This document shows positions 1 to 64,000 of a stretch of DNA of 64,000 nucleotides, one piece after another; the stretch's first letter is position 1; every line of letters begins with the position of its first letter. Below the pieces are notes generated by a model. That model saw nothing but the letters and a program-made list of their open reading frames with translations. It did no database searches and was not told where the DNA came from. Made by a program: the position numbers and the translations under genes. Origin of the DNA: Lonsdalea populi (GTDB lineage Bacteria; Pseudomonadota; Gammaproteobacteria; Enterobacterales; Enterobacteriaceae); contig NZ_CP065534.1 in NCBI RefSeq assembly GCF_015999465.1, positions 248,001 to 312,000 on the forward strand, given 5' to 3'.

Positions 1-325
1 CGTACATAAACAGCCCCGCGCGGATCATCCATGCGGGACGCAGATGAGGTTCGTGGGGCAGGCGAAAGCGCAGCGGCGATATAATATGCGGCGCCATTTT
101 CAGCAGGACTTCGCGTTCCGATAGCGCCTCGCCGACCAGACGGAATTCGTAGTGTTCCAGATAGCGCAGGCCGCCATGAATCAGTTTTGAGCTGGCGGAA
201 GAGGTGGCGCAAGCCAGATCCTGCGCTTCCAACAGCAGCACTGACAGGCCCCGGCCTGCCGCATCCGCAGCAATACCCGCGCCGTTAATTCCCCCGCCGA
301 TCACGATCAGGTCTTTGGTTTCCAC
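1..325 (-). CDS. glpD: Aerobic glycerol-3-phosphate dehydrogenase, 5' part only
   Basis: FAD-dependent, membrane-associated oxidation of sn-glycerol-3-phosphate to dihydroxyacetone phosphate, feeding electrons to quinone. The visible ~108 N-terminal residues contain the dinucleotide-binding motif VIGGGINGAGIAADAAGRG and the family stretch SSKLIHGGLRYLEHYEF, essentially as in E. coli GlpD. The gene leaves the window at its 3' side. The frame starts with GTG at 323-325 (GTG GAA ACC AAA), preceded by GGAGGGG; E. coli uses ATG at this position. It is divergent from glpEGR, as in E. coli. The upstream region carries GlpR-like operators. Confidence 0.96.
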   Translation of the reverse strand, partial: METKDLIVIGGGINGAGIAADAAGRGLSVLLLEAQDLACATSSASSKLIHGGLRYLEHYEFRLVGEALSEREVLLKMAPHIISPLRFRLPHEPHLRPAWMIRAGLFMY

Positions 326-351
326 ATTCCCCTCCACCGTATTCCGCATAA

Positions 352-401
352 AATGTTCGTTTTCGCTCACGATAGTAATCGTAAACAAACATACATGCCA
401 A
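352..401 (-). promoter_or_regulatory. glpD promoter with two GlpR-like operators
   Basis: Read on the minus strand, TTGGCA (396-401) and TACTAT (372-377) are separated by 18 bp and form a plausible sigma-70 promoter for glpD. One GlpR-like operator, TATGTTTGTTTACGATTAC, lies between the boxes. A second half-conserved one, read on the plus strand as ATGTTCGTTTTCGCTCAC (353-370), covers the start region. Both resemble the known consensus WATGTTCGWTAWCGAACATW. The glpR gene is close by. Site assignment is by eye. Confidence 0.55.
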
Positions 402-553
402 GGATTAACCAAATAAAAACATTTATACGTGACTCAGTTAACAATAATGGGGCCGTGGTGAGAGAAATTCGTTCTTCCTGCCGGCTTTTGTGGGGCTGAG
501 CGGAGGGAGTGAGATACAATAGACACAATTTTATAACAAGCGGGCGAAGAATC

Positions 554-874
554 ATGGAGCAGTTTGAGGCGATTGATGTAGAGCAGGCCTATCAGCGTTG
601 GCAGTCAGGGCAGGTATTGGTTGATATTCGCGACCCGCAAAGTTTCGCCGCCGCGCACGTGCCGGGAGCGGTCCATCTGACCAACGACACGCTGAACGAC
701 TTTGTCGGCGGGGCGGATGTCGAGCAGCCGGTGATGGTGTTGTGTTATCACGGCATCAGCAGTCGCAATGCCGCCCAATACCTGCTCAGCCTCGGATTTT
801 CCTCCGTGTACAGCGTGGACGGCGGTTTTGAGGCCTGGCAACGGCGCTTCCCGGAGGAAACGTCGGCGGGCTGA
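554..874 (+). CDS. glpE: Thiosulfate sulfurtransferase GlpE (single-domain rhodanese)
   Basis: Transfers sulfane sulfur from thiosulfate to thiol acceptors or cyanide in the cytoplasm. It is a 106-residue single rhodanese domain, close to the 108 of E. coli GlpE. It has the DIRDPQSF motif and an active-site loop CYHGISSR whose nucleophile is Cys64. The start ATG at 554 matches the E. coli N-terminus (MEQFE); an upstream in-frame start at 509 gives extra residues without homology. It is the first gene of glpE-glpG-glpR, divergent from glpD. Confidence 0.96.
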
Positions 875-964
875 TGTGGATTCGTTGGGGATGGCGCTGA
901 TTTTCCCGTGCTAAATGTTTTAGAATCAAGCTCATTGAACGATATAGCGAGAAGCTCAACCACC

Positions 965-1804
965 ATGATCCGGATTATCGCCTTACCCAATCCGCGCCAG
1001 GCTCAGGCGTTCGTGGATTATATGCGTACACAGCACATTCGGCTGGCGATACGCGCCAACGACGGTGAGTATGAACTGTGGCTGCAGGACGATAGCGAGC
1101 TGGCGAGGGTGGACAAAGAGCTGGAGCGCTTCATGGATGAGCCCTGGCATGCGCGTTACCAGGCGGCCAGTTGGCAAAGCGGCACCACCCGCACGGGATT
1201 GCGCTATCCTTCTTTCTCCTTTACCAACGAACTGCGTCAGCGCGCGGGACCGCTGACGTTGGCGGTACTGGTCGTCACCGTCGCCATTTATCTCCTCATG
1301 CAGTTCTATGGCATCGAACGAATGATGTTGCTGCTGTCCTACCCGGACACGGGGCAGGAGATGCTGCTGTGGCGCTGGTTCAGCCATATCCTGCTGCATT
1401 TCTCACTGCTGCATATTCTGTTTAACCTGATGTGGTGGTGGTATCTCGGCGGGCCGGTAGAAAAAACGCTCGGCACGCGCAAGCTGTTTGTGATCCTGCT
1501 GCTGTCCGCGGCGCTCAGCGGTTGGGCGCAGTCGTGGTTCAGCGGCGTCTATTTCGGCGGCCTTTCCGGCGTCGTCTATGCCCTGACGGGCTATGTCTGG
1601 CTGCGGGGGGAGCGGCAGCCTGACGGACCGTTGCATCTACCGCGCGGACTGATGGCGTTCTCCGTCCTGTGGTTGGTCGCGGGCTATTTCGATGTGTTCG
1701 GCATGTCCATCGCCAATGGCGCGCACGTTGCCGGTTTGGTGGTGGGACTGCTGATGGCATGGTGGGATACCGGGCGTCGCGTGTCGGCAGAGAAGAGGAG
1801 ATAA
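965..1804 (+). CDS. glpG: Rhomboid intramembrane serine protease GlpG
   Basis: Inner-membrane rhomboid protease that cleaves transmembrane helices of orphan or unstable membrane proteins. The 279-residue protein has an N-terminal cytoplasmic domain (to about residue 85) followed by six hydrophobic helices. The catalytic dyad is intact and numbered as in E. coli: Ser201 in [10 protein letters not shown] and His254 in NGAHVAG. The [18 protein letters not shown] stretch is the rhomboid signature region. The start at 965 fits the E. coli N-terminus; an upstream start at 908 would add 19 unrelated residues. It lies 2 nt before the glpR start. Confidence 0.96.
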
Positions 1805-1806
1805 TC

Positions 1807-2565
1807 ATGAAGCAAACGCAGCGACATGAGGCCATTATCGAACTGGTGCGTCAGCAGGGCTATGTGAGCACCGAAGCGCTGGTGGCGCATTTTTCCGTTA
1901 GCCCGCAGACCATACGCCGCGACCTTAACGACCTGGCCGAACGTCATCAAATCCATCGTCATCATGGTGGCGCGGCGCTGCCTTCCAGTTCCGTCAACGC
2001 CGAGTATCAAGACCGCAAAATGATGTGGTCGGATGAAAAGGCCCGTATCGCTGGTCAGGTCGCGAGCCTAATCCCCGACGGCGCCACCCTGTTTATTGAT
2101 ATCGGCACCACGCCGGAGGCGGTCGCGCATGCGTTGATGAACCACAAGGGGTTGCGCGTGGTCACCAACAATCTTAATGTGGCGACGCTGTTGAAAGGCA
2201 AAGAAGATTTCCGCCTGATTCTGGCCGGCGGCGAAGTGCGTAGCCGTGACGGCGGCATCATCGGCGAAGCGACGCTGGACTTTATTTCCCAATTCCGCCT
2301 CGACTACGGCATTCTGGGGATCAGCGGCATCGATATGGACGGCTCCCTGCTGGAGTTCGACTACCACGAGGTGCGCACCAAGCGAGCGATTATCGACAAT
2401 TCCCGCTGCGTCATGCTGGTCACCGACCACTCCAAATTTGGCCGAAACGCGATGGTGAATCTCGGCAATATGGATCTCATCGATTATTTGTTTACCGATC
2501 GGCTGCCGCCCGCCGGCGTGCTGAAAATTATCGAACAATCCAAGGTGCAACTCTCGTTGTGTTAA
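1807..2565 (+). CDS. glpR: DeoR-family repressor of the glp regulon
   Basis: Represses glycerol and glycerol-3-phosphate genes; glycerol-3-phosphate is the inducer in the family. The 252-residue protein has an N-terminal DeoR helix-turn-helix (VSTEALVAHFSVSPQTIRRD, about residues 18-37) and a C-terminal sugar-phosphate sensor domain (FIDIGTTPEAVAHAL and LEFDYHEVRTKRAII). The start at 1807 is preceded by AGAGGAG and follows the glpG stop directly, so translation is probably coupled. The length equals that of E. coli GlpR. Operator-like sites occur upstream of glpD in this window. Confidence 0.96.
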   Translation: MKQTQRHEAIIELVRQQGYVSTEALVAHFSVSPQTIRRDLNDLAERHQIHRHHGGAALPSSSVNAEYQDRKMMWSDEKARIAGQVASLIPDGATLFIDIGTTPEAVAHALMNHKGLRVVTNNLNVATLLKGKEDFRLILAGGEVRSRDGGIIGEATLDFISQFRLDYGILGISGIDMDGSLLEFDYHEVRTKRAIIDNSRCVMLVTDHSKFGRNAMVNLGNMDLIDYLFTDRLPPAGVLKIIEQSKVQLSLC

Positions 2566-2645
2566 TGCGAAAGTGTTGGCTGCTCCTCTGTTTTCTTGCC
2601 GCAATGGCCGGATGCCGGAGCGCCGGCGCTTTCCGTCGGCGGTGA
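2565..2645 (+). CDS. Possible 26-residue lipoprotein-signal ORF coupled to glpR
   Basis: The ATG overlaps the glpR stop (TAATG). The frame encodes a basic start, a hydrophobic run and AMAGC, resembling a lipoprotein signal peptide with a Cys at residue 17. It then has only nine more residues (rich in Arg) before TGA. It could be the decayed front of a lost lipoprotein gene or a chance reading frame. No family is recognised. Confidence 0.2.
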   Translation: MRKCWLLLCFLAAMAGCRSAGAFRRR

Positions 2646-3019
2646 TATAACGCGTTGATCTTGCTATGCCTATCAACGGCAATTGCATGATAATCATCGG
2701 CTAGATATAGTTCCGATAGACCCTGTTTGGATCCAGGCGTTCGATCAGGCTGCCATCTACCGCCGGTAACGTGATGCAGGAAATGTTAGCACCTCTCACT
2801 CTTACCGGCGACCATCTGGACATTGGCTCGACAGACTCCGTCGTGACCTTCGAGGTTTAGTTCGCCCTGCGGCGTCCTAAGCATTGCGAAACGACGGTGT
2901 CGCCCACTGAATCGCTCTCAGCCGTAGACTAAAGGAGTATGATCGCGACCGCCTGACGAGGGTGAAGCTCACATGGCTTGACCTCGGAGATTGCTGGCTG
3001 ACCGGCTTCTCCCGGAAAG
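2646..3019. other. Intergenic stretch without a recognised gene
   Basis: These ~370 bases between glpR and the malP remnant contain only short broken frames. In E. coli the rtc genes, malT and the body of malP occupy this interval. It is most simply read as decayed sequence left by deletion of those genes, but I could not recognise any individual remnant before about 3020. Confidence 0.4.
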
Positions 3020-3180
3020 CTATCGACAATCCCGTTCTTTTATACCGTCGTACACAGCCGAGTGGACTCGCTGTACCGCAACCGGATGCGCGACTGTTGT
3101 GCCGCCAGGTGAATCGCGCTTTCTTTTATGGGAATGTTCAGGCCGATCGGACTCATGATTATCAAAACGTATGGGGCAGA
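3020..3180 (+). pseudogene. malP: 3' remnant of maltodextrin phosphorylase malP
   Basis: The stretch retains pieces of the MalP C-terminus in more than one frame. From 3062, GTG GAC TCG CTG TAC CGC AAC encodes VDSLYRN (E. coli VDVLYRD). After a stop and frame change, GGAATGTTCAG (3131-3141) and the codons for DRTHDYQ (E. coli DRSIRDYQ) and a Trp follow. These fragments are in the correct order and immediately precede malQ, exactly where malP ends in E. coli. The frame changes show that the gene is dead; the 5' ~2.2 kb is absent. Confidence 0.75.
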
Positions 3181-3204
3181 TGCGTTGTTAAGGAAGCAAT
3201 AAAC

Positions 3205-5310
3205 ATGGCGTTAGAGGCTAATAAAACGATACCCCGGCGAATTTCCATCGCCGAGACCTACGTTGACGACACCGGTCGCCACCAGAAAATCGACAGGTCG
3301 ACACAAGCGAAACTGCTGAGCCTGCTGAGCGCAGAGGGGATCAATGATCAGCCGATTCCGCCGGTGAAAGTGTGGCGTGAGGGGGAACCTGTGACGATCT
3401 GGGTACAGGGCAACGGCCACTATCGCTGGACGTTCGATTACGAGCAAGGCGGCCTGATTGAGGGCAAGATCGCGGGAGGGACATTCCTGACGCTGCCTGA
3501 GCCTTTGCCTCAGGGGTATCATCATTTGACGCTGGAACAGGACGGCCGGCGGTGGCGCTGCCAGGCGATTATCGCGCCGGTGTGTTGCTATGAGCCGGAG
3601 GCGCTCTCGCAGGGAAAACGCTGGTGGGGCGTCTCCGTACAGCTTTATACCTTGCGTTCTCAGCATAACTGGGGCATCGGCGATTTCGGCGATCTGAAAA
3701 CGTTGCTTGAAGAGGTGGCGCGGCGCGGCGGCGCGTTCGTCGGACTTAACCCACTGCACGCGCTGTCCCCCTCTGAGCCGGATAACGTCAATCCTTATAG
3801 CCCTTCGTCGCGTTACTGGATCAACACCATCTATATCGACATCAATCATGTGAATGATTTCCTCCAGAGCGAGGAGGCTCAGCGGTGGTGGCGAAGCGAC
3901 GAGACCCAACGTCGGTTGTCCGCCGTTCGCGCCAGCCGCTGGGTGGACTATCGATCGGTCACCGCGCTGAAACTGGATGCTTTGCGCCTGTCGTTCCAGC
4001 ACTTCAACCGTCGCAGCACGCTCGATCCGCGTCAGCTTGCCTTTCAGCAGTTTATCTCCCGCGGCGGCGGCAGATTGCAGCAACAGGCGACCTACGAGGC
4101 GTTATATGCGTGGCTGGAACGTCAAGGCGACTCATTCAGCGACTGGAGCCAATGGCCTGAATGTTATCAGGATGCGCAGGGGGAAAGTGTGGTCTGCTTT
4201 CGAGAGTCTCACGCTGAAGAGATCATGTTTTATTGCTGGCTGCAGTGGCTGGCTCATGAACAACTGGCGGCCTGCTACGATCACAGCAAACAGTTGGGGA
4301 TGCCGCTGGGGCTTTATCGGGAAGTGGCGGAAGGGGTGGCGTGCCGTAGCGCCGATTCCTGGCAGGAACGTCCCTTATTTTGCCACGACGCCAGTATCGG
4401 CGCCGTGCCGCAAATGCGGATGCCGCAAGGGCAGAGTGGGCCTCTGGCACCGGTCAATCCGGTTCAGCTGCAGCGCTACGGCTACCAGCCTTTCATCGAT
4501 ATGATCCGCAGCAATATGGCGCACACCAGCGCGGTGTGCCTCCATCATGTGGCGTCGCTGATGCGCGAGTGGTGGGTCCCGCAGGAGCGTGGGTCGGAAG
4601 ACGGCGGCTTTATCTATTATCCCGTGGACGACCTGCTGGCGATCCTGGCGCTGGAAAGCCAACGTCATCGCTGTATGGTAATGGGCGATGAGCAGGGCGT
4701 TTTGCCTGAAGGGATGGTCAGCAAACTGCGCGATAGCCGCATCTACTCCTGCCGGGTGCTGTTTTTCGAACGCAACCCGCAGGGGGAGTTCTACGCGCCG
4801 CAGGACTATCCGCCGCGCTCGATGGCGACCGTGACCACGCACGATTTACCGACGCTGCGGGGCTACTGGCAGCGTATCGATCTGATGTTGGCGCACGAGT
4901 TGGGCCTGTGTTCCGGTGACGTGCTGTTGAGCCGCAGACTTGAGGCGCGTGAGCAGGCTAAACAGGCGCTGCTGGACGCATTGCATCACTATGGACATCT
5001 ACCGCAGCGCGTGGGGCGCAATGCGACGCTGACGACGATGAGCGCTCAGCTAAGCCGAGGCGTACAGCGTTACCTGGCGGAAAGCGCCAGCGGCCTGCTG
5101 GGACTGCGTCTGGAAGAGTGGCTGGATATGGCGACGCCGGTCTGCGTACCGGGCGGAGAACAGCAATACCCCAACTGGCGGCGTAAGCTGAGTCGGTCAC
5201 TGGATTCCATCTTCGGGGATAGCTATCTGGAACGGCTGATGCGTGATATCGATCTGCGACGAAACAGACCGCTGCCGAGCAGGAACGGCGGCGCGCCAAC
5301 CGGGACATAA
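3205..5310 (+). CDS. malQ: GH77 4-alpha-glucanotransferase homologue with replaced catalytic residues
   Basis: Full-length (701 residues) homologue of amylomaltase, which disproportionates maltodextrins in the cytoplasm. The N-terminal domain (about 1-140) and the GH77 barrel are recognisable (LYTLRSQHNWGIGDFGDL, NPLHALSPSEPDN, YPVDDLLAILALESQRHRC, THDLPTLRGYW). The expected LRIDH motif reads VCLHH, so the nucleophile Asp is His447. The acid/base motif GEDLG reads GDEQG, so Glu is Asp495. GLYRDL reads GLYREV. The third catalytic Asp (Asp547 in THDLP) remains. ATG 3205 has AAGGAAG upstream and fits the E. coli N-terminus; an in-frame start at 2962 would include malP remnant sequence. Probably inactive or altered. 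Confidence 0.85.
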   Translation: MALEANKTIPRRISIAETYVDDTGRHQKIDRSTQAKLLSLLSAEGINDQPIPPVKVWREGEPVTIWVQGNGHYRWTFDYEQGGLIEGKIAGGTFLTLPEPLPQGYHHLTLEQDGRRWRCQAIIAPVCCYEPEALSQGKRWWGVSVQLYTLRSQHNWGIGDFGDLKTLLEEVARRGGAFVGLNPLHALSPSEPDNVNPYSPSSRYWINTIYIDINHVNDFLQSEEAQRWWRSDETQRRLSAVRASRWVDYRSVTALKLDALRLSFQHFNRRSTLDPRQLAFQQFISRGGGRLQQQATYEALYAWLERQGDSFSDWSQWPECYQDAQGESVVCFRESHAEEIMFYCWLQWLAHEQLAACYDHSKQLGMPLGLYREVAEGVACRSADSWQERPLFCHDASIGAVPQMRMPQGQSGPLAPVNPVQLQRYGYQPFIDMIRSNMAHTSAVCLHHVASLMREWWVPQERGSEDGGFIYYPVDDLLAILALESQRHRCMVMGDEQGVLPEGMVSKLRDSRIYSCRVLFFERNPQGEFYAPQDYPPRSMATVTTHDLPTLRGYWQRIDLMLAHELGLCSGDVLLSRRLEAREQAKQALLDALHHYGHLPQRVGRNATLTTMSAQLSRGVQRYLAESASGLLGLRLEEWLDMATPVCVPGGEQQYPNWRRKLSRSLDSIFGDSYLERLMRDIDLRRNRPLPSRNGGAPTGT

Positions 5311-5319
5311 CCTCAGGCC

Positions 5320-5345
5320 GTTGCCGGCCCGTTCGGGTCGGCAAC
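5320..5345. terminator. Hairpin between convergent malQ and nfuA
   Basis: An 11-bp stem with one G-T pair (GTTGCCGGCCC / GGGTCGGCAAC) and a GTTC loop sits between the two convergent genes. There is no clear T-run on either side, so termination is inferred from position and stem strength. Confidence 0.4.
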
Positions 5346-5361
5346 CTGAAGCACAGGGAAA

Positions 5362-5937
5362 TCAGTAGTAGGAGTGCTCGCCGGGCTGATGCTCGGTGAG
5401 ATCGCGAACGCCAGCCAGTTCCGGGAACTTCTGCAGCAGCTCCTTTTCGATCCCTTCTTTCAGCGTGTAATCCACCATCGAACAGCCGTTACAACCTCCA
5501 CCGAACTGTAAAATGGCATAACCGTCGTCGGTGATTTCCATCAGTGACACCTGTCCGCCGTGACCAGCCAGCTGTGGGTTGATCTGCGACTGCAACACGT
5601 ACTCCACGCGCTCGACCAGCGGGGCATCGTCGTCCACTTTGCGCATCTTGGCGTTAGGCGCTTTCAGCGTGAGCTGGGAGCCCAACTGATCGGTGACGAA
5701 ATCGATCTCGGCATTTTCCAGGTAAGGGGCGCTGAGTTCGTCGACGTAGGCCGACAGCTTCTCAAACTTCAGCTCGGTATCATTCGGCTCAACGGCATCG
5801 GGCGGGCAGTAAGAAACACCGCACTCAGCACTCGGAGTGCCGGGATTGATGACGAAAACACGGATCTGGGTGCCTTCCTCTTGCTTTGCCAGCAGTTTGA
5901 CAAAATGCTCCTGAGCAGTGTCGGTAATATGGATCAT
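5362..5937 (-). CDS. nfuA: Fe/S biogenesis protein NfuA
   Basis: Carrier that delivers [4Fe-4S] clusters to apoproteins under oxidative or iron stress. The 191-residue protein has the E. coli length. An N-terminal degenerate A-type domain (about 1-95) is followed by the Nfu domain (about 105-185) with the cluster-binding CxxC in [14 protein letters not shown]. It is convergent with malQ; in E. coli gntT lies between them and is missing here. gntX lies just upstream in the same orientation. Confidence 0.97.
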
Positions 5938-5996
5938 AATATTAACTCAATAGTTGACTACGCCAGTTGGTTATAATACGCCCATCCCGCCGGTCA

Positions 5997-6701
5997 CTAC
6001 AAGGTGCGGCACAGACACCAAACCTGGATGTGCGCCGCTCCCTGCCTCATCAGCACCCGGCTAATCTCCGCCATCGTACTGCCGGTGGTGACCACATCAT
6101 CCAGCACCACGACCCGTTTACCCGTCAGCGGCAGCGTACAACAAAACGCCCCGCGCAAATTGCGGCGGCGGGCCGCGGCGGTCAATAGCCTCTGCGGCGG
6201 GGTGGAGCGGATGCGGGTGAGGCCGTCCGCCGCGTAGCGACAGTGTAGCCAGCGCGCCAGCGGCGCGGCCAAGAGCGCCGTTTGATTATAGCCTCTCCGC
6301 CACTGCCGTCTCCTATGCAGCGGTACGGTCAACAGCAGGTCAGGCCGGGGAAACAGGTGATGCGGCGCGTTCAGCGCCGACTGCCGATATCGCTGGCGCC
6401 AGCACAGCCACAGCAGACGCGCCAGCGCGGGGGCGATCTCCCCCTGACCGTAAAATTTCAGCTGTTTAATCAACCCATCCAAAGGCGGCCGATAATCGGA
6501 GACGAACAGCAGGGCATGCCAGGGCGGCGGATGTTGCAGACAGCGCCCGCAGGGGAGCGATGCCGAAGCGGCGGGCAGACCGCAGCGCGGACAGCAGCAG
6601 GGCGGTGGCGGAAGACGACGCAGGCAGTGACTGCATATCCCATGATGACTATCATACAGCGGCTGCCGGCAAAGCCGGCACTGCGTCAAAAAGGTGAACA
6701 T
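5997..6701 (-). CDS. gntX: ComF-family phosphoribosyltransferase-like protein GntX
   Basis: Homologue of E. coli GntX and of ComF, which is needed for use of external DNA in Haemophilus and Bacillus. It has a cysteine-rich N-terminus (CRLCRQPL, CSHC, CPRCGLP, CGRCLQ) that probably binds zinc. A phosphoribosyltransferase domain with the PRPP-type loop VVVLDDVVTTGSTMAE lies near the C-terminus, which ends VQVWCLCRTL as in E. coli. ATG 6701 has GAGGG upstream and gives 234 residues; ATG 6716 is an alternative lacking a ribosome site. The hofMNOPQ DNA-uptake genes are also present in this window. Confidence 0.9.
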   Translation of the reverse strand: MFTFLTQCRLCRQPLYDSHHGICSHCLRRLPPPPCCCPRCGLPAASASLPCGRCLQHPPPWHALLFVSDYRPPLDGLIKQLKFYGQGEIAPALARLLWLCWRQRYRQSALNAPHHLFPRPDLLLTVPLHRRRQWRRGYNQTALLAAPLARWLHCRYAADGLTRIRSTPPQRLLTAAARRRNLRGAFCCTLPLTGKRVVVLDDVVTTGSTMAEISRVLMRQGAAHIQVWCLCRTL

Positions 6702-6770
6702 CCTGTTTTCCCTCATGATTAAAAACGACGCGACATCATTATTTTACGTTGAGAAGAAGGACAATAACGC

Positions 6771-7541
6771 ATGGCTACGTTGCATTGGCAGACGGAAGGC
6801 GAAGGCGAACAAGACATTGTGCTGCTGCACGGATGGGGACTGAATGCTCAGGTATGGAACAGCATTATTCCGCGACTGGCACCGCATTTTCGCCTGCGCC
6901 GCGCCGACCTGCCGGGCTATGGACAAAGTCAGGGTTTTGGGCCGATGCCGCTGGCGGAGATGGCCGCCGAGGTGCTGAAACGCGCGCCTGAGAAAGCTAT
7001 TTGGCTGGGCTGGTCGTTGGGCGGGCTGGTGGCGAGCCAGGTTGCGTTGACTCATCCAGCGCGGGTGACCGCGCTGGTGACGTTGTCCTCCTCTCCCTGC
7101 TTTCAGGCGCAAGAGACATGGCCGGGCATCAAACCCACCGTACTGGCGGGCTTTCAGCAGCAGTTGCAGGAAGATTTTCAGCGTACCGTAGAGCGTTTTC
7201 TGGCGCTGCAAACGCTGGGAACGGCCAGCGCTAAACAGGATGCCAGACTGCTGAAATCCGTGGTGCTGGAGCAGCCGATGCCGGCGGTGGACGTGCTGAA
7301 CGGCGGGCTGGAGATATTGTCGCAAGTGGACTTGCGGGAGCCGTTGGCGTCGCTTACCGTGCCTTTCCTGCGGATCTACGGCGCGCTGGATGGCTTAGTA
7401 CCCCGCGCTATCGTGCCGCTGCTAGACGAGCGATGGCCGCAGTCGACCTCGGTGATCGTTCCCAAGTCAGCGCATGCGCCGTTTATCTCGCATCCCGATA
7501 ATGTGGTCGAGGCGCTGCTGGCGTTCACCACGCCACGATAA
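6771..7541 (+). CDS. bioH: Pimeloyl-ACP methyl ester carboxylesterase BioH
   Basis: Alpha/beta hydrolase that removes the methyl group from pimeloyl-ACP methyl ester, ending the BioC-BioH route to the biotin precursor. The 256-residue protein carries the nucleophile elbow GWSLGG with Ser82, an oxyanion-side HGWGLN motif, and the later Asp (GALDGLVPR) and His (SAHAPF) of the triad. It is divergent from gntX, as in E. coli. Downstream is an unrelated phosphatase instead of rpnA/feo. Confidence 0.96.
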
Positions 7542-7604
7542 GACATCCCGTCATTCTCATTGCCAGGACGCGCGATTTTGTCCATGTGATGCCACCTGTG
7601 ACGG

Positions 7605-7638
7605 GGTTCATCAAAATGTAAGAAATCATCATTAGCTT
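7605..7638 (+). promoter_or_regulatory. Candidate Pho box and -10 upstream of the alkaline phosphatase
   Basis: GGTTCATCAAAATGTAAG (7605-7622) matches 11 of 18 positions of the PhoB box CTGTCATAAAWCTGTCAY. As two 11-bp half sites the match is about 15 of 22. Ten bases further is TAGCTT (7633-7638), the same box-to-minus-10 spacing as E. coli phoA. The match is weak in itself but fits the function of the downstream gene. Confidence 0.4.
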
Positions 7639-7677
7639 ATGTCCAGACCATGATCAACTGCGAAGGACATAAATAGA

Positions 7678-9429
7678 ATGAAACTCCGTTGGCTACTTCC
7701 CCTTTTGATTTCATCAGCCCTGCCCGGCTTCTCGCACGCGCAGATGATATACCCGATCGACCGCGCGACCATGCCGGCCGGCGGACGCTTCGACTTTAAG
7801 GTCGAGTTCGACGAGGTGCTGAAGCCGGAAGATATCCGTATTCAGATCAACGGCCGCGATTATCAGCAGGTGCTGGGCAAACCGGCCACGTTCGTCGAGC
7901 GCGAAGACGGCGAACCCGTCTCCACCGTGTGGGTCCGTGACGTGGCGTTGCCACAGGCAGGACGCTATAAGGTTGAAGCGCAGGCCAAAGGCAAGACCGC
8001 CCAGGTCAGTTGGGAGGTTTATCAGGCTCCACAGACGCGTAAGGCGAAAAACGTGATCCTATTCATCGGCGATGGCCTGTCGGTGGCGCATCGCACCGGG
8101 GCGCGCATTCTGTCCAAAGGGATGACGGAAGGGAAGGCCGACGGAAAACTGGCGATTGACGATCTGCAATATATGGCGTTCGCCGGCACGTCCAGTACCG
8201 ACTCCATCGCGGCGGACAGCGCCAACACCATGAGCGCATACATGACTGGCCACAAGTCTGGCGTCAACGCTATCGGGGTGTACGTCAGCCGCAGTAAAAA
8301 CTCGCTCGATCACCCCAAACAGGAAACGTTGGGAGAGCTGGTGACACGTTCGACCAACATGGCGCTCGGTATCGTCAGCGATGCTGAACTGGAAGACGCG
8401 ACGCCGGCGGCCGTGGTGTCGCACACGCGCCGTCGCGCCGACAAGGCTGAAATCGCGTCCATGTTTTACGACGTGCAGCCGACCGTGATGCTGGGCGGCG
8501 GCTCCGCCTATTTCCTGCCGAAGAGCGCGCCGGGCTCGAAGCGCAAAGACGATATCAACTACGTCGAGAAATTCCAGCAGGCCGGTTACACGCTGGCGAC
8601 CGACGCGCAGACGCTGAAGCAGAACGCCGCGACCGCCACCAAACTGTTGGGGCTGTTCCACACCGGCAACATGGATGGCGTGCTTGACCGTCGCTTCCTG
8701 AAAAACGACGTCATCAGAAAATTCCCCAACCAGCCGGACCTGACTGACATGACGCAGGCGGCGCTGGACGTGCTGTCCAAAAATAAAGACGGCTTCTTCC
8801 TGATGGTGGAGTCGGCGTTGATCGACAAGGCTTCTCACCCGCTGGACTGGGAACGCGCGTTCTATAACACCATCATGCTCGACCAGTCGGTGGCGGTGGC
8901 GAAGAAGTTTGTGGAAACCCATTCAGACACGCTGATTATCGTGACCGGCGACCACACCCACGGCATTTCGATTATCGGTACGGTGGACGACAACAAGCCG
9001 GGAACGGAGATGCGTGAAAAAGTCGGCGTATATGAAGAGGCGGGCTACCCCAACTATCAGGATGCCAACAAAGACGGCTACCCGGATGACGTCAACGTCT
9101 CCAAACGTCTGGCGGTCTTTTTCAACAACTATCCGGACTATTACGAAACCTTCCGTCCGAAGCTGGATGGTACGTTCGTCCCGTCGGTTAAAAACGATAA
9201 AGACGAGTACGTTGCCAACAAAACCTACGCCTCTGTGCCCGGCGCCGTCCTGCGCGAAGGCGTTCTGCCGCGTTCGGTGGATGCTGGCGTGCATTCCGTG
9301 GATGATATGGTGATTCAGGCCAGCGGCCCTGGCGGTGAGGCTATTCGAGGCTATATGGATAACACGCAGCTGTTCCGGGTGATCGTCGATGCGCTCGCTA
9401 TTGATGCCCGCAACACCACGACGAAGTAA
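7678..9429 (+). CDS. Exported alkaline phosphatase (PhoA family, large form)
   Basis: Predicted periplasmic or extracellular phosphomonoesterase. The 583-residue protein starts with a typical Sec signal peptide ending FSHA (about residue 21). Alkaline phosphatase motifs occur in order: metal Asp in FIGDGLS, nucleophile Ser in ADSANTMSAY, metal ligands in MVESALIDKASHPLDW, VTGDHTHG, and His in DAGVHSVDD. It is ~110 residues longer than E. coli PhoA, with an extra N-terminal beta-like segment before the catalytic domain. No close neighbour relation to phoA is seen. It sits between bioH and tex where E. coli has rpnA and feoABC. A candidate Pho box precedes it. Confidence 0.9.
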   Translation: MKLRWLLPLLISSALPGFSHAQMIYPIDRATMPAGGRFDFKVEFDEVLKPEDIRIQINGRDYQQVLGKPATFVEREDGEPVSTVWVRDVALPQAGRYKVEAQAKGKTAQVSWEVYQAPQTRKAKNVILFIGDGLSVAHRTGARILSKGMTEGKADGKLAIDDLQYMAFAGTSSTDSIAADSANTMSAYMTGHKSGVNAIGVYVSRSKNSLDHPKQETLGELVTRSTNMALGIVSDAELEDATPAAVVSHTRRRADKAEIASMFYDVQPTVMLGGGSAYFLPKSAPGSKRKDDINYVEKFQQAGYTLATDAQTLKQNAATATKLLGLFHTGNMDGVLDRRFLKNDVIRKFPNQPDLTDMTQAALDVLSKNKDGFFLMVESALIDKASHPLDWERAFYNTIMLDQSVAVAKKFVETHSDTLIIVTGDHTHGISIIGTVDDNKPGTEMREKVGVYEEAGYPNYQDANKDGYPDDVNVSKRLAVFFNNYPDYYETFRPKLDGTFVPSVKNDKDEYVANKTYASVPGAVLREGVLPRSVDAGVHSVDDMVIQASGPGGEAIRGYMDNTQLFRVIVDALAIDARNTTTK

Positions 9430-9435
9430 CGTCTT

Positions 9436-9667
9436 ATGCAGCGGTTAGTCCGTTTTGCAGCGGGGCTGATAACCCCGCTGTCCCTGCTTGTCTTCTCCCT
9501 GAGCGGCATGCAGTCCGTTCGTGCGTTCAATGCCTGGACTCTCGTCCCTCAAGCGGCATTGTCGTTCGGGGTGCCGGGCGCCGCATTTTCCAGCGACGTG
9601 AAAACGCTGGCGGGCTTTCCTTTTACAGGCTGGGCGATCCAATATCGTGATCTCCCTCTTAGTCGCG

Positions 9668-9681
<14 letters not shown>
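9436..9681 (+). CDS. Small putative exported protein downstream of the phosphatase
   Basis: An 81-residue frame starting 6 nt after the phosphatase stop. It has a basic N-terminus, a hydrophobic segment (about residues 7-23) and a possible cleavage near VRA, then a short mature part with [14 protein letters not shown]. It has no Cys lipobox and no recognised family. Its 3' end overlaps the convergent tex stop by 14 nt. No clear ribosome site is seen. It may be a genuine accessory peptide co-transcribed with the phosphatase, or a truncated remnant. Confidence 0.4.
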
Positions 9682-11986
<2,305 letters not shown>

Positions 11987-12252
11987 GAGGTTGATATCAC
12001 TCGTCTTCAATTAAGGGGTGTAAAAGCTTGCGATAGTTATACGGATTGACGGCGAAAAATGCCAGCCGACGCAGACGCGGTGCGCAAGCAGGCTGTGGGG
12101 AACGGTTACCTGCATCAAAATTACGCCAGATTGTTGTGACTTAACGCCGAATTAGCGTATTAATTGAACTAGGGCAGCGATGCCGTGTTGATTTTAGACC
12201 GTCTACACCAGTACGACGGGTAAGTGCGTTCATTCGGTCGGGAGATTGAGGC

Positions 12253-13536
12253 ATGACAGAAAAAACATCCACGCTGACGGTGGGCGGGCAGGCAGAGATT
12301 GAGCTGGATATTCGCCGCGGCGTGATGGGGAGGGCAGCGGTTGATGTCCGCCCGTTGGGAGATAAAAATCTGTGCAGTTTCGATCCTGGCTTCGCCAATA
12401 CGGCGGGCTGCGAGTCCGCGATTACCTATATCGACCCCGTCGACAGCGTGCTGCTGCATCGCGGCTTCCCTGTTGAACAGCTGGCGGAACAGTGCGATTT
12501 CCTTGAGGTTTGTTTTATCCTGCTGCACGGCGAGGCCCCCTCGCGGCAGGAGTACGACGCTTTTTACGAAACCATCAACCGTCATACCCTGATCCACGAG
12601 CAAATCGCCCGTATGTGCAGCGGCTTTCGGCGGGACTCTCATCCGATGGCGCTGATGTGTGCCGTCGTCGGGGCGCTGGCGGCGTTCTATCACGATGTGC
12701 TGAATGTGGACGAACCTGAACACCGGGAACTGGCGGCCGTGCGTCTGCTCTCAAAGATGCCGACGCTGGCCGCCATGAGCTACAAGTTTTCCATCGAGCA
12801 GCCGGCGGTGTACCCGTGCAACAGGCTCTCTTACACCGCGAATTTCATGCACATGCTGTTCTCTATTCCGGCAGAGAAGTATGAAGTGAACCCGGTGCTG
12901 GAGCGAGCCATGAACCGTATTCTGATCCTGCACGCCGATCACGGGCAGTGTCCGTCGACGATGGCGGTGCGGGCGTCCGGGTCGTCCGGCGCCAACCCGT
13001 TCGCCTGTATTGCGGCGGGGCTGGCGTCCATGTGGGGGCCGCGACACGGCGGCGCGAACGAAGCCTGTATGCGGATGCTGGGCGAGATCCAAACGGTGGA
13101 CCGCGTTCCGGAGTTCGTGCGCCGGGCGAAAGAGGGCCGCAGGTCAATGCAGCTGATGGGATTCGGCAATTCGGTGTATCACCACTTCGATCCCCGCGCG
13201 GCGATCCTGCGTAAAACCTGTTACGAGGTGCTCAACGAACTGGGCATGGCCGACGATCTTCTGCAGGTGGCGATGGAGCTGGAGCATGTGGCGCTGACCG
13301 ACGCTTATTTCCTTGAACACCGGCTTTACCCGAGCGCCGATTTCTATACGGCGGTGATCCTTCAGGCGATGGGCCTGCCCCCCGCGATGTTCCCGGTCAT
13401 TGCTGCGGTAGGGCGCACCAGCGGTTGGATTGCCCACTGGAAGGAGATGCATGAGCAGGGGCTGACCCTCTATCGTCCCCGTCAGGTGTATAACGGTCAT
13501 CCGCCGCGGGACTTCCGTTCCGCCTTAAACGACTGA
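12253..13536 (+). CDS. Type II citrate synthase paralogue with His-to-Asn change in the catalytic triad
   Basis: A 427-residue homologue of hexameric GltA, aligned over its whole length ([73 protein letters not shown]). Of the triad His264/His305/Asp362 (E. coli), His265 in [10 protein letters not shown] and Asp363 in SADFYTA are kept, but GFGHRVY reads GFGNSVY, giving Asn306. HADHEQN reads HADHGQC and VYPRN reads VYPCN. The oxaloacetate-binding Arg of DPRA and the RPRQVY motif remain. This is probably not the main gltA, which in relatives lies next to sdh. Good start: GGGAG before ATG. Function uncertain: inactive, regulatory or altered substrate. Confidence 0.85.
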
Positions 13537-13544
13537 CCGTCTGT

Positions 13545-13563
13545 CGCTAGCGGGCGGCTAGCG
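13545..13563. terminator. Hairpin between convergent citrate synthase paralogue and poxB
   Basis: A perfect 7-bp stem (CGCTAGC / GCTAGCG) with loop GGGCG spans the poxB stop codon. No T-run follows on either strand, so a terminator role is tentative. Confidence 0.3.
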
Positions 13564-15279
13564 CAGCCAGTTGGTTTTCGCCAGCTCGATCACCTCATCG
13601 CCGCGCCCGCTGATGATGGCGCGCAGCATATACAGGCTGAAGCCCTTGGCCTGTTCCAGCTTGATTTCCGGCGGCATCGCCAGTTCGTCCGTGGCGGTGA
13701 TGACATCCAACAGCACCGGACCGTCGTGGGCGAAAGTCTCTTCCAGCGCGGCGTTCAGCTCGGAGGCTTTCTCCACGCGGATGCCCTTAATGCCGCAGGC
13801 GTTGGCGATCTCCGCGAAGTTGGGATTGTGCAGTTCGGTGCCGTCCGTCAGGTAGCCGCCCGCTTTCATCTCCATCGCCACAAATCCCAGCACGCTGTTA
13901 TTAAACACCACGATTTTCACCGGCAGGTTGAGCTGCGCGACGGACAGAAAATCGCCCATCAGCATGGTAAAACCGCCGTCGCCGCTGAACGACACCACCT
14001 GCCGGTTCCGGTCGACCGACTGCGCGCCCAGCGCCTGGGGCATCGCATTCGCCATCGACCCGTGGCTGAACGAGCCGATCAGCCGGCGTCGACCGTTCAT
14101 TTTTAGATAGCGCGCGGCCCAGACGGTCGGCGTGCCTACGTCGCAGGTGAAAATGGCGTCTTCGCTGGCGTAGTGGCTGACCTGTTGGGCGAGATACTGG
14201 GGATGAATTTCCTGCTTGTCGTTTGGCGTCGCCAGATCGTCCAGCCCTTTGCGCGCGTCGGCATAGTGTTTCAACGCCTTATCGAGGAAGCGGCGGTCGC
14301 TCTTCTGATCCAACAGCGGCAGTAGCGCCGTCAGGGTCGATTTGATGTCGCCCAGCAGCGCCATGTCCACGTGGCAGTGGGAGCCGATACTGCCGGGGTT
14401 GATGTCGATCTGGATAATTTTGGCGTCCGTCGGATAGAACGCGCGGTAGGGAAACTGCGTTCCCAACAGCAACACCGTATCCGCGTTCATCATCGCGTGG
14501 TAGCCGGATGAAAAGCCGATGAGCCCGGTCATGCCGACGCTGTAGGGATTGTCGTATTCGATATACTCTTTACCTCGCAGCGCATGGACGACCGGCGCTT
14601 GTAGCGTGGCGGCGAGCTGCACCACGTCATCGTGCGCATCCGCGCAGCCGTTGCCGCACATCAGGGTGATGTTTTTGACCCCGTTCAGTAGCTCGGCCAG
14701 CTTGTGCAGCTCTCTGTCCTCCGGCAGCACGCGCGGCGCTGGAATAGGATACCAGTCCGTTGACGCGTCTTCGGGAGCAGGCTTCAGCGCGACGTCGCCG
14801 GGCAGCACAATGACCGACACGCCACGATTGAGGATCGCTTTGCGCATCGCGATAGCCAGGACTTGCGGAAGCTGTTCAGGGTTGGAAATCAGTTCGCAGT
14901 AGTGGCTGCATTCGCGGAACAGTTCCTGCGGGTGAGTTTCCTGAAAATAGTTGCTGCCGATCTCGCTGGAGGGAATGTGCGCCGCGATGGCGAGCACCGG
15001 CACATGGTTTCGGTGGCAGTCGAACAGTCCGTTAATCAGATGAAGGTTACCGGGCCCGCAAGAGCCTGCGCAGACGGCCAGTTCCCCGGTCAACTGCGCT
15101 TCAGCGCCTGCTGCGAAGGCCGCGACCTCTTCGTGACGGGTCGGCATCCATTCGAGGGTGCCCATGCGGTTCAGGCTGTCGCTCAGCCCGTTCAGAGAAT
15201 CGCCGGTGACTCCCCAAATCCGTTTCACTCCGGCGTTTTCCAACGTTTTTGCTACGAAATCGGCAACGGTTCGCTTCAT
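13558..15279 (-). CDS. poxB: Pyruvate dehydrogenase (quinone), ThDP/FAD enzyme PoxB
   Basis: Peripheral membrane flavoenzyme that decarboxylates pyruvate to acetate and CO2 and reduces ubiquinone. The 573-residue protein matches E. coli PoxB throughout: ThDP glutamate in [14 protein letters not shown], an FAD domain, the ThDP/Mg motif [13 protein letters not shown]...NNSVLG, and the C-terminal lipid-activated tail [24 protein letters not shown] 15279 is preceded by GGAGCG and gives the E. coli start MK; the frame open to 15450 adds unrelated residues. In E. coli poxB lies elsewhere (near hcp/ybjT), so it is relocated here beside a citrate synthase paralogue. Confidence 0.95.
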
Positions 15280-15500
15280 ACTTTTTCGCTCCTTACGACG
15301 ACGTGGGCATCTCTTCGATGGCGAAGTATCTGTACAAAAAAAGCGTAGTTGAATAACGCGCCGAGCGGGCGCGTCGAGGCGGTGAATAGTGTGAACTGAT
15401 GTTGTGACCGTAAGCCGCACGTGCGAGAAAGTTGCAGGATGCGCCCGCAAGAAACGGGACGGAAAAGGTATCGAACCGTTCGCGTCCTGCTTTGTCTTGG

Positions 15501-17243
15501 TTAACCGAGGGCGTGGGCTTTGTCGTTTTCCGAGACGTCCTGGTGCGCGGGTTCCGCAGCGAACGGCGCGATATAGCGTTGGTAACGAGAGGGCTTGAGC
15601 TGCTGTAGGTCCACCAGCACCAGACCGTCGATGCAGTTGTTGAAGTCCGGGTCGGTACCGAAGTCGATGAACTGCACGCCGCCGGTTTCACACAGTTCGG
15701 AATACTGTTTGTAAAGTGTTGGGATCGCGCAGCCGAGGTTGTTGAGCATACTCTTCAGGCGCGTGAGGTCTTGTTGATAGTCTGTCCCTTCGAACTGCTT
15801 CAGCACATCCGGCAACGAGGCGGGATAAGGACGTCGCGAACGCGCCAGCGCCTGACGCGGCGGAAAATACAGCCGATAGAAGGCTACCAGTAGGTCCCGG
15901 GCGGCAATGGGCAGCGTGCCGGACAGCGATACCGGGCCGAACAGATAACGGTACTGCGGATAGCGCGCCACATAGGCGCCGATGCCCAGCCACAGATATT
16001 CCAGCCCCCGTTTGCCCCAATACTTAGGCTGAATGAAGCTGCGCCCCAGCTCAATGCCGTTGGCGAGTATTGTCTCCATCTCGCTGCCGTACTGAAACAG
16101 GCTGTGGCTGTACAGTTGATGCGGCTCCCGCTGGGCGGTGGTGGTGAAACGGTAGGCCCCCACGATATCCAGATTCTCTTCGTCCCATAACACCAGATGC
16201 AGATATTGATCGTCGAAGTGGTCCAGATCGCGCCTCTGGCCGCAGCCTTCGCCGACGGCGCGGAAGGCGATTTCCCGCAGGCGTCCCAACTCGCGCAGAA
16301 TCGGCGCATAGTCTTCGTCTTTGCGCTGATAGAGATAAATCGTTTTACCGTCCGGGGTGGTGCCCAGCAGGTCGCATTCCACCAGCGCCTGTTTCAGCCG
16401 CGACCGGTCTTCCGGCAGCGCGATAGGTTTCTCTCCGGCGAAGCAGCCCGGCTTGCCCTGACCCAACCGGTAAACATGGCGGCGGAAACGGGCCGCCATA
16501 TCGTTGGCCTGCCATTCTCCCTGACTCCAGGTCGCGTAAGGGATTTGTGGGCCGATGCGCAGGCTCAGCGTATTGCCGCGCTGGTGGAACATCTCCCTCA
16601 CCAGCAGAAGCGTGGATAACGGGCGATAAATCAGGGAGGAGAGGTAAAACAGTCCGCTGTTGCGGCCCTTGACATGAATTGGAATAATCGGCGCCCGCGC
16701 TTTGGCCGCGATCCGGACAAACCCGCTGTGCCAGTGACCGTCGCGGATCCCGTGCAGGCTGATGCGTGATACCTCGCCGGCGGGGAACAGAATGACGGCG
16801 CCATCCTGATTGAGATGATTTTGGATGTTGGCGATTTGCCGGCGACGGGTGCGGTTGCTGAAGTTGTCGACGGGGAAGAACAGCGATTTCAGCGGTCCTA
16901 GGTAGGAAAGCAGCTGGCTGGCGACGATGCGGACATCCGGCCTCACGCTGGCGACGTGGCGCAGCAGGGCGAGTCCGTCCAGTGAGCCGATGGGATGATT
17001 TGCCACCAAAACCACCGGGCCATGGCTGGGAATATTTTCCAAATCGCCTTCGACCATTTCACAATTAAGGTCGAAATAATCCAGTATTTCTTCAACCAGA
17101 TCGAGCCCCCGCAGATGGGGATGTCGTTGGGCGAACTGCTGCATTTCCTGCTCAAATAACAGCGTTCGTAATACCGCGCGTTGCCAGGTTGGCGTGTGCC
17201 TATGCGGAGCCAGATTCTGCAATAAGGTGTCTACGCTGAACAT
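15501..17243 (-). CDS. olsF: OlsF-like bifunctional acyltransferase (probable ornithine lipid synthase)
   Basis: A 580-residue two-domain protein. The N-terminal half is a PlsC-type lysophospholipid acyltransferase of the 'NHPxGxxDG' class (NHPIGSLDG, His83 and Asp89; [22 protein letters not shown]). The C-terminal half is a GNAT-like acyl-ACP-dependent N-acyltransferase ([50 protein letters not shown]). This architecture is that of OlsF of Serratia proteamaculans, which makes phosphorus-free ornithine lipids when phosphate is scarce. ATG 17243 has GGAG upstream; an upstream in-frame start at 17294 lacks support. A candidate Pho promoter precedes it. Generic annotation would be 'hemolysin/GNAT acyltransferase'. 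Confidence 0.75.
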
Positions 17244-17271
17244 ATTCAGATCTCCATGAACAACAAAGGTC

Positions 17272-17305
17272 ACGGTAAGTGATAAAAATGACATCTATAT
17301 TTCAA
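17272..17305 (-). promoter_or_regulatory. Candidate Pho box and -10 upstream of olsF
   Basis: On the minus strand TTGAAATATAGATGTCAT (17288-17305) matches 13 of 18 positions of the PhoB box consensus, with a perfect TGTCAT in the second half. Ten bases later is TACCGT (17272-17277) as a possible -10. That would place transcription start about 20-25 nt before the olsF ATG. The spacing equals that seen upstream of the alkaline phosphatase in this window. Confidence 0.45.
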
Positions 17306-17617
17306 ACTGGATTGAACCGGTGATGTTGGTGTTTCTGCGACGCGAGAGGTGTTCTTTCACCGCTGCAAAATAACGCTACCCAGCGCCGCGATGTTGAGCG
17401 TTATATTTCGCTGGAGGGGTAAAAAGAATACGTTGACGAAGTGGGAAAAATATCGTTTTTAAGCGGGGATACGGTTATTTCCCGGTGAGATAAGCGCCGT
17501 AGGGAAATACGCATTCAGGCGCTTTATCGTTGCATTGGCTATAGGGGGGGGATATTTTCACGCATCACGCCTGGCGTGAGAATGTGGGAAGCAGATGTGT
17601 GGTACGTGATAGCAGCG
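17306..17617. other. olsF-greB intergenic region with an inverted repeat and a G8 run
   Basis: No gene is visible. GATAAGCGCC (17489-17498) and GGCGCTTTATC (17518-17528) form an interrupted inverted repeat with one bulged base. A G8 run lies at 17544-17551. A short stem TCACGCC-AGG-CGTGA (minus strand) lies beyond the greB stop and could end greB transcription. The rest is unremarkable. Confidence 0.4.
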
Positions 17618-18100
17618 CTATGGGGCTGTTATACCGTAGGCGATTTTATTGATGTACCAGGTTTTTCTCCCGGTCGGTGTCGGAACGTCCGCCTTTTCGT
17701 CGACGCTTTTTTTCAGCAGCGCCCGCGCCATCGGCGCGTCGATGGAGATGTAGTCCTTGCGGCCGTATATTTCGTCCGGGCCGACAATGCGGAATAGTTT
17801 CACGTCGCCGTCTTCGTTTTCTACCTCTACCCATGCGCCGAAAAAGACTTTGCCGTCCTGCTGCGGCGAGTAATCCACCACTCGCACCACCTGCAGGCGT
17901 TTGCGCAAGTAGCGGACGCGCCGGTCGATTTCACGCAGCAGACGTTTGTTGTACTGGTAGTCGGCGTTTTCGCTACGGTCGCCCAGACTGGCGGCCCAGG
18001 CGACTTTTTCTGTGATTTCCGGTCTGCGCTCTTTCCACAGGTAATTGAGCTCCTGATGCAGGGATTCGTATCCTTCACGGGTAATAAGATCGGTTCTCAT
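17618..18100 (-). CDS. greB: Transcript cleavage factor GreB
   Basis: Rescues backtracked RNA polymerase by stimulating its endonucleolytic cleavage of the nascent RNA. The 160-residue protein has the N-terminal coiled coil with the acidic tip (WAASLGDRSENADYQYNKR, Asp/Glu pair) and the C-terminal FKBP-like domain (FRIVGPDEIYGRKDYISIDAPMARALLKK). It is close to E. coli GreB (158 residues). It is divergent from ompR, as in E. coli. Confidence 0.97.
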   Translation of the reverse strand: MRTDLITREGYESLHQELNYLWKERRPEITEKVAWAASLGDRSENADYQYNKRLLREIDRRVRYLRKRLQVVRVVDYSPQQDGKVFFGAWVEVENEDGDVKLFRIVGPDEIYGRKDYISIDAPMARALLKKSVDEKADVPTPTGRKTWYINKIAYGITAP

Positions 18101-18349
18101 ACGTCTCGGTTAAAAATCTATGTTATTAAATCTCGGTATTGCGACGAATCATCTATCAACGATAACGGAATTAATGTTGTCTATATGTCATTATCTTAGA
18201 ATATGGACAAAGGAAATGTTTGATTACAACGTATTTTTATATGGTCTGTAACAATTATGATTAGAATATATACCAGAAAACATTGTCCAGTATTTAACAC
18301 GTTTTGAACAAGATCAACATAGGCGTTCATCCCGTCTTTGGAGAATAAA

Positions 18350-20439
<2,090 letters not shown>

Positions 20440-20711
20440 AGATAATCATGCCTTTCTACCGCCGGTTTCCCGACCGGCGATCTCTCAACGTATTTCCGCG
20501 TCGTCAAAGCCCGCTTCCCGGTTAAGCCGCCCGCTATCGTTGGTAGGCTTAGCGTTGGCCTGGATGACAGACGCGAAAACAGCGAGCGTTATCTCATTGC
20601 TCCTGCATCTCCTCTGCTGGCCCCATTTCCGTGACTCGAGGCCTCATTGAATCCGTCTGCACGCGTTAGCGCCGGACTCCTACTAAGTGTTCTTTTCGAC
20701 GGTCATTGGAT
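20440..20711. other. envZ-pckA intergenic region
   Basis: Only short open frames without recognisable similarity occur here. Apart from the pckA terminator that follows at 20712-20738, I see no gene, RNA or repeat. Confidence 0.5.
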
Positions 20712-20738
20712 AAAAAAAATGCCTGCGGTTGCAGGCAT
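20712..20738 (-). terminator. Rho-independent terminator of pckA
   Basis: On the minus strand the stem ATGCCTGC-AACC-GCAGGCAT is followed by an uninterrupted run of eight T. It lies 26 nt past the pckA stop. The stem is perfect over 8 bp. Confidence 0.85.
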
Positions 20739-20763
20739 GCGTCGTGATTGAGTTAACAACGCT

Positions 20764-22383
20764 TCAGATCTTCGGACCGGCGGCGACCAGCGCCGCGCCT
20801 GCCGGGGTATCGGTGTATTTGTCAAAGTTGGCGATAAAGCGTTGAGCCAGATCTTCTGCATTCGCTTCCCACTGCGCGGCGCTCTCATAGGTATCGCGCG
20901 GATCCAGAATCGACGGGTCCACACCGGCCAGCGTGGTCGGGATAGACAAATTGAAGATAGGCAGCGTTTTCGTTTCCGCTTCTTCAATGCTGCCATTCAG
21001 GATAGCGGCGATAATGCCTCGCGTATCCTTGATGGAAATACGTTTGCCGGTGCCGTTCCAACCGGTATTCACCAGGTAAGCCTGTGCACCGGAGGCCTGC
21101 ATCCGTTTCACCAGCACTTCGGCATACAGCGTGGGATGCAGCGTGAGGAAGGCGGCGCCGAAGCAGGCGGAGAAGGTCGGGGTTGGCTCCGTGATGCCGC
21201 GCTCCGTTCCGGCCAGTTTGGCGGTGAAGCCGGACAGGAAGTGATACTGCGTCTGATCGGACGTCAGACGAGACACCGGCGGCAGCACGCCGAACGCGTC
21301 AGCGGTCAGGAAAATAACCTTGGTGGCATGACCCGCTTTGGAAACCGGTTTGACGATATTCAGAATGTGATCGATCGGATAGGAAACCCGGGTGTTTTCG
21401 GTTTTTGAGCCGTCGTCGAAGTCGATGCTGCCGTCCGTCCGCACGGTCACGTTTTCCAGCAGCGCGTCTCGCTTGATGGCACCGTAGATATCCGGTTCGG
21501 CTTCCTGCGAGAGCCTGATGGTTTTGGCGTAACAGCCGCCTTCGAAGTTGAAGACGCCGTCGTCGTCCCAGCCGTGTTCGTCATCGCCGATCAACTGGCG
21601 GTTAGGATCGGTGGACAGGGTGGTTTTACCCGTGCCGGAGAGGCCGAAGAAGACCGCAACGTCGCCCGCTTCGCCAACGTTGGCGGAGCAGTGCATGGAG
21701 GCAATGCCTTTCAGCGGCAGCAGGTAGTTCATGATGGCGAATAGTCCTTTCTTCATTTCGCCGCCGTACCACGTTCCGCCGATCAACTGGATACCTTCGG
21801 TGAGGTTAAAGGCGACAAAGTTCTCCGAATTCAGCCCTTGCTCCCGCCAGTGCGGGTTGGTGCACTTCGCGCCGTTCAGCACGGTAAAGTCCGGGACGAA
21901 GTCGCACAGCTCTTCCTCACTCGGACGGATAAACATGTTTTTCACGAAATGCGCCTGCCAGGCGACTTCGGTGATGAAGCGGACTTTCAGTCGGCTATCG
22001 GGGTTGGCGCCGCAGTAGGCATCGACGACAAAAAGGCGTTTCCCGGAGAGTTGCTCGCCGACCAACTGCTTCAACTGAAGCCAGACATCCTGGCTAAGCG
22101 GATGGTTGTCATTTTTGCCGGTGCCCTGATCGGCCCACCAGACGGTATCGCGCGTCACGTCATCACGGACAATGTATTTATCTTTCGGAGAGCGGCCGGT
22201 GAAAATACCGGTGTCGACGGCAACCGCACCCAGTTCAGTTTCGATGCCGCGTTCGTAACCTTCTAATGTAGGGGATGTTTCTTCTTCAAACAGTAAATCG
22301 TAACTCGGGTTATAGACGAGTTCGCGGATATCGTGAATGCCGTAAGCGGAAAACGCCTGTGACATCTGGCCGTTAATCTCCAT
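20764..22383 (-). CDS. pckA: Phosphoenolpyruvate carboxykinase (ATP)
   Basis: First step of gluconeogenesis: oxaloacetate + ATP gives PEP + CO2 + ADP, in the cytoplasm. The 539-residue protein matches E. coli PckA closely. It has the kinase-1a P-loop [13 protein letters not shown], the metal/PEPCK signature [21 protein letters not shown], and substrate residues in [14 protein letters not shown] 22383 is preceded by GGAG at proper distance; an upstream in-frame start at 22398 lacks one. A CRP-like site lies ~150 bp upstream. A strong terminator follows. Confidence 0.98.
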
Positions 22384-22531
22384 GTGGCTACTCCTCAATG
22401 GGGGTTGTCCTACTGCCTAATAGTGTAGGGCCAGAGCTTATTTTAACTACGATAACTATCATAAAATTAAATAAATTCTTTAATAACTTTGCTTAATATT
22501 GTGACGTAAAAGTAATAAAAATGTGATATCG

Positions 22532-22547
22532 AGCACAGATTGCGAGG
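22532..22547. promoter_or_regulatory. CRP-cAMP binding site candidate upstream of pckA
   Basis: TGTGATATCGAGCACA matches TGTGA-N6-TCACA with one mismatch. It sits between hslO and pckA, about 150 bp before the pckA start. E. coli pckA is known to be activated by CRP, and crp is in this window. Confidence 0.55.
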
Positions 22548-22570
22548 AAAGGACGCCTGACGGCGCCCTC
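22546..22570 (-). terminator. Weak terminator-like hairpin after hslO
   Basis: On the minus strand GGGCGCC-GTCA-GGCGTCC is followed by TTTCCT. The stem has one G-T pair and the T-run is short, so termination is likely partial at best. Confidence 0.35.
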
Positions 22571-22583
22571 TGGACCGATGGGA

Positions 22584-23456
22584 TTAGTGCCGATGGGTGG
22601 GTGAGGCGGACTGACGAATTTCGCCGATGTCGGCCGCATCGAAGACATAATGGCTACCGCAATAATCGCAATGCATGTCGATGTTGCCGTCCTGCGCCAA
22701 AATATCGTCCACTTCGCTTTCTGACAACGTCAGCAGGGCGTTCTCACAGCGTTCGCGCGAGCAGTGGCAGTGGAAACTCACCGGCTGCGGCTCGTACACC
22801 GTCACCTCCTCCTGATGATACAGGCGGTACAGCACCTCATTGGCCGGCAGAGAAAATAACTCCTCGCCTTTTACGGTCATCGTCAGTTGCGAGAGATGGT
22901 CGAAGTCGTCCCGGCTGCTTTCCTGAGCCGGAAGCACCTGTAGCAGCATACCGGCGGCGCGAGGTTTGCCGTCGTGCTCGCCGGTACGGATAAACAGGCG
23001 CGTCGGCAGCTGTTCTGACTGCTGGAAGTAGTTTTCCAGGCAGGCTGCCAGGGTGTCGCCTTCAAGACCGACGACACCCTGATAGCGCTCGCCTTCGGTC
23101 GGTGTAATGGTGATCACCAGGTAGCCGTTGCCGATCATGTCGTGCAGCGTGCTTTCAGAGGCGAGGTCCCCCTGCAGACGAGCCACGCCGCGCATCTGCT
23201 GCGCGTTATTGCCGTTGATGACGGCCAGCTTCAGCGGACCATCGCCCTGTAGCTGGACCGTGATGTCGCCGCTGAATTTCAGCGTGGCGGTCAGCAGGCA
23301 GGTGGCCACCAGCAGTTCGCCGAGCAGCGTTTGCACTGGCGCCGGGTAGTCGTGATTTTCCAGCACCTGCTGGAGCGTATCGCTGACCGTGACCAGTTCA
23401 CCGCGAACGGCGTGGCTTTCGAACAGGTAACGGTGCAATTGATCGTGTGTGGACAT
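22584..23456 (-). CDS. hslO: Redox-regulated chaperone Hsp33
   Basis: Holdase chaperone activated by oxidation and unfolding. The 290-residue protein ends with the zinc/redox switch: CHCSRERC and, ~30 residues later, [10 protein letters not shown], giving the Cys-X-Cys plus Cys-X2-Cys tetrad. The N-terminal domain begins [16 protein letters not shown] 23456 fits E. coli; the frame extends to 23492 without a homologous sequence. It is downstream of hslR in the same orientation, as in E. coli. Confidence 0.97.
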
Positions 23457-23481
23457 AATATTTTCTCGCGGCGACGGCAGG

Positions 23482-23895
23482 TTATTCCGCATCGCTGTAT
23501 TTAAATTTAATCAAATCCCGGCGCTCTTTCTTATCTGGGCGACGGTCGGGGTGGGGCATGGACAGCGCGTTCATTTTTCTCGCCTGCGCCATTTTTTCCC
23601 GTTTTTCAATACTGACCTCGGTTTCCCGGTACATCGCCTGTGCCTGAGGCGCGGATCGGCGCTGTGCGCCGATCTCCAGGATCACGATGGTGCGTTCGTC
23701 GTTGCCTTGACGTAATTTGAGCTCGGCATTCAGCTCGACCAGTTTGCTGGGCTTGCTGCGCTGACCGTTGTAGTGAACCTTGCCGCCTTCGACCATATCG
23801 CGGGCGACGGCGCGGGTTTTGTAAATACGGGCCGCCCACAGCCACTTATCCAGCCGGACAGCGCTGTTATCTTCATGCTGGCTGGCTTTGCTCAT
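23482..23895 (-). CDS. hslR: Ribosome-associated heat shock protein Hsp15
   Basis: S4-like RNA-binding protein that recycles 50S subunits carrying nascent chains after premature dissociation. The 137-residue protein has the S4 motif [33 protein letters not shown] at the N-terminus, split here in description at KVHYNGQ. The basic C-terminus is [10 protein letters not shown]...[13 protein letters not shown]. It lies between yrfG and hslO, all in one orientation and close together. Confidence 0.96.
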
Positions 23896-23904
23896 AAATG
23901 CTCC

Positions 23905-24591
23905 TCAAAAACCAGTTGCGCCTGCGAAGGCGGGGATCAGCGTCCGGTAATCGTTGGTCGCCGGATGGCGATGGAACGTTTTTTCCTCGGGCAAACTGGA
24001 GTCCGGGTTGCTGACGCCCAGACAGTAGCCGATCCCGAACGTTTTGGCCGCATCCAAAATGGGTTCGCTGTCATCAACAAACAAGGTCCGTGCCGGGTCA
24101 AACCCAATCTGAGCCTGTACTGCCTGCCATAAACGCTGATCTTCTTTCGGAAAGCCATAAGTATGGGTGGAAAGTAATAAATCAAGGTGCTGATCGAGTC
24201 CCGTGCGTTCAATTTTGACCGACAGGCTATGCGGATGAGCGTTGGTCAGCAAAACCGTGTGGCGGCCGCTGTCTCTTAACGCTCGGAGAAAAGGCGCGGT
24301 GTCGTCCCGCAGCCGGGCGCGTGAAGCGATGTCTCGCGTCATCTGGCGTATATCGAGATCCAACTGCCGGCTCCAGTAGTCGAGGCAGTACCAGTTGAGC
24401 GTATGCTGGACGGACTGATATTCGTGCGCCATCTGCTGTTTCGCTTCTTCCAACGAGATGCCGCGCCTTTCGCTGAGCGATTGCGGCACCAGTTGCAGCC
24501 AGAAGTAGCTGTCGAAAGCGAGGTCAAGCAAGGTGCCGTCCATGTCCAGCAGCACGGTATCTATCTTGTTCCAATCGAGTTCGGAATTCAT
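23905..24591 (-). CDS. yrfG: GMP/IMP nucleotidase YrfG (HAD superfamily)
   Basis: Purine 5'-nucleotidase of the HAD superfamily in E. coli. The 228-residue protein has HAD motif I (LLDMDGTLLDL), motif II (LLTNAH), the motif III Lys (GFPKEDQ) and motif IV (LFVDDSEPILDAA). Three consecutive start codons (24597, 24594, 24591) follow a GGAG; 24591 gives the best spacing. It ends 10 nt before hslR starts, so yrfG-hslR-hslO is probably one transcript. Confidence 0.93.
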   Translation of the reverse strand: MNSELDWNKIDTVLLDMDGTLLDLAFDSYFWLQLVPQSLSERRGISLEEAKQQMAHEYQSVQHTLNWYCLDYWSRQLDLDIRQMTRDIASRARLRDDTAPFLRALRDSGRHTVLLTNAHPHSLSVKIERTGLDQHLDLLLSTHTYGFPKEDQRLWQAVQAQIGFDPARTLFVDDSEPILDAAKTFGIGYCLGVSNPDSSLPEEKTFHRHPATNDYRTLIPAFAGATGF

Positions 24592-24684
24592 CATCACTCC
24601 GGCAAAGAGGCCATTGCCGCCGGAGGCGGTCGTCAGGCTGAGGGGGGTTCTGTACGCCAGTATACCGGTTTAAGGATAATGATT

Positions 24685-26829
24685 TCACGACGAACGAGAG
24701 GCGCTGCCGTGTAACGCTGGCGCAGCGGAGGTCTCCGGCGCCAGATATCTGGCGTAGTACTGTTGGATATCGGCAATGCGCTGTTTGCTGCGGCGATGTT
24801 TCATGACCAGCTGTACCACGTTGATGATGAACACGCTCGTAAACAGCAGAAGCAGTATGCTGCTGCCGAGGTAGCGCCATAGCGTGACCGCATCGGGTTC
24901 GCTATGAAGGGAAATATGGCGAGTACCGTTGGCATCCAAAGAGATCGCGGTGATCACGCCGCTGGCTTCGAATGATGTGTGCAGCAACATCGCGGACAAA
25001 CGCTGCAGTTCCTGCCACTGTTCCGCCGGTCGATACTCCGTCAATGGCGTCATGGGTTCTGGATGGGTGACGAACTGGTTGCCTTCATCGCTACGGATTA
25101 GGAACCCTGCTGGCGGCGGACTGTTCAACGTATTAGTGGCGTTGCGAAGCTCCTGCAAATAAAAATAGTCCGTAGCATTGTTGACCAACGTATCGAGCGT
25201 TTCGGCACTCACGGGACGCAGGATGACGCTGGTGCCTTTCAGCGCGCCGGAGCTGGCGCGCCGGACCAACACGTTCCAGCTTTTCACGTTGCCGAGGTTA
25301 ATCAGCGCGTTTTTCAAGCGCGTACAATCCTCTTCCTTTTCGCACAAATCTTCGGTTTTCAGCACGATGTCGGAAAAGTCGTTCAGCAGAATCATGCCGG
25401 ACTTCTGGATCGCGCTGGCTAGCGGTGAGCTGGCCCCGTCGCCATTCGTTGGAGGATGTAGCTGATTGTTAACCGTGGCGCGCAAGGCGATGGTTTTTTC
25501 GATGATGTCGGATTCAGGCAGCGGCAGCGGGTCGGCTTTATTCCAGTAAATAGCGGAGCAGTCGAAGGGTTGGAAAGCCGACTCGCTGTGGGGCATGGGG
25601 CCATGATCGACCGGCGGTACGTAACACATGCCGGTGCCGCGCACCTGCAAAGTATCGCCCACATGGAGCGGCATCCGTTCCAGTTCGTCGACCTGTGTGA
25701 CCTTAATGTTATTTGCGCCTTTGATCCAGGCGAGGCTGAGCTTGAGCGGAAGATCGAGCGGAACGTAGCTCAACAGCAGCAGCAGGCTGCACAGCGCGCC
25801 GCAGGCCAGCACTAGATTCTTGCCGCGTTTCTGCAAGGGAAACTGTTTTACCTCATTGTGCAGCGACAGATATTTTCCCTGCCGCACGACCTGCCGGTTC
25901 TGATAGATATCTACATCAGTCTTTTTCCCTAAATCGTGGCCGATATAAGGTTGCCAGTGCGGCGGATAAATCAGATCGATATTGCCGAGGGAAATATTGC
26001 CCAGACGGCTCTGGTTCGATTCGCCGAAGAGCCCCAGACACTGCGGCGTACCATTCAGACAGTGAACGTCCTGCAGCTCTTTTTCCCGGGGTGAACGAAA
26101 CAACTGCCAACAGCTCCATGCGGCCAGCAGAGAGGCGGTGCCAGCTAGCCACGGCAGTACTGCCAGCGGGCTGTTGAGGCTGAAGACCAACAGAAAAAAG
26201 GCGCAGCAAAGCACGGCGGCGTCTTTAAGGCCGCGAGAACGGTGCGTAGCGTACTCTTCCCGCGTTTCCTTCCGCACGGAAAGCAGTTCGGTATGCTCGT
26301 TTTCTTCCGGGAGGATCGAGGCGTTGCCAATCGGCAGTTCGCGGTTGTTTGAGGAATCGCTGTTGTTGATATATTCCGTGATCGAGTGTCCGTTAAGAGA
26401 GATGACCAGCGGCATCGAACGTGTGGTGATCAGCTCGATCTCGTTATTCTGCGTGATGTACTGTTCCCAACTGGGAGGAAGATGAACTTCTTGTGTATCA
26501 ATAAAGTATCGCCATTTATTCGGCGCGTCGGTGCTAAGCCCATAGCGAGTAATGCTGTGCGTGATGGGGTAAACGCGGTTGCTGAGCAAAGAACGCGTCA
26601 GACGCGGGGAAGACGCCGACGCGGTTAGCGGCAGCGTAGTATCAGCATCTTTCGACACCAAATAATGTTCTACAGCCTTGCGTTCCGTTGAGGTCAGCTG
26701 GCGATGTCCAGAGACGACGGGCAGGCGTTTGGCAAAAAGAAAACGACGATACATGCGATAGCCAATGAAACCCCCTACCGCAATCAGACAGGCTAACAAT
26801 ACAGACAATATGATGAGTATTGTACTCAT
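24685..26829 (-). CDS. igaA: Rcs phosphorelay inhibitor IgaA (YrfF)
   Basis: Inner-membrane protein that restrains the Rcs envelope-stress phosphorelay; essential in enteric bacteria with a functional Rcs system. The 714-residue protein has an N-terminal TM (about 4-24), paired TMs near 200-250 and 335-360, a periplasmic domain with conserved cysteines (CDSAIYW-like region, DLCEKEEDC) and a last TM near 640-665. It aligns along all of E. coli YrfF (711). ATG 26829 is the chosen start (MSTILII, as in E. coli). It is divergent from nudE. Confidence 0.95.
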   Translation of the reverse strand: MSTILIILSVLLACLIAVGGFIGYRMYRRFLFAKRLPVVSGHRQLTSTERKAVEHYLVSKDADTTLPLTASASSPRLTRSLLSNRVYPITHSITRYGLSTDAPNKWRYFIDTQEVHLPPSWEQYITQNNEIELITTRSMPLVISLNGHSITEYINNSDSSNNRELPIGNASILPEENEHTELLSVRKETREEYATHRSRGLKDAAVLCCAFFLLVFSLNSPLAVLPWLAGTASLLAAWSCWQLFRSPREKELQDVHCLNGTPQCLGLFGESNQSRLGNISLGNIDLIYPPHWQPYIGHDLGKKTDVDIYQNRQVVRQGKYLSLHNEVKQFPLQKRGKNLVLACGALCSLLLLLSYVPLDLPLKLSLAWIKGANNIKVTQVDELERMPLHVGDTLQVRGTGMCYVPPVDHGPMPHSESAFQPFDCSAIYWNKADPLPLPESDIIEKTIALRATVNNQLHPPTNGDGASSPLASAIQKSGMILLNDFSDIVLKTEDLCEKEEDCTRLKNALINLGNVKSWNVLVRRASSGALKGTSVILRPVSAETLDTLVNNATDYFYLQELRNATNTLNSPPPAGFLIRSDEGNQFVTHPEPMTPLTEYRPAEQWQELQRLSAMLLHTSFEASGVITAISLDANGTRHISLHSEPDAVTLWRYLGSSILLLLFTSVFIINVVQLVMKHRRSKQRIADIQQYYARYLAPETSAAPALHGSASRSS

Positions 26830-27216
26830 ATCATTACCATCCAACAGCGTCAGGTTTCCTCTGTTTTTTTCGGATACTAACAAAGATATATAGGCTATGT
26901 TGCCCCATCTAGCTTTGCTGGCTGCCTTTGCTAACTGAACTTATACATTTTTGTCTTTATCCTTGGATGCTAACAAGGCGAGACATGAACAAAAATGAGG
27001 ATAATCCTATTTTTTTTCTTCGAGGTGCCGCTCTGATTTACATAAGTTAATTTAATGTATTAAGAATGTTACAATGATGTTGTTTTGGTATGATAAAATT
27101 GCAGGCAGCAACGCAATTGCCGCAAAATGCTCGTACCGATTATGCTGTAAAGCGTATCAGCATTTTTCCGACTGTGCGGTCAGCATCAGTCAATTTCCTC
27201 TGTAACCGGGGCTTAT
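26830..27216. other. Divergent igaA-nudE control region
   Basis: This AT-rich 387-bp spacer has no gene. A plausible nudE promoter is listed separately; I see no clear operator. Confidence 0.5.
27117..27146 (+). promoter_or_regulatory. Candidate nudE promoter
   Basis: TTGCCG (27117-27122) and TATGCT (27141-27146) are 18 bp apart and lie ~70 bp upstream of the nudE ATG. Both hexamers match 4 of 6 consensus positions. Confidence 0.4.
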
Positions 27217-27780
27217 ATGGATAATAATCTGCAAAAACCCAAAATTATCGGGGTTAAAACCGTAGCCCGCTCGCGTCTATTTAGTATTGAATCGGTGGAT
27301 CTAGCGTTCAGCAACGGTGAGCGCCGCGTGTATGAACGGATGCGTCCTTCCGGCCGGGAAGCGGTGATGATTGTGCCGATCATCGGCGATGATTTGCTAC
27401 TGATCCGCGAGTACGCGGTAGGGATTGAACAGTATGAGTTGGGCTTTCCCAAAGGGCTGATCGATGCCGGAGAAACGGTATTTGAAGCGGCTAACCGCGA
27501 ATTGAAGGAAGAAGTCGGGTTTGGTGCGGAGCACTTCGAACTGCTGGCGACGTTGACGCTGGCCCCGTCCTATTTTTCCAGCCAGATGAATATCGTGATT
27601 GCCCGTGGACTTTATCCTCAACGCTTACAGGGGGATGAGCCGGAGCCGCTAATTCCGGTACATTGGCCGCAGGCGCAGATGATGTCGCTATTGCAGGCGC
27701 CGGATTTCCGTGAGGCGCGTAATGTCAGCGCGCTGTTCCTGGCGCACACGCACCTTTTCTCCCCGCCCTCTCTGAAATAG
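27217..27780 (+). CDS. nudE: ADP compounds hydrolase NudE
   Basis: Nudix hydrolase acting on ADP-ribose, Ap3A and NADH-type substrates. The 187-residue protein carries a complete Nudix box, GLIDAGETVFEAANRELKEE followed by VGF (Gx5Ex7REUxEExGU). The length matches E. coli NudE (186). It is divergent from igaA and convergent with mrcA. Confidence 0.96.
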   Translation: MDNNLQKPKIIGVKTVARSRLFSIESVDLAFSNGERRVYERMRPSGREAVMIVPIIGDDLLLIREYAVGIEQYELGFPKGLIDAGETVFEAANRELKEEVGFGAEHFELLATLTLAPSYFSSQMNIVIARGLYPQRLQGDEPEPLIPVHWPQAQMMSLLQAPDFREARNVSALFLAHTHLFSPPSLK

Positions 27781-27789
27781 CGACACTTT

Positions 27790-27829
27790 CGATAGGCAGG
27801 CGCGTTGAGTTCAGCGCACCTGCCTATCG
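27790..27829. terminator. Hairpin between convergent nudE and mrcA
   Basis: A perfect 11-bp stem (CGATAGGCAGG / CCTGCCTATCG) with an 18-base loop that can itself pair (CGCG/GCGC) occupies the gap between the two convergent genes. The T-run is weak, but position and stem suggest bidirectional termination. Confidence 0.5.
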
Positions 27830-27834
27830 CGTAG

Positions 27835-30393
27835 TTAAAATAACTCCTCGGATTGACCGCTACCGGCGTCATACAGCGTCGTGCCGGAATCATGGGTCGC
27901 GTGTTCCGTCGGCTGCGTCCCGTCGATGAAGTATTCCTGACGACTATTGCCGCCCCCGTCTGACAACATGCCCGTGCTGCGATCGATGGTGACGGTAGTA
28001 ATGCCCGGTGGCGGTGAGGTCTTCTGCTCCGGTACGCCGTTCAGTGCGACTTTCATGAAGCTATCCCAAGCCGGTTGCGCGCTTTTGGCGCCCCCTTCGT
28101 ATCCGGATATTTGATCGCGGATCGCACCCGAAAGGGTCGAGCGTCCCAGATCGCGACGGTGATCGTCGAAGCCAATCCAGATGGACGTCACAATATTCGG
28201 TCCATAACCGGAGAACCAGGCATCCTTGGAGTTGTTGGTTGTCCCTGTTTTCCCACCGATATCATGGCGTTGCAGCACTTTTCCTGCGCGCCATCCGGTT
28301 CCCATCCAGCCCGGTTCGCCGAAGACATTACTGTTCATGGCATCCTTGATCAAGAAGGCCAGCGGCGTGCTGATGACGTGCGGCGCATACGGCTGATTAG
28401 CCTGTCGTGCCGCCTCCGGCGGAGTAATCGGGTCAGGTTGCGGCGCGGCGTTCGGCTGCGGACGCTCCTGCGACGTTGCAATATTTTCCATTGAGTCTGG
28501 AGAAAGCTCGACCGAACGTTGGGTTTCACCGTAAATGACCGGCAAATTACAGCTGTCGCAGACGATCTTCGGTGTGGCGGCGAACAGCGTATTGCCGAAA
28601 TCATCGACGATCTTGCTGATGAAGTACGGGTCCACCAAATAGCCGCCGTTCGTCATCACCGAATAGCCGCGAACCACCTGTAACGGAGTGAACGCAGCCG
28701 CGCCCAGCGCCAGCGACTCAGTGTGCACGATGTTCTGCTGTGGGAAACCGAAGCGTTCCAGATAGTCGGCCGCGTAGTCCACGCCCATCGCGCGCATCGC
28801 GCGTACCATCACGACGTTTTTCGACTGTCCCAGACCCTGACGAAGCCGGATGGGGCCGTCATACTGCGGTGGGGAGTTCTTCGGGCTCCAGTCGGAACCG
28901 GCACCCGGATCCCAGCGGGTAATCGGGGCGTCGTTGAGCAGGGTGGCGAGCGTCAGCCCTTTGTCCATTGCCGCCGTGTAGAGGAACGGTTTAATGTTCG
29001 ACCCGATCTGGCGTAAGGCCTGAGTGGCGCGGTTGAACTTGCTCTGGTTGAAGTCGAAGCCTCCCACCAACGCCAGCACGGCGCCGTTGTTCGGGTCCAA
29101 AGACACCATCGCGGAATTGACATCGGGCACCTGAGCCAGCCACCACACGTTGTCGACTTTACGCACCCAAATTTGCTGGCCCGCCTGCAGGACGTCCGTC
29201 ACGCGTCGCGGTACGGCGCCCTGTAAATAGTCGGTTTTGAACGGACGTGCCCAGCGTACGGTTTCCAGCGGCAGGACGACTTTTTCGCCAGACGATAGCG
29301 TCGCGGAGGCCTGATCGGCGATAGCGGCTGTGACCACCGCTGGCTGCAGCGGCCCGTAGACCGGCAGTTTTTTCAGGGTTTCAATGATTTTCTTTTCGGG
29401 CCAGGCCGGCATACCGACTTTCCACAGCTCCTGGTCCGCACCGCGGTAACCGTGGCGCATATCGTAGTCGATCACGTTGTTGCGTACAGCTTCATCAGCG
29501 GCCTGCTGAAGTTTGCGGGTGATGGTGGTGTAAACCTTGTAGCCGTCGTTATAGGCGCCGTCACCATAACGTTTCACCATTACCTGACGCACCATCTCTG
29601 CCATGTAAGGCGCGGAGAAGGCGATTTCGGGAGCATGGTAGTCGGCTTCCAACTTCTCGCTTCGCGCCTGATCGTACTGGGGGCGGGTAATGAAGTTTTC
29701 ATCCAGCATACGCGACAAAACAACGTTGCGGCGGGCAAGCGCGCGGTCGTATGAGTAGAGCGGGTTGAAGGTCGAAGGCGCTTTGGGCAGGCCGGCGATC
29801 ATCGCCATTTCTCCCAGCGTAAGCTGATCCACCGTGCGGCCAAAGTAGACTTGAGCCGCCGCGCCGACGCCATAAGCGCGATACCCCAGATAGATCTTAT
29901 TAAGATACAGCTCGAGGATTTCATCCTTCGTCATCATCTGCTCAATGCGGATGGCGAGAAAGACTTCCTTGACCTTCCGCAGCAGGGTGCGCTCAGGACT
30001 CAAGAAAAAGTTACGCGCCAATTGCTGAGTGATGGTGCTCGCGCCTTGGGATGCATGGCCGGATACCAGCGCAATCGACGCCGCGCGCAGGATGCCCTGT
30101 GGGTCGATGCCGTGGTGTTCATAGAAGCGACTGTCTTCAGTCGCGATAAAAGCGTGCACCAGCTCGGGCGGGATCTGGGATAGCTGCAATGGAATACGGC
30201 GTTTCTCGCCGAACTGAGCAATCAGCTCGCCGTCCGCACTGTATACCTGCATTGGGGTTTGCAGACGGATGTCTTTAAGTGTGGCGACATCGGGCAACTG
30301 GGGCTCAATATAGCGATAAAGGCCATAGAGCGAGGCGGCTCCCAGCAGAATGCAAGTTACTGCAAGGATGAATAGATACTTTACGAGCTTCAC
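27835..30393 (-). CDS. mrcA: Penicillin-binding protein 1A, bifunctional transglycosylase/transpeptidase
   Basis: Synthesises and cross-links peptidoglycan at the inner membrane, mainly in cell elongation. The 852-residue protein has an N-terminal anchor (about 6-28), a GT51 domain with catalytic Glu86 (ATEDSRFYEHHG), the OB/ODD region and a transpeptidase with the SxxK nucleophile in GSNIKPFLYT, SKN in GQSKNVV, and KTGTT. It starts with GTG (30393), as E. coli mrcA does. The SD is weak. It is divergent from hofM across 114 bp. Confidence 0.97.
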   Translation of the reverse strand: MKLVKYLFILAVTCILLGAASLYGLYRYIEPQLPDVATLKDIRLQTPMQVYSADGELIAQFGEKRRIPLQLSQIPPELVHAFIATEDSRFYEHHGIDPQGILRAASIALVSGHASQGASTITQQLARNFFLSPERTLLRKVKEVFLAIRIEQMMTKDEILELYLNKIYLGYRAYGVGAAAQVYFGRTVDQLTLGEMAMIAGLPKAPSTFNPLYSYDRALARRNVVLSRMLDENFITRPQYDQARSEKLEADYHAPEIAFSAPYMAEMVRQVMVKRYGDGAYNDGYKVYTTITRKLQQAADEAVRNNVIDYDMRHGYRGADQELWKVGMPAWPEKKIIETLKKLPVYGPLQPAVVTAAIADQASATLSSGEKVVLPLETVRWARPFKTDYLQGAVPRRVTDVLQAGQQIWVRKVDNVWWLAQVPDVNSAMVSLDPNNGAVLALVGGFDFNQSKFNRATQALRQIGSNIKPFLYTAAMDKGLTLATLLNDAPITRWDPGAGSDWSPKNSPPQYDGPIRLRQGLGQSKNVVMVRAMRAMGVDYAADYLERFGFPQQNIVHTESLALGAAAFTPLQVVRGYSVMTNGGYLVDPYFISKIVDDFGNTLFAATPKIVCDSCNLPVIYGETQRSVELSPDSMENIATSQERPQPNAAPQPDPITPPEAARQANQPYAPHVISTPLAFLIKDAMNSNVFGEPGWMGTGWRAGKVLQRHDIGGKTGTTNNSKDAWFSGYGPNIVTSIWIGFDDHRRDLGRSTLSGAIRDQISGYEGGAKSAQPAWDSFMKVALNGVPEQKTSPPPGITTVTIDRSTGMLSDGGGNSRQEYFIDGTQPTEHATHDSGTTLYDAGSGQSEELF

Positions 30394-30507
30394 CTGAGAT
30401 TTTCCATTCAGTAGCGGTTGAATAGTTTATAAGCAATCGGGCGCTAAGTATAAAGGTAAGCCAGCGATGAGGACACGCTCTTTTAGCTGACGATAAGGAG
30501 ATTGAAC

Positions 30508-31368
30508 ATGGCTTACCACATCTGGCGGGTTGGATTGGATATACAAAATGGCGTCGTGCGCGCTCTGGCGGTGCAACGTCGCCGCGGTGGCTGGCAACTG
30601 CGCCACTGGTGGCAATTACCCTTGCCGGGCGATACGTTACGCGCGGGTAGTCTACATGATCCAGACTCACTTTGTGAGGTGCTTCATCAATGGCGGCGGG
30701 AATTACCGCGCTTCATTTCGCTGCGCATCGCGCTGCCGCCAGCGCTGATCTTTCAGCAACGGATGGCGGCTCCCGATCCGCGATTGCGCGAACCGGAACG
30801 CAGCGGATACATCGAAAAGATGGCGTCGCGCGCGCTCCCGGTGAGTCGGGAGGCGTTGGCGCTTGATTATCGCGACGACCCACACACTCCGGACACGGTG
30901 CTGGTGACGGCCGCCAGAAAGACGGCGCTGACGGCGTGGTTGTCCTGTCTGGCTAGCGCTGGTCTATATGCCGACGTGGTGGATATCAGCCCCTGCGCTC
31001 TTCGCTGCGTGGCCCGACAAGTCGGGATTTCACCCCATGCGCCGCTGTTGCACCGCTTCGAGGATAGCTGGCTGTGGATCTCGCCAGTTGGACAGGCGCT
31101 GTACTTTGGTACCTTCACTTCGCAAGACTCCGGGGAGCATGTCTCGTTGCTCGACTCCATCAGCGAGATAGACGAGCGTTTCCCGGCATCAGCGCATTAT
31201 CCGGTCTACCTGAGTTCGTCGGTTTCGAATATGGATATCGGCGAGACGGAACGGCTGATTCCTTGGTCGCCGATGGCGGCGTTTAGCTATCAGCAACCGC
31301 CGTTGCCGGCGGCACCGTCGGCGTTCGCTATCGCAGCCGGATTGGCGCTGCGTCCGGAGGATGACTGA
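30508..31368 (+). CDS. hofM: Type IV pilus-like assembly ATPase-fold protein HofM (PilM/ComA)
   Basis: Actin-like PilM homologue of the DNA-uptake/pilus inner-membrane platform; ComA in Haemophilus. The 286-residue protein starts VGLDIQNGVVRALAV, the phosphate-1-like motif of the fold. AAGGAG lies before ATG 30508. It is the first gene of hofMNOPQ, with stop/start overlap to hofN. In E. coli this operon allows use of external DNA as a nutrient. Confidence 0.88.
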   Translation: MAYHIWRVGLDIQNGVVRALAVQRRRGGWQLRHWWQLPLPGDTLRAGSLHDPDSLCEVLHQWRRELPRFISLRIALPPALIFQQRMAAPDPRLREPERSGYIEKMASRALPVSREALALDYRDDPHTPDTVLVTAARKTALTAWLSCLASAGLYADVVDISPCALRCVARQVGISPHAPLLHRFEDSWLWISPVGQALYFGTFTSQDSGEHVSLLDSISEIDERFPASAHYPVYLSSSVSNMDIGETERLIPWSPMAAFSYQQPPLPAAPSAFAIAAGLALRPEDD

Positions 31369-31943
31369 TGCCGGTGACTAATCTGCTTCCCTGGCGCCGT
31401 CGTCGGCTAATGCGGCGTATTCGCCTTTGGAGCCTGTTCTTGACCGCTCAGCTTGCAATTGCGGCGTTCGTCATCACGGCAGACTACCTGACCTCTAAAA
31501 GACAGCATGCAATGCTGACGCAGCACATGACCCAGTTGCAATCGGTCAGGCAGGCGCATGAAGCGCAGTACCAACGCATCCTCCAAGCTACGCAGCAGCA
31601 GGCGGTTGAACAGGTTCAGCAAACATTAAGCGAGCAGGGGCAGCGCCACAATCGGCGCTATCAGGAATTATTGAAACACCTACCCCGTTTGATGCCGAAG
31701 GCACTGTGGCTGACGGAAATCAGCGACAGTGAACGCGGTTTGCTGCTGTCGGGCATCAGTCATCACTATCAGGCGATTGTCGATTTCTCCAGACGTCTGG
31801 CGGTTCAACCGCTGGCCGCAGTCCCCAAACTTCGGCAAACCCGTCGCCATCCAAAGGAGGCAACTTTATTGGAATTCACGCTGCAATTGGGGGACGCAAA
31901 GAGCGCTCTTGGGACGGCAGCCATTGGGAGAAGAGATAAATGA
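31368..31943 (+). CDS. hofN: HofN (PilN-like) inner-membrane protein
   Basis: A 191-residue bitopic protein with a basic N-terminus (LLPWRRRRLMRRIRLW), one TM (about 20-42), a Gln-rich coiled coil (about 50-100) and a ferredoxin-like C-terminal part, the PilN/ComB architecture. The start overlaps the hofM stop by 1 nt, and the end overlaps hofO by 4 nt. The LLPWR N-terminal motif is the PilM-binding segment in the family. Confidence 0.85.
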   Translation: MPVTNLLPWRRRRLMRRIRLWSLFLTAQLAIAAFVITADYLTSKRQHAMLTQHMTQLQSVRQAHEAQYQRILQATQQQAVEQVQQTLSEQGQRHNRRYQELLKHLPRLMPKALWLTEISDSERGLLLSGISHHYQAIVDFSRRLAVQPLAAVPKLRQTRRHPKEATLLEFTLQLGDAKSALGTAAIGRRDK

Positions 31944-32488
31944 TGCAGGTCTCCCCATTCGTTTGCCGGTGGTTCAGCACCCCGATGCGAACTTTGTTAA
32001 CGACGCAGTGCGGACTGGTTGCGGCGCTTGCGCTGGTGGTTTGGGGCTCGGTAAACGGCGGATTACGCCAGCAAACGGCGCTATTGCAGGAACAGCGGCA
32101 AAGAGAACAGGAGTCGGTCGCAGAGTGGCAGAAAAGGCTGGCAGCGTTGCCTGCTCCGGCCGTTTCGTCACCAAGTTCAGCGACGCGGCCGTTGGCGGAC
32201 AAGCGTTGGGAGTCGGGCATCGGATTACCGACCGAGGCACTGCGTGAATCCGGCGGACAGCTAATCTCCTGGTCTCCGTTGTCTCCAGACGGCAATGAAA
32301 GTGAGGAAAACGGATGGCTGCTGGTCTTTAATGCCGACTACGTGGGCATACGGCGTTTCATTACCCGGCTTAACGCTTCCACGGTCGTTCCCCGTATCGA
32401 TCGACTGCTGATGACGCGGGCAGCGGAGGGCATTCGCACTGAGCTGCTGCTGCGCGCTCCCGTGCCTGAAACGGGAGGGGCGCGATGA
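31940..32488 (+). CDS. hofO: HofO (PilO-like) inner-membrane protein
   Basis: A 182-residue protein with one N-terminal TM (about 20-38) followed by a coiled coil (QQTALLQEQRQREQESVAEW) and a small periplasmic domain, in the PilO/ComC position of the operon. Sequence similarity is low, as usual for this family; the assignment rests on gene order, topology and overlapping junctions with hofN and hofP (4 nt each). Confidence 0.8.
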   Translation: MMQVSPFVCRWFSTPMRTLLTTQCGLVAALALVVWGSVNGGLRQQTALLQEQRQREQESVAEWQKRLAALPAPAVSSPSSATRPLADKRWESGIGLPTEALRESGGQLISWSPLSPDGNESEENGWLLVFNADYVGIRRFITRLNASTVVPRIDRLLMTRAAEGIRTELLLRAPVPETGGAR

Positions 32489-32892
32489 CATGGCTAGCCA
32501 TTTCCAACGGAAAAATGTGCGTGGCAATCGCTTACCTGTCATTGGCGTTGGTCTCGGGAGTTGCGGTGTCTTCTAGGCTGGCGTTTGAGGAAGAAAGGGA
32601 TCCGTTTCAACCGCAAACAGCGCATTGCGCCATGCCCGCTCCCACGACGCAGTGGCGGCTGCAGGGACTGGTCGGCGATATGTCGCGCTGGGTGGGGTGG
32701 GTCAAGCAGGCGGACAATGGATGGCTGAGGGTGAAGTATGACGAGGCGGTGACGCCAACCGACGGCATAATGGCTCGTCTGGATCGTGCGCATGCAACGC
32801 TGCGGCTGTCTTCTTCTCAAAGCGATTGCCCCGTTTCGGAAATTCCGCTGTCTTCGACGTTTTCTGACTGGCCACAAGGAGTCGTGCCATGA
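32485..32892 (+). CDS. hofP: HofP (PilP-like) protein
   Basis: A 135-residue exported or anchored protein with an N-terminal hydrophobic segment (about 10-28), the RDPFQP motif typical of PilP/ComD proteins, and a beta-rich domain (WRLQGLVGDMSRWVGWVKQ). It connects the inner-membrane platform to the secretin in the family. It overlaps hofO and hofQ by 4 nt each. Confidence 0.8.
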   Translation: MTWLAISNGKMCVAIAYLSLALVSGVAVSSRLAFEEERDPFQPQTAHCAMPAPTTQWRLQGLVGDMSRWVGWVKQADNGWLRVKYDEAVTPTDGIMARLDRAHATLRLSSSQSDCPVSEIPLSSTFSDWPQGVVP

Positions 32893-34178
32893 TGTTTTGC
32901 CTTGCGTTACGAATGCGGAAAGCGATGTTTCGTTGCGTCCTGCTGGTCTCCCTTTGCGTGAATCAATCTGTTATCGCGCAGGATGCATTCCCGGTTTCGC
33001 TGGCCTTTGACGATGTACCAGTCGCGCGCGTGTTGCAGGCGCTGGCTGACCATCAGCGATTGAATCTTGTTGTCGCGCCCGGCGTGGAGGGAAAAATCAG
33101 CCTGCAGCTGGATAATGTTCCCTGGCAGCAGGCGTTGGATATTACGCTGAAAATGGCCGGTCTGACGCTGGAGCGGGAAGGGGATGTGCTGATGGTATAT
33201 GCCCGCGGAAATCCATCGGATATACCGCAGGCCGATCCGGAATCTCAGAGTACGGAACCCCTGAAAAGTGCGTCTTTAATGTTGCAGTACGCGGAGGCGA
33301 GCGACGTAGCCGCCAGTTTACAGGGCCAACGCGGCACGTTATTGAGTGAACGTGGCCGGGTGGCGGCGGATAAACGCACCAATACGTTGCTGATAAGGGA
33401 CGAACCTGCGGCAGTCACGGAGATTAAAGCCTGGATTCTCGAAATGGACAAACCATTGGCGCAGGTCCAACTGACGGCTCACATCGTGACTATAGGCAGC
33501 GAACAGTTGGAGTCGTTGGGTGTTAACTGGGGGTTGGGTGAACGCGAGGGGGCGGGTAACGTCCTCAGCGTAAACAACTTTAACATCGACATGCCGGTGA
33601 CGACGCCTGCGATTAAGGCTGGTTTTCAGCTCGCCCGGTTTGATGGCCGACTGCTTGAGTTGGAATTACAGGCGCTGGAACAGGAAAATGCGGTGGAGAT
33701 TATCGCCAGTCCGCGGCTGTTTACCGCGCATCGGCAGACAGCCAGCATCAAGCAGGGGACGGAGATCCCCTATCAGGTGTCGAGCGGGGCGAGCGGTTCG
33801 ACGTCGATAGAGTTTAAGGAAGCGGTACTGGGCATGGAGGTCACGCCGCGGGTGCTGCCCCGAAATCGGATCAGCCTCAATTTGCTCATCAGCCAAAATA
33901 TGCCGGGAAGGGCCATAAAACAGGGCGAAGGAGAGATTCTGGCGATTGATAAGCAGGAGATCCAAACGCAGGTGACGGTCACTGATGGTGAAACGATTGT
34001 TTTAGGCGGTATTTTTCAGCAGCAGAAAAATCAAGCTGAAAATCGCGTGCCCGGACTGGGTACGTTGCCGATCGTCGGCGGCTTATTTAAGAGTCGCAGT
34101 CAGCAAAACACCCGGCGTGAGCTGGTAATATTCATCACGCCGACGCTCATTCCCGACACGCCACGGAGCGAGTCATAA
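32889..34178 (+). CDS. hofQ: DNA-uptake secretin HofQ
   Basis: Outer-membrane secretin (PilQ/ComE family). The 429-residue protein has a signal peptide (about 1-33), a STN/N0 domain (FDDVPVARVLQALADH), an N1 domain (LQYAEASDVAASLQ) and the secretin core with EIIASPRLFTAHRQTASIKQG, VLGMEVTPRVL and GIFQQQKNQAENRVPGLGTLP. The C-terminus REELVIFITP-like (RRELVIFITPTLI) closes it. It is the last gene of hofMNOPQ. All five genes are open. Confidence 0.92.
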   Translation: MMFCLALRMRKAMFRCVLLVSLCVNQSVIAQDAFPVSLAFDDVPVARVLQALADHQRLNLVVAPGVEGKISLQLDNVPWQQALDITLKMAGLTLEREGDVLMVYARGNPSDIPQADPESQSTEPLKSASLMLQYAEASDVAASLQGQRGTLLSERGRVAADKRTNTLLIRDEPAAVTEIKAWILEMDKPLAQVQLTAHIVTIGSEQLESLGVNWGLGEREGAGNVLSVNNFNIDMPVTTPAIKAGFQLARFDGRLLELELQALEQENAVEIIASPRLFTAHRQTASIKQGTEIPYQVSSGASGSTSIEFKEAVLGMEVTPRVLPRNRISLNLLISQNMPGRAIKQGEGEILAIDKQEIQTQVTVTDGETIVLGGIFQQQKNQAENRVPGLGTLPIVGGLFKSRSQQNTRRELVIFITPTLIPDTPRSES

Positions 34179-34494
34179 CGCTATCGGTCACGATGAAGGA
34201 AAATTGTGCATTTTATCAATAATTCCGTTCACCGTTTGACGATGCGGCGGTTTTAGCATACAAGGATTAGCAAATTGAGTACTGAAGTGTCGTTCCATCG
34301 GCGATGTCGATAACTTACATCATCCTTATTCGGATAATGTGAAATTTTATTAGGTTGCCAAACTACCCTGAGTATTGAGATAATTTTTTGTCTGATTCTC
34401 GCACTATCGCTCATGAGGTTTCAGTTTAGGTTCCGCCGCAAGTTACATGGCGGGGCGGGTTATCATTAACGAATTTCTTAGTAATACCAAAAAA
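34179..34494. other. hofQ-aroK intergenic region
   Basis: A 316-bp spacer without a gene. It holds the aroK promoter candidate at 34236-34264 and a long (~225 nt) leader. No clear terminator follows hofQ. Confidence 0.5.
34236..34264 (+). promoter_or_regulatory. Candidate promoter of the aroK-aroB-damX-dam operon
   Basis: TTGACG (34236-34241) and TACAAG (34259-34264) are separated by 17 bp, an optimal sigma-70 spacing. The -35 matches 5 of 6 positions. Confidence 0.5.
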
Positions 34495-35016
34495 ATGGCA
34501 GAGAAACGCAATATCTTTCTGGTTGGGCCTATGGGTGCCGGCAAAAGCACTATTGGCCGTCAGTTAGCTCAGCAACTCAACATGGAGTTCTTCGACTCCG
34601 ATCAAGAAATTGAGCGACGTACCGGGGCTGATGTGGGCTGGGTATTTGATGTGGAAGGCGAAGAAGGTTTCCGCGAGCGCGAAGAGAAAGTCATTAATGA
34701 ATTGACGGAGAAACAAGGGATTGTGCTGGCAACCGGCGGTGGTTCGGTGAAAACACGTGAAACCCGCAATCGCCTTTCTGCGCGAGGTGTTGTCGTGTAT
34801 TTGGAAACCACCATCGAGAAGCAGTTAGCCCGTACTCAGCGTGATAAAAAGCGCCCGTTGTTGCAGGTTGAGGCCCCTCCGCGCGAAGTCCTGGAAGCGT
34901 TAGCGAAAGAACGTAATCCACTGTACGAAGAAATCGCAGACATTACGATTCGCACCGATGAACAAAGCGCCAAGGTAGTTGCCAACCAGATTATCAGCAT
35001 GCTGGAAAACAACTGA
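34495..35016 (+). CDS. aroK: Shikimate kinase I
   Basis: Phosphorylates shikimate at O3 in aromatic amino acid biosynthesis. The 173-residue protein nearly equals E. coli AroK. It has the P-loop GPMGAGKST, the DSDQEIE metal/shikimate motif, the ATGGGSV motif and lid [14 protein letters not shown] 34495 gives the E. coli N-terminus (MAEKRNIFL); an in-frame ATG at 34447 would add 16 residues. Neither has a clear ribosome site. aroB follows after 52 nt. Confidence 0.96.
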
Positions 35017-35068
35017 TTTTGTATAGCCGCCTGCACTCTACGGGCTTCCAACAGGTCATGGAACGCGC

Positions 35069-36154
35069 ATGGAAAGAATTATCGTCACTCTCGGGGAACG
35101 TAGTTATCCCATTACGATAGCCGCCGGATTATTCAGCAACGCAGACTCTTTCTTGCCGTTGACGGTGGGCGATCAGGTAATGTTGGTGACCAATGACACA
35201 TTGGCGCCGCTCTACCTGGACGCCGTGCGGACCGTCTTGGAAAACGCAGGGGTGCAGGTTGATCAAGTGATTCTTCCCGACGGAGAGCAGTACAAATCTC
35301 TGACGGTACTTGATCAGGTCTTCTCCGCGCTCTTGGAGAAACCTCACGGCAGGGACACCACGTTGGTGGCGCTGGGCGGTGGTGTTATCGGTGATTTAAC
35401 CGGTTTCGCAGCGGCTTGCTATCAGCGCGGCGTTCGCTTCATTCAGGTTCCTACCTCTCTCTTGGCTCAGGTAGATTCATCCGTCGGCGGTAAAACCGCG
35501 GTGAATCATCCCCTAGGCAAAAACATGATTGGCGCTTTCTATCAACCGGCCTCGGTCGTGATAGATATCGACTGTCTGAAAACGTTGCCCGCCAACGAAC
35601 TTTCTTCCGGTCTGGCCGAAGTCATCAAATACGGCATCGTATTCGACCATGACTTTTTTGCCTGGCTGGAAACGCATATCGACGCAGTGCGCGCGTTAGA
35701 AGATGCCCCGTTGGCGTACTGTATTCGACGCTGCTGTGAACTCAAGGCTGAAGTCGTCGCGGCCGATGAACGCGAAAACGGCCTGCGCGCTTTGCTGAAT
35801 TTAGGCCACACTTACGGCCATGCGATTGAAGCGGAAATGGGCTACGGCAACTGGCTGCATGGCGAAGCGGTGGCGGCAGGTACGGTCATGGCTGCACAGG
35901 CCGCACGTCGCCTTGGCCTGCTGGGCTCGGCAGACGTTGACCGTATCAAAGCGCTGTTGACGCGAGCCGGACTGCCAATCACGGGGCCGGCTTCGATGAT
36001 CCCGGAGTCGTATTTGCCGCACATGATGCGCGATAAAAAAGTATTGGGTCGTAAGCTGCGCCTGATATTGCCGACGGCTATCGGCCAGGCCGAGATACGC
36101 GGCGGCGTCACCGATGATGTGGTTCTGGCTTCCATTGCCGATTGCCTTCCCTGA
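35069..36154 (+). CDS. aroB: 3-dehydroquinate synthase
   Basis: Converts DAHP to 3-dehydroquinate using NAD+ and a metal. The 361-residue protein has the NAD motif ([29 protein letters not shown]), [26 protein letters not shown], and metal ligands in [15 protein letters not shown] and [13 protein letters not shown]...[11 protein letters not shown]. The length is that of E. coli AroB (362). It is in the aroK-aroB-damX-dam-rpe-gph-trpS order typical of enterobacteria. Confidence 0.97.
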
Positions 36155-36283
36155 CATAGACTTAGTAGTAAGTCTCCCTGTGGGGGAGGTGGTTTTTATT
36201 TGTACTATGATACCTGATGATATAGCTATTCGCGGTGGCTGGATCACCACGAGCAGCTGCCGTTCAGTGGGAGGGGTATAGAG

Positions 36284-37303
36284 ATGGGTGAGTTCAATCC
36301 GGAAGACGAGCTGAAGCCGGATACCAGCGATCGTCGGCCACAGCGCCAGCAGAAGAGAAAGCAGGGATTGACTCTGCCCAGCGTGGCGCTATCCAATCAG
36401 CATGTCATGATTGGCGTCGGCATTATCGTGCTGGTATTGCTGATTGTCGCCGTTGGCGCCGCGCTTCAGTCGCCGAGTCAGGATGCGACGGCGCCCGCCG
36501 CACCTGGCGGCAGTTCAAAAAGTATTGAGCTTTTATCGCCCTCGGCTTCACCCACCGATTCTACCGTGTCTGCTTCACCCCAGACGCCGCTTCCCGTTCA
36601 GACGCAAGCTGGCGAGCCGAAGTCTTTGAGTGCGCCGCCGGTGGCGGAAGCGCCGACTCAGGCGCCGTTGCCAGCCCAGGATAAGAATCAGCAGCGTATT
36701 GAACTGCCGGGCAATATGATGGATACGCTCTCCCAGCCGCAGCAACAGCTGCAGTTGAATGCGGTGGCGCAGAATGGCACTGGCTCAGACGTGACTTTGC
36801 CGACTTCGCCGGCCTCAGTGTCACCGGGCAGCAAAGCGCGCCCTCCGCGCGAAACCACGACGGCGCTCCGTCCCGGCATGGAAAAGTCTCGCCATTTAGA
36901 CGCCAATGGTTCGTCGTACAAGGCCTCCGCTAAAAACAGCGGCGTGTCCAAAGCGCCGACTACGTCCATCGCGCCAGCGCCATCAGGCAAATCAGTTTTA
37001 CCTGCCGGCGGCGCTCAAGCGAATGGTTCGATCAAAAACGCTCCGGCCAGCCACTTTACGCTTCAGCTTAGCGGTGCGTCCCGCGAGAGTTCGCTGCAGG
37101 CCTATGCCAAAACGCAGCGGCTGACGAATTACTGGGTCTATCAGACTCAAAGGGGTGGCAAACCCTGGTATGTGCTTGTGAGCGGCGTTTACGCTTCCTC
37201 GGATGAAGCCAAACGCGCCGTTGCATCACTGCCTGCCGATGTTCAGGCCAAAAAACCATGGGTTAAGCCGATCCGACAGGTGAAGCAGGACTTAAGTAAG
37301 TAA
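36284..37303 (+). CDS. damX: Cell-division SPOR-domain protein DamX
   Basis: Inner-membrane septal-ring protein that binds denuded peptidoglycan. The 339-residue protein is shorter than E. coli DamX (428). It has an acidic/basic cytoplasmic head (to about 42), one TM (about 46-66), a long Pro/Ser/Ala/Gln-rich linker and a C-terminal SPOR domain (about 260-335: FTLQLSGASRESSLQAY, WYVLVSGVYASSDEAKRAV). GGGAGGGG precedes the ATG. The linker accounts for the length difference. Confidence 0.94.
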   Translation: MGEFNPEDELKPDTSDRRPQRQQKRKQGLTLPSVALSNQHVMIGVGIIVLVLLIVAVGAALQSPSQDATAPAAPGGSSKSIELLSPSASPTDSTVSASPQTPLPVQTQAGEPKSLSAPPVAEAPTQAPLPAQDKNQQRIELPGNMMDTLSQPQQQLQLNAVAQNGTGSDVTLPTSPASVSPGSKARPPRETTTALRPGMEKSRHLDANGSSYKASAKNSGVSKAPTTSIAPAPSGKSVLPAGGAQANGSIKNAPASHFTLQLSGASRESSLQAYAKTQRLTNYWVYQTQRGGKPWYVLVSGVYASSDEAKRAVASLPADVQAKKPWVKPIRQVKQDLSK

Positions 37304-37380
37304 CCCCAATTAGCCCTGATGTGCTGTCTGAAACAGAGTACAATCCGCGGCTCTGAAAAGTATGAGTAACTAACGACGGC

Positions 37381-38211
37381 ATGAAGAAAAACCGCGCTTT
37401 CTTAAAATGGGCTGGTGGTAAGTATCCGCTGGTAGAAGAGATTCGCCGATATCTACCAGCGGGAGATTGCTTAATCGAACCCTTTGTGGGTGCAGGCTCG
37501 GTGTTCCTCAATACCGACTACGACAACTACATCCTGGCTGATATCAATAGCGATCTCATCAATTTGTACGATATCGTTAAAACTAATACTGAACATTTCA
37601 TTCGCGATGCCCGCGAGTTATTCACACAAGAAATGAATACCTCGGACATTTTTTATCTGCTGCGCAGCGAATTTAACGCCTGTGACAACGCCTACCGACG
37701 CGCGTTGCTGTTCCTCTATCTCAACCGCCACTGTTACAACGGGTTATGCCGTTACAACATGAGCGGTGAATTCAACGTGCCGTTCGGGCGTTATAAGAAA
37801 CCTTATTTTCCTGAAGATGAACTGCGCTGGTTTGCGCAAAAGGCGCAAAACGCCACGTTCGTCTGCGAGCACTACCGGGATACGCTGACCAAGGCGAAGC
37901 AGGGCTCTGTGGTGTATTGCGATCCGCCCTATGCACCGCTGTCCGCCACTGCGAATTTCACGGCGTACCACACCAATAATTTCAATCATGACGATCAGCG
38001 CGATTTGGCGCTGCTGGCACAACAGCTCTCGGCAGAAAACCAAATACCGGTTTTGATTTCCAATCACGATACGGAGCTGACACGCGAGTGGTATCAGTCG
38101 GCCTCTTCGCTGTACGTGGTCAAGGCCCGGCGGACGATTAGCCGCAATATTGCGGGCCGCAGCAAGGTGAATGAACTGCTGGCGTTGTACCGCGGCGTCG
38201 AGTTAGGGTAA
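37381..38211 (+). CDS. dam: DNA adenine methyltransferase (GATC)
   Basis: Methylates adenine in GATC, directing mismatch repair and replication timing. The 276-residue protein has the AdoMet motif [15 protein letters not shown] and [10 protein letters not shown], and the catalytic DPPY in [12 protein letters not shown]. The target-recognition region ([30 protein letters not shown]) is as in E. coli. It is downstream of damX in the aro-dam operon. Confidence 0.97.
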
Positions 38212-38330
38212 AGCGATTTGGCGTGCTGACAAATGCCCTGAGTTGTCGCCAAAACAGAGGCTGTACGAGTCCATTTGGATCCGAAGTGGTCTCGGCAGTA
38301 ATAGGCAGAATTGATGGTTTGGAGAAGCGA

Positions 38331-39008
38331 ATGAAACCGTTTTTAATCGCCCCGTCTATATTGTCGGCCGACTTTGCCCGGCTGGGAGAGGACACCGCCA
38401 AAGCGCTGGCGGTGGGCGGCGATGTCGTCCACTTCGACGTCATGGATAACCATTATGTTCCCAACCTGACGATGGGACCGATGGTGCTCAAGGCGTTGCG
38501 AAATTACGGCATTACCGCCCCGATTGACGTACATCTGATGGTTAAGCCGGTCGATCGCCTGATCCCGGACTTTGCCGAGGCCGGCGCCAGTTACATCACT
38601 TTTCATCCTGAGGCCTCAGAGCACGTCGACCGATCGCTGCAACTGATTAAAGATCACGGCTGCCGCGCGGGATTGGTGCTGAACCCAGCTACGCCGTTGA
38701 GTTGTCTGGATTACGTCATGGATAAGCTGGACATCATTCTGCTGATGTCGGTCAACCCGGGCTTCGGCGGGCAGTCGTTCATCCCTTCTACGCTCACTAA
38801 ACTGCGTCAGGTGCGCAAGCTCATCGACGACAGCGGATATGATATTCGTCTGGAAGTCGACGGCGGCGTCAAAGTGGACAATATCGGTGAGATTGCTGCC
38901 GCCGGAGCGGATATGTTTGTGGCGGGGTCGGCGATTTTCAACCAGCCTGACTATCAGGCGGTAATCGATAACATGCGTCAGGAATTAGCGAAGGTGTCCC
39001 ATGGCTGA
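38331..39008 (+). CDS. rpe: Ribulose-phosphate 3-epimerase
   Basis: Interconverts ribulose-5-phosphate and xylulose-5-phosphate in the pentose phosphate pathway. The 225-residue TIM barrel has the catalytic Asp/metal motifs [15 protein letters not shown] and [24 protein letters not shown] and [13 protein letters not shown] 38331 has GGAG upstream; an in-frame start at 38223 is not supported. It overlaps gph by 8 nt. Confidence 0.97.
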
Positions 39009-39705
39009 ACTCAACGCCGTGCGCGGGCTGGCTTTCGACCTCGACGGCACGTTGATTAACAGTGCGCCGGGGCTGTCTCAGGCGCTGGACAGAGCGATGC
39101 AGACTCAGGGCCTGCCAGCGCCGGGTGAAGCGTTACTGACGACCTGGATTGGCAACGGCGCCGACAAAGTCGTCGAGAGAGCGCTGCGCTGGGCCGGCAT
39201 CGACCCTTCTCCTGAGCGGATGCAGTCCGCGCGCAAACAGTTCGATATCGCTTACGCAGAAACGGTAGATGCTGGCAGCCAACTGTATCCCGGGGTCAAA
39301 GACACCCTGCACGCGCTGGCCGCTCGCAACGTGCCTATGGCCCTGGTGACGAATAAGCCGACCCCTTTCGTTGCGCCGTTGTTGCGTTCGCTCGGGATTG
39401 ATTCCCACTTTACGTTAGTCCTGGGCGGAGATGATGTCCCGTGCAAAAAGCCCCATCCCGCGCCGCTCTATCTGGTATTGGGAAAGCTGGGCCTGCGTGC
39501 AAACGAGTTGCTGTTCGTCGGCGATTCGCGCAATGATATACAAGCCGCGCAGGCTGCCGGGTGCCCAAGCGTCGGCATGACCTACGGCTACAACTATGGT
39601 GAAGCGATAGCCCTGAGCCACCCGAGTGTGGTGTTGGATCGTTTTGCGGATCTCTTGTCCCTTGTCGGACCGTCCATTTCAGATAATCAGGAAGCATTAG
39701 CATGA
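39001..39705 (+). CDS. gph: Phosphoglycolate phosphatase
   Basis: HAD-family enzyme that removes 2-phosphoglycolate formed in DNA repair. The 234-residue protein has motif I ([15 protein letters not shown]), motif II (ALVTNKP), the motif III Lys ([12 protein letters not shown]) and motif IV ([17 protein letters not shown]). It overlaps rpe by 8 nt and trpS by 4 nt, indicating coupled translation. Confidence 0.96.
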
Positions 39706-40706
39706 GTAAGCCCATTGTATTTAGCGGCGCGCAGCCGTCTGGCGAGTTGACCATTGGCAACTACATGGGTGCATTACGTCAGTGGGTTCATATGCAAGAT
39801 GATTACGACTGCATCTATTGCATCGTGGATCTGCATGCCATTACGGTTCGTCAGGATGCGAAACAGCTGAGAAAAGCGACGCTGGATACGCTGGCACTCT
39901 ACCTGGCCTGCGGCATCGACCCGCAGAAAAGCACCATCTTCGTCCAGTCACACGTTCCGGAGCATACGCAGCTGGCCTGGGCGTTGAACTGCTACACCTA
40001 TTTCGGTGAACTGAGCCGTATGACCCAGTTCAAAGACAAATCCGCCCGCTACGCGGAGAACATCAATGCCGGTCTGTTCGGTTATCCGGTGCTGATGGCG
40101 GCGGATATCCTGCTGTATCAGACGAATCAGGTGCCGGTAGGGGAAGACCAGAAACAGCATCTGGAGCTGAGCCGCGATATCGCGCAGCGCTTTAACTCGT
40201 TGTACGGCGACACCTTCAAGGTGCCGGAACCGTTTATTCCCAAGTCCGGCGCTCGCGTGATGTCTCTGCTGGAGCCGACCAAAAAAATGTCCAAGTCGGA
40301 CGATAATCGCAACAACGTGATCGGTTTGCTGGAAGATCCGAAAGCCGTGATCAAAAAAATCAAACGCGCGGTGACCGACTCGGATGAGCCGCCTATGGTG
40401 CGCTATGACATCGCCAACAAACCGGGCGTGTCGAATCTGCTCGATATCCTCTCTGGCGTTACCGGGAAATCTATCCCGCAGTTGGAGCAGGAGTTTGAAG
40501 GCCAAATGTATGGTCACCTGAAAGGCGCCGTGGCGGAAGCGGTGTCCGGCATGCTGGGCGAATTGCAGGAGCGCTATCATCGCTTCCGGCATGATGAAGC
40601 TTATTTGCAACAGATGATGCGCGACGGTGCCGAGAAGGCCCGCGCTCGCGCCAGCGAGACGTTGAATAAAGTTTATGACGCCATTGGGTTCGTCGCTCGT
40701 CCATAA
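39702..40706 (+). CDS. trpS: Tryptophanyl-tRNA synthetase
   Basis: Class I aminoacyl-tRNA synthetase charging tRNA-Trp. The 334-residue protein has the HIGH-type motif as TIGN ([16 protein letters not shown]) and the KMSKS loop intact ([15 protein letters not shown]), with [22 protein letters not shown] between them. It is the last gene of the aro-dam operon and is followed by a strong terminator. Confidence 0.98.
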
Positions 40707-40745
40707 GCCGTAGAACGCCCGCTAGGCCGATATCCACGAGATTCG

Positions 40746-40773
40746 AAGACGAGCCCGACGGCTCGTCTTTTTT
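40746..40773 (+). terminator. Rho-independent terminator after trpS
   Basis: GACGAGCC-CGAC-GGCTCGTC, an 8-bp perfect GC-rich stem, is followed by TTTTTTG. It lies 40 nt past the trpS stop. Confidence 0.9.
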
Positions 40774-40948
40774 GTTTCAGGTCAGCGATTCTCATGTTGC
40801 CGCCGTAAACAGCGTTTTATCAGCCGCCGTACAGCGGTCGGCGCGTTTTTTCAATCCTGCGTAAAAAAAGGTAAATCGGTAGCGCGCAGGCAGACGGCTA
40901 TTTACAATCGATACGATTTCTGTAGTTGGCCCCTAAAAGGAATTCTTC

Positions 40949-41518
40949 ATGTCAAAACGTATATTGGCAACGATAGCGACCGTATTTACCTTGTCTGCGC
41001 TCTCGCCAGCATTTGCTGCAACCGCGTCAACGCATGTGTTGCTTACCACGTCGGCCGGCAATATCGAATTGGCGCTGGACGATCAAAAAGCGCCAGAGTC
41101 AGTGAAAAATTTTGTGAGTTATGTCGATAGCGGTTTCTATAACGGCACTATTTTCCACCGCGTCATCCCTGGATTCATGGCTCAGGGGGGGGGATTCACC
41201 AGCGACCTTAAACAGAAGGCGACCAACCCGCCGATCAAAAATGAAGCTGACAACGGATTGCGTAATCTGCGCGGCACCATATCGATGGCGCGTACCAGCG
41301 AGAAAGACAGTGCGACCAGCCAGTTCTTCCTCAACGTGGCGGATAACGCCTTTTTGGATCACGGTCAGCGCGATTTCGGCTATGCCGTTTTCGGGAAAGT
41401 TGTGAAGGGCATGGATGTGGCGGATAAAATTTCTCAGGTGCAGACCGAGAACGTCGGGCCTTACCAGAACGTGCCCATCCAGCCGATCGTTATCCAGTCC
41501 GCCAAGATTATCAAATAA
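40949..41518 (+). CDS. ppiA: Periplasmic peptidyl-prolyl cis-trans isomerase A (cyclophilin)
   Basis: Cyclophilin PPIase in the periplasm. The 189-residue precursor has a signal peptide ending AFA (about residue 24). The cyclophilin core follows: [45 protein letters not shown] and [10 protein letters not shown], with the catalytic Arg in FHRV. A run of nine G (41185-41193) lies within the QGGGF codons, unlike the mixed codons usual there. In E. coli nirBDC-cysG-tsgA lie between trpS and ppiA; they are absent here. Confidence 0.96.
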
Positions 41519-41680
41519 TTAGGTAGTCAGTTCAGGCGTTGTTCGTCGAGACTGTGTACAGCGTGCTCCCGGCATAGCTCGTCGGGAGAATGCCTGACTG
41601 CCCTGTCCCGTCTCAAAGCCTCTTTCTGCGCGATAGCAGGGCATTCTCCCGGTAATCGCCAGCCAGTTTCAGAGTGATGA

Positions 41681-43601
<1,921 letters not shown>

Positions 43602-43617
43602 CATTTTTAGACGAAGA

Positions 43618-43644
43618 GTGAACAGCGCGTTGCGCGCTGTTCAC
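43618..43644. terminator. Hairpin between convergent argD and crp
   Basis: A perfect 12-bp stem (GTGAACAGCGCG / CGCGCTGTTCAC) with a 3-base loop lies in the 60-bp gap between the convergent genes. No good T-run follows on either strand, but position supports bidirectional termination. Confidence 0.55.
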
Positions 43645-43661
43645 GAGTCGAGTGGTTGAGA

Positions 43662-44294
43662 TTAACGCGTACCGAAGACCACGATGGTTTTACCGTGCGC
43701 TGAAATCAGCTCCTGATCTTCCAGCATCTTCAGAATTCGACCCACGGTTTCGCGAGAGCAGCCCACGATCTGACCGATTTCCTGACGGGTGATTTTAATC
43801 TGCATCCCGTCCGGGTGCGTCATGGCGTCAGGCTGTTTGGCGAGGTTTAGCAGCGTTTGTGCAATGCGGCCGGTAACGTCAAGAAACGCCAGGTTGCCCA
43901 CTTTCTGTGAGGTGACCTGAAGGCGACGAGCGATCTGGGATGACAAACGCATCAGAATATCGGGATTGACCTGAATCAGCTGGCGGAATTTTTTATAGGA
44001 AATCTCGGCAACTTCGCAGGCGCTCTTGGCTCGCACCCATGCGCTGCGTTCCTGATCCTCTTCGAACAAGCCTAGCTCACCAATGAAATCCCCTTGATTC
44101 AGATAGGAAAGGATCATCTCTTTTCCTTCTTCATCTTTTATCAATACGGCAACGGAACCCTTTACGATGTAGTAAAGCGTTTCTGCTTTTTCACCTTGGT
44201 GAATCAGCGTACTCTTTGAGGGGTACTTGTGGATATGACAATGAGAAAGGAACCATTCAAGAGTCGGGTCTGTTTGCGGTTTGCCAAGAACCAT
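43662..44294 (-). CDS. crp: cAMP receptor protein (catabolite activator)
   Basis: Global regulator of carbon use. The 210-residue protein is nearly identical to E. coli CRP. The cAMP-binding domain has [27 protein letters not shown] and the [18 protein letters not shown] pocket. The C-terminal helix-turn-helix is [21 protein letters not shown]. It is convergent with argD; yhfK, present in E. coli between them, is missing. It is divergent from yhfA. Confidence 0.98.
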
Positions 44295-44617
44295 TCGCTG
44301 TTATCCTCTGTTGTAATTCACTACGTAAATCACAGGGCTCAGAGTTCCCTGTAAGGCATGATAACTCTAGTTATAATTCAAATTCCGTTGGGCGGAAATA
44401 TGTCAGGAAATTGACTGAAGCCTTTCTGTCAGGTGACTCTGCAAACTGCTGTTTTCAGCATTGCGCAGAACGCACCGGATGCTGCCTCTGTTTGTAACAC
44501 AGGTTGGGAGTACTGTCTTGTGTTGTCTCGCTTCAGCATAATTACGCCTTGATACACAGGCATTTTCTGCATAAGCGCGATAAAATTTCAAAAAAAGTTG
44601 AGTGGGAGTGAAAGACT
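44295..44617. other. Divergent crp-yhfA control region
   Basis: A 323-bp spacer with no gene. The part next to crp resembles the E. coli crp leader (an AT-rich segment with the conserved ribosome site before the start). I did not find a CRP site that fits the consensus well. Confidence 0.5.
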
Positions 44618-45025
44618 ATGCAAGCGCGGGTAAAATGGGTTGAGGGGTTAACGTTTATCGGCGAATCCGCCTCCGGCCACCAGATTATTATGGATGGTAA
44701 TGCGGGCGACAAAGCGCCGAGTCCGATGGAAGTGGTATTGATGTCGGCGGGGGGATGCAGCGCTATCGACGTCGTGTCTATTCTGCAAAAAGGACGTCAC
44801 GATGTGGCGGATTGCGAGGTGCGCCTGACCTCCGAGCGCAGACAGGAAGCGCCCCGCCTGTTCACTGCCATCAACCTGCATTTCATCGTGACCGGTAAGG
44901 AGTTGACCGAACAGGCCGTATCGCGTGCGGTGTCCCTGTCGGCAGACAAATACTGCTCGGTGGCGCTAATGCTGGGAGCGGCGGTCAATATCACTCATAG
45001 CCACGAGGTGATAACCCTCGACTGA
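44618..45025 (+). CDS. yhfA: OsmC-family protein YhfA
   Basis: OsmC/Ohr-fold protein of unknown substrate. The 135-residue protein keeps the two conserved cysteines of the family (MSAGGCSAIDVVS and ADKYCSVALML), compatible with a peroxidatic pair. It is divergent from crp, as in E. coli, and 134-135 residues long in both. Confidence 0.92.
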   Translation: MQARVKWVEGLTFIGESASGHQIIMDGNAGDKAPSPMEVVLMSAGGCSAIDVVSILQKGRHDVADCEVRLTSERRQEAPRLFTAINLHFIVTGKELTEQAVSRAVSLSADKYCSVALMLGAAVNITHSHEVITLD

Positions 45026-45062
45026 GCCGTATACGGCCTGCCCAGGCCGGATCCTTAGGCTC

Positions 45063-45932
45063 TTACTTTATCGTCTTGCCTTCCAGAAGCCGCTGCACCA
45101 GCGGCGTCATGATCAATTCCATCGCCAGTCCCATTTTGCCTCCGGGCACCACCAGCGTATTGATATGAGAAATATACGACCCTTGCAGCATGGTGAGCAG
45201 ATAGGGAAAGTCGATATTCTCCAGGCGCTGGAAATGAATGACCACCAAACTTTCGTCCAACGACGGGATCGCTTTCGCAGCGAAGGGGTTGGACGTATCG
45301 ACGGTCGGCACCCGCTGGAAGTTGATATGGGTGCGGGAAAACTGCGGTGTGATATAGGTGATGTAGTCTTCCATCGAGCGGACGACGGAGTCCATGACCG
45401 CATCACGCGAGTGCCCGCGTTCGTTAACGTCGCGGTACAGCTTCTGGATCCACTCGAGGTTCACGATAGGCACGACGCCGACCAGCAGGTCGACATGGCG
45501 AGCTACGTTGTGCTGCTCGGTGACGACGCCGCCGTGCAAGCCCTCATAGAACAACACATCCGTCGGATCAGGCATGGCTTCCCAGGGCGTAAATGTGCCG
45601 GGCACCTGGTTGTAGGGAATGGCTTCGTCGTAGGTATGCAGATATTTGCGGTTCTGACCGGTCCCCTGGCTGCCATAGTCGGCGAATGCCTGTTCCAGTA
45701 GGGTGAAATCGTTCGCCTCCGGGCCGAAATAACTGATGTGGCGGCCCAGATCTCGCGCTTTGCGGATGGCCATGTCCATTTCCGGACGGGTGTAGCGGTG
45801 AAAGCTGTCGCCTTCAAGTTCTGCGGCGCGGATTTTCAGCTGCTGAAAAATTTTTCGGAACGCCAGGCTGGTAGTGGTCGTGCCGGCGCCGCTTGATCCG
45901 GTCACGGCAATGATAGGGTGTTGATGCGACAT
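45063..45932 (-). CDS. prkB: Phosphoribulokinase-like P-loop kinase PrkB
   Basis: Homologue of phosphoribulokinase in a non-autotroph, so its substrate in enteric bacteria is unsettled. The 289-residue protein has the P-loop AVTGSSGAGTTTTS, the RPEMD and ADYGSQGTGQNRKYLHTYDEA segments, and a Walker-B-like LFYEGLHGG. ATG 45932 fits the E. coli start (MSxxHPIIAVTGSSG); upstream in-frame codons to 46052 are not conserved. It follows yheT-yheU in the same orientation. Confidence 0.93.
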   Translation of the reverse strand: MSHQHPIIAVTGSSGAGTTTTSLAFRKIFQQLKIRAAELEGDSFHRYTRPEMDMAIRKARDLGRHISYFGPEANDFTLLEQAFADYGSQGTGQNRKYLHTYDEAIPYNQVPGTFTPWEAMPDPTDVLFYEGLHGGVVTEQHNVARHVDLLVGVVPIVNLEWIQKLYRDVNERGHSRDAVMDSVVRSMEDYITYITPQFSRTHINFQRVPTVDTSNPFAAKAIPSLDESLVVIHFQRLENIDFPYLLTMLQGSYISHINTLVVPGGKMGLAMELIMTPLVQRLLEGKTIK

Positions 45933-46057
45933 AGTGCTGCCACTCCACAATAGACGGTAAAACCCAGCGGGGAACGCCGGGAATTCGACCTTCATTGTTA
46001 CCCTGTTTGCGCCGATGCGCCACGCCATTTTTGCATCAACGGGCAGCGGCAATGCCG

Positions 46058-46288
46058 TTACAAATCGTGCCCGGTTTTGATCTGGGTGCGCGGCATGAGG
46101 TTAACCGTTTCATGCAGTTCGGACCAGACTAGCACCACCTCGCCGCTTTCCAGCTGGCGGCGGACGTCCGCCACCTTTTGTTCCAGCGTGCGCTCATGCT
46201 GGCCGTAGTCGGTGCCTTCGCGCAGGACGAAAGACTCAATCAGATTCTCCAGCGTATCCGCCGCGAGTTCTTGCCAGGGAATAATCAC
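46058..46288 (-). CDS. yheU: UPF0270 family protein YheU
   Basis: A 76-residue conserved cytoplasmic protein of unknown function (E. coli YheU, 72 residues). The whole sequence matches the family ([54 protein letters not shown]). The start lies 1 nt after the yheT stop, so the two are translationally coupled. Confidence 0.93.
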
Positions 46289-46289
46289 C

Positions 46290-47282
46290 TCATCGCTCCA
46301 GATGTGGGGTGAGCCAGTCGGGAATGCGCTGCTCCAGCCACAGTTTCGGTTTTAATAATGAGCCGCCCACGAAACCGACATGTCCGCCGTGTTTCGTCAA
46401 CTGATACTCAATATTAGGCGGTAACGACGTGAGCGCAGGGATGACGTCCTTCGTCATGAACGGATCGTCCTTGGCGTGGACGATCAACAGCGGCGTGCGG
46501 ACGTTCGGCAGCAGGGGCAGGGCGCTGCTGCGCGCATAATAGTCATTGGCGTCGGTAAAACCATGAATACGAGCGGTAATCATGTTATCGAACTCCCTCA
46601 GTCCCCGAATTTTTCTCAGTTGATGCAGGTGAACCGGTAGCGTATCCGGATAGGCCGCCAGTTTGCGGATAGCATTACGTTTCAACAGCCGCAATAGATA
46701 GTGCTGATAAAAGCGTGAGAAGCCTTTTTCGATATGGCGGCAGCAAGGCTCCAGCATCAGCGGCGCGGACACGACGGCCGCTGCGTCAAGCAACGGCTCT
46801 TCCGTCTGCTGACCGAGCAGGCAGGCCAGCATGTTGCCGCCCAGCGAGACGCCGATGGCCGCGGTAGGCGCATCGCCGTAAGTCGACTTCAGCCAGCGCA
46901 AAAAATAGCGGGCATCCTCGGTCTCTCCGGAGTGGTACATCTGGGGCGTGCGGTTGGGCGTGCCGCCGCAGCCGCGAAAATGCATGACGACGGCCAGCCA
47001 GCCCCGTTGATGGCAGGCCGCCACAAGACCGTGCGCATAGGGACTGTAGAAACTGCCTTCCAGTCCGTGGAACAAAACCACCCGCGGTTTATCGCGGGCC
47101 AGCATGGGATCTTCGCTCCAGGCCAGATCGAGAAAATCGCCGTCCGGCAGTTCAAGCGTCTGCCAGAGTGGCTTGAGCAGTGCGCGTCGCCGTAACAGAC
47201 GGGGAAGCAAGGTTTGCAAATGGGGGTTGTACATACTGGCCAGGGGACGAAACATCTGGCTAGTCGTGGGATGAATATTCAT
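46290..47282 (-). CDS. yheT: Alpha/beta hydrolase YheT (AB-hydrolase_4 family)
   Basis: Predicted carboxylesterase of the YheT/ABHD1-3 family. The 330-residue protein has [30 protein letters not shown], the nucleophile elbow [13 protein letters not shown], an Asp in HAKDDPFM and a His in [14 protein letters not shown] 47282 is the first ATG; no strong ribosome site is seen. It is upstream of yheU-prkB and divergent from an inserted exporter gene. Confidence 0.92.
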
Positions 47283-47364
47283 AGTCAAAAGCTTGTACCG
47301 GCGACATCACGCTGCTAGGTTGAACAACTGCAAATTTCGTTTGTTAGAAGGCCTTTTCAATTAC

Positions 47365-47970
47365 ATGGCGCACTTCAATCTATTCCTTTCCATGCTTGGC
47401 TTCCTGTGGGTTGCAGCGATTACCCCAGGCCCCAATAATATGCTACTCACCGCTTCCGCTGCTAATTTTGGTTTTCTCCGCTCCATGCCGCTGATGGTCG
47501 GCATCATGATCGGGATGCAAAGTGTACTGCTGCTGGCTGCGCTGGGATTGGGAAGCCTGATTCTACTCTATCCTTCGCTTCATCTCGCGCTCAAAATTTT
47601 GGGTAGCGCCTATCTGCTGTGGCTGGCGTTCAAAATCGCCAGCGCGCGCTATGAGAAGCTCGACACGCAAACGGCGCCGCCGCGACCGATGCCTCTTTAT
47701 CAGGGCGCACTGCTGCAATTTTTGAACCCGAAAGCCTGGCTGATGGCGCTGGGTGCCGTAGCCGGTTTTAGCCTCTCCCGCGGGGAATACGTGGGTTCAG
47801 TCATCGCCATCAGCATCGCCATGTTCAGCGTGAATTTGATCGCTGGGATTGTCTGGCTGGGGTTCGGCACGATGATCGGTAAAATGCTGCGCAGCCGACG
47901 AGCCTGGCGGATCTTCAACCTGTTCATGGGGCTACTGACCGCCGCCTGCGTGCTGATGATCTGGCATTGA
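47365..47970 (+). CDS. LysE/RhtB-family amino-acid exporter
   Basis: A 201-residue inner-membrane protein with about six TM segments and the family motif AAITPGPNNMLLTASAANFGF near the N-terminus, plus QFLNPKAWLMALGAV in the middle. It resembles EamB (cysteine/O-acetylserine) and RhtB-type exporters; the exact substrate cannot be read from sequence. ATG 47365 gives the usual family length. It sits between yheT and yheS, which are adjacent in E. coli, so it is an insertion. Confidence 0.88.
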   Translation: MAHFNLFLSMLGFLWVAAITPGPNNMLLTASAANFGFLRSMPLMVGIMIGMQSVLLLAALGLGSLILLYPSLHLALKILGSAYLLWLAFKIASARYEKLDTQTAPPRPMPLYQGALLQFLNPKAWLMALGAVAGFSLSRGEYVGSVIAISIAMFSVNLIAGIVWLGFGTMIGKMLRSRRAWRIFNLFMGLLTAACVLMIWH

Positions 47971-48010
47971 CTAAAACGTCTGGGCTGGCGATGACGCCCG
48001 CCCGGCGTTG

Positions 48011-49915
48011 TCAGGACTGCAACATCTGCTCAAGCTGTTCCTGCGCGTCCAGCCAACTCATTTCGGTCTCTTCCAGTTCGCCTTTGACCGCGATTTGCTC
48101 CTGCAGGCAGGTCGTCAGCTCCGCTTTGCGGCTGGCTTCGTAAATCGCCGTATCCGCCAGGCGGTTTTCCAGCTCGGCCAGTTGGGTATTCAGCTTCTCC
48201 ATGTACTGCTCCAGCTTGGTGATCTGCTTACGCAGCGGCTGGGTTTGGGTGCGCAGTTCAGCCTCGCGCCGCTTCTGGTCTTTTCTGGCCTGAGCGCTAT
48301 TGCCGGCGCTATCTTTCGCCGGCGTCGAGTCGCTGGCGTCCTGTTTATGGGCATCCAGCAGCCACTGTTGATAATCCTCCAGATCGCCGTCGAACGACTC
48401 AACCCGGCGGTCGTGAACCAGATACAGATCGTCCGTCGTGGAACGAATCAGATGGCGATCGTGCGAGACGACGACCAGGGCGCCTTCGAAATCGATCAAG
48501 GCTTCGGTCAGCGCCTGACGCATATCCAGGTCGAGGTGGTTAGTCGGTTCATCGAGCAGCAGCAGGTTAGGGCGCTGCCAAACGATTAGCGCCAACACCA
48601 ACCGCGCTTTCTCGCCGCCCGAGAAGCATTCGGTCGGCTCTACCACCTTGTCGGCGCCGAACCCGAAGCCGCCCAGATAGTCACGTAACTGTTGTTCGGT
48701 TTCCTGTTCGGCCAACCGGGTCAGATGTTGTAACGGCGATTCATCCGCACGCAGGTACTCCAACTGATGTTGAGCGAAATAACCCAAACGGACGCCTTTC
48801 GCCAGCCCGACTTCGCCGCTTTGCGGCTGTAGCTCTCCCGCCAGCAGTTTAATCAGCGTGGACTTCCCGGCGCCGTTGTGGCCGAGCAGACCGATGCGCG
48901 AGCCGGGCACCAGATTGAGCTTGATGGATTCCAGAATCAGCTTGTCGCCGTAGCCTGCGCTCACTTTCTCCATCCGCAATAACGGATTGGGCAACGCCTG
49001 CGGCGCGCGGAAACTGAAGCGGAACGGGTTATCAACATGCGCTGGCGCAATCAGCTCCATTTTTTCCAGCATTTTGATACGGCTCTGCGCCTGCTTGGCT
49101 TTGGTTGCCTTGGCGCGGAAACGGTCAATGTAATGCTGCAAATGCGCGACGCGTTCCTGCTGATGTTCATACAGCGACTGCTGCTGAGAAAGCCGCGTTG
49201 CTCGCTGCTGTTCGAACGAGGTGTAGTTGCCGGTGTATTCGAACAGGGACTCCTGCTCGATATGCAAAATCTTGTTAATAATAGGATCAAGAAAATCCCG
49301 GTCATGAGAAATCAGCACCAGTGTGCCGGGATAGTTTTTGAGCCATTTTTCCAGCCAGATGACCGCATCGAGATCCAAATGGTTGGTCGGTTCGTCCAGC
49401 AGCAGAAGGTCGGAACGGCAAAGCAGGGCCTGCGCCAGGTTAAGACGCATACGCCAGCCGCCGGAAAAAGTGCTGACGGGCTGTTGCAGCTGTTCCTGAC
49501 TGAATCCCAGCCCGTTCAGCAGGCTGGCGGCGCGGGATTGGATCGACCAGGCGAGGACCGCATCCAGCTTGCTGTGCACGAGGGCGATAGCATTGCCGTC
49601 GTTGCGTTCGTTGGCACTCGCCAGCTCGCTTTCCAACTGGCGAAATTCGCGGTCGCCGTCTATCACATACTCTATGGCAGGACGCTCCAACGCTGGCGTT
49701 TCCTGATTCACCCACGCAAGGGACCAGTGCTGAGGAAAAGTGGCATTACCGCCGTCTGCGCCAATTTCTCCTTTCAGCAGGGACAGCAGCGTCGATTTTC
49801 CGCAGCCGTTTTTACCGACCAGACCCACTTTCTGACCCGGATTGACGGCCGCCGTGGCGTTATCCAGCAGTACCCGCGTACCACGTCGAATTTGCAAAGA
49901 GGAGAAGACAATCAT
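48011..49915 (-). CDS. yheS: ABC-F ATPase YheS
   Basis: Cytoplasmic ABC-F protein with two ATPase domains and no membrane part; such proteins act on the ribosome. The 634-residue protein has Walker A (GLVGKNGCGKSTLL and GLLGHNGAGKSTLI), signatures TFSGGWRMRLNLAQAL and CFSGGEKARLVLAL, Walker B with catalytic Glu (LLLLDEPTNHLD twice), an interdomain linker and a C-terminal coiled coil. GGAGAA precedes ATG 49915. It is divergent from kefGB. Confidence 0.96.
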   Translation of the reverse strand: MIVFSSLQIRRGTRVLLDNATAAVNPGQKVGLVGKNGCGKSTLLSLLKGEIGADGGNATFPQHWSLAWVNQETPALERPAIEYVIDGDREFRQLESELASANERNDGNAIALVHSKLDAVLAWSIQSRAASLLNGLGFSQEQLQQPVSTFSGGWRMRLNLAQALLCRSDLLLLDEPTNHLDLDAVIWLEKWLKNYPGTLVLISHDRDFLDPIINKILHIEQESLFEYTGNYTSFEQQRATRLSQQQSLYEHQQERVAHLQHYIDRFRAKATKAKQAQSRIKMLEKMELIAPAHVDNPFRFSFRAPQALPNPLLRMEKVSAGYGDKLILESIKLNLVPGSRIGLLGHNGAGKSTLIKLLAGELQPQSGEVGLAKGVRLGYFAQHQLEYLRADESPLQHLTRLAEQETEQQLRDYLGGFGFGADKVVEPTECFSGGEKARLVLALIVWQRPNLLLLDEPTNHLDLDMRQALTEALIDFEGALVVVSHDRHLIRSTTDDLYLVHDRRVESFDGDLEDYQQWLLDAHKQDASDSTPAKDSAGNSAQARKDQKRREAELRTQTQPLRKQITKLEQYMEKLNTQLAELENRLADTAIYEASRKAELTTCLQEQIAVKGELEETEMSWLDAQEQLEQMLQS

Positions 49916-50039
49916 AAAGCGCCAAGTAATAAGAATATGTTAAATTATGGATCAAGTTTCAGGGCGTCAGCGTCCTGGCAATCCCCGCTGCGCTGCATGG
50001 TAGCGGAAAATATCGACGATGACGACGCTTTGGAGGGGA

Positions 50040-50594
50040 ATGATGTCGCAGCCACCCAAGATTTTGCTGCTTTTTGCCCATCCGGAATTACAGGACTCGG
50101 TTGTGAATAAGCTGTTATTGCAATCCGCTCGGGGTCTGGAACATGTGACGGTACATGATTTGTACGCGCACTATCCTGATTTCTTTATTGATATCCATCA
50201 TGAACAACAGTTACTGCGAGAGCATCAAATCATCGTGCTTCAACATCCCCTTTATACCTATAGCTGCCCGGCATTGATGAAAGAGTGGCTGGACCGCGTA
50301 TTGAGCCGAGGCTTCGCCAACGGCGTCGGCGGCAATGCCCTATCGGGCAAATACTGGCGCAGCGTGGTGACGACCGGCGAGCCGGTATCCCGCTATACCC
50401 CGGAGGGACATCAGCACTCATTTATGGATGACGTGCTGCGACCTTTCGAGATGACGGCGACCATGTGCCATATGCGCTGGATGACGCCGCTGGTGATTTA
50501 CAACGCGCGACGGATGTCGCGCGACGCATTGCGCGAACACGCCCATCACTACGGGGATTGGCTGGCGGCGCCTTTGTCCGAGGGAGGGCTCTGA
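50040..50594 (+). CDS. kefG: KefB ancillary quinone oxidoreductase-type protein KefG
   Basis: Flavodoxin-like protein needed for full activity of the KefB potassium efflux system. The 184-residue protein has [19 protein letters not shown], the flavin-site [25 protein letters not shown] and [13 protein letters not shown]. Two adjacent ATGs (50040, 50043) follow GGAGGGG; the first corresponds to the annotated E. coli start. kefB starts 2 nt after the stop. Confidence 0.94.
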
Positions 50595-50596
50595 GT

Positions 50597-52408
50597 ATGG
50601 ATAGCGCTGCCACCCTGAGCGCGGGTGTTCTATTTTTATTCGTCACGGTACTGGCGGTGCCTATCGCGGCGCGCCTCGGTATCGGCGCAGTATTGGGCTA
50701 CTTGCTGGCCGGTATCGCCATCGGTCCCTGGGGACTGGGCTTTATTCGCGACGTTTCCGCCATTCTGCACTTCTCTGAACTGGGCGTCGTGTTCCTGATG
50801 TTCATCATCGGGCTCGAACTGAATCCTGCCAAATTGTGGAAACTGCGGCGATCTATTTTCGGTATCGGCGCGGCTCAGGTACTGCTCAGTGCCGCGCTAC
50901 TGGGCGGCGTGTTGTTCATGAGCCAATTTTCCTGGCAGTCGGCCTTGATTGGCGGGATTGGGCTGGCGATGTCATCCACGGCGATGGCGCTACAGCTGAT
51001 GCGTGAAAAAGGGATGAACCGCAACGAGTCCGGACAGCTCGGTTTTTCCGTTTTGTTGTTTCAGGATTTGGCGGTCATACCCGCGTTGGCGCTGATCCCT
51101 ATTCTGTCCGGCGTTCAGGGGCAAATCGATGATTGGCAGATGGTGGCCATGAAGGTGTTGGCGTTCGGCGGCATGCTGATCGGCGGCCGCTATCTGGTGC
51201 GCCCGCTGTTCCGGTTTATTGCCGCTTCCGGCGTGAGCGAAGTGTTTACCGCCGCTGCGCTGCTGCTGGTACTGGGCTCCGCGCTGTTTATGGAAGCGCT
51301 GGGACTGTCGATGGCGCTCGGCACCTTTATTGCTGGCGTGCTTTTGGCGGAAAGCGAATATCGTCATGAGTTGGAAATTTCCATTGAGCCATTCAAAGGT
51401 TTGCTGCTGGGGCTGTTTTTCATCTCGGTGGGAATGGCGCTCAATCTTGGCGTGTTGTATGCCAACCTCGCCGAGGTGCTGCTCGGTGTGATGATTCTGG
51501 TGTCCGTCAAAGGCCTTATCCTCTACGTATTGGCGCGGATCTACGGACTGCGCTCATCGGAGCGGCTTCAGTTCGCCGGTGTGCTTAGCCAGGGAGGCGA
51601 GTTCGCCTTTGTGCTGTTTTCAGCTGCCGCGACTCAGCGAGTCCTGCAGGGCGATCAATTGCCGCTGCTGCTGGTCACCGTGACGCTATCGATGATGGTG
51701 ACGCCGCTTTTGATGCAGCTGATCGACCGTATTCTGGCGCGCCGCTACAACGCGACGGAAGAGTCGGCGGAGAAACACTATGTGGAAGACGATGAGCCGC
51801 AGGTGATCGTGGTGGGCTTCGGGCGCTTCGGTCAGGTGATTGGCCGACTGCTGATGGCGAACAAAATGCGGATTACCGTGCTCGAGCGAGATATCAGCGC
51901 GGTCAGTCTGATGAGAAGCTACGGTTATAAGGTGTATTACGGCGATGCCACGTCGGTGGACTTGCTCCGTTCAGCGGGCGCCGAGCACGCGCGGTCGATC
52001 GTCATTACCTGCAACGACCCCGAGGATACGATGTCCATCGTGCATCTGTGCCAGCAGCATTTCCCGCACCTGGAAATACTGGCGCGCGCGCGTGGCCGTG
52101 TGGAAGCGCATGAGCTGTTGCAGTCAGGCGTCACGCAGTTTTCCCGCGAAACGTTTTCCAGTGCGTTGGAGCTGGGGCGTAAAACGCTGATCTCTCTGGG
52201 GATGCACCCTCATCAGGCTCACCGGTCGCAACAGCATTTCCGCCGTCTGGATATGCGTATGCTGCGCGAGCTGACGCCGGAACGTCAGACCGAGGGCGAG
52301 GGCGCTCAGATCTCGCGTGTGAAAGAGGCCCGGCGCGAACTGGAAGATATCTTCCAGCGCGAAATGCAGCATGAGCGTCGGCGGCTGGATGATTGGGACG
52401 AGACATAA
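50597..52408 (+). CDS. kefB: Glutathione-regulated potassium-efflux antiporter KefB
   Basis: Inner-membrane K+/H+ antiporter that acidifies the cytoplasm when electrophile-glutathione adducts accumulate. The 603-residue protein has a CPA2 membrane domain (about 1-385; [53 protein letters not shown]) and a C-terminal KTN/Rossmann domain ([17 protein letters not shown]). ATG 50597 with GGAGGG is the start; an upstream in-frame codon at 50465 lies inside kefG. Confidence 0.96.
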
Positions 52409-52470
52409 TCGCAGGCGAACTTCGCCATTACAGATTGCGACATCACAGGGTGATTGGACGGAAAAATATC

Positions 52471-52671
52471 ATGTCGACACAACGAAAGCGGTTTATAGCC
52501 GGTGCGGTTTGCCCTCAGTGTCATACGCAGGATACCCTGACGGTCGGGGTGGAAGATGTCGAGGAAGTCGTTAACTGCGTCAAATGCGGTTATCGCCAGA
52601 GCCGGCCGGAGGCAAAGCAGCAGACGGTGGAGCGTCAGGACGGGCAGATTATCGGCATGTTTCATCCTTAA
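52471..52671 (+). CDS. yheV: Zinc-ribbon protein YheV
   Basis: A 66-residue conserved protein of unknown function with two CxxC pairs (CPQC and CVKC), consistent with a zinc ribbon, and the IIGMFHP C-terminus. The start at ATG 52471 matches the E. coli length of 66; a longer frame from 52393 overlaps the kefB end and lacks similarity. It lies between kefB and slyD, as in E. coli. Confidence 0.88.
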   Translation: MSTQRKRFIAGAVCPQCHTQDTLTVGVEDVEEVVNCVKCGYRQSRPEAKQQTVERQDGQIIGMFHP

Positions 52672-52765
52672 TGAGCGTGGTAGCGATTTTTGATTCCATG
52701 CAGTACATGGGGGTGTTTTTCAGCTACAATTTGCGCCAAAGCGATTTCCAACGGTAGGAGATATC

Positions 52766-53338
52766 ATGAAAGTAGCAAAAGACCTGGTGGTCAGCCTGGC
52801 CTATCAGGTACGTACAGAAGACGGTGTATTGGTTGATGAGTCTCCGGTGAGTGCACCGCTGGACTATCTGCACGGTCGCGGCTCGCTGATTTCCGGCCTG
52901 GAAAAAGCGCTGGACGGTCGTGCGGTCGGTGAACTTTTCGATATTAAAGTCGGCCCGAACGAGGCTTACGGCAACTATGACGAGAATCTGGTACAGCGCG
53001 TACCGAAAGATGTCTTCATGGGTGTGGACGAGCTGCAGGTCGGCATGCGTTTTCTGGCTGACACCGATCAGGGGCCGGTACCTGTCGAAATTACCGAAGT
53101 ACAGGACGAGCACGTCGTGGTTGACGGCAACCATATGTTAGCGGGCCAGAACCTGAGCTTTAACGTCGAAGTCGTCGCCATTCGCGAAGCCACGGCGGAA
53201 GAGCTGGAGCACGGTCATGTTCATGGCGAACACGATCACAACCACGATGGTTGCTGCGGCGGTCACGGCCACGATCACGATCATGACCACGGTAAAGGCG
53301 GCTGTGGCGGTCACGGCGGATGCGGCTGCCAGCACTAA
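52766..53338 (+). CDS. slyD: FKBP-type peptidyl-prolyl isomerase and metallochaperone SlyD
   Basis: Cytoplasmic PPIase/chaperone that also delivers nickel for hydrogenase maturation. The 190-residue protein has the FKBP domain split by the insert-in-flap domain (about 1-150) and a C-terminal metal-binding tail rich in His, Cys, Gly and Asp (from about residue 150). GTAGGAG precedes the ATG. In E. coli slyX is the divergent neighbour; here an ethanolamine module separates them. Confidence 0.97.
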   Translation: MKVAKDLVVSLAYQVRTEDGVLVDESPVSAPLDYLHGRGSLISGLEKALDGRAVGELFDIKVGPNEAYGNYDENLVQRVPKDVFMGVDELQVGMRFLADTDQGPVPVEITEVQDEHVVVDGNHMLAGQNLSFNVEVVAIREATAEELEHGHVHGEHDHNHDGCCGGHGHDHDHDHGKGGCGGHGGCGCQH

Positions 53339-53354
53339 GGCCGGCTTCACCTCT

Positions 53355-53392
53355 AAAAAAACCGGCTCGGCGTTATGCAGGCCGGTTTTTTT
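53355..53392. terminator. Bidirectional terminator between slyD and the permease gene
   Basis: AAAAAACCGGC / GCCGGTTTTTT flank a ~14-base loop, with T-runs on both strands. It lies between the convergent slyD and permease genes. Confidence 0.85.
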
Positions 53393-53427
53393 ACGTCTGA
53401 TGTTTCAATGGCAGTAAGGCTGAGGAA

Positions 53428-54795
53428 TCACTCTTTTCCCATCAGCATCTCGTCTTGCGGCGCATTAAAGCGTTGGGCTTTAGTGAGCAGGAAGTAGAGA
53501 TAGGCTGCGGCCATCAGCGCGATGAAAAGGGTGCCGATGAGTGGGTTAAACCACAGCATCGCCAATAAACACAGGCAGGCCAGTACCAAGGCGATACCCG
53601 GTATAACCGGATAGCCGGGCGCCAGGTAGGTTCGCTCCAGCTCCGGCGCGGTGCGTCGAAGCCGGAACAGGCTCAGCATACTCATGATGTACATCACGAT
53701 AGCTCCGAAGACGGCCATGGTGATCATCGCGGCGGTCAGACTCATTCCTTGCAGGTTGATCCAGCTGTCGCTGAAAATAGCGGCAATCCCGATAACGCCG
53801 CCGGTGAGGATCGCTCGATGGGGCGTTCTAAAGCGAGACAGCTTGGCCAGTCCAGTCGGCAGGTAGCCCGCTCTGGCAAGGGCGAAGAATTGCCGAGAGT
53901 AGCCGAGAATGATGCCGTGGAAGCTGGCAATCAGTCCGAACAGCCCGATCCACACTAGCATGTGCATCCACCCCGAATCGGCGCCCACTACGGCTTTCAT
54001 CGCCTGCGGCAGCGGGTCGTTGATATTGGAAAGCGTCCGCCAGTCTCCCACGCCGCCCGCGAGCAGCATAACGCCCAGTGCCAAGAATACCAGCGTCATA
54101 ATGCCGGTGATATAGGCCTTAGGGATAGTCCGCTTTGGATCCTTGGCTTCCTCCGCCGCCATTGCCGCGCCCTCTATCGCCAGAAAGAACCAGATGGCGA
54201 AGGGGATGGCCGCGAAGATGCCGGACAGTGCGGGCAGTCCGAAGCTGTCGCTGCCCGCCCAGCCGTTGGCGACAAAACGGCTGATGCTGAAGCCGGGGGC
54301 GACGACACCCATGAACACCAGCAGCTCGAACACCGCCAGCAGGGTGACGCAGAGTTCGAACATGGCGGCGAGTTTCACGCCCAAAATATTCAGCCCCATA
54401 AACACCAGATAGGCGCCGGTCGCGGCATAGCGTGGATCCAGATCGGGGAATTGCACGTTGAGATAAGCGCCGATCGCCATCGAGATGGCGGGGGGCGCAA
54501 AAACGAATTCAATCAGCGTCGCCATGCCGGCGATCAGTCCACCGGTTTCGCCGAAGGCGCGGCGGCTGTAGGCGAAAGGGCCACCGGCGTGAGGTATCGC
54601 GGTGGTCAGCTCGGTAAAGCTGAAGATGAAACAGGTGTACATGGCGGCGATCATAAGGGTAGTGACCAAAAAGCCGAGCGTACCTGCGACGCCCCAACCG
54701 TAGCTCCAGCCAAAATACTCGCCGGAAATGACCAGACCGACGGCGATCCCCCAAAGATGAAGGGTCCCCAGCGTGGGTTTCAACTGCATTGTCAT
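53428..54795 (-). CDS. eat: Ethanolamine permease-type APC transporter
   Basis: A 455-residue transporter of the amino acid-polyamine-organocation superfamily with about 12 TM segments. The conserved sequence (LKPTLGTLHLWGIAVGLVISG, YFGWSYGWG, FSFTELTTAIPHAGGPFAYSRRAF, EFVFAPPAI) is that of the ethanolamine permease subfamily, so ethanolamine or a similar amino alcohol is the likely substrate. ATG 54795 follows AGAGGGG. It is divergent from a kinase gene across 304 bp and inserted between slyD and slyX. Confidence 0.82.
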   Translation of the reverse strand: MTMQLKPTLGTLHLWGIAVGLVISGEYFGWSYGWGVAGTLGFLVTTLMIAAMYTCFIFSFTELTTAIPHAGGPFAYSRRAFGETGGLIAGMATLIEFVFAPPAISMAIGAYLNVQFPDLDPRYAATGAYLVFMGLNILGVKLAAMFELCVTLLAVFELLVFMGVVAPGFSISRFVANGWAGSDSFGLPALSGIFAAIPFAIWFFLAIEGAAMAAEEAKDPKRTIPKAYITGIMTLVFLALGVMLLAGGVGDWRTLSNINDPLPQAMKAVVGADSGWMHMLVWIGLFGLIASFHGIILGYSRQFFALARAGYLPTGLAKLSRFRTPHRAILTGGVIGIAAIFSDSWINLQGMSLTAAMITMAVFGAIVMYIMSMLSLFRLRRTAPELERTYLAPGYPVIPGIALVLACLCLLAMLWFNPLIGTLFIALMAAAYLYFLLTKAQRFNAPQDEMLMGKE

Positions 54796-55099
54796 GACAT
54801 TATCCCCTCTAAAGTATGGATGAAAAACAGACCTCATTTTTGTAGGCATAACAGCGGGTTATGGAATCAAAAGGTCTTTTCTGCGGTGGGGCTGCATCAT
54901 ACGCTCGATGATGACGCCGTTATGGGCGCGGATACTTGACACTAACGAGGTGTTTTTTGCGCTCTGGAGTCAAAGACGGGGGAGGAAGAAGACATGTTGT
55001 CGTCTGCGGCCAACTTTTACTGTTTTTGCGTCAAGCATCGGAATGGCGGTCATTACATGCTGAAGGTCTGTAAGCCACTTCCTTTGATGAGATCTTACG
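54796..55099. other. Divergent permease-kinase control region
   Basis: A 304-bp spacer with no gene. It should carry the promoters of the permease (minus) and kinase (plus), and operators for the nearby AraC-family regulator, but no site was identified by eye. Confidence 0.5.
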
Positions 55100-56113
55100 A
55101 TGGCAGAACAATACGATACGCTTGACGACATCACGATGAGCCTGTTGGCGGAGCGAGCGATGGGCCATTACTCTGCCGAGCTGCAGGGAACGCTGACGCT
55201 GCTGTGCCGTTCGGAAAATGCGACCTATCGACTGGATGCCGGCGGTAAACGCTACGCCATGCGCATTCACCGGCCCGGCTATCATCATCGCGATGACATC
55301 AATGGCGAACTGAGCTGGCTGGCGGCATTGCGTCAGGAAGGCATCATCGTGCCGGAACCGTTGGCGGGGCAGGATGGCGAAGCGGTGCAGACCGTGTCGC
55401 TGGGTGACGGCGTGGAACGTAATGTGGTGGTCTTTCACTGGATAGCAGGCGAGATGCCGACGACCGATGTAGACGGAGCGGCCTTTGAACAACTGGGCAG
55501 GATCACCGCCCGGCTGCATCAGCACAGCCGCTGTTGGCAGCCGCCCACCGGCTTTCGCCGCATCGTATGGGATCATGAAACGATGGTCGGAGCGGACGCA
55601 CATTGGGGCAGTTGGCAGGATGCACCTTACCTTTCTCCGTCCGACCATCCGATTATCGAAGAAACGTTGAAGCGGGTGAGTGCGGTGCTGGCCGACTACG
55701 GTAAATCACCACAGCGCTATGGATTGATCCATGCGGATCTGCGTTTGACCAATCTACTGCTGTTTCGCGGGGAAACCCGGGTCATTGATTTCGACGACTG
55801 CGGTTTGGGCTGGTATTTACACGATCTCGCAGCGGCCATCAGTTTCGTGGAACATCACCCGCGAGCGCCTGAATGGGTTGAAGGTTGGTTGACGGGCTAT
55901 CAACAGATTTGCCCCCTCAGCGAAGCCGACTTAGCCGTCATTCCTGCTCTAATCGCACAACGCCGCATCCAGATGACGGCCTGGATTGGTTCCCATCAGC
56001 AGACGGAACAGGCCAAAAGCATGGGCGAGCGTTGGTGCCCCGACACTATCAGATTGTGCCGACTTTATCTGGACGGAGCACTGCCGGTGGGAGCCGCCAC
56101 CGCGCCTGCCTGA
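55100..56113 (+). CDS. Aminoglycoside phosphotransferase-family kinase, probable amino-alcohol kinase
   Basis: A 337-residue protein-kinase-like small-molecule kinase. The Brenner motif GLIHADLRLTNLLL contains the catalytic Asp and metal Asn, followed by VIDFDDCGLGWYLHDLA (DFG-equivalent). The nucleotide Lys region is KRYAMRIHRPG. The nearest known types are homoserine, hydroxylysine and choline/ethanolamine kinases. Being divergent from an ethanolamine permease, phosphorylation of ethanolamine or 1-amino-2-propanol is a reasonable inference. No phospholyase gene is adjacent. Start ATG 55100 has a weak ribosome site. Confidence 0.72.
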   Translation: MAEQYDTLDDITMSLLAERAMGHYSAELQGTLTLLCRSENATYRLDAGGKRYAMRIHRPGYHHRDDINGELSWLAALRQEGIIVPEPLAGQDGEAVQTVSLGDGVERNVVVFHWIAGEMPTTDVDGAAFEQLGRITARLHQHSRCWQPPTGFRRIVWDHETMVGADAHWGSWQDAPYLSPSDHPIIEETLKRVSAVLADYGKSPQRYGLIHADLRLTNLLLFRGETRVIDFDDCGLGWYLHDLAAAISFVEHHPRAPEWVEGWLTGYQQICPLSEADLAVIPALIAQRRIQMTAWIGSHQQTEQAKSMGERWCPDTIRLCRLYLDGALPVGAATAPA

Positions 56114-56132
56114 AAATGCTTGCACCATATCA

Positions 56133-56164
56133 ACGCACTGCTGTATTGCGGCAGTGCCTTTTCT
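56133..56164 (+). terminator. Terminator after the kinase gene
   Basis: GCACTGC-TGTATTGCG-GCAGTGC, a perfect 7-bp stem, is followed by CTTTTCTT. It lies ~20 nt past the kinase stop. Confidence 0.6.
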
Positions 56165-56326
56165 TCCGTGATTGCGTTAGCGTCCTCCGCCGTATCCTTC
56201 TGTCCCCCAAACATATCCCGCTGTTTTACCTGACGTCTGTCTGATGCCGTTGGCCTTCGCCCTTCGCTGGTATGGAAATTGCTTTTTCTGTTCGATTTGG
56301 CGTCTTGCACCATTGAGGAGGAAATT

Positions 56327-57370
56327 ATGGGAACACCGTCATTTCGGCTTCCTCCGCCGACGGGGATTCCGCTTGGCCACCGAGGCGTGCTGGCAGCGGC
56401 GGCCTCGGGGTTAGGGGAATTCATTGGAGACAATGGCGGCGATGCCGATCGCATTCTTGGCATCAGCGGTATCGATCCTGAGCTGTTGGCCTGCCCGACG
56501 CTCAGCGTGGGGTTAGTCAACTACTGTCGCGTACTGGAAGAAGCCGCTCGTTATTCCGACTGCACCAATTTTGGTCTGCATTACGGCAGGCAGTTCAAGC
56601 CCCAGGCGCTCGGGTTGATAGGCTATGTTGGGCTATGCAGCGCCACCCTTGAGCAGGCATTGCATAACGTAGCCTGTGCTTTCCCGTTTCATCAGCACGA
56701 TACGCTGGTTCGCCTGGTCGATAAGGGCGAGTGCTGGCGTTTCGACTATCAGGTGCGCCATGGCGCGATCTTGCACTGCCGTCAGGATGCCGAGCTGACA
56801 TTAGGTATGATTCTGAACCTTGTGCGCCACGCCGCTGGCAAGCATTGGGCGCCGCGGGAGGTGCATTTCGAACACCCTCGTCCAGAACAGTGGCATGAGC
56901 ACTGTAAAGTGTTTGATGCGCCGGTCTACTTCGATCAGCCGTTCAACTCGCTGTTGATTCCCAAGCGAGATTTGCTGAAAGCCATGCCGGATCACGATCC
57001 GTTGCTGCTGCTGGTGGTGCAGGATTCTCTTCGTCAGTTGAACAGCGACGTGCAGCAACAGAGCGTGGTGGATATGGCGCGCGCCCAACTGCGTCAGATG
57101 TTGTCACAGGGGGAACCTTCGCTGGACGAGGTAGCGGAAAATATCGGGTTGTCGAGCTGGTCGCTGCAGCGGAGGTTGAAGGCTGCGGGGATCAATTTCA
57201 CTCAACTGGTGGAAAAAGTGCGCTGCGAAATGGCGACGCACTATTTGCAGCAGCAGCAGCTTTCAATTTCTGAAATGGCTTTTTTACTGGGGTACTCGGA
57301 GGTGAGTGCGTTTTCCCGGGCATTTCGCCGTTGGTTCGGCATCAGTCCACGACAATGGCGTAAGGCCTAG
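56327..57370 (+). CDS. AraC-family regulator with Arabinose_bd-type N-terminal domain
   Basis: A 347-residue regulator. The N-terminal domain (about 25-225) is of the OruR/ArgR-of-Pseudomonas type (GLINYCRVLEEAARYSDCTNFGLHYG-like; here VNYCRVLEEAARYSD). The C-terminal double helix-turn-helix is EPSLDEVAENIGLSSWSLQR and ISEMAFLLGYSEVSAFSRAF...FGISPRQWRK. GAGGAGG precedes ATG 56327. By context it may control the permease and kinase genes; ligand unknown. It is convergent with slyX. Confidence 0.85.
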   Translation: MGTPSFRLPPPTGIPLGHRGVLAAAASGLGEFIGDNGGDADRILGISGIDPELLACPTLSVGLVNYCRVLEEAARYSDCTNFGLHYGRQFKPQALGLIGYVGLCSATLEQALHNVACAFPFHQHDTLVRLVDKGECWRFDYQVRHGAILHCRQDAELTLGMILNLVRHAAGKHWAPREVHFEHPRPEQWHEHCKVFDAPVYFDQPFNSLLIPKRDLLKAMPDHDPLLLLVVQDSLRQLNSDVQQQSVVDMARAQLRQMLSQGEPSLDEVAENIGLSSWSLQRRLKAAGINFTQLVEKVRCEMATHYLQQQQLSISEMAFLLGYSEVSAFSRAFRRWFGISPRQWRKA

Positions 57371-57391
57371 CCCGGCATTTTCTTACTGTAT

Positions 57392-57610
57392 TCAGTAGTG
57401 CGGCGGCGGTGTTTCTTCAGACTGCGATGCAATCAAGGACGGTGCCGTCGCTTTCAGTTTATCCACCAACAGGTGCAGCTGTTCACGCACCTTGGTCATT
57501 TCCAGTTCATGCTGGACCACGGTTTGGTTCAGCTCCTCAATCGTTATTTCCTGAAATGCGATGCGGCTTTCCAGCAGTTCAAGGCGCTGTTCGAGTAATT
57601 GCTGCGACAT
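57392..57610 (-). CDS. slyX: SlyX protein
   Basis: A 72-residue coiled-coil protein of unknown function. The sequence [20 protein letters not shown] and the C-terminus PPPHY match E. coli SlyX. ATG 57610 is chosen; the frame open to 57694 upstream is not conserved. It is divergent from fkpA, as in E. coli. Confidence 0.93.
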
Positions 57611-57825
57611 GTGACTTCCTCCCAGACTGTCAGCGGTAGAGTTTGTCAGAAAGCGGAAACTTCTGGTAGTAAAAATGGTCGGAGTAGGGCGCAATAAGCA
57701 TATAAGGGAATTTTATCGAAGATAGTGGTGTGTTCGTTGTAATGTCTCCGTGCACACAGCTATAGTAGTTTCGACTTTTTAAATGATTACCGGGATCTAC
57801 CGGGTCTCGGATGCTGGAGAGATGG

Positions 57826-58659
57826 ATGAAATCACTGTTTAAAGTAACGCTACTAGCGACCACAATGACACTGGCTTTGAATACCGGCGCAATGGCCGCG
57901 GAGCCAGTAAAAGCGTCCGATAGCAGTACGACGAGTACGACAACAGCAAAATTTAACAACGATGAACAGGCTGCGGCTTACGCGTTGGGTGCCTCTCTGG
58001 GACGCTACATGGATAATTCCCTGAAAGAGCAAGAAAAACTGGGCATCACGCTGGATAAAGAACAGCTGATCCAAGGCGTGCAGGACGCGTTTGCGGACAA
58101 GAGCAAACTGTCTGATGAAGAAATTGAGAAAACGCTGCAGTCATTTGAAGGCCGTGTAAAAGAAGCGGCCAAAACCAAAATGGAGCAAGATGCGAAAGAG
58201 AACGCGGATAAAGGTACTAAATATCGCGACACTTTCGCTAAAGAAAAAGGGGTGAAGAAAACCAACTCCGGCCTGCTTTACCAGGTAGAGAAAGAAGGAA
58301 CTGGCGCAGTACCGAAAGATAGCGATACCGTGGTGGTGAACTACAAAGGTACGCTGGTTGACGGCACCGAGTTCGACAACTCCTACAAACGCGGTGAACC
58401 GCTTTCTTTCCGTCTGGACGGCGTTATTCCAGGTTGGACCGAAGGTCTTAAGCACCTGAAGAAAGGCGGTAAGATCAAAATGGTCATTCCGCCGGCACTG
58501 GCTTACGGCGAAACTGGCGTACCGGGTATTCCGGCCAACTCTACGCTGGTATTCGACGTAGAACTGCTGGATATCAGATCTGAAGCGGAAGCGAAAGCGG
58601 CTGACGCTGCAAAGGCTGAAAAACCGGCTGACGATAACGCCCAGCCAAGCGCTAAGTAA
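57826..58659 (+). CDS. fkpA: Periplasmic FKBP-type peptidyl-prolyl isomerase FkpA
   Basis: Dimeric periplasmic chaperone and PPIase. The 277-residue precursor has a signal peptide ending AMA (about residue 25). An N-terminal helical dimerisation domain (about 40-140) is followed by the FKBP domain (VVVNYKGTLVDGTEFDNSY, FRLDGVIPGWTEGLKHL, IPPALAYGETG). The C-terminal tail is Ala/Lys/Glu-rich. ATG 57826 has GGAGAG upstream; an earlier in-frame ATG at 57811 is possible. E. coli FkpA has 270 residues. Confidence 0.96.
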   Translation: MKSLFKVTLLATTMTLALNTGAMAAEPVKASDSSTTSTTTAKFNNDEQAAAYALGASLGRYMDNSLKEQEKLGITLDKEQLIQGVQDAFADKSKLSDEEIEKTLQSFEGRVKEAAKTKMEQDAKENADKGTKYRDTFAKEKGVKKTNSGLLYQVEKEGTGAVPKDSDTVVVNYKGTLVDGTEFDNSYKRGEPLSFRLDGVIPGWTEGLKHLKKGGKIKMVIPPALAYGETGVPGIPANSTLVFDVELLDIRSEAEAKAADAAKAEKPADDNAQPSAK

Positions 58660-58682
58660 GCTCAAGCGCTTTGCCACGAAGA

Positions 58683-58708
58683 ACCGCAGGTCATCCTGCG
58701 TTTTTTTT
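58683..58708 (+). terminator. Rho-independent terminator after fkpA
   Basis: CGCAGG-TCAT-CCTGCG followed by eight T lies 25 nt past the fkpA stop. Confidence 0.85.
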
Positions 58709-59189
58709 ATGTGTGAGTGCAGCGGATTGTGGCCCTTCAGAGTCCATTCCGCGAGATCGTAACTCAAAAAGGACGATAAGCGTTTGTCGTAAATAGTGAA
58801 TTTTGATAAGCAGAAGCAAACTATCATACCGCGTATGAGGTGATGTCAGGCATCGAAACAGCACGCAGAATCGCATTTTATCCTTCGTCATTAGACTGAG
58901 GCGCCGCGCTCGCCTCAACGATCTTTCTCCTTCGTGTGATAAACGCGGCAAAAACCTTTGCAGACGTTATACTGCTCCAGCGCGGTAGACAATCCCAAGC
59001 TGACCCCCCGTTCGTTAGGTCTGTCTTCGCTGGGCGAAAAATACTGATGAATGCAGGCACCACGGACGTCTCATAGCATCAGCCTTTCGGTATGACGCCG
59101 CGAATTTCAGGGACGAGAGAGAGGACTTTTGTTAGACTATCCCTCCTGTCAATACGATAAATTGAATGACATTGAAGGTGGTGTTTGCC
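58709..59189. other. fkpA-yheO intergenic region
   Basis: About 480 bp with no convincing gene on either strand; the short frames lack recognisable similarity. It must contain the promoter of yheO-tusDCB, but none stood out strongly. Confidence 0.5.
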
Positions 59190-59912
59190 ATGCCTAGTTC
59201 GCTTCTTTCAGCAGAGTCGAATGACCTTGATTTGCTGGATGAACGTCCGTTTTCCCAAACGGATTACGAAATCCTGAAGTCGTACGAAGCCGTCGTAGAT
59301 GGTTTAGCGATGCTAATCGGTGAACACTGCGAAGTCGTGCTGCATTCGCTGGAAAATTTGAAATGTTCCGCTGTACGTATCGCGAACGGCGAGCATACCG
59401 GGCGAAAGATAGGCTCTCCTATTACCGATATGGCGCTACGGATGGTGCATGATATGGCCGGTGAAGACAGCAGTGTGTCGCAGGTCTATTTCACACGCGC
59501 AAAAAGCGGTATGTTGATGAAGTCAATCATTATCGCTATTCGCAACCGTGAGCAGCGCGTCATTGGCCTGCTGTGCGTTAATATGAATCTGGACGTGCCG
59601 TTCTCGCAAATCATACAGACATTTATGCCGCCTGAAATTAAAGCGGTGGCATCTTCCGTTAACTTTGCGTCTTCGGTTGAAGATTTGGTCACGCAAACGC
59701 TAGAGTTCACCATTGAAGAGGTGAATGGCGACCGCAATGTTTCCAATAACGCCAAGAACCGACAGATTGTGCTTAACCTTTATGAAAAGGGAATTTTCGA
59801 TATCAAGGACGCTATTAATCAGGTTGCCGATCGGTTGAATATCTCCAAGCACACCGTGTACCTCTATATCCGCCAGTTCAAGAGCGGTGACCTCAGCGGG
59901 CACGAGCGCTAA
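59190..59912 (+). CDS. yheO: PAS/YheO-domain transcriptional regulator YheO
   Basis: DNA-binding protein of the YheO family. The 240-residue protein has an N-terminal PAS-like YheO domain ([24 protein letters not shown]) and a C-terminal helix-turn-helix ([27 protein letters not shown]). ATG 59190 with AAGGTGG upstream gives the E. coli length (240). Its stop overlaps the tusD start (TAATG). Confidence 0.93.
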
Positions 59913-60301
59913 TGTTGACATACTGTCTGCTGGTTACCGGACCGGCATACGGCACTCAGCAGTCCAGCAGCGCACTGCAGTTTGCTCAGGCGCTGTTGGC
60001 CGCAGGCTATAAACTTAAAAGCGTGTTTTTCTATCGGGAAGGCGTACTCAACGCGAACCAGTTGACCTCTCCGGCCAGCGACGAATTTGATGTCGTGCGG
60101 GCTTGGCAACAGTTGCATGATGAGCATCGGGTCGCATTGAATGTATGCGTCGCGGCTGCGCTGCGTCGCGGCGTCATCGATAGCGAGCAGGCGGCTAAGC
60201 TGAAACTGGATGGCGCGAACCTGCAGCCGGGATTCAGCCTGAGTGGTCTGGGCGCACTGGCTCAATCCGTACTGACCTGCGACCGGGTCGTGCAGTTTTA
60301 A
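59912..60301 (+). CDS. tusD: Sulfurtransferase subunit TusD
   Basis: Part of the TusBCD complex that relays persulfide sulfur from TusA to TusE for 2-thiolation of tRNA wobble uridine. The 129-residue DsrE-fold protein has the conserved Cys79 ([13 protein letters not shown]) that carries the persulfide. It aligns over its full length with E. coli TusD (128). It is coupled to yheO upstream; tusC follows after 14 nt. Confidence 0.96.
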
Positions 60302-60315
60302 CGCGGGCTCATGCT

Positions 60316-60675
60316 ATGAAACGTGTCGCTTTTGTATTTACCCATTCCCCCCACGGTAGCGCTTCCGGTAGAGAAGGGCTGGATGCGCTTTTGGCGATGT
60401 CGGCGTTGACGGAAGACATCGGCGTTTTTTTCGTCGCGGACGGTGTTTTCCAGCTTATGCCTAACCAGCGCCCGGATGTCGTCCTCATGCGTGACTACAT
60501 CTCTACGTTCGGCGTTCTGCCATTGTACGATATCGAACGATGCTATGTGTGCCAGCAGTCTTTACGACAGCGCGGCATTCCGCAGGACACCGACTGGGTC
60601 GTGCCTGTCGAGGTGCAATCGGCGGAAATATTGTCGCAAACGCTGAAAAGTTACGATACCGTCCTCACCTTCTAG
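60316..60675 (+). CDS. tusC: Sulfurtransferase subunit TusC
   Basis: Structural DsrF-like subunit of the TusBCD heterohexamer. The 119-residue protein has [26 protein letters not shown] and ends YDTVLTF as in the family. It lies between tusD and tusB in one transcript. Confidence 0.95.
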
Positions 60676-60685
60676 AGAGTTCGTC

Positions 60686-60973
60686 ATGTTGCATACGCTT
60701 TCTCGCTCACCCTACCAAATTGACCTGGATGCCATGCTGCGTAGCGTCGGCCGAGATGACGCGATCCTGCTGTTTCAGGACGGAGTCACGGCGGCGTTGG
60801 CGGATGCCGCGATGTTCACGCTGATAATGGCGGTCGGCGTGCCCGTTTATGTTCTGCAAGAGGACGTCGAAGCCCGCGGATTGGCTGCTCAAATTTCGAA
60901 CAAGTCAACGTTGATCGACTATAATTACTTTGTGAGACTAACGGCCCTGCATCCTGGACAGATGGCCTGGTAG
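60686..60973 (+). CDS. tusB: Sulfurtransferase subunit TusB
   Basis: Small DsrH-like subunit (95 residues) of TusBCD. It has MLHTLSRSPYQIDL, DAILLFQDGVTAAL and the C-terminal MAW. It follows tusC by 10 nt and precedes the str operon promoter. Confidence 0.95.
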   Translation: MLHTLSRSPYQIDLDAMLRSVGRDDAILLFQDGVTAALADAAMFTLIMAVGVPVYVLQEDVEARGLAAQISNKSTLIDYNYFVRLTALHPGQMAW

Positions 60974-60992
60974 TGGTATTTTTGTATATTTC

Positions 60993-61021
60993 TTGACTCC
61001 TTATCCGGGCAGCCCTAAAAT
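60993..61021 (+). promoter_or_regulatory. str operon (rpsL-rpsG-fusA) promoter
   Basis: TTGACT (60993-60998), a 17-bp spacer and TAAAAT (61016-61021) form a strong sigma-70 promoter about 80 bp before rpsL. The likely discriminator region (TCTGCGTCC) is GC-containing, as at stringently controlled promoters. Confidence 0.75.
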
Positions 61022-61102
61022 TCTGCGTCCTTATACTTTGCCTTGCGCTAGTACGAGACGATTTATTACGTGTTTACGAAGCAAAACCCAGGAGCTTTTT
61101 GA

Positions 61103-61477
<375 letters not shown>

Positions 61478-61558
61478 TGGTTCTCCGTTAAGTAAGGCCA
61501 AACGTTTTAACTTTAATGTCAAACTAAACTCGTAGAGTTTTGGACAATCCTGAATTAA

Positions 61559-62044
<486 letters not shown>

Positions 62045-62129
62045 TACCGGCGTAGATGTTAATAACCCAGCGGGCGCCTCAAAGGCCAACCCGTTTGGGT
62101 TTTTACTACTTTGAACGCCCTAGGAATAG

Positions 62130-64000
<1,871 letters not shown>

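Follow-up and report, generated by a model that had tools for sequence, protein, structure and literature searches.

Retaining transfer in family GH77 requires an Asp nucleophile, and without this residue the known reaction cannot proceed. E. coli MalQ (amylomaltase, GH77; PDB 4S3P, 4S3Q, 4S3R) is 48% identical to MalQ of Lonsdalea populi and supplies the site numbers used below, unless an L. populi residue is given. According to the available part of a 2024 review, the catalytic triad of GH77 is conserved (PMC11046441). For the plant enzyme DPE1, the accessible portion of the paper places Asp-293 within hydrogen-bonding distance of the nucleophile and describes Trp-338 as the gate and Gln-336 as a contact of the +1 sugar (PMC4705983). 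In S. agalactiae, S56 and N460 contact the sugar adjoining the covalent one, as far as the available text goes (PMC7990933).

We analysed a window of 64,000 nucleotides from L. populi, in which malQ is an ATG-to-TAA frame of 701 codons, open throughout, see Table 1. By profile and by fold the protein belongs to GH77. Besides its two Pfam matches it obtains 926 bits against the NCBIfam 4-alpha-glucanotransferase model NF008274 (cut-off 806), and the predicted structure superposes on E. coli MalQ chains with a TM-score of 0.88-0.91. The full-length GH77 frame that the sequence-only reading had described at this position therefore stands, with the frame itself, PF02446, PF21226 and NF008274 all in agreement. 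The mean pLDDT of the model is 76.9 and pocket loops have low confidence; the canonical control P0003 comes close to it in mean (77.6) and shares some of the weak loops, and therefore we do not use model confidence as proof. The genome (3,859,707 bases, one contig) was searched with the GH77 profile and malQ is the single match, so a second GH77 gene was rejected.

The ATG at 3205 is taken as the start because the ATG and the GGAAG upstream of it are identical in 5/5 aligned Lonsdalea sequences while the stretch further upstream varies. A GTG start at 2962, which would give 782 codons, was rejected as this stretch is full of small indels between species. Compensating frameshifts within malQ find no support either, as the alignment to E. 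coli MalQ runs through the motifs. A promoter scan found one candidate against 1.0 expected, and it lies within malQ.

Table 1. Features of the malQ locus of L. populi, in positions of the window.
Feature	Position	Strand	Basis
glpR-malQ interval	2566..3204		malP here in 6/6 related regions; no malP match in L. populi
AAGGAAG, ribosome-binding-site-like, 8 bases 5' of ATG	3190..3196	+	sequence, alignment
malQ, encoding a 701-aa GH77 protein whose active site is rewritten	3205..5310	+	open frame, profile searches, alignments
MalQ_N beta-sandwich domain, residues 51-125	3355..3579	+	PF21226, 58.9 bits
GH77 catalytic domain match, residues 145-663	3637..5193	+	PF02446, 328 bits, cut-off 25
Asn196 = E. 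coli S199, -2 subsite by motif	3790..3792	+	alignment
Glu373 = E. coli D374 (GLYRDL to GLYREV); pairs with Thermus GDMP Asp	4321..4323	+	alignments
Gate motif GAPPD...GQNW to GAVPQ...GQSG (Val401, Gln403, Gly412)	4405..4440	+	alignments
Cys445 = E. coli R446, invariant Arg	4537..4539	+	alignment
His447 = E. coli D448, nucleophile	4543..4545	+	alignment
Asp495-Glu496-Gln497 = E. coli E496 (acid/base), D497, L498	4687..4695	+	alignment
Cys516 = E. coli Y517	4750..4752	+	alignment
His546-Asp547 = E. coli H547, D548, kept	4840..4845	+	alignment
Cys647 = E. coli N648, -2 subsite by motif	5143..5145	+	alignment

Two of the three catalytic residues are replaced. The RIDH nucleophile, D in 120/120 other MalQ, is His447, and the GEDLG acid/base, E in 120/120, is Asp495 (4687-4689), while the Asp of the THD motif, the transition-state stabiliser, is kept as Asp547 (4843-4845) and is D in 6/6 Lonsdalea sequences. 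These three states, as well as the change of GLYRDL to GLYREV (D374E), had been read correctly from the sequence, but the list of replaced sites was too short: R446C, D497E, L498Q, P402V, D404Q, W413G, S199N, N648C, Y470F, Y517C and others have to be added. The gate Trp W413 is Glu in L. britannica. An Asp or Glu elsewhere in the active site, which the same reading had considered, is partly found, as D374 is changed to Glu and D497 to Glu beside the acid/base position. Among the residues that L. populi keeps are D548, H449, H547, the Gln within GQNW and, in L. populi numbering, Tyr198. In total, 14 of 102 columns that are near-invariant among 32 other sequences are replaced.

In a profile alignment covering residues 247-557, D374 falls opposite the Asp in the GDMP motif of Thermus, and W413 opposite the Trp in its GQRW motif. 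Judging by their motifs, D374 would be the counterpart of DPE1 Asp-293, W413 that of Trp-338 and the kept Gln that of Gln-336, and S199 and N648 would likewise correspond to S. agalactiae S56 and N460.

The same replacements are found throughout the genus. We compared five Lonsdalea genomes (L. populi, L. quercina ATCC 29281, L. quercina subsp. quercina NCCB 100490, L. iberica and L. britannica), one of which lacks the first 37 residues of MalQ at a contig end, and added P0002, an L. quercina protein taken from the database. P0002 represents a cluster of 61 sequences and may duplicate one of the five genome copies. The changes at R446, D448, E496, D497, L498, D374, P402 and D404 are present in all six sequences and in none of 120 other MalQ, that is E. 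coli and 119 of the best 120 of 4,899 matches, the remaining one being P0002 itself. A check of orthologues for common substitutions had been proposed, and this is its outcome; a sequencing error at these codons, or one of assembly, is excluded because the changes are common to all six sequences and occur in five genomes. Among 80 malQ loci, the four from Lonsdalea read H/D/D and the other 76 D/E/D (75 by pattern, L110 by eye). Two genomes that encode P0003 or a near-identical protein (G085 and G211) carry two malQ copies each, and the second copy (L203; G085:C1:4495740-4497791) is 58% identical to P0003. A malQ-like stretch of another genus, G343:C8:163014-164858, contains seven internal stop codons and looks broken.

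In a quick tree of 30 rows, the five Lonsdalea rows form one group (support 100) on a stem of 0.61 changes per site, with internal branches of 0.006-0.043. The adjoining row is CE90 (support 84), with an end branch of 0.18. Judged from these sequences, the catalytic-site changes are older than the split of the five genomes.

To describe selection we calculated dN/dS by the Nei-Gojobori method using our own script. Among the five genomes, malQ has a dN/dS of 0.085-0.128 in 10/10 pairs, at a dS of 0.20-0.49, which answers the proposed test for a dN/dS below 1. For canonical malQ in four related genera the values are 0.079-0.113 (6 pairs), 0.065-0.125 (6 pairs, three of them with dS above 1), 0.038-0.051 (6 pairs) and 0.043-0.053 (3 pairs), and a fifth genus offers one near-identical pair at 0.080. 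The constraint on Lonsdalea malQ thus equals that in two comparison genera and is weaker than in the other two; the genes neighbouring it show 0.010-0.180. There are no stop codons in malQ of the five genomes, compared with a mean of 39 in a neutral simulation where 0/300 runs were stop-free. Neither the broken frame nor the dN/dS near 1 of a pseudogene is seen.

The constraint is strongest where the protein was rewritten. Among the four parts compared in Lonsdalea, the rewritten core (residues 440-500) is the most constrained, with a dN/dS of 0.039. The cleft (residues 365-520) follows with 0.076, then the remaining barrel with 0.105 and the N-terminal domain with 0.124. In the four canonical genera the core has 0.073, 0.043, 0.031 and 0.009, and the rest of the barrel 0.066, 0.068, 0.040 and 0.033; for this latter part all four lie below the Lonsdalea value. 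At His447, Asp495, Glu496, Cys445, Cys516 and Cys647 the Lonsdalea genes differ only by synonymous codons, and Glu373, Gln403 and Gln497 each use one codon among the genomes compared.

We call a site invariant if it is conserved in 99% or more of the 120 other MalQ. Of 218 such sites, 33 are replaced on the Lonsdalea stem and 13 vary within the crown (e.g. W205G in L. britannica), against 41 and 95 of the 472 other sites (p 1.4e-6; three sites are counted in both stem and crown). Residues 365-520 hold 24 of the 33 stem changes at invariant sites and 74 of the 218 sites themselves (p 9e-7). The Lonsdalea-to-sister branch ratio is 1.7-2.1 for malQ, 1.05-1.34 for glpG, 0.80-1.09 for gntX and 0.65-0.76 for glpE, and 1.7-3.6 for glpR and 1.1-3.4 for nfuA (few changes); bioH had no outgroup, and tex has no match in the Lonsdalea loci. 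Since the glpR and nfuA branches are longer too, the rate rise of malQ alone is unremarkable, and we do not rely on it as proof. The recently relaxed selection suggested by the sequence-only reading is not what we find: the changes arose before the five genomes diverged, and purifying selection like that on canonical MalQ has acted since, most of all on the changed core.

The surroundings of malQ have lost the partner gene. Six related genomes share the order glpG-glpR-malP-malQ-nfuA-gntX-bioH, with malP directly upstream of malQ in all six regions, and L. populi has the same order apart from malP. No remnant of malP was detected in the interval by tblastn at 1e-4. It had been proposed that malP is lost, and this holds, but the loss is wider than claimed, extending to any phosphorylase, to GlgA and to the glg genes between asd and glpD. 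No phosphorylase of any kind and no match to GlgA are found in 5/5 Lonsdalea genomes; two phosphorylase matches occur in each of the relatives G018 and G026. Among the 392 genomes of the family that were searched, 239 have malQ and 242 a phosphorylase, and the only five of the 239 with malQ and no phosphorylase are the Lonsdalea genomes. The reverse case, a phosphorylase with no malQ match, occurs in eight family genomes (G108, G118, G227, G230, G301, G303, G364, G366). An intact GH77 protein lacking the canonical catalytic core in a genome lacking malP, as claimed from the sequence, is supported.

In all five Lonsdalea genomes asd adjoins glpD, and the stretches searched there have no match to E. 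coli GlgB, GlgX, GlgC, GlgA or GlgP. In L. populi this site of the E. coli glgBXCAP operon, from which the operon is missing, lies just upstream of the window (L165:18642-18840). Weak GlgB/GlgX-type pieces occur in G018 and G026 and in none of the Lonsdalea genomes. GlgB, GlgX and GlgC are probably missing from the whole Lonsdalea genomes, the search for GlgC having covered the asd-glpD stretches. Each genome has three or four alpha-amylase-family matches, all full-length (477-524 bits), and two LamB-type porins, which speak neither for nor against. MalT and E. coli-type MalF give only weak matches, which carry little information because G018 shows the same.

The glpD gene of L. iberica and L. 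britannica is matched in two tblastn pieces with a frameshift-like break near residue 393 (L172:2037-3520 and L169:16643-18126), and in one piece in L. populi, L168 and L170. In L. britannica (L169), tblastn likewise splits glpG in two. Three exported-looking GH13 proteins are encoded in L. populi at G000:C1:368411-369799, 704688-706085 and 707371-708771 (L129, L138 and L146). L138 is closest to sucrose isomerase/trehalulose synthase and lies side by side with L146. A sucrose-isomerase-like GH13 protein would fit a sucrose-based diet, which is context and not evidence on MalQ.

We consider it highly probable that Lonsdalea MalQ is a GH77 protein with a changed function and not one in decay, because the changes precede the split of the five genomes, lie in the cleft and were followed by constraint. 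The computations show that the Lonsdalea genomes lack malP and every phosphorylase, that the cleft was rewritten along the stem, where it lost its nucleophile, acid/base, invariant Arg, D374 and gate Trp, and that purifying selection has since maintained the rewritten cleft in the five genomes. This points to a new use of the protein and to loss of the old sugar pathway, in whichever order. The present MalQ would no longer form the covalent glucosyl-Asp intermediate, and a protein for which this is impossible would not be a canonical 4-alpha-glucanotransferase. From the retaining mechanism of the family we infer that the ancestral activity is lost.

As for the changed function itself, our leading but tentative proposal, at slightly less than even chances, is that the altered pocket binds a small ligand resembling a sugar and does so without catalysis, the protein serving as a sensor, a sequestering or a regulatory protein. 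We rank it first because the old machinery is lost at several places at once. Tyr198, Gln410, His448, His546 and Asp547 are retained in the putative ligand pocket. Glycan binding, as suggested from the sequence, is possible, although binding of maltodextrin in the old manner is doubtful because W413 is gone, as are S199 and N648, which the motifs place at the -2 subsite.

Catalysis by relocated residues ranks second, since two new carboxylates, Glu373 and Glu496, are fixed next to the old ones and leave room for catalysis; on balance we find it unlikely. MalQ would then still be an enzyme in which a newly formed set, Glu373, His447, Asp495 and Glu496, catalyses hydrolysis, transfer or some other reaction. 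These four residues and Asp547 are fixed in Lonsdalea, in a strongly constrained core. Glu373 extends one carbon further than the Asp that adjoined the old nucleophile, the DPE1 residue equated with D374 hydrogen-bonds the nucleophile according to the available text (PMC4705983), and migrated catalysis is documented for some pseudoenzymes in the part of the literature at hand (PMC10211241). However, the invariant Arg, the gate Trp and the motif-mapped -2 side chains were lost together, and no known homologue has this residue set. Slightly less probable is that the pocket was rebuilt as a new active site with chemistry new to the family, based on a metal centre or else on a nucleophile/acid pair at new positions, for which His447, His448, His546, Asp495, Asp547, Glu373, Cys445, Cys516 and Cys647, all constant in the Lonsdalea compared, are candidates.

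We give lower odds still to a moonlighting or scaffold protein, whose fold would be kept for protein contacts with the pocket irrelevant. The fold and the N-terminal domain are retained, and the ancestral activity is left without its phosphorylase partner, but if the pocket were irrelevant, one would expect the reverse of what is seen, a core more constrained than the rest of the barrel and the N-terminal domain. A residual canonical enzyme, slowly disproportionating maltodextrin despite the replacements, agrees with the NCBIfam score and with the retained Asp548, His449, His547 and GQNW Gln, and is nevertheless very improbable given that nucleophile and Arg are missing from 6/6 Lonsdalea and phosphorylase and GlgA from the pathway. 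Least credible of all is a decaying gene under relaxed selection, to which the loss of malP and the glg genes and the long stem would point, against the low dN/dS, the stop-free frames and the strongest constraint in the changed core.

The matches listed from the open-licence literature include no description of a pseudoenzyme in GH77 or among MalQ proteins. Of three main texts on the Lonsdalea genome or disease, PMC7914447 has no GH77 or maltose, PMC6412055 no GH77, maltose or glycogen, and PMC6856664 no malQ, glucanotransferase, maltose or glycogen. No statement on maltose use by Lonsdalea was found in the literature at hand, and the table in the available part of PMC9730526 has no maltose row. 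For annotation the case matters, as a score-based assignment (the 4-alpha-glucanotransferase equivalog) can mislead, for example in predictions of maltose or glycogen use by tree-canker bacteria. An entire genus breaks the GH77 triad in its sole GH77 gene, and selection then preserves the altered version. With a changed function as the preferred explanation, this is a clean case of an enzyme without its pathway, apparently reused without a GH77 paralogue and with close canonical relatives for comparison.

Compared with E. coli MalQ, the Lonsdalea protein has the same two Pfam domains, the same fold as predicted by the model, and an orthologous position before nfuA, and it differs in the nucleophile, the acid/base, the invariant Arg, D374, D404, W413, S199 and N648. 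The closest relatives among the matches listed, at 56-62% identity, are the MalQ proteins of Dickeya, Brenneria, Pectobacterium, Musicola and 'Pectobacteriaceae bacterium CE90' (P0003-P0026), all of which, unlike Lonsdalea, have the canonical D/E/D and the Arg. Pseudoenzymes in general, as described in the available part of PMC10211241, have a family fold without the canonical catalytic residues and are under selection, which is also what we see in Lonsdalea MalQ, where these residues are missing from an intact gene under purifying selection. As a point of difference, malQ of L. populi is a single gene, with no GH77 paralogue in the genome.
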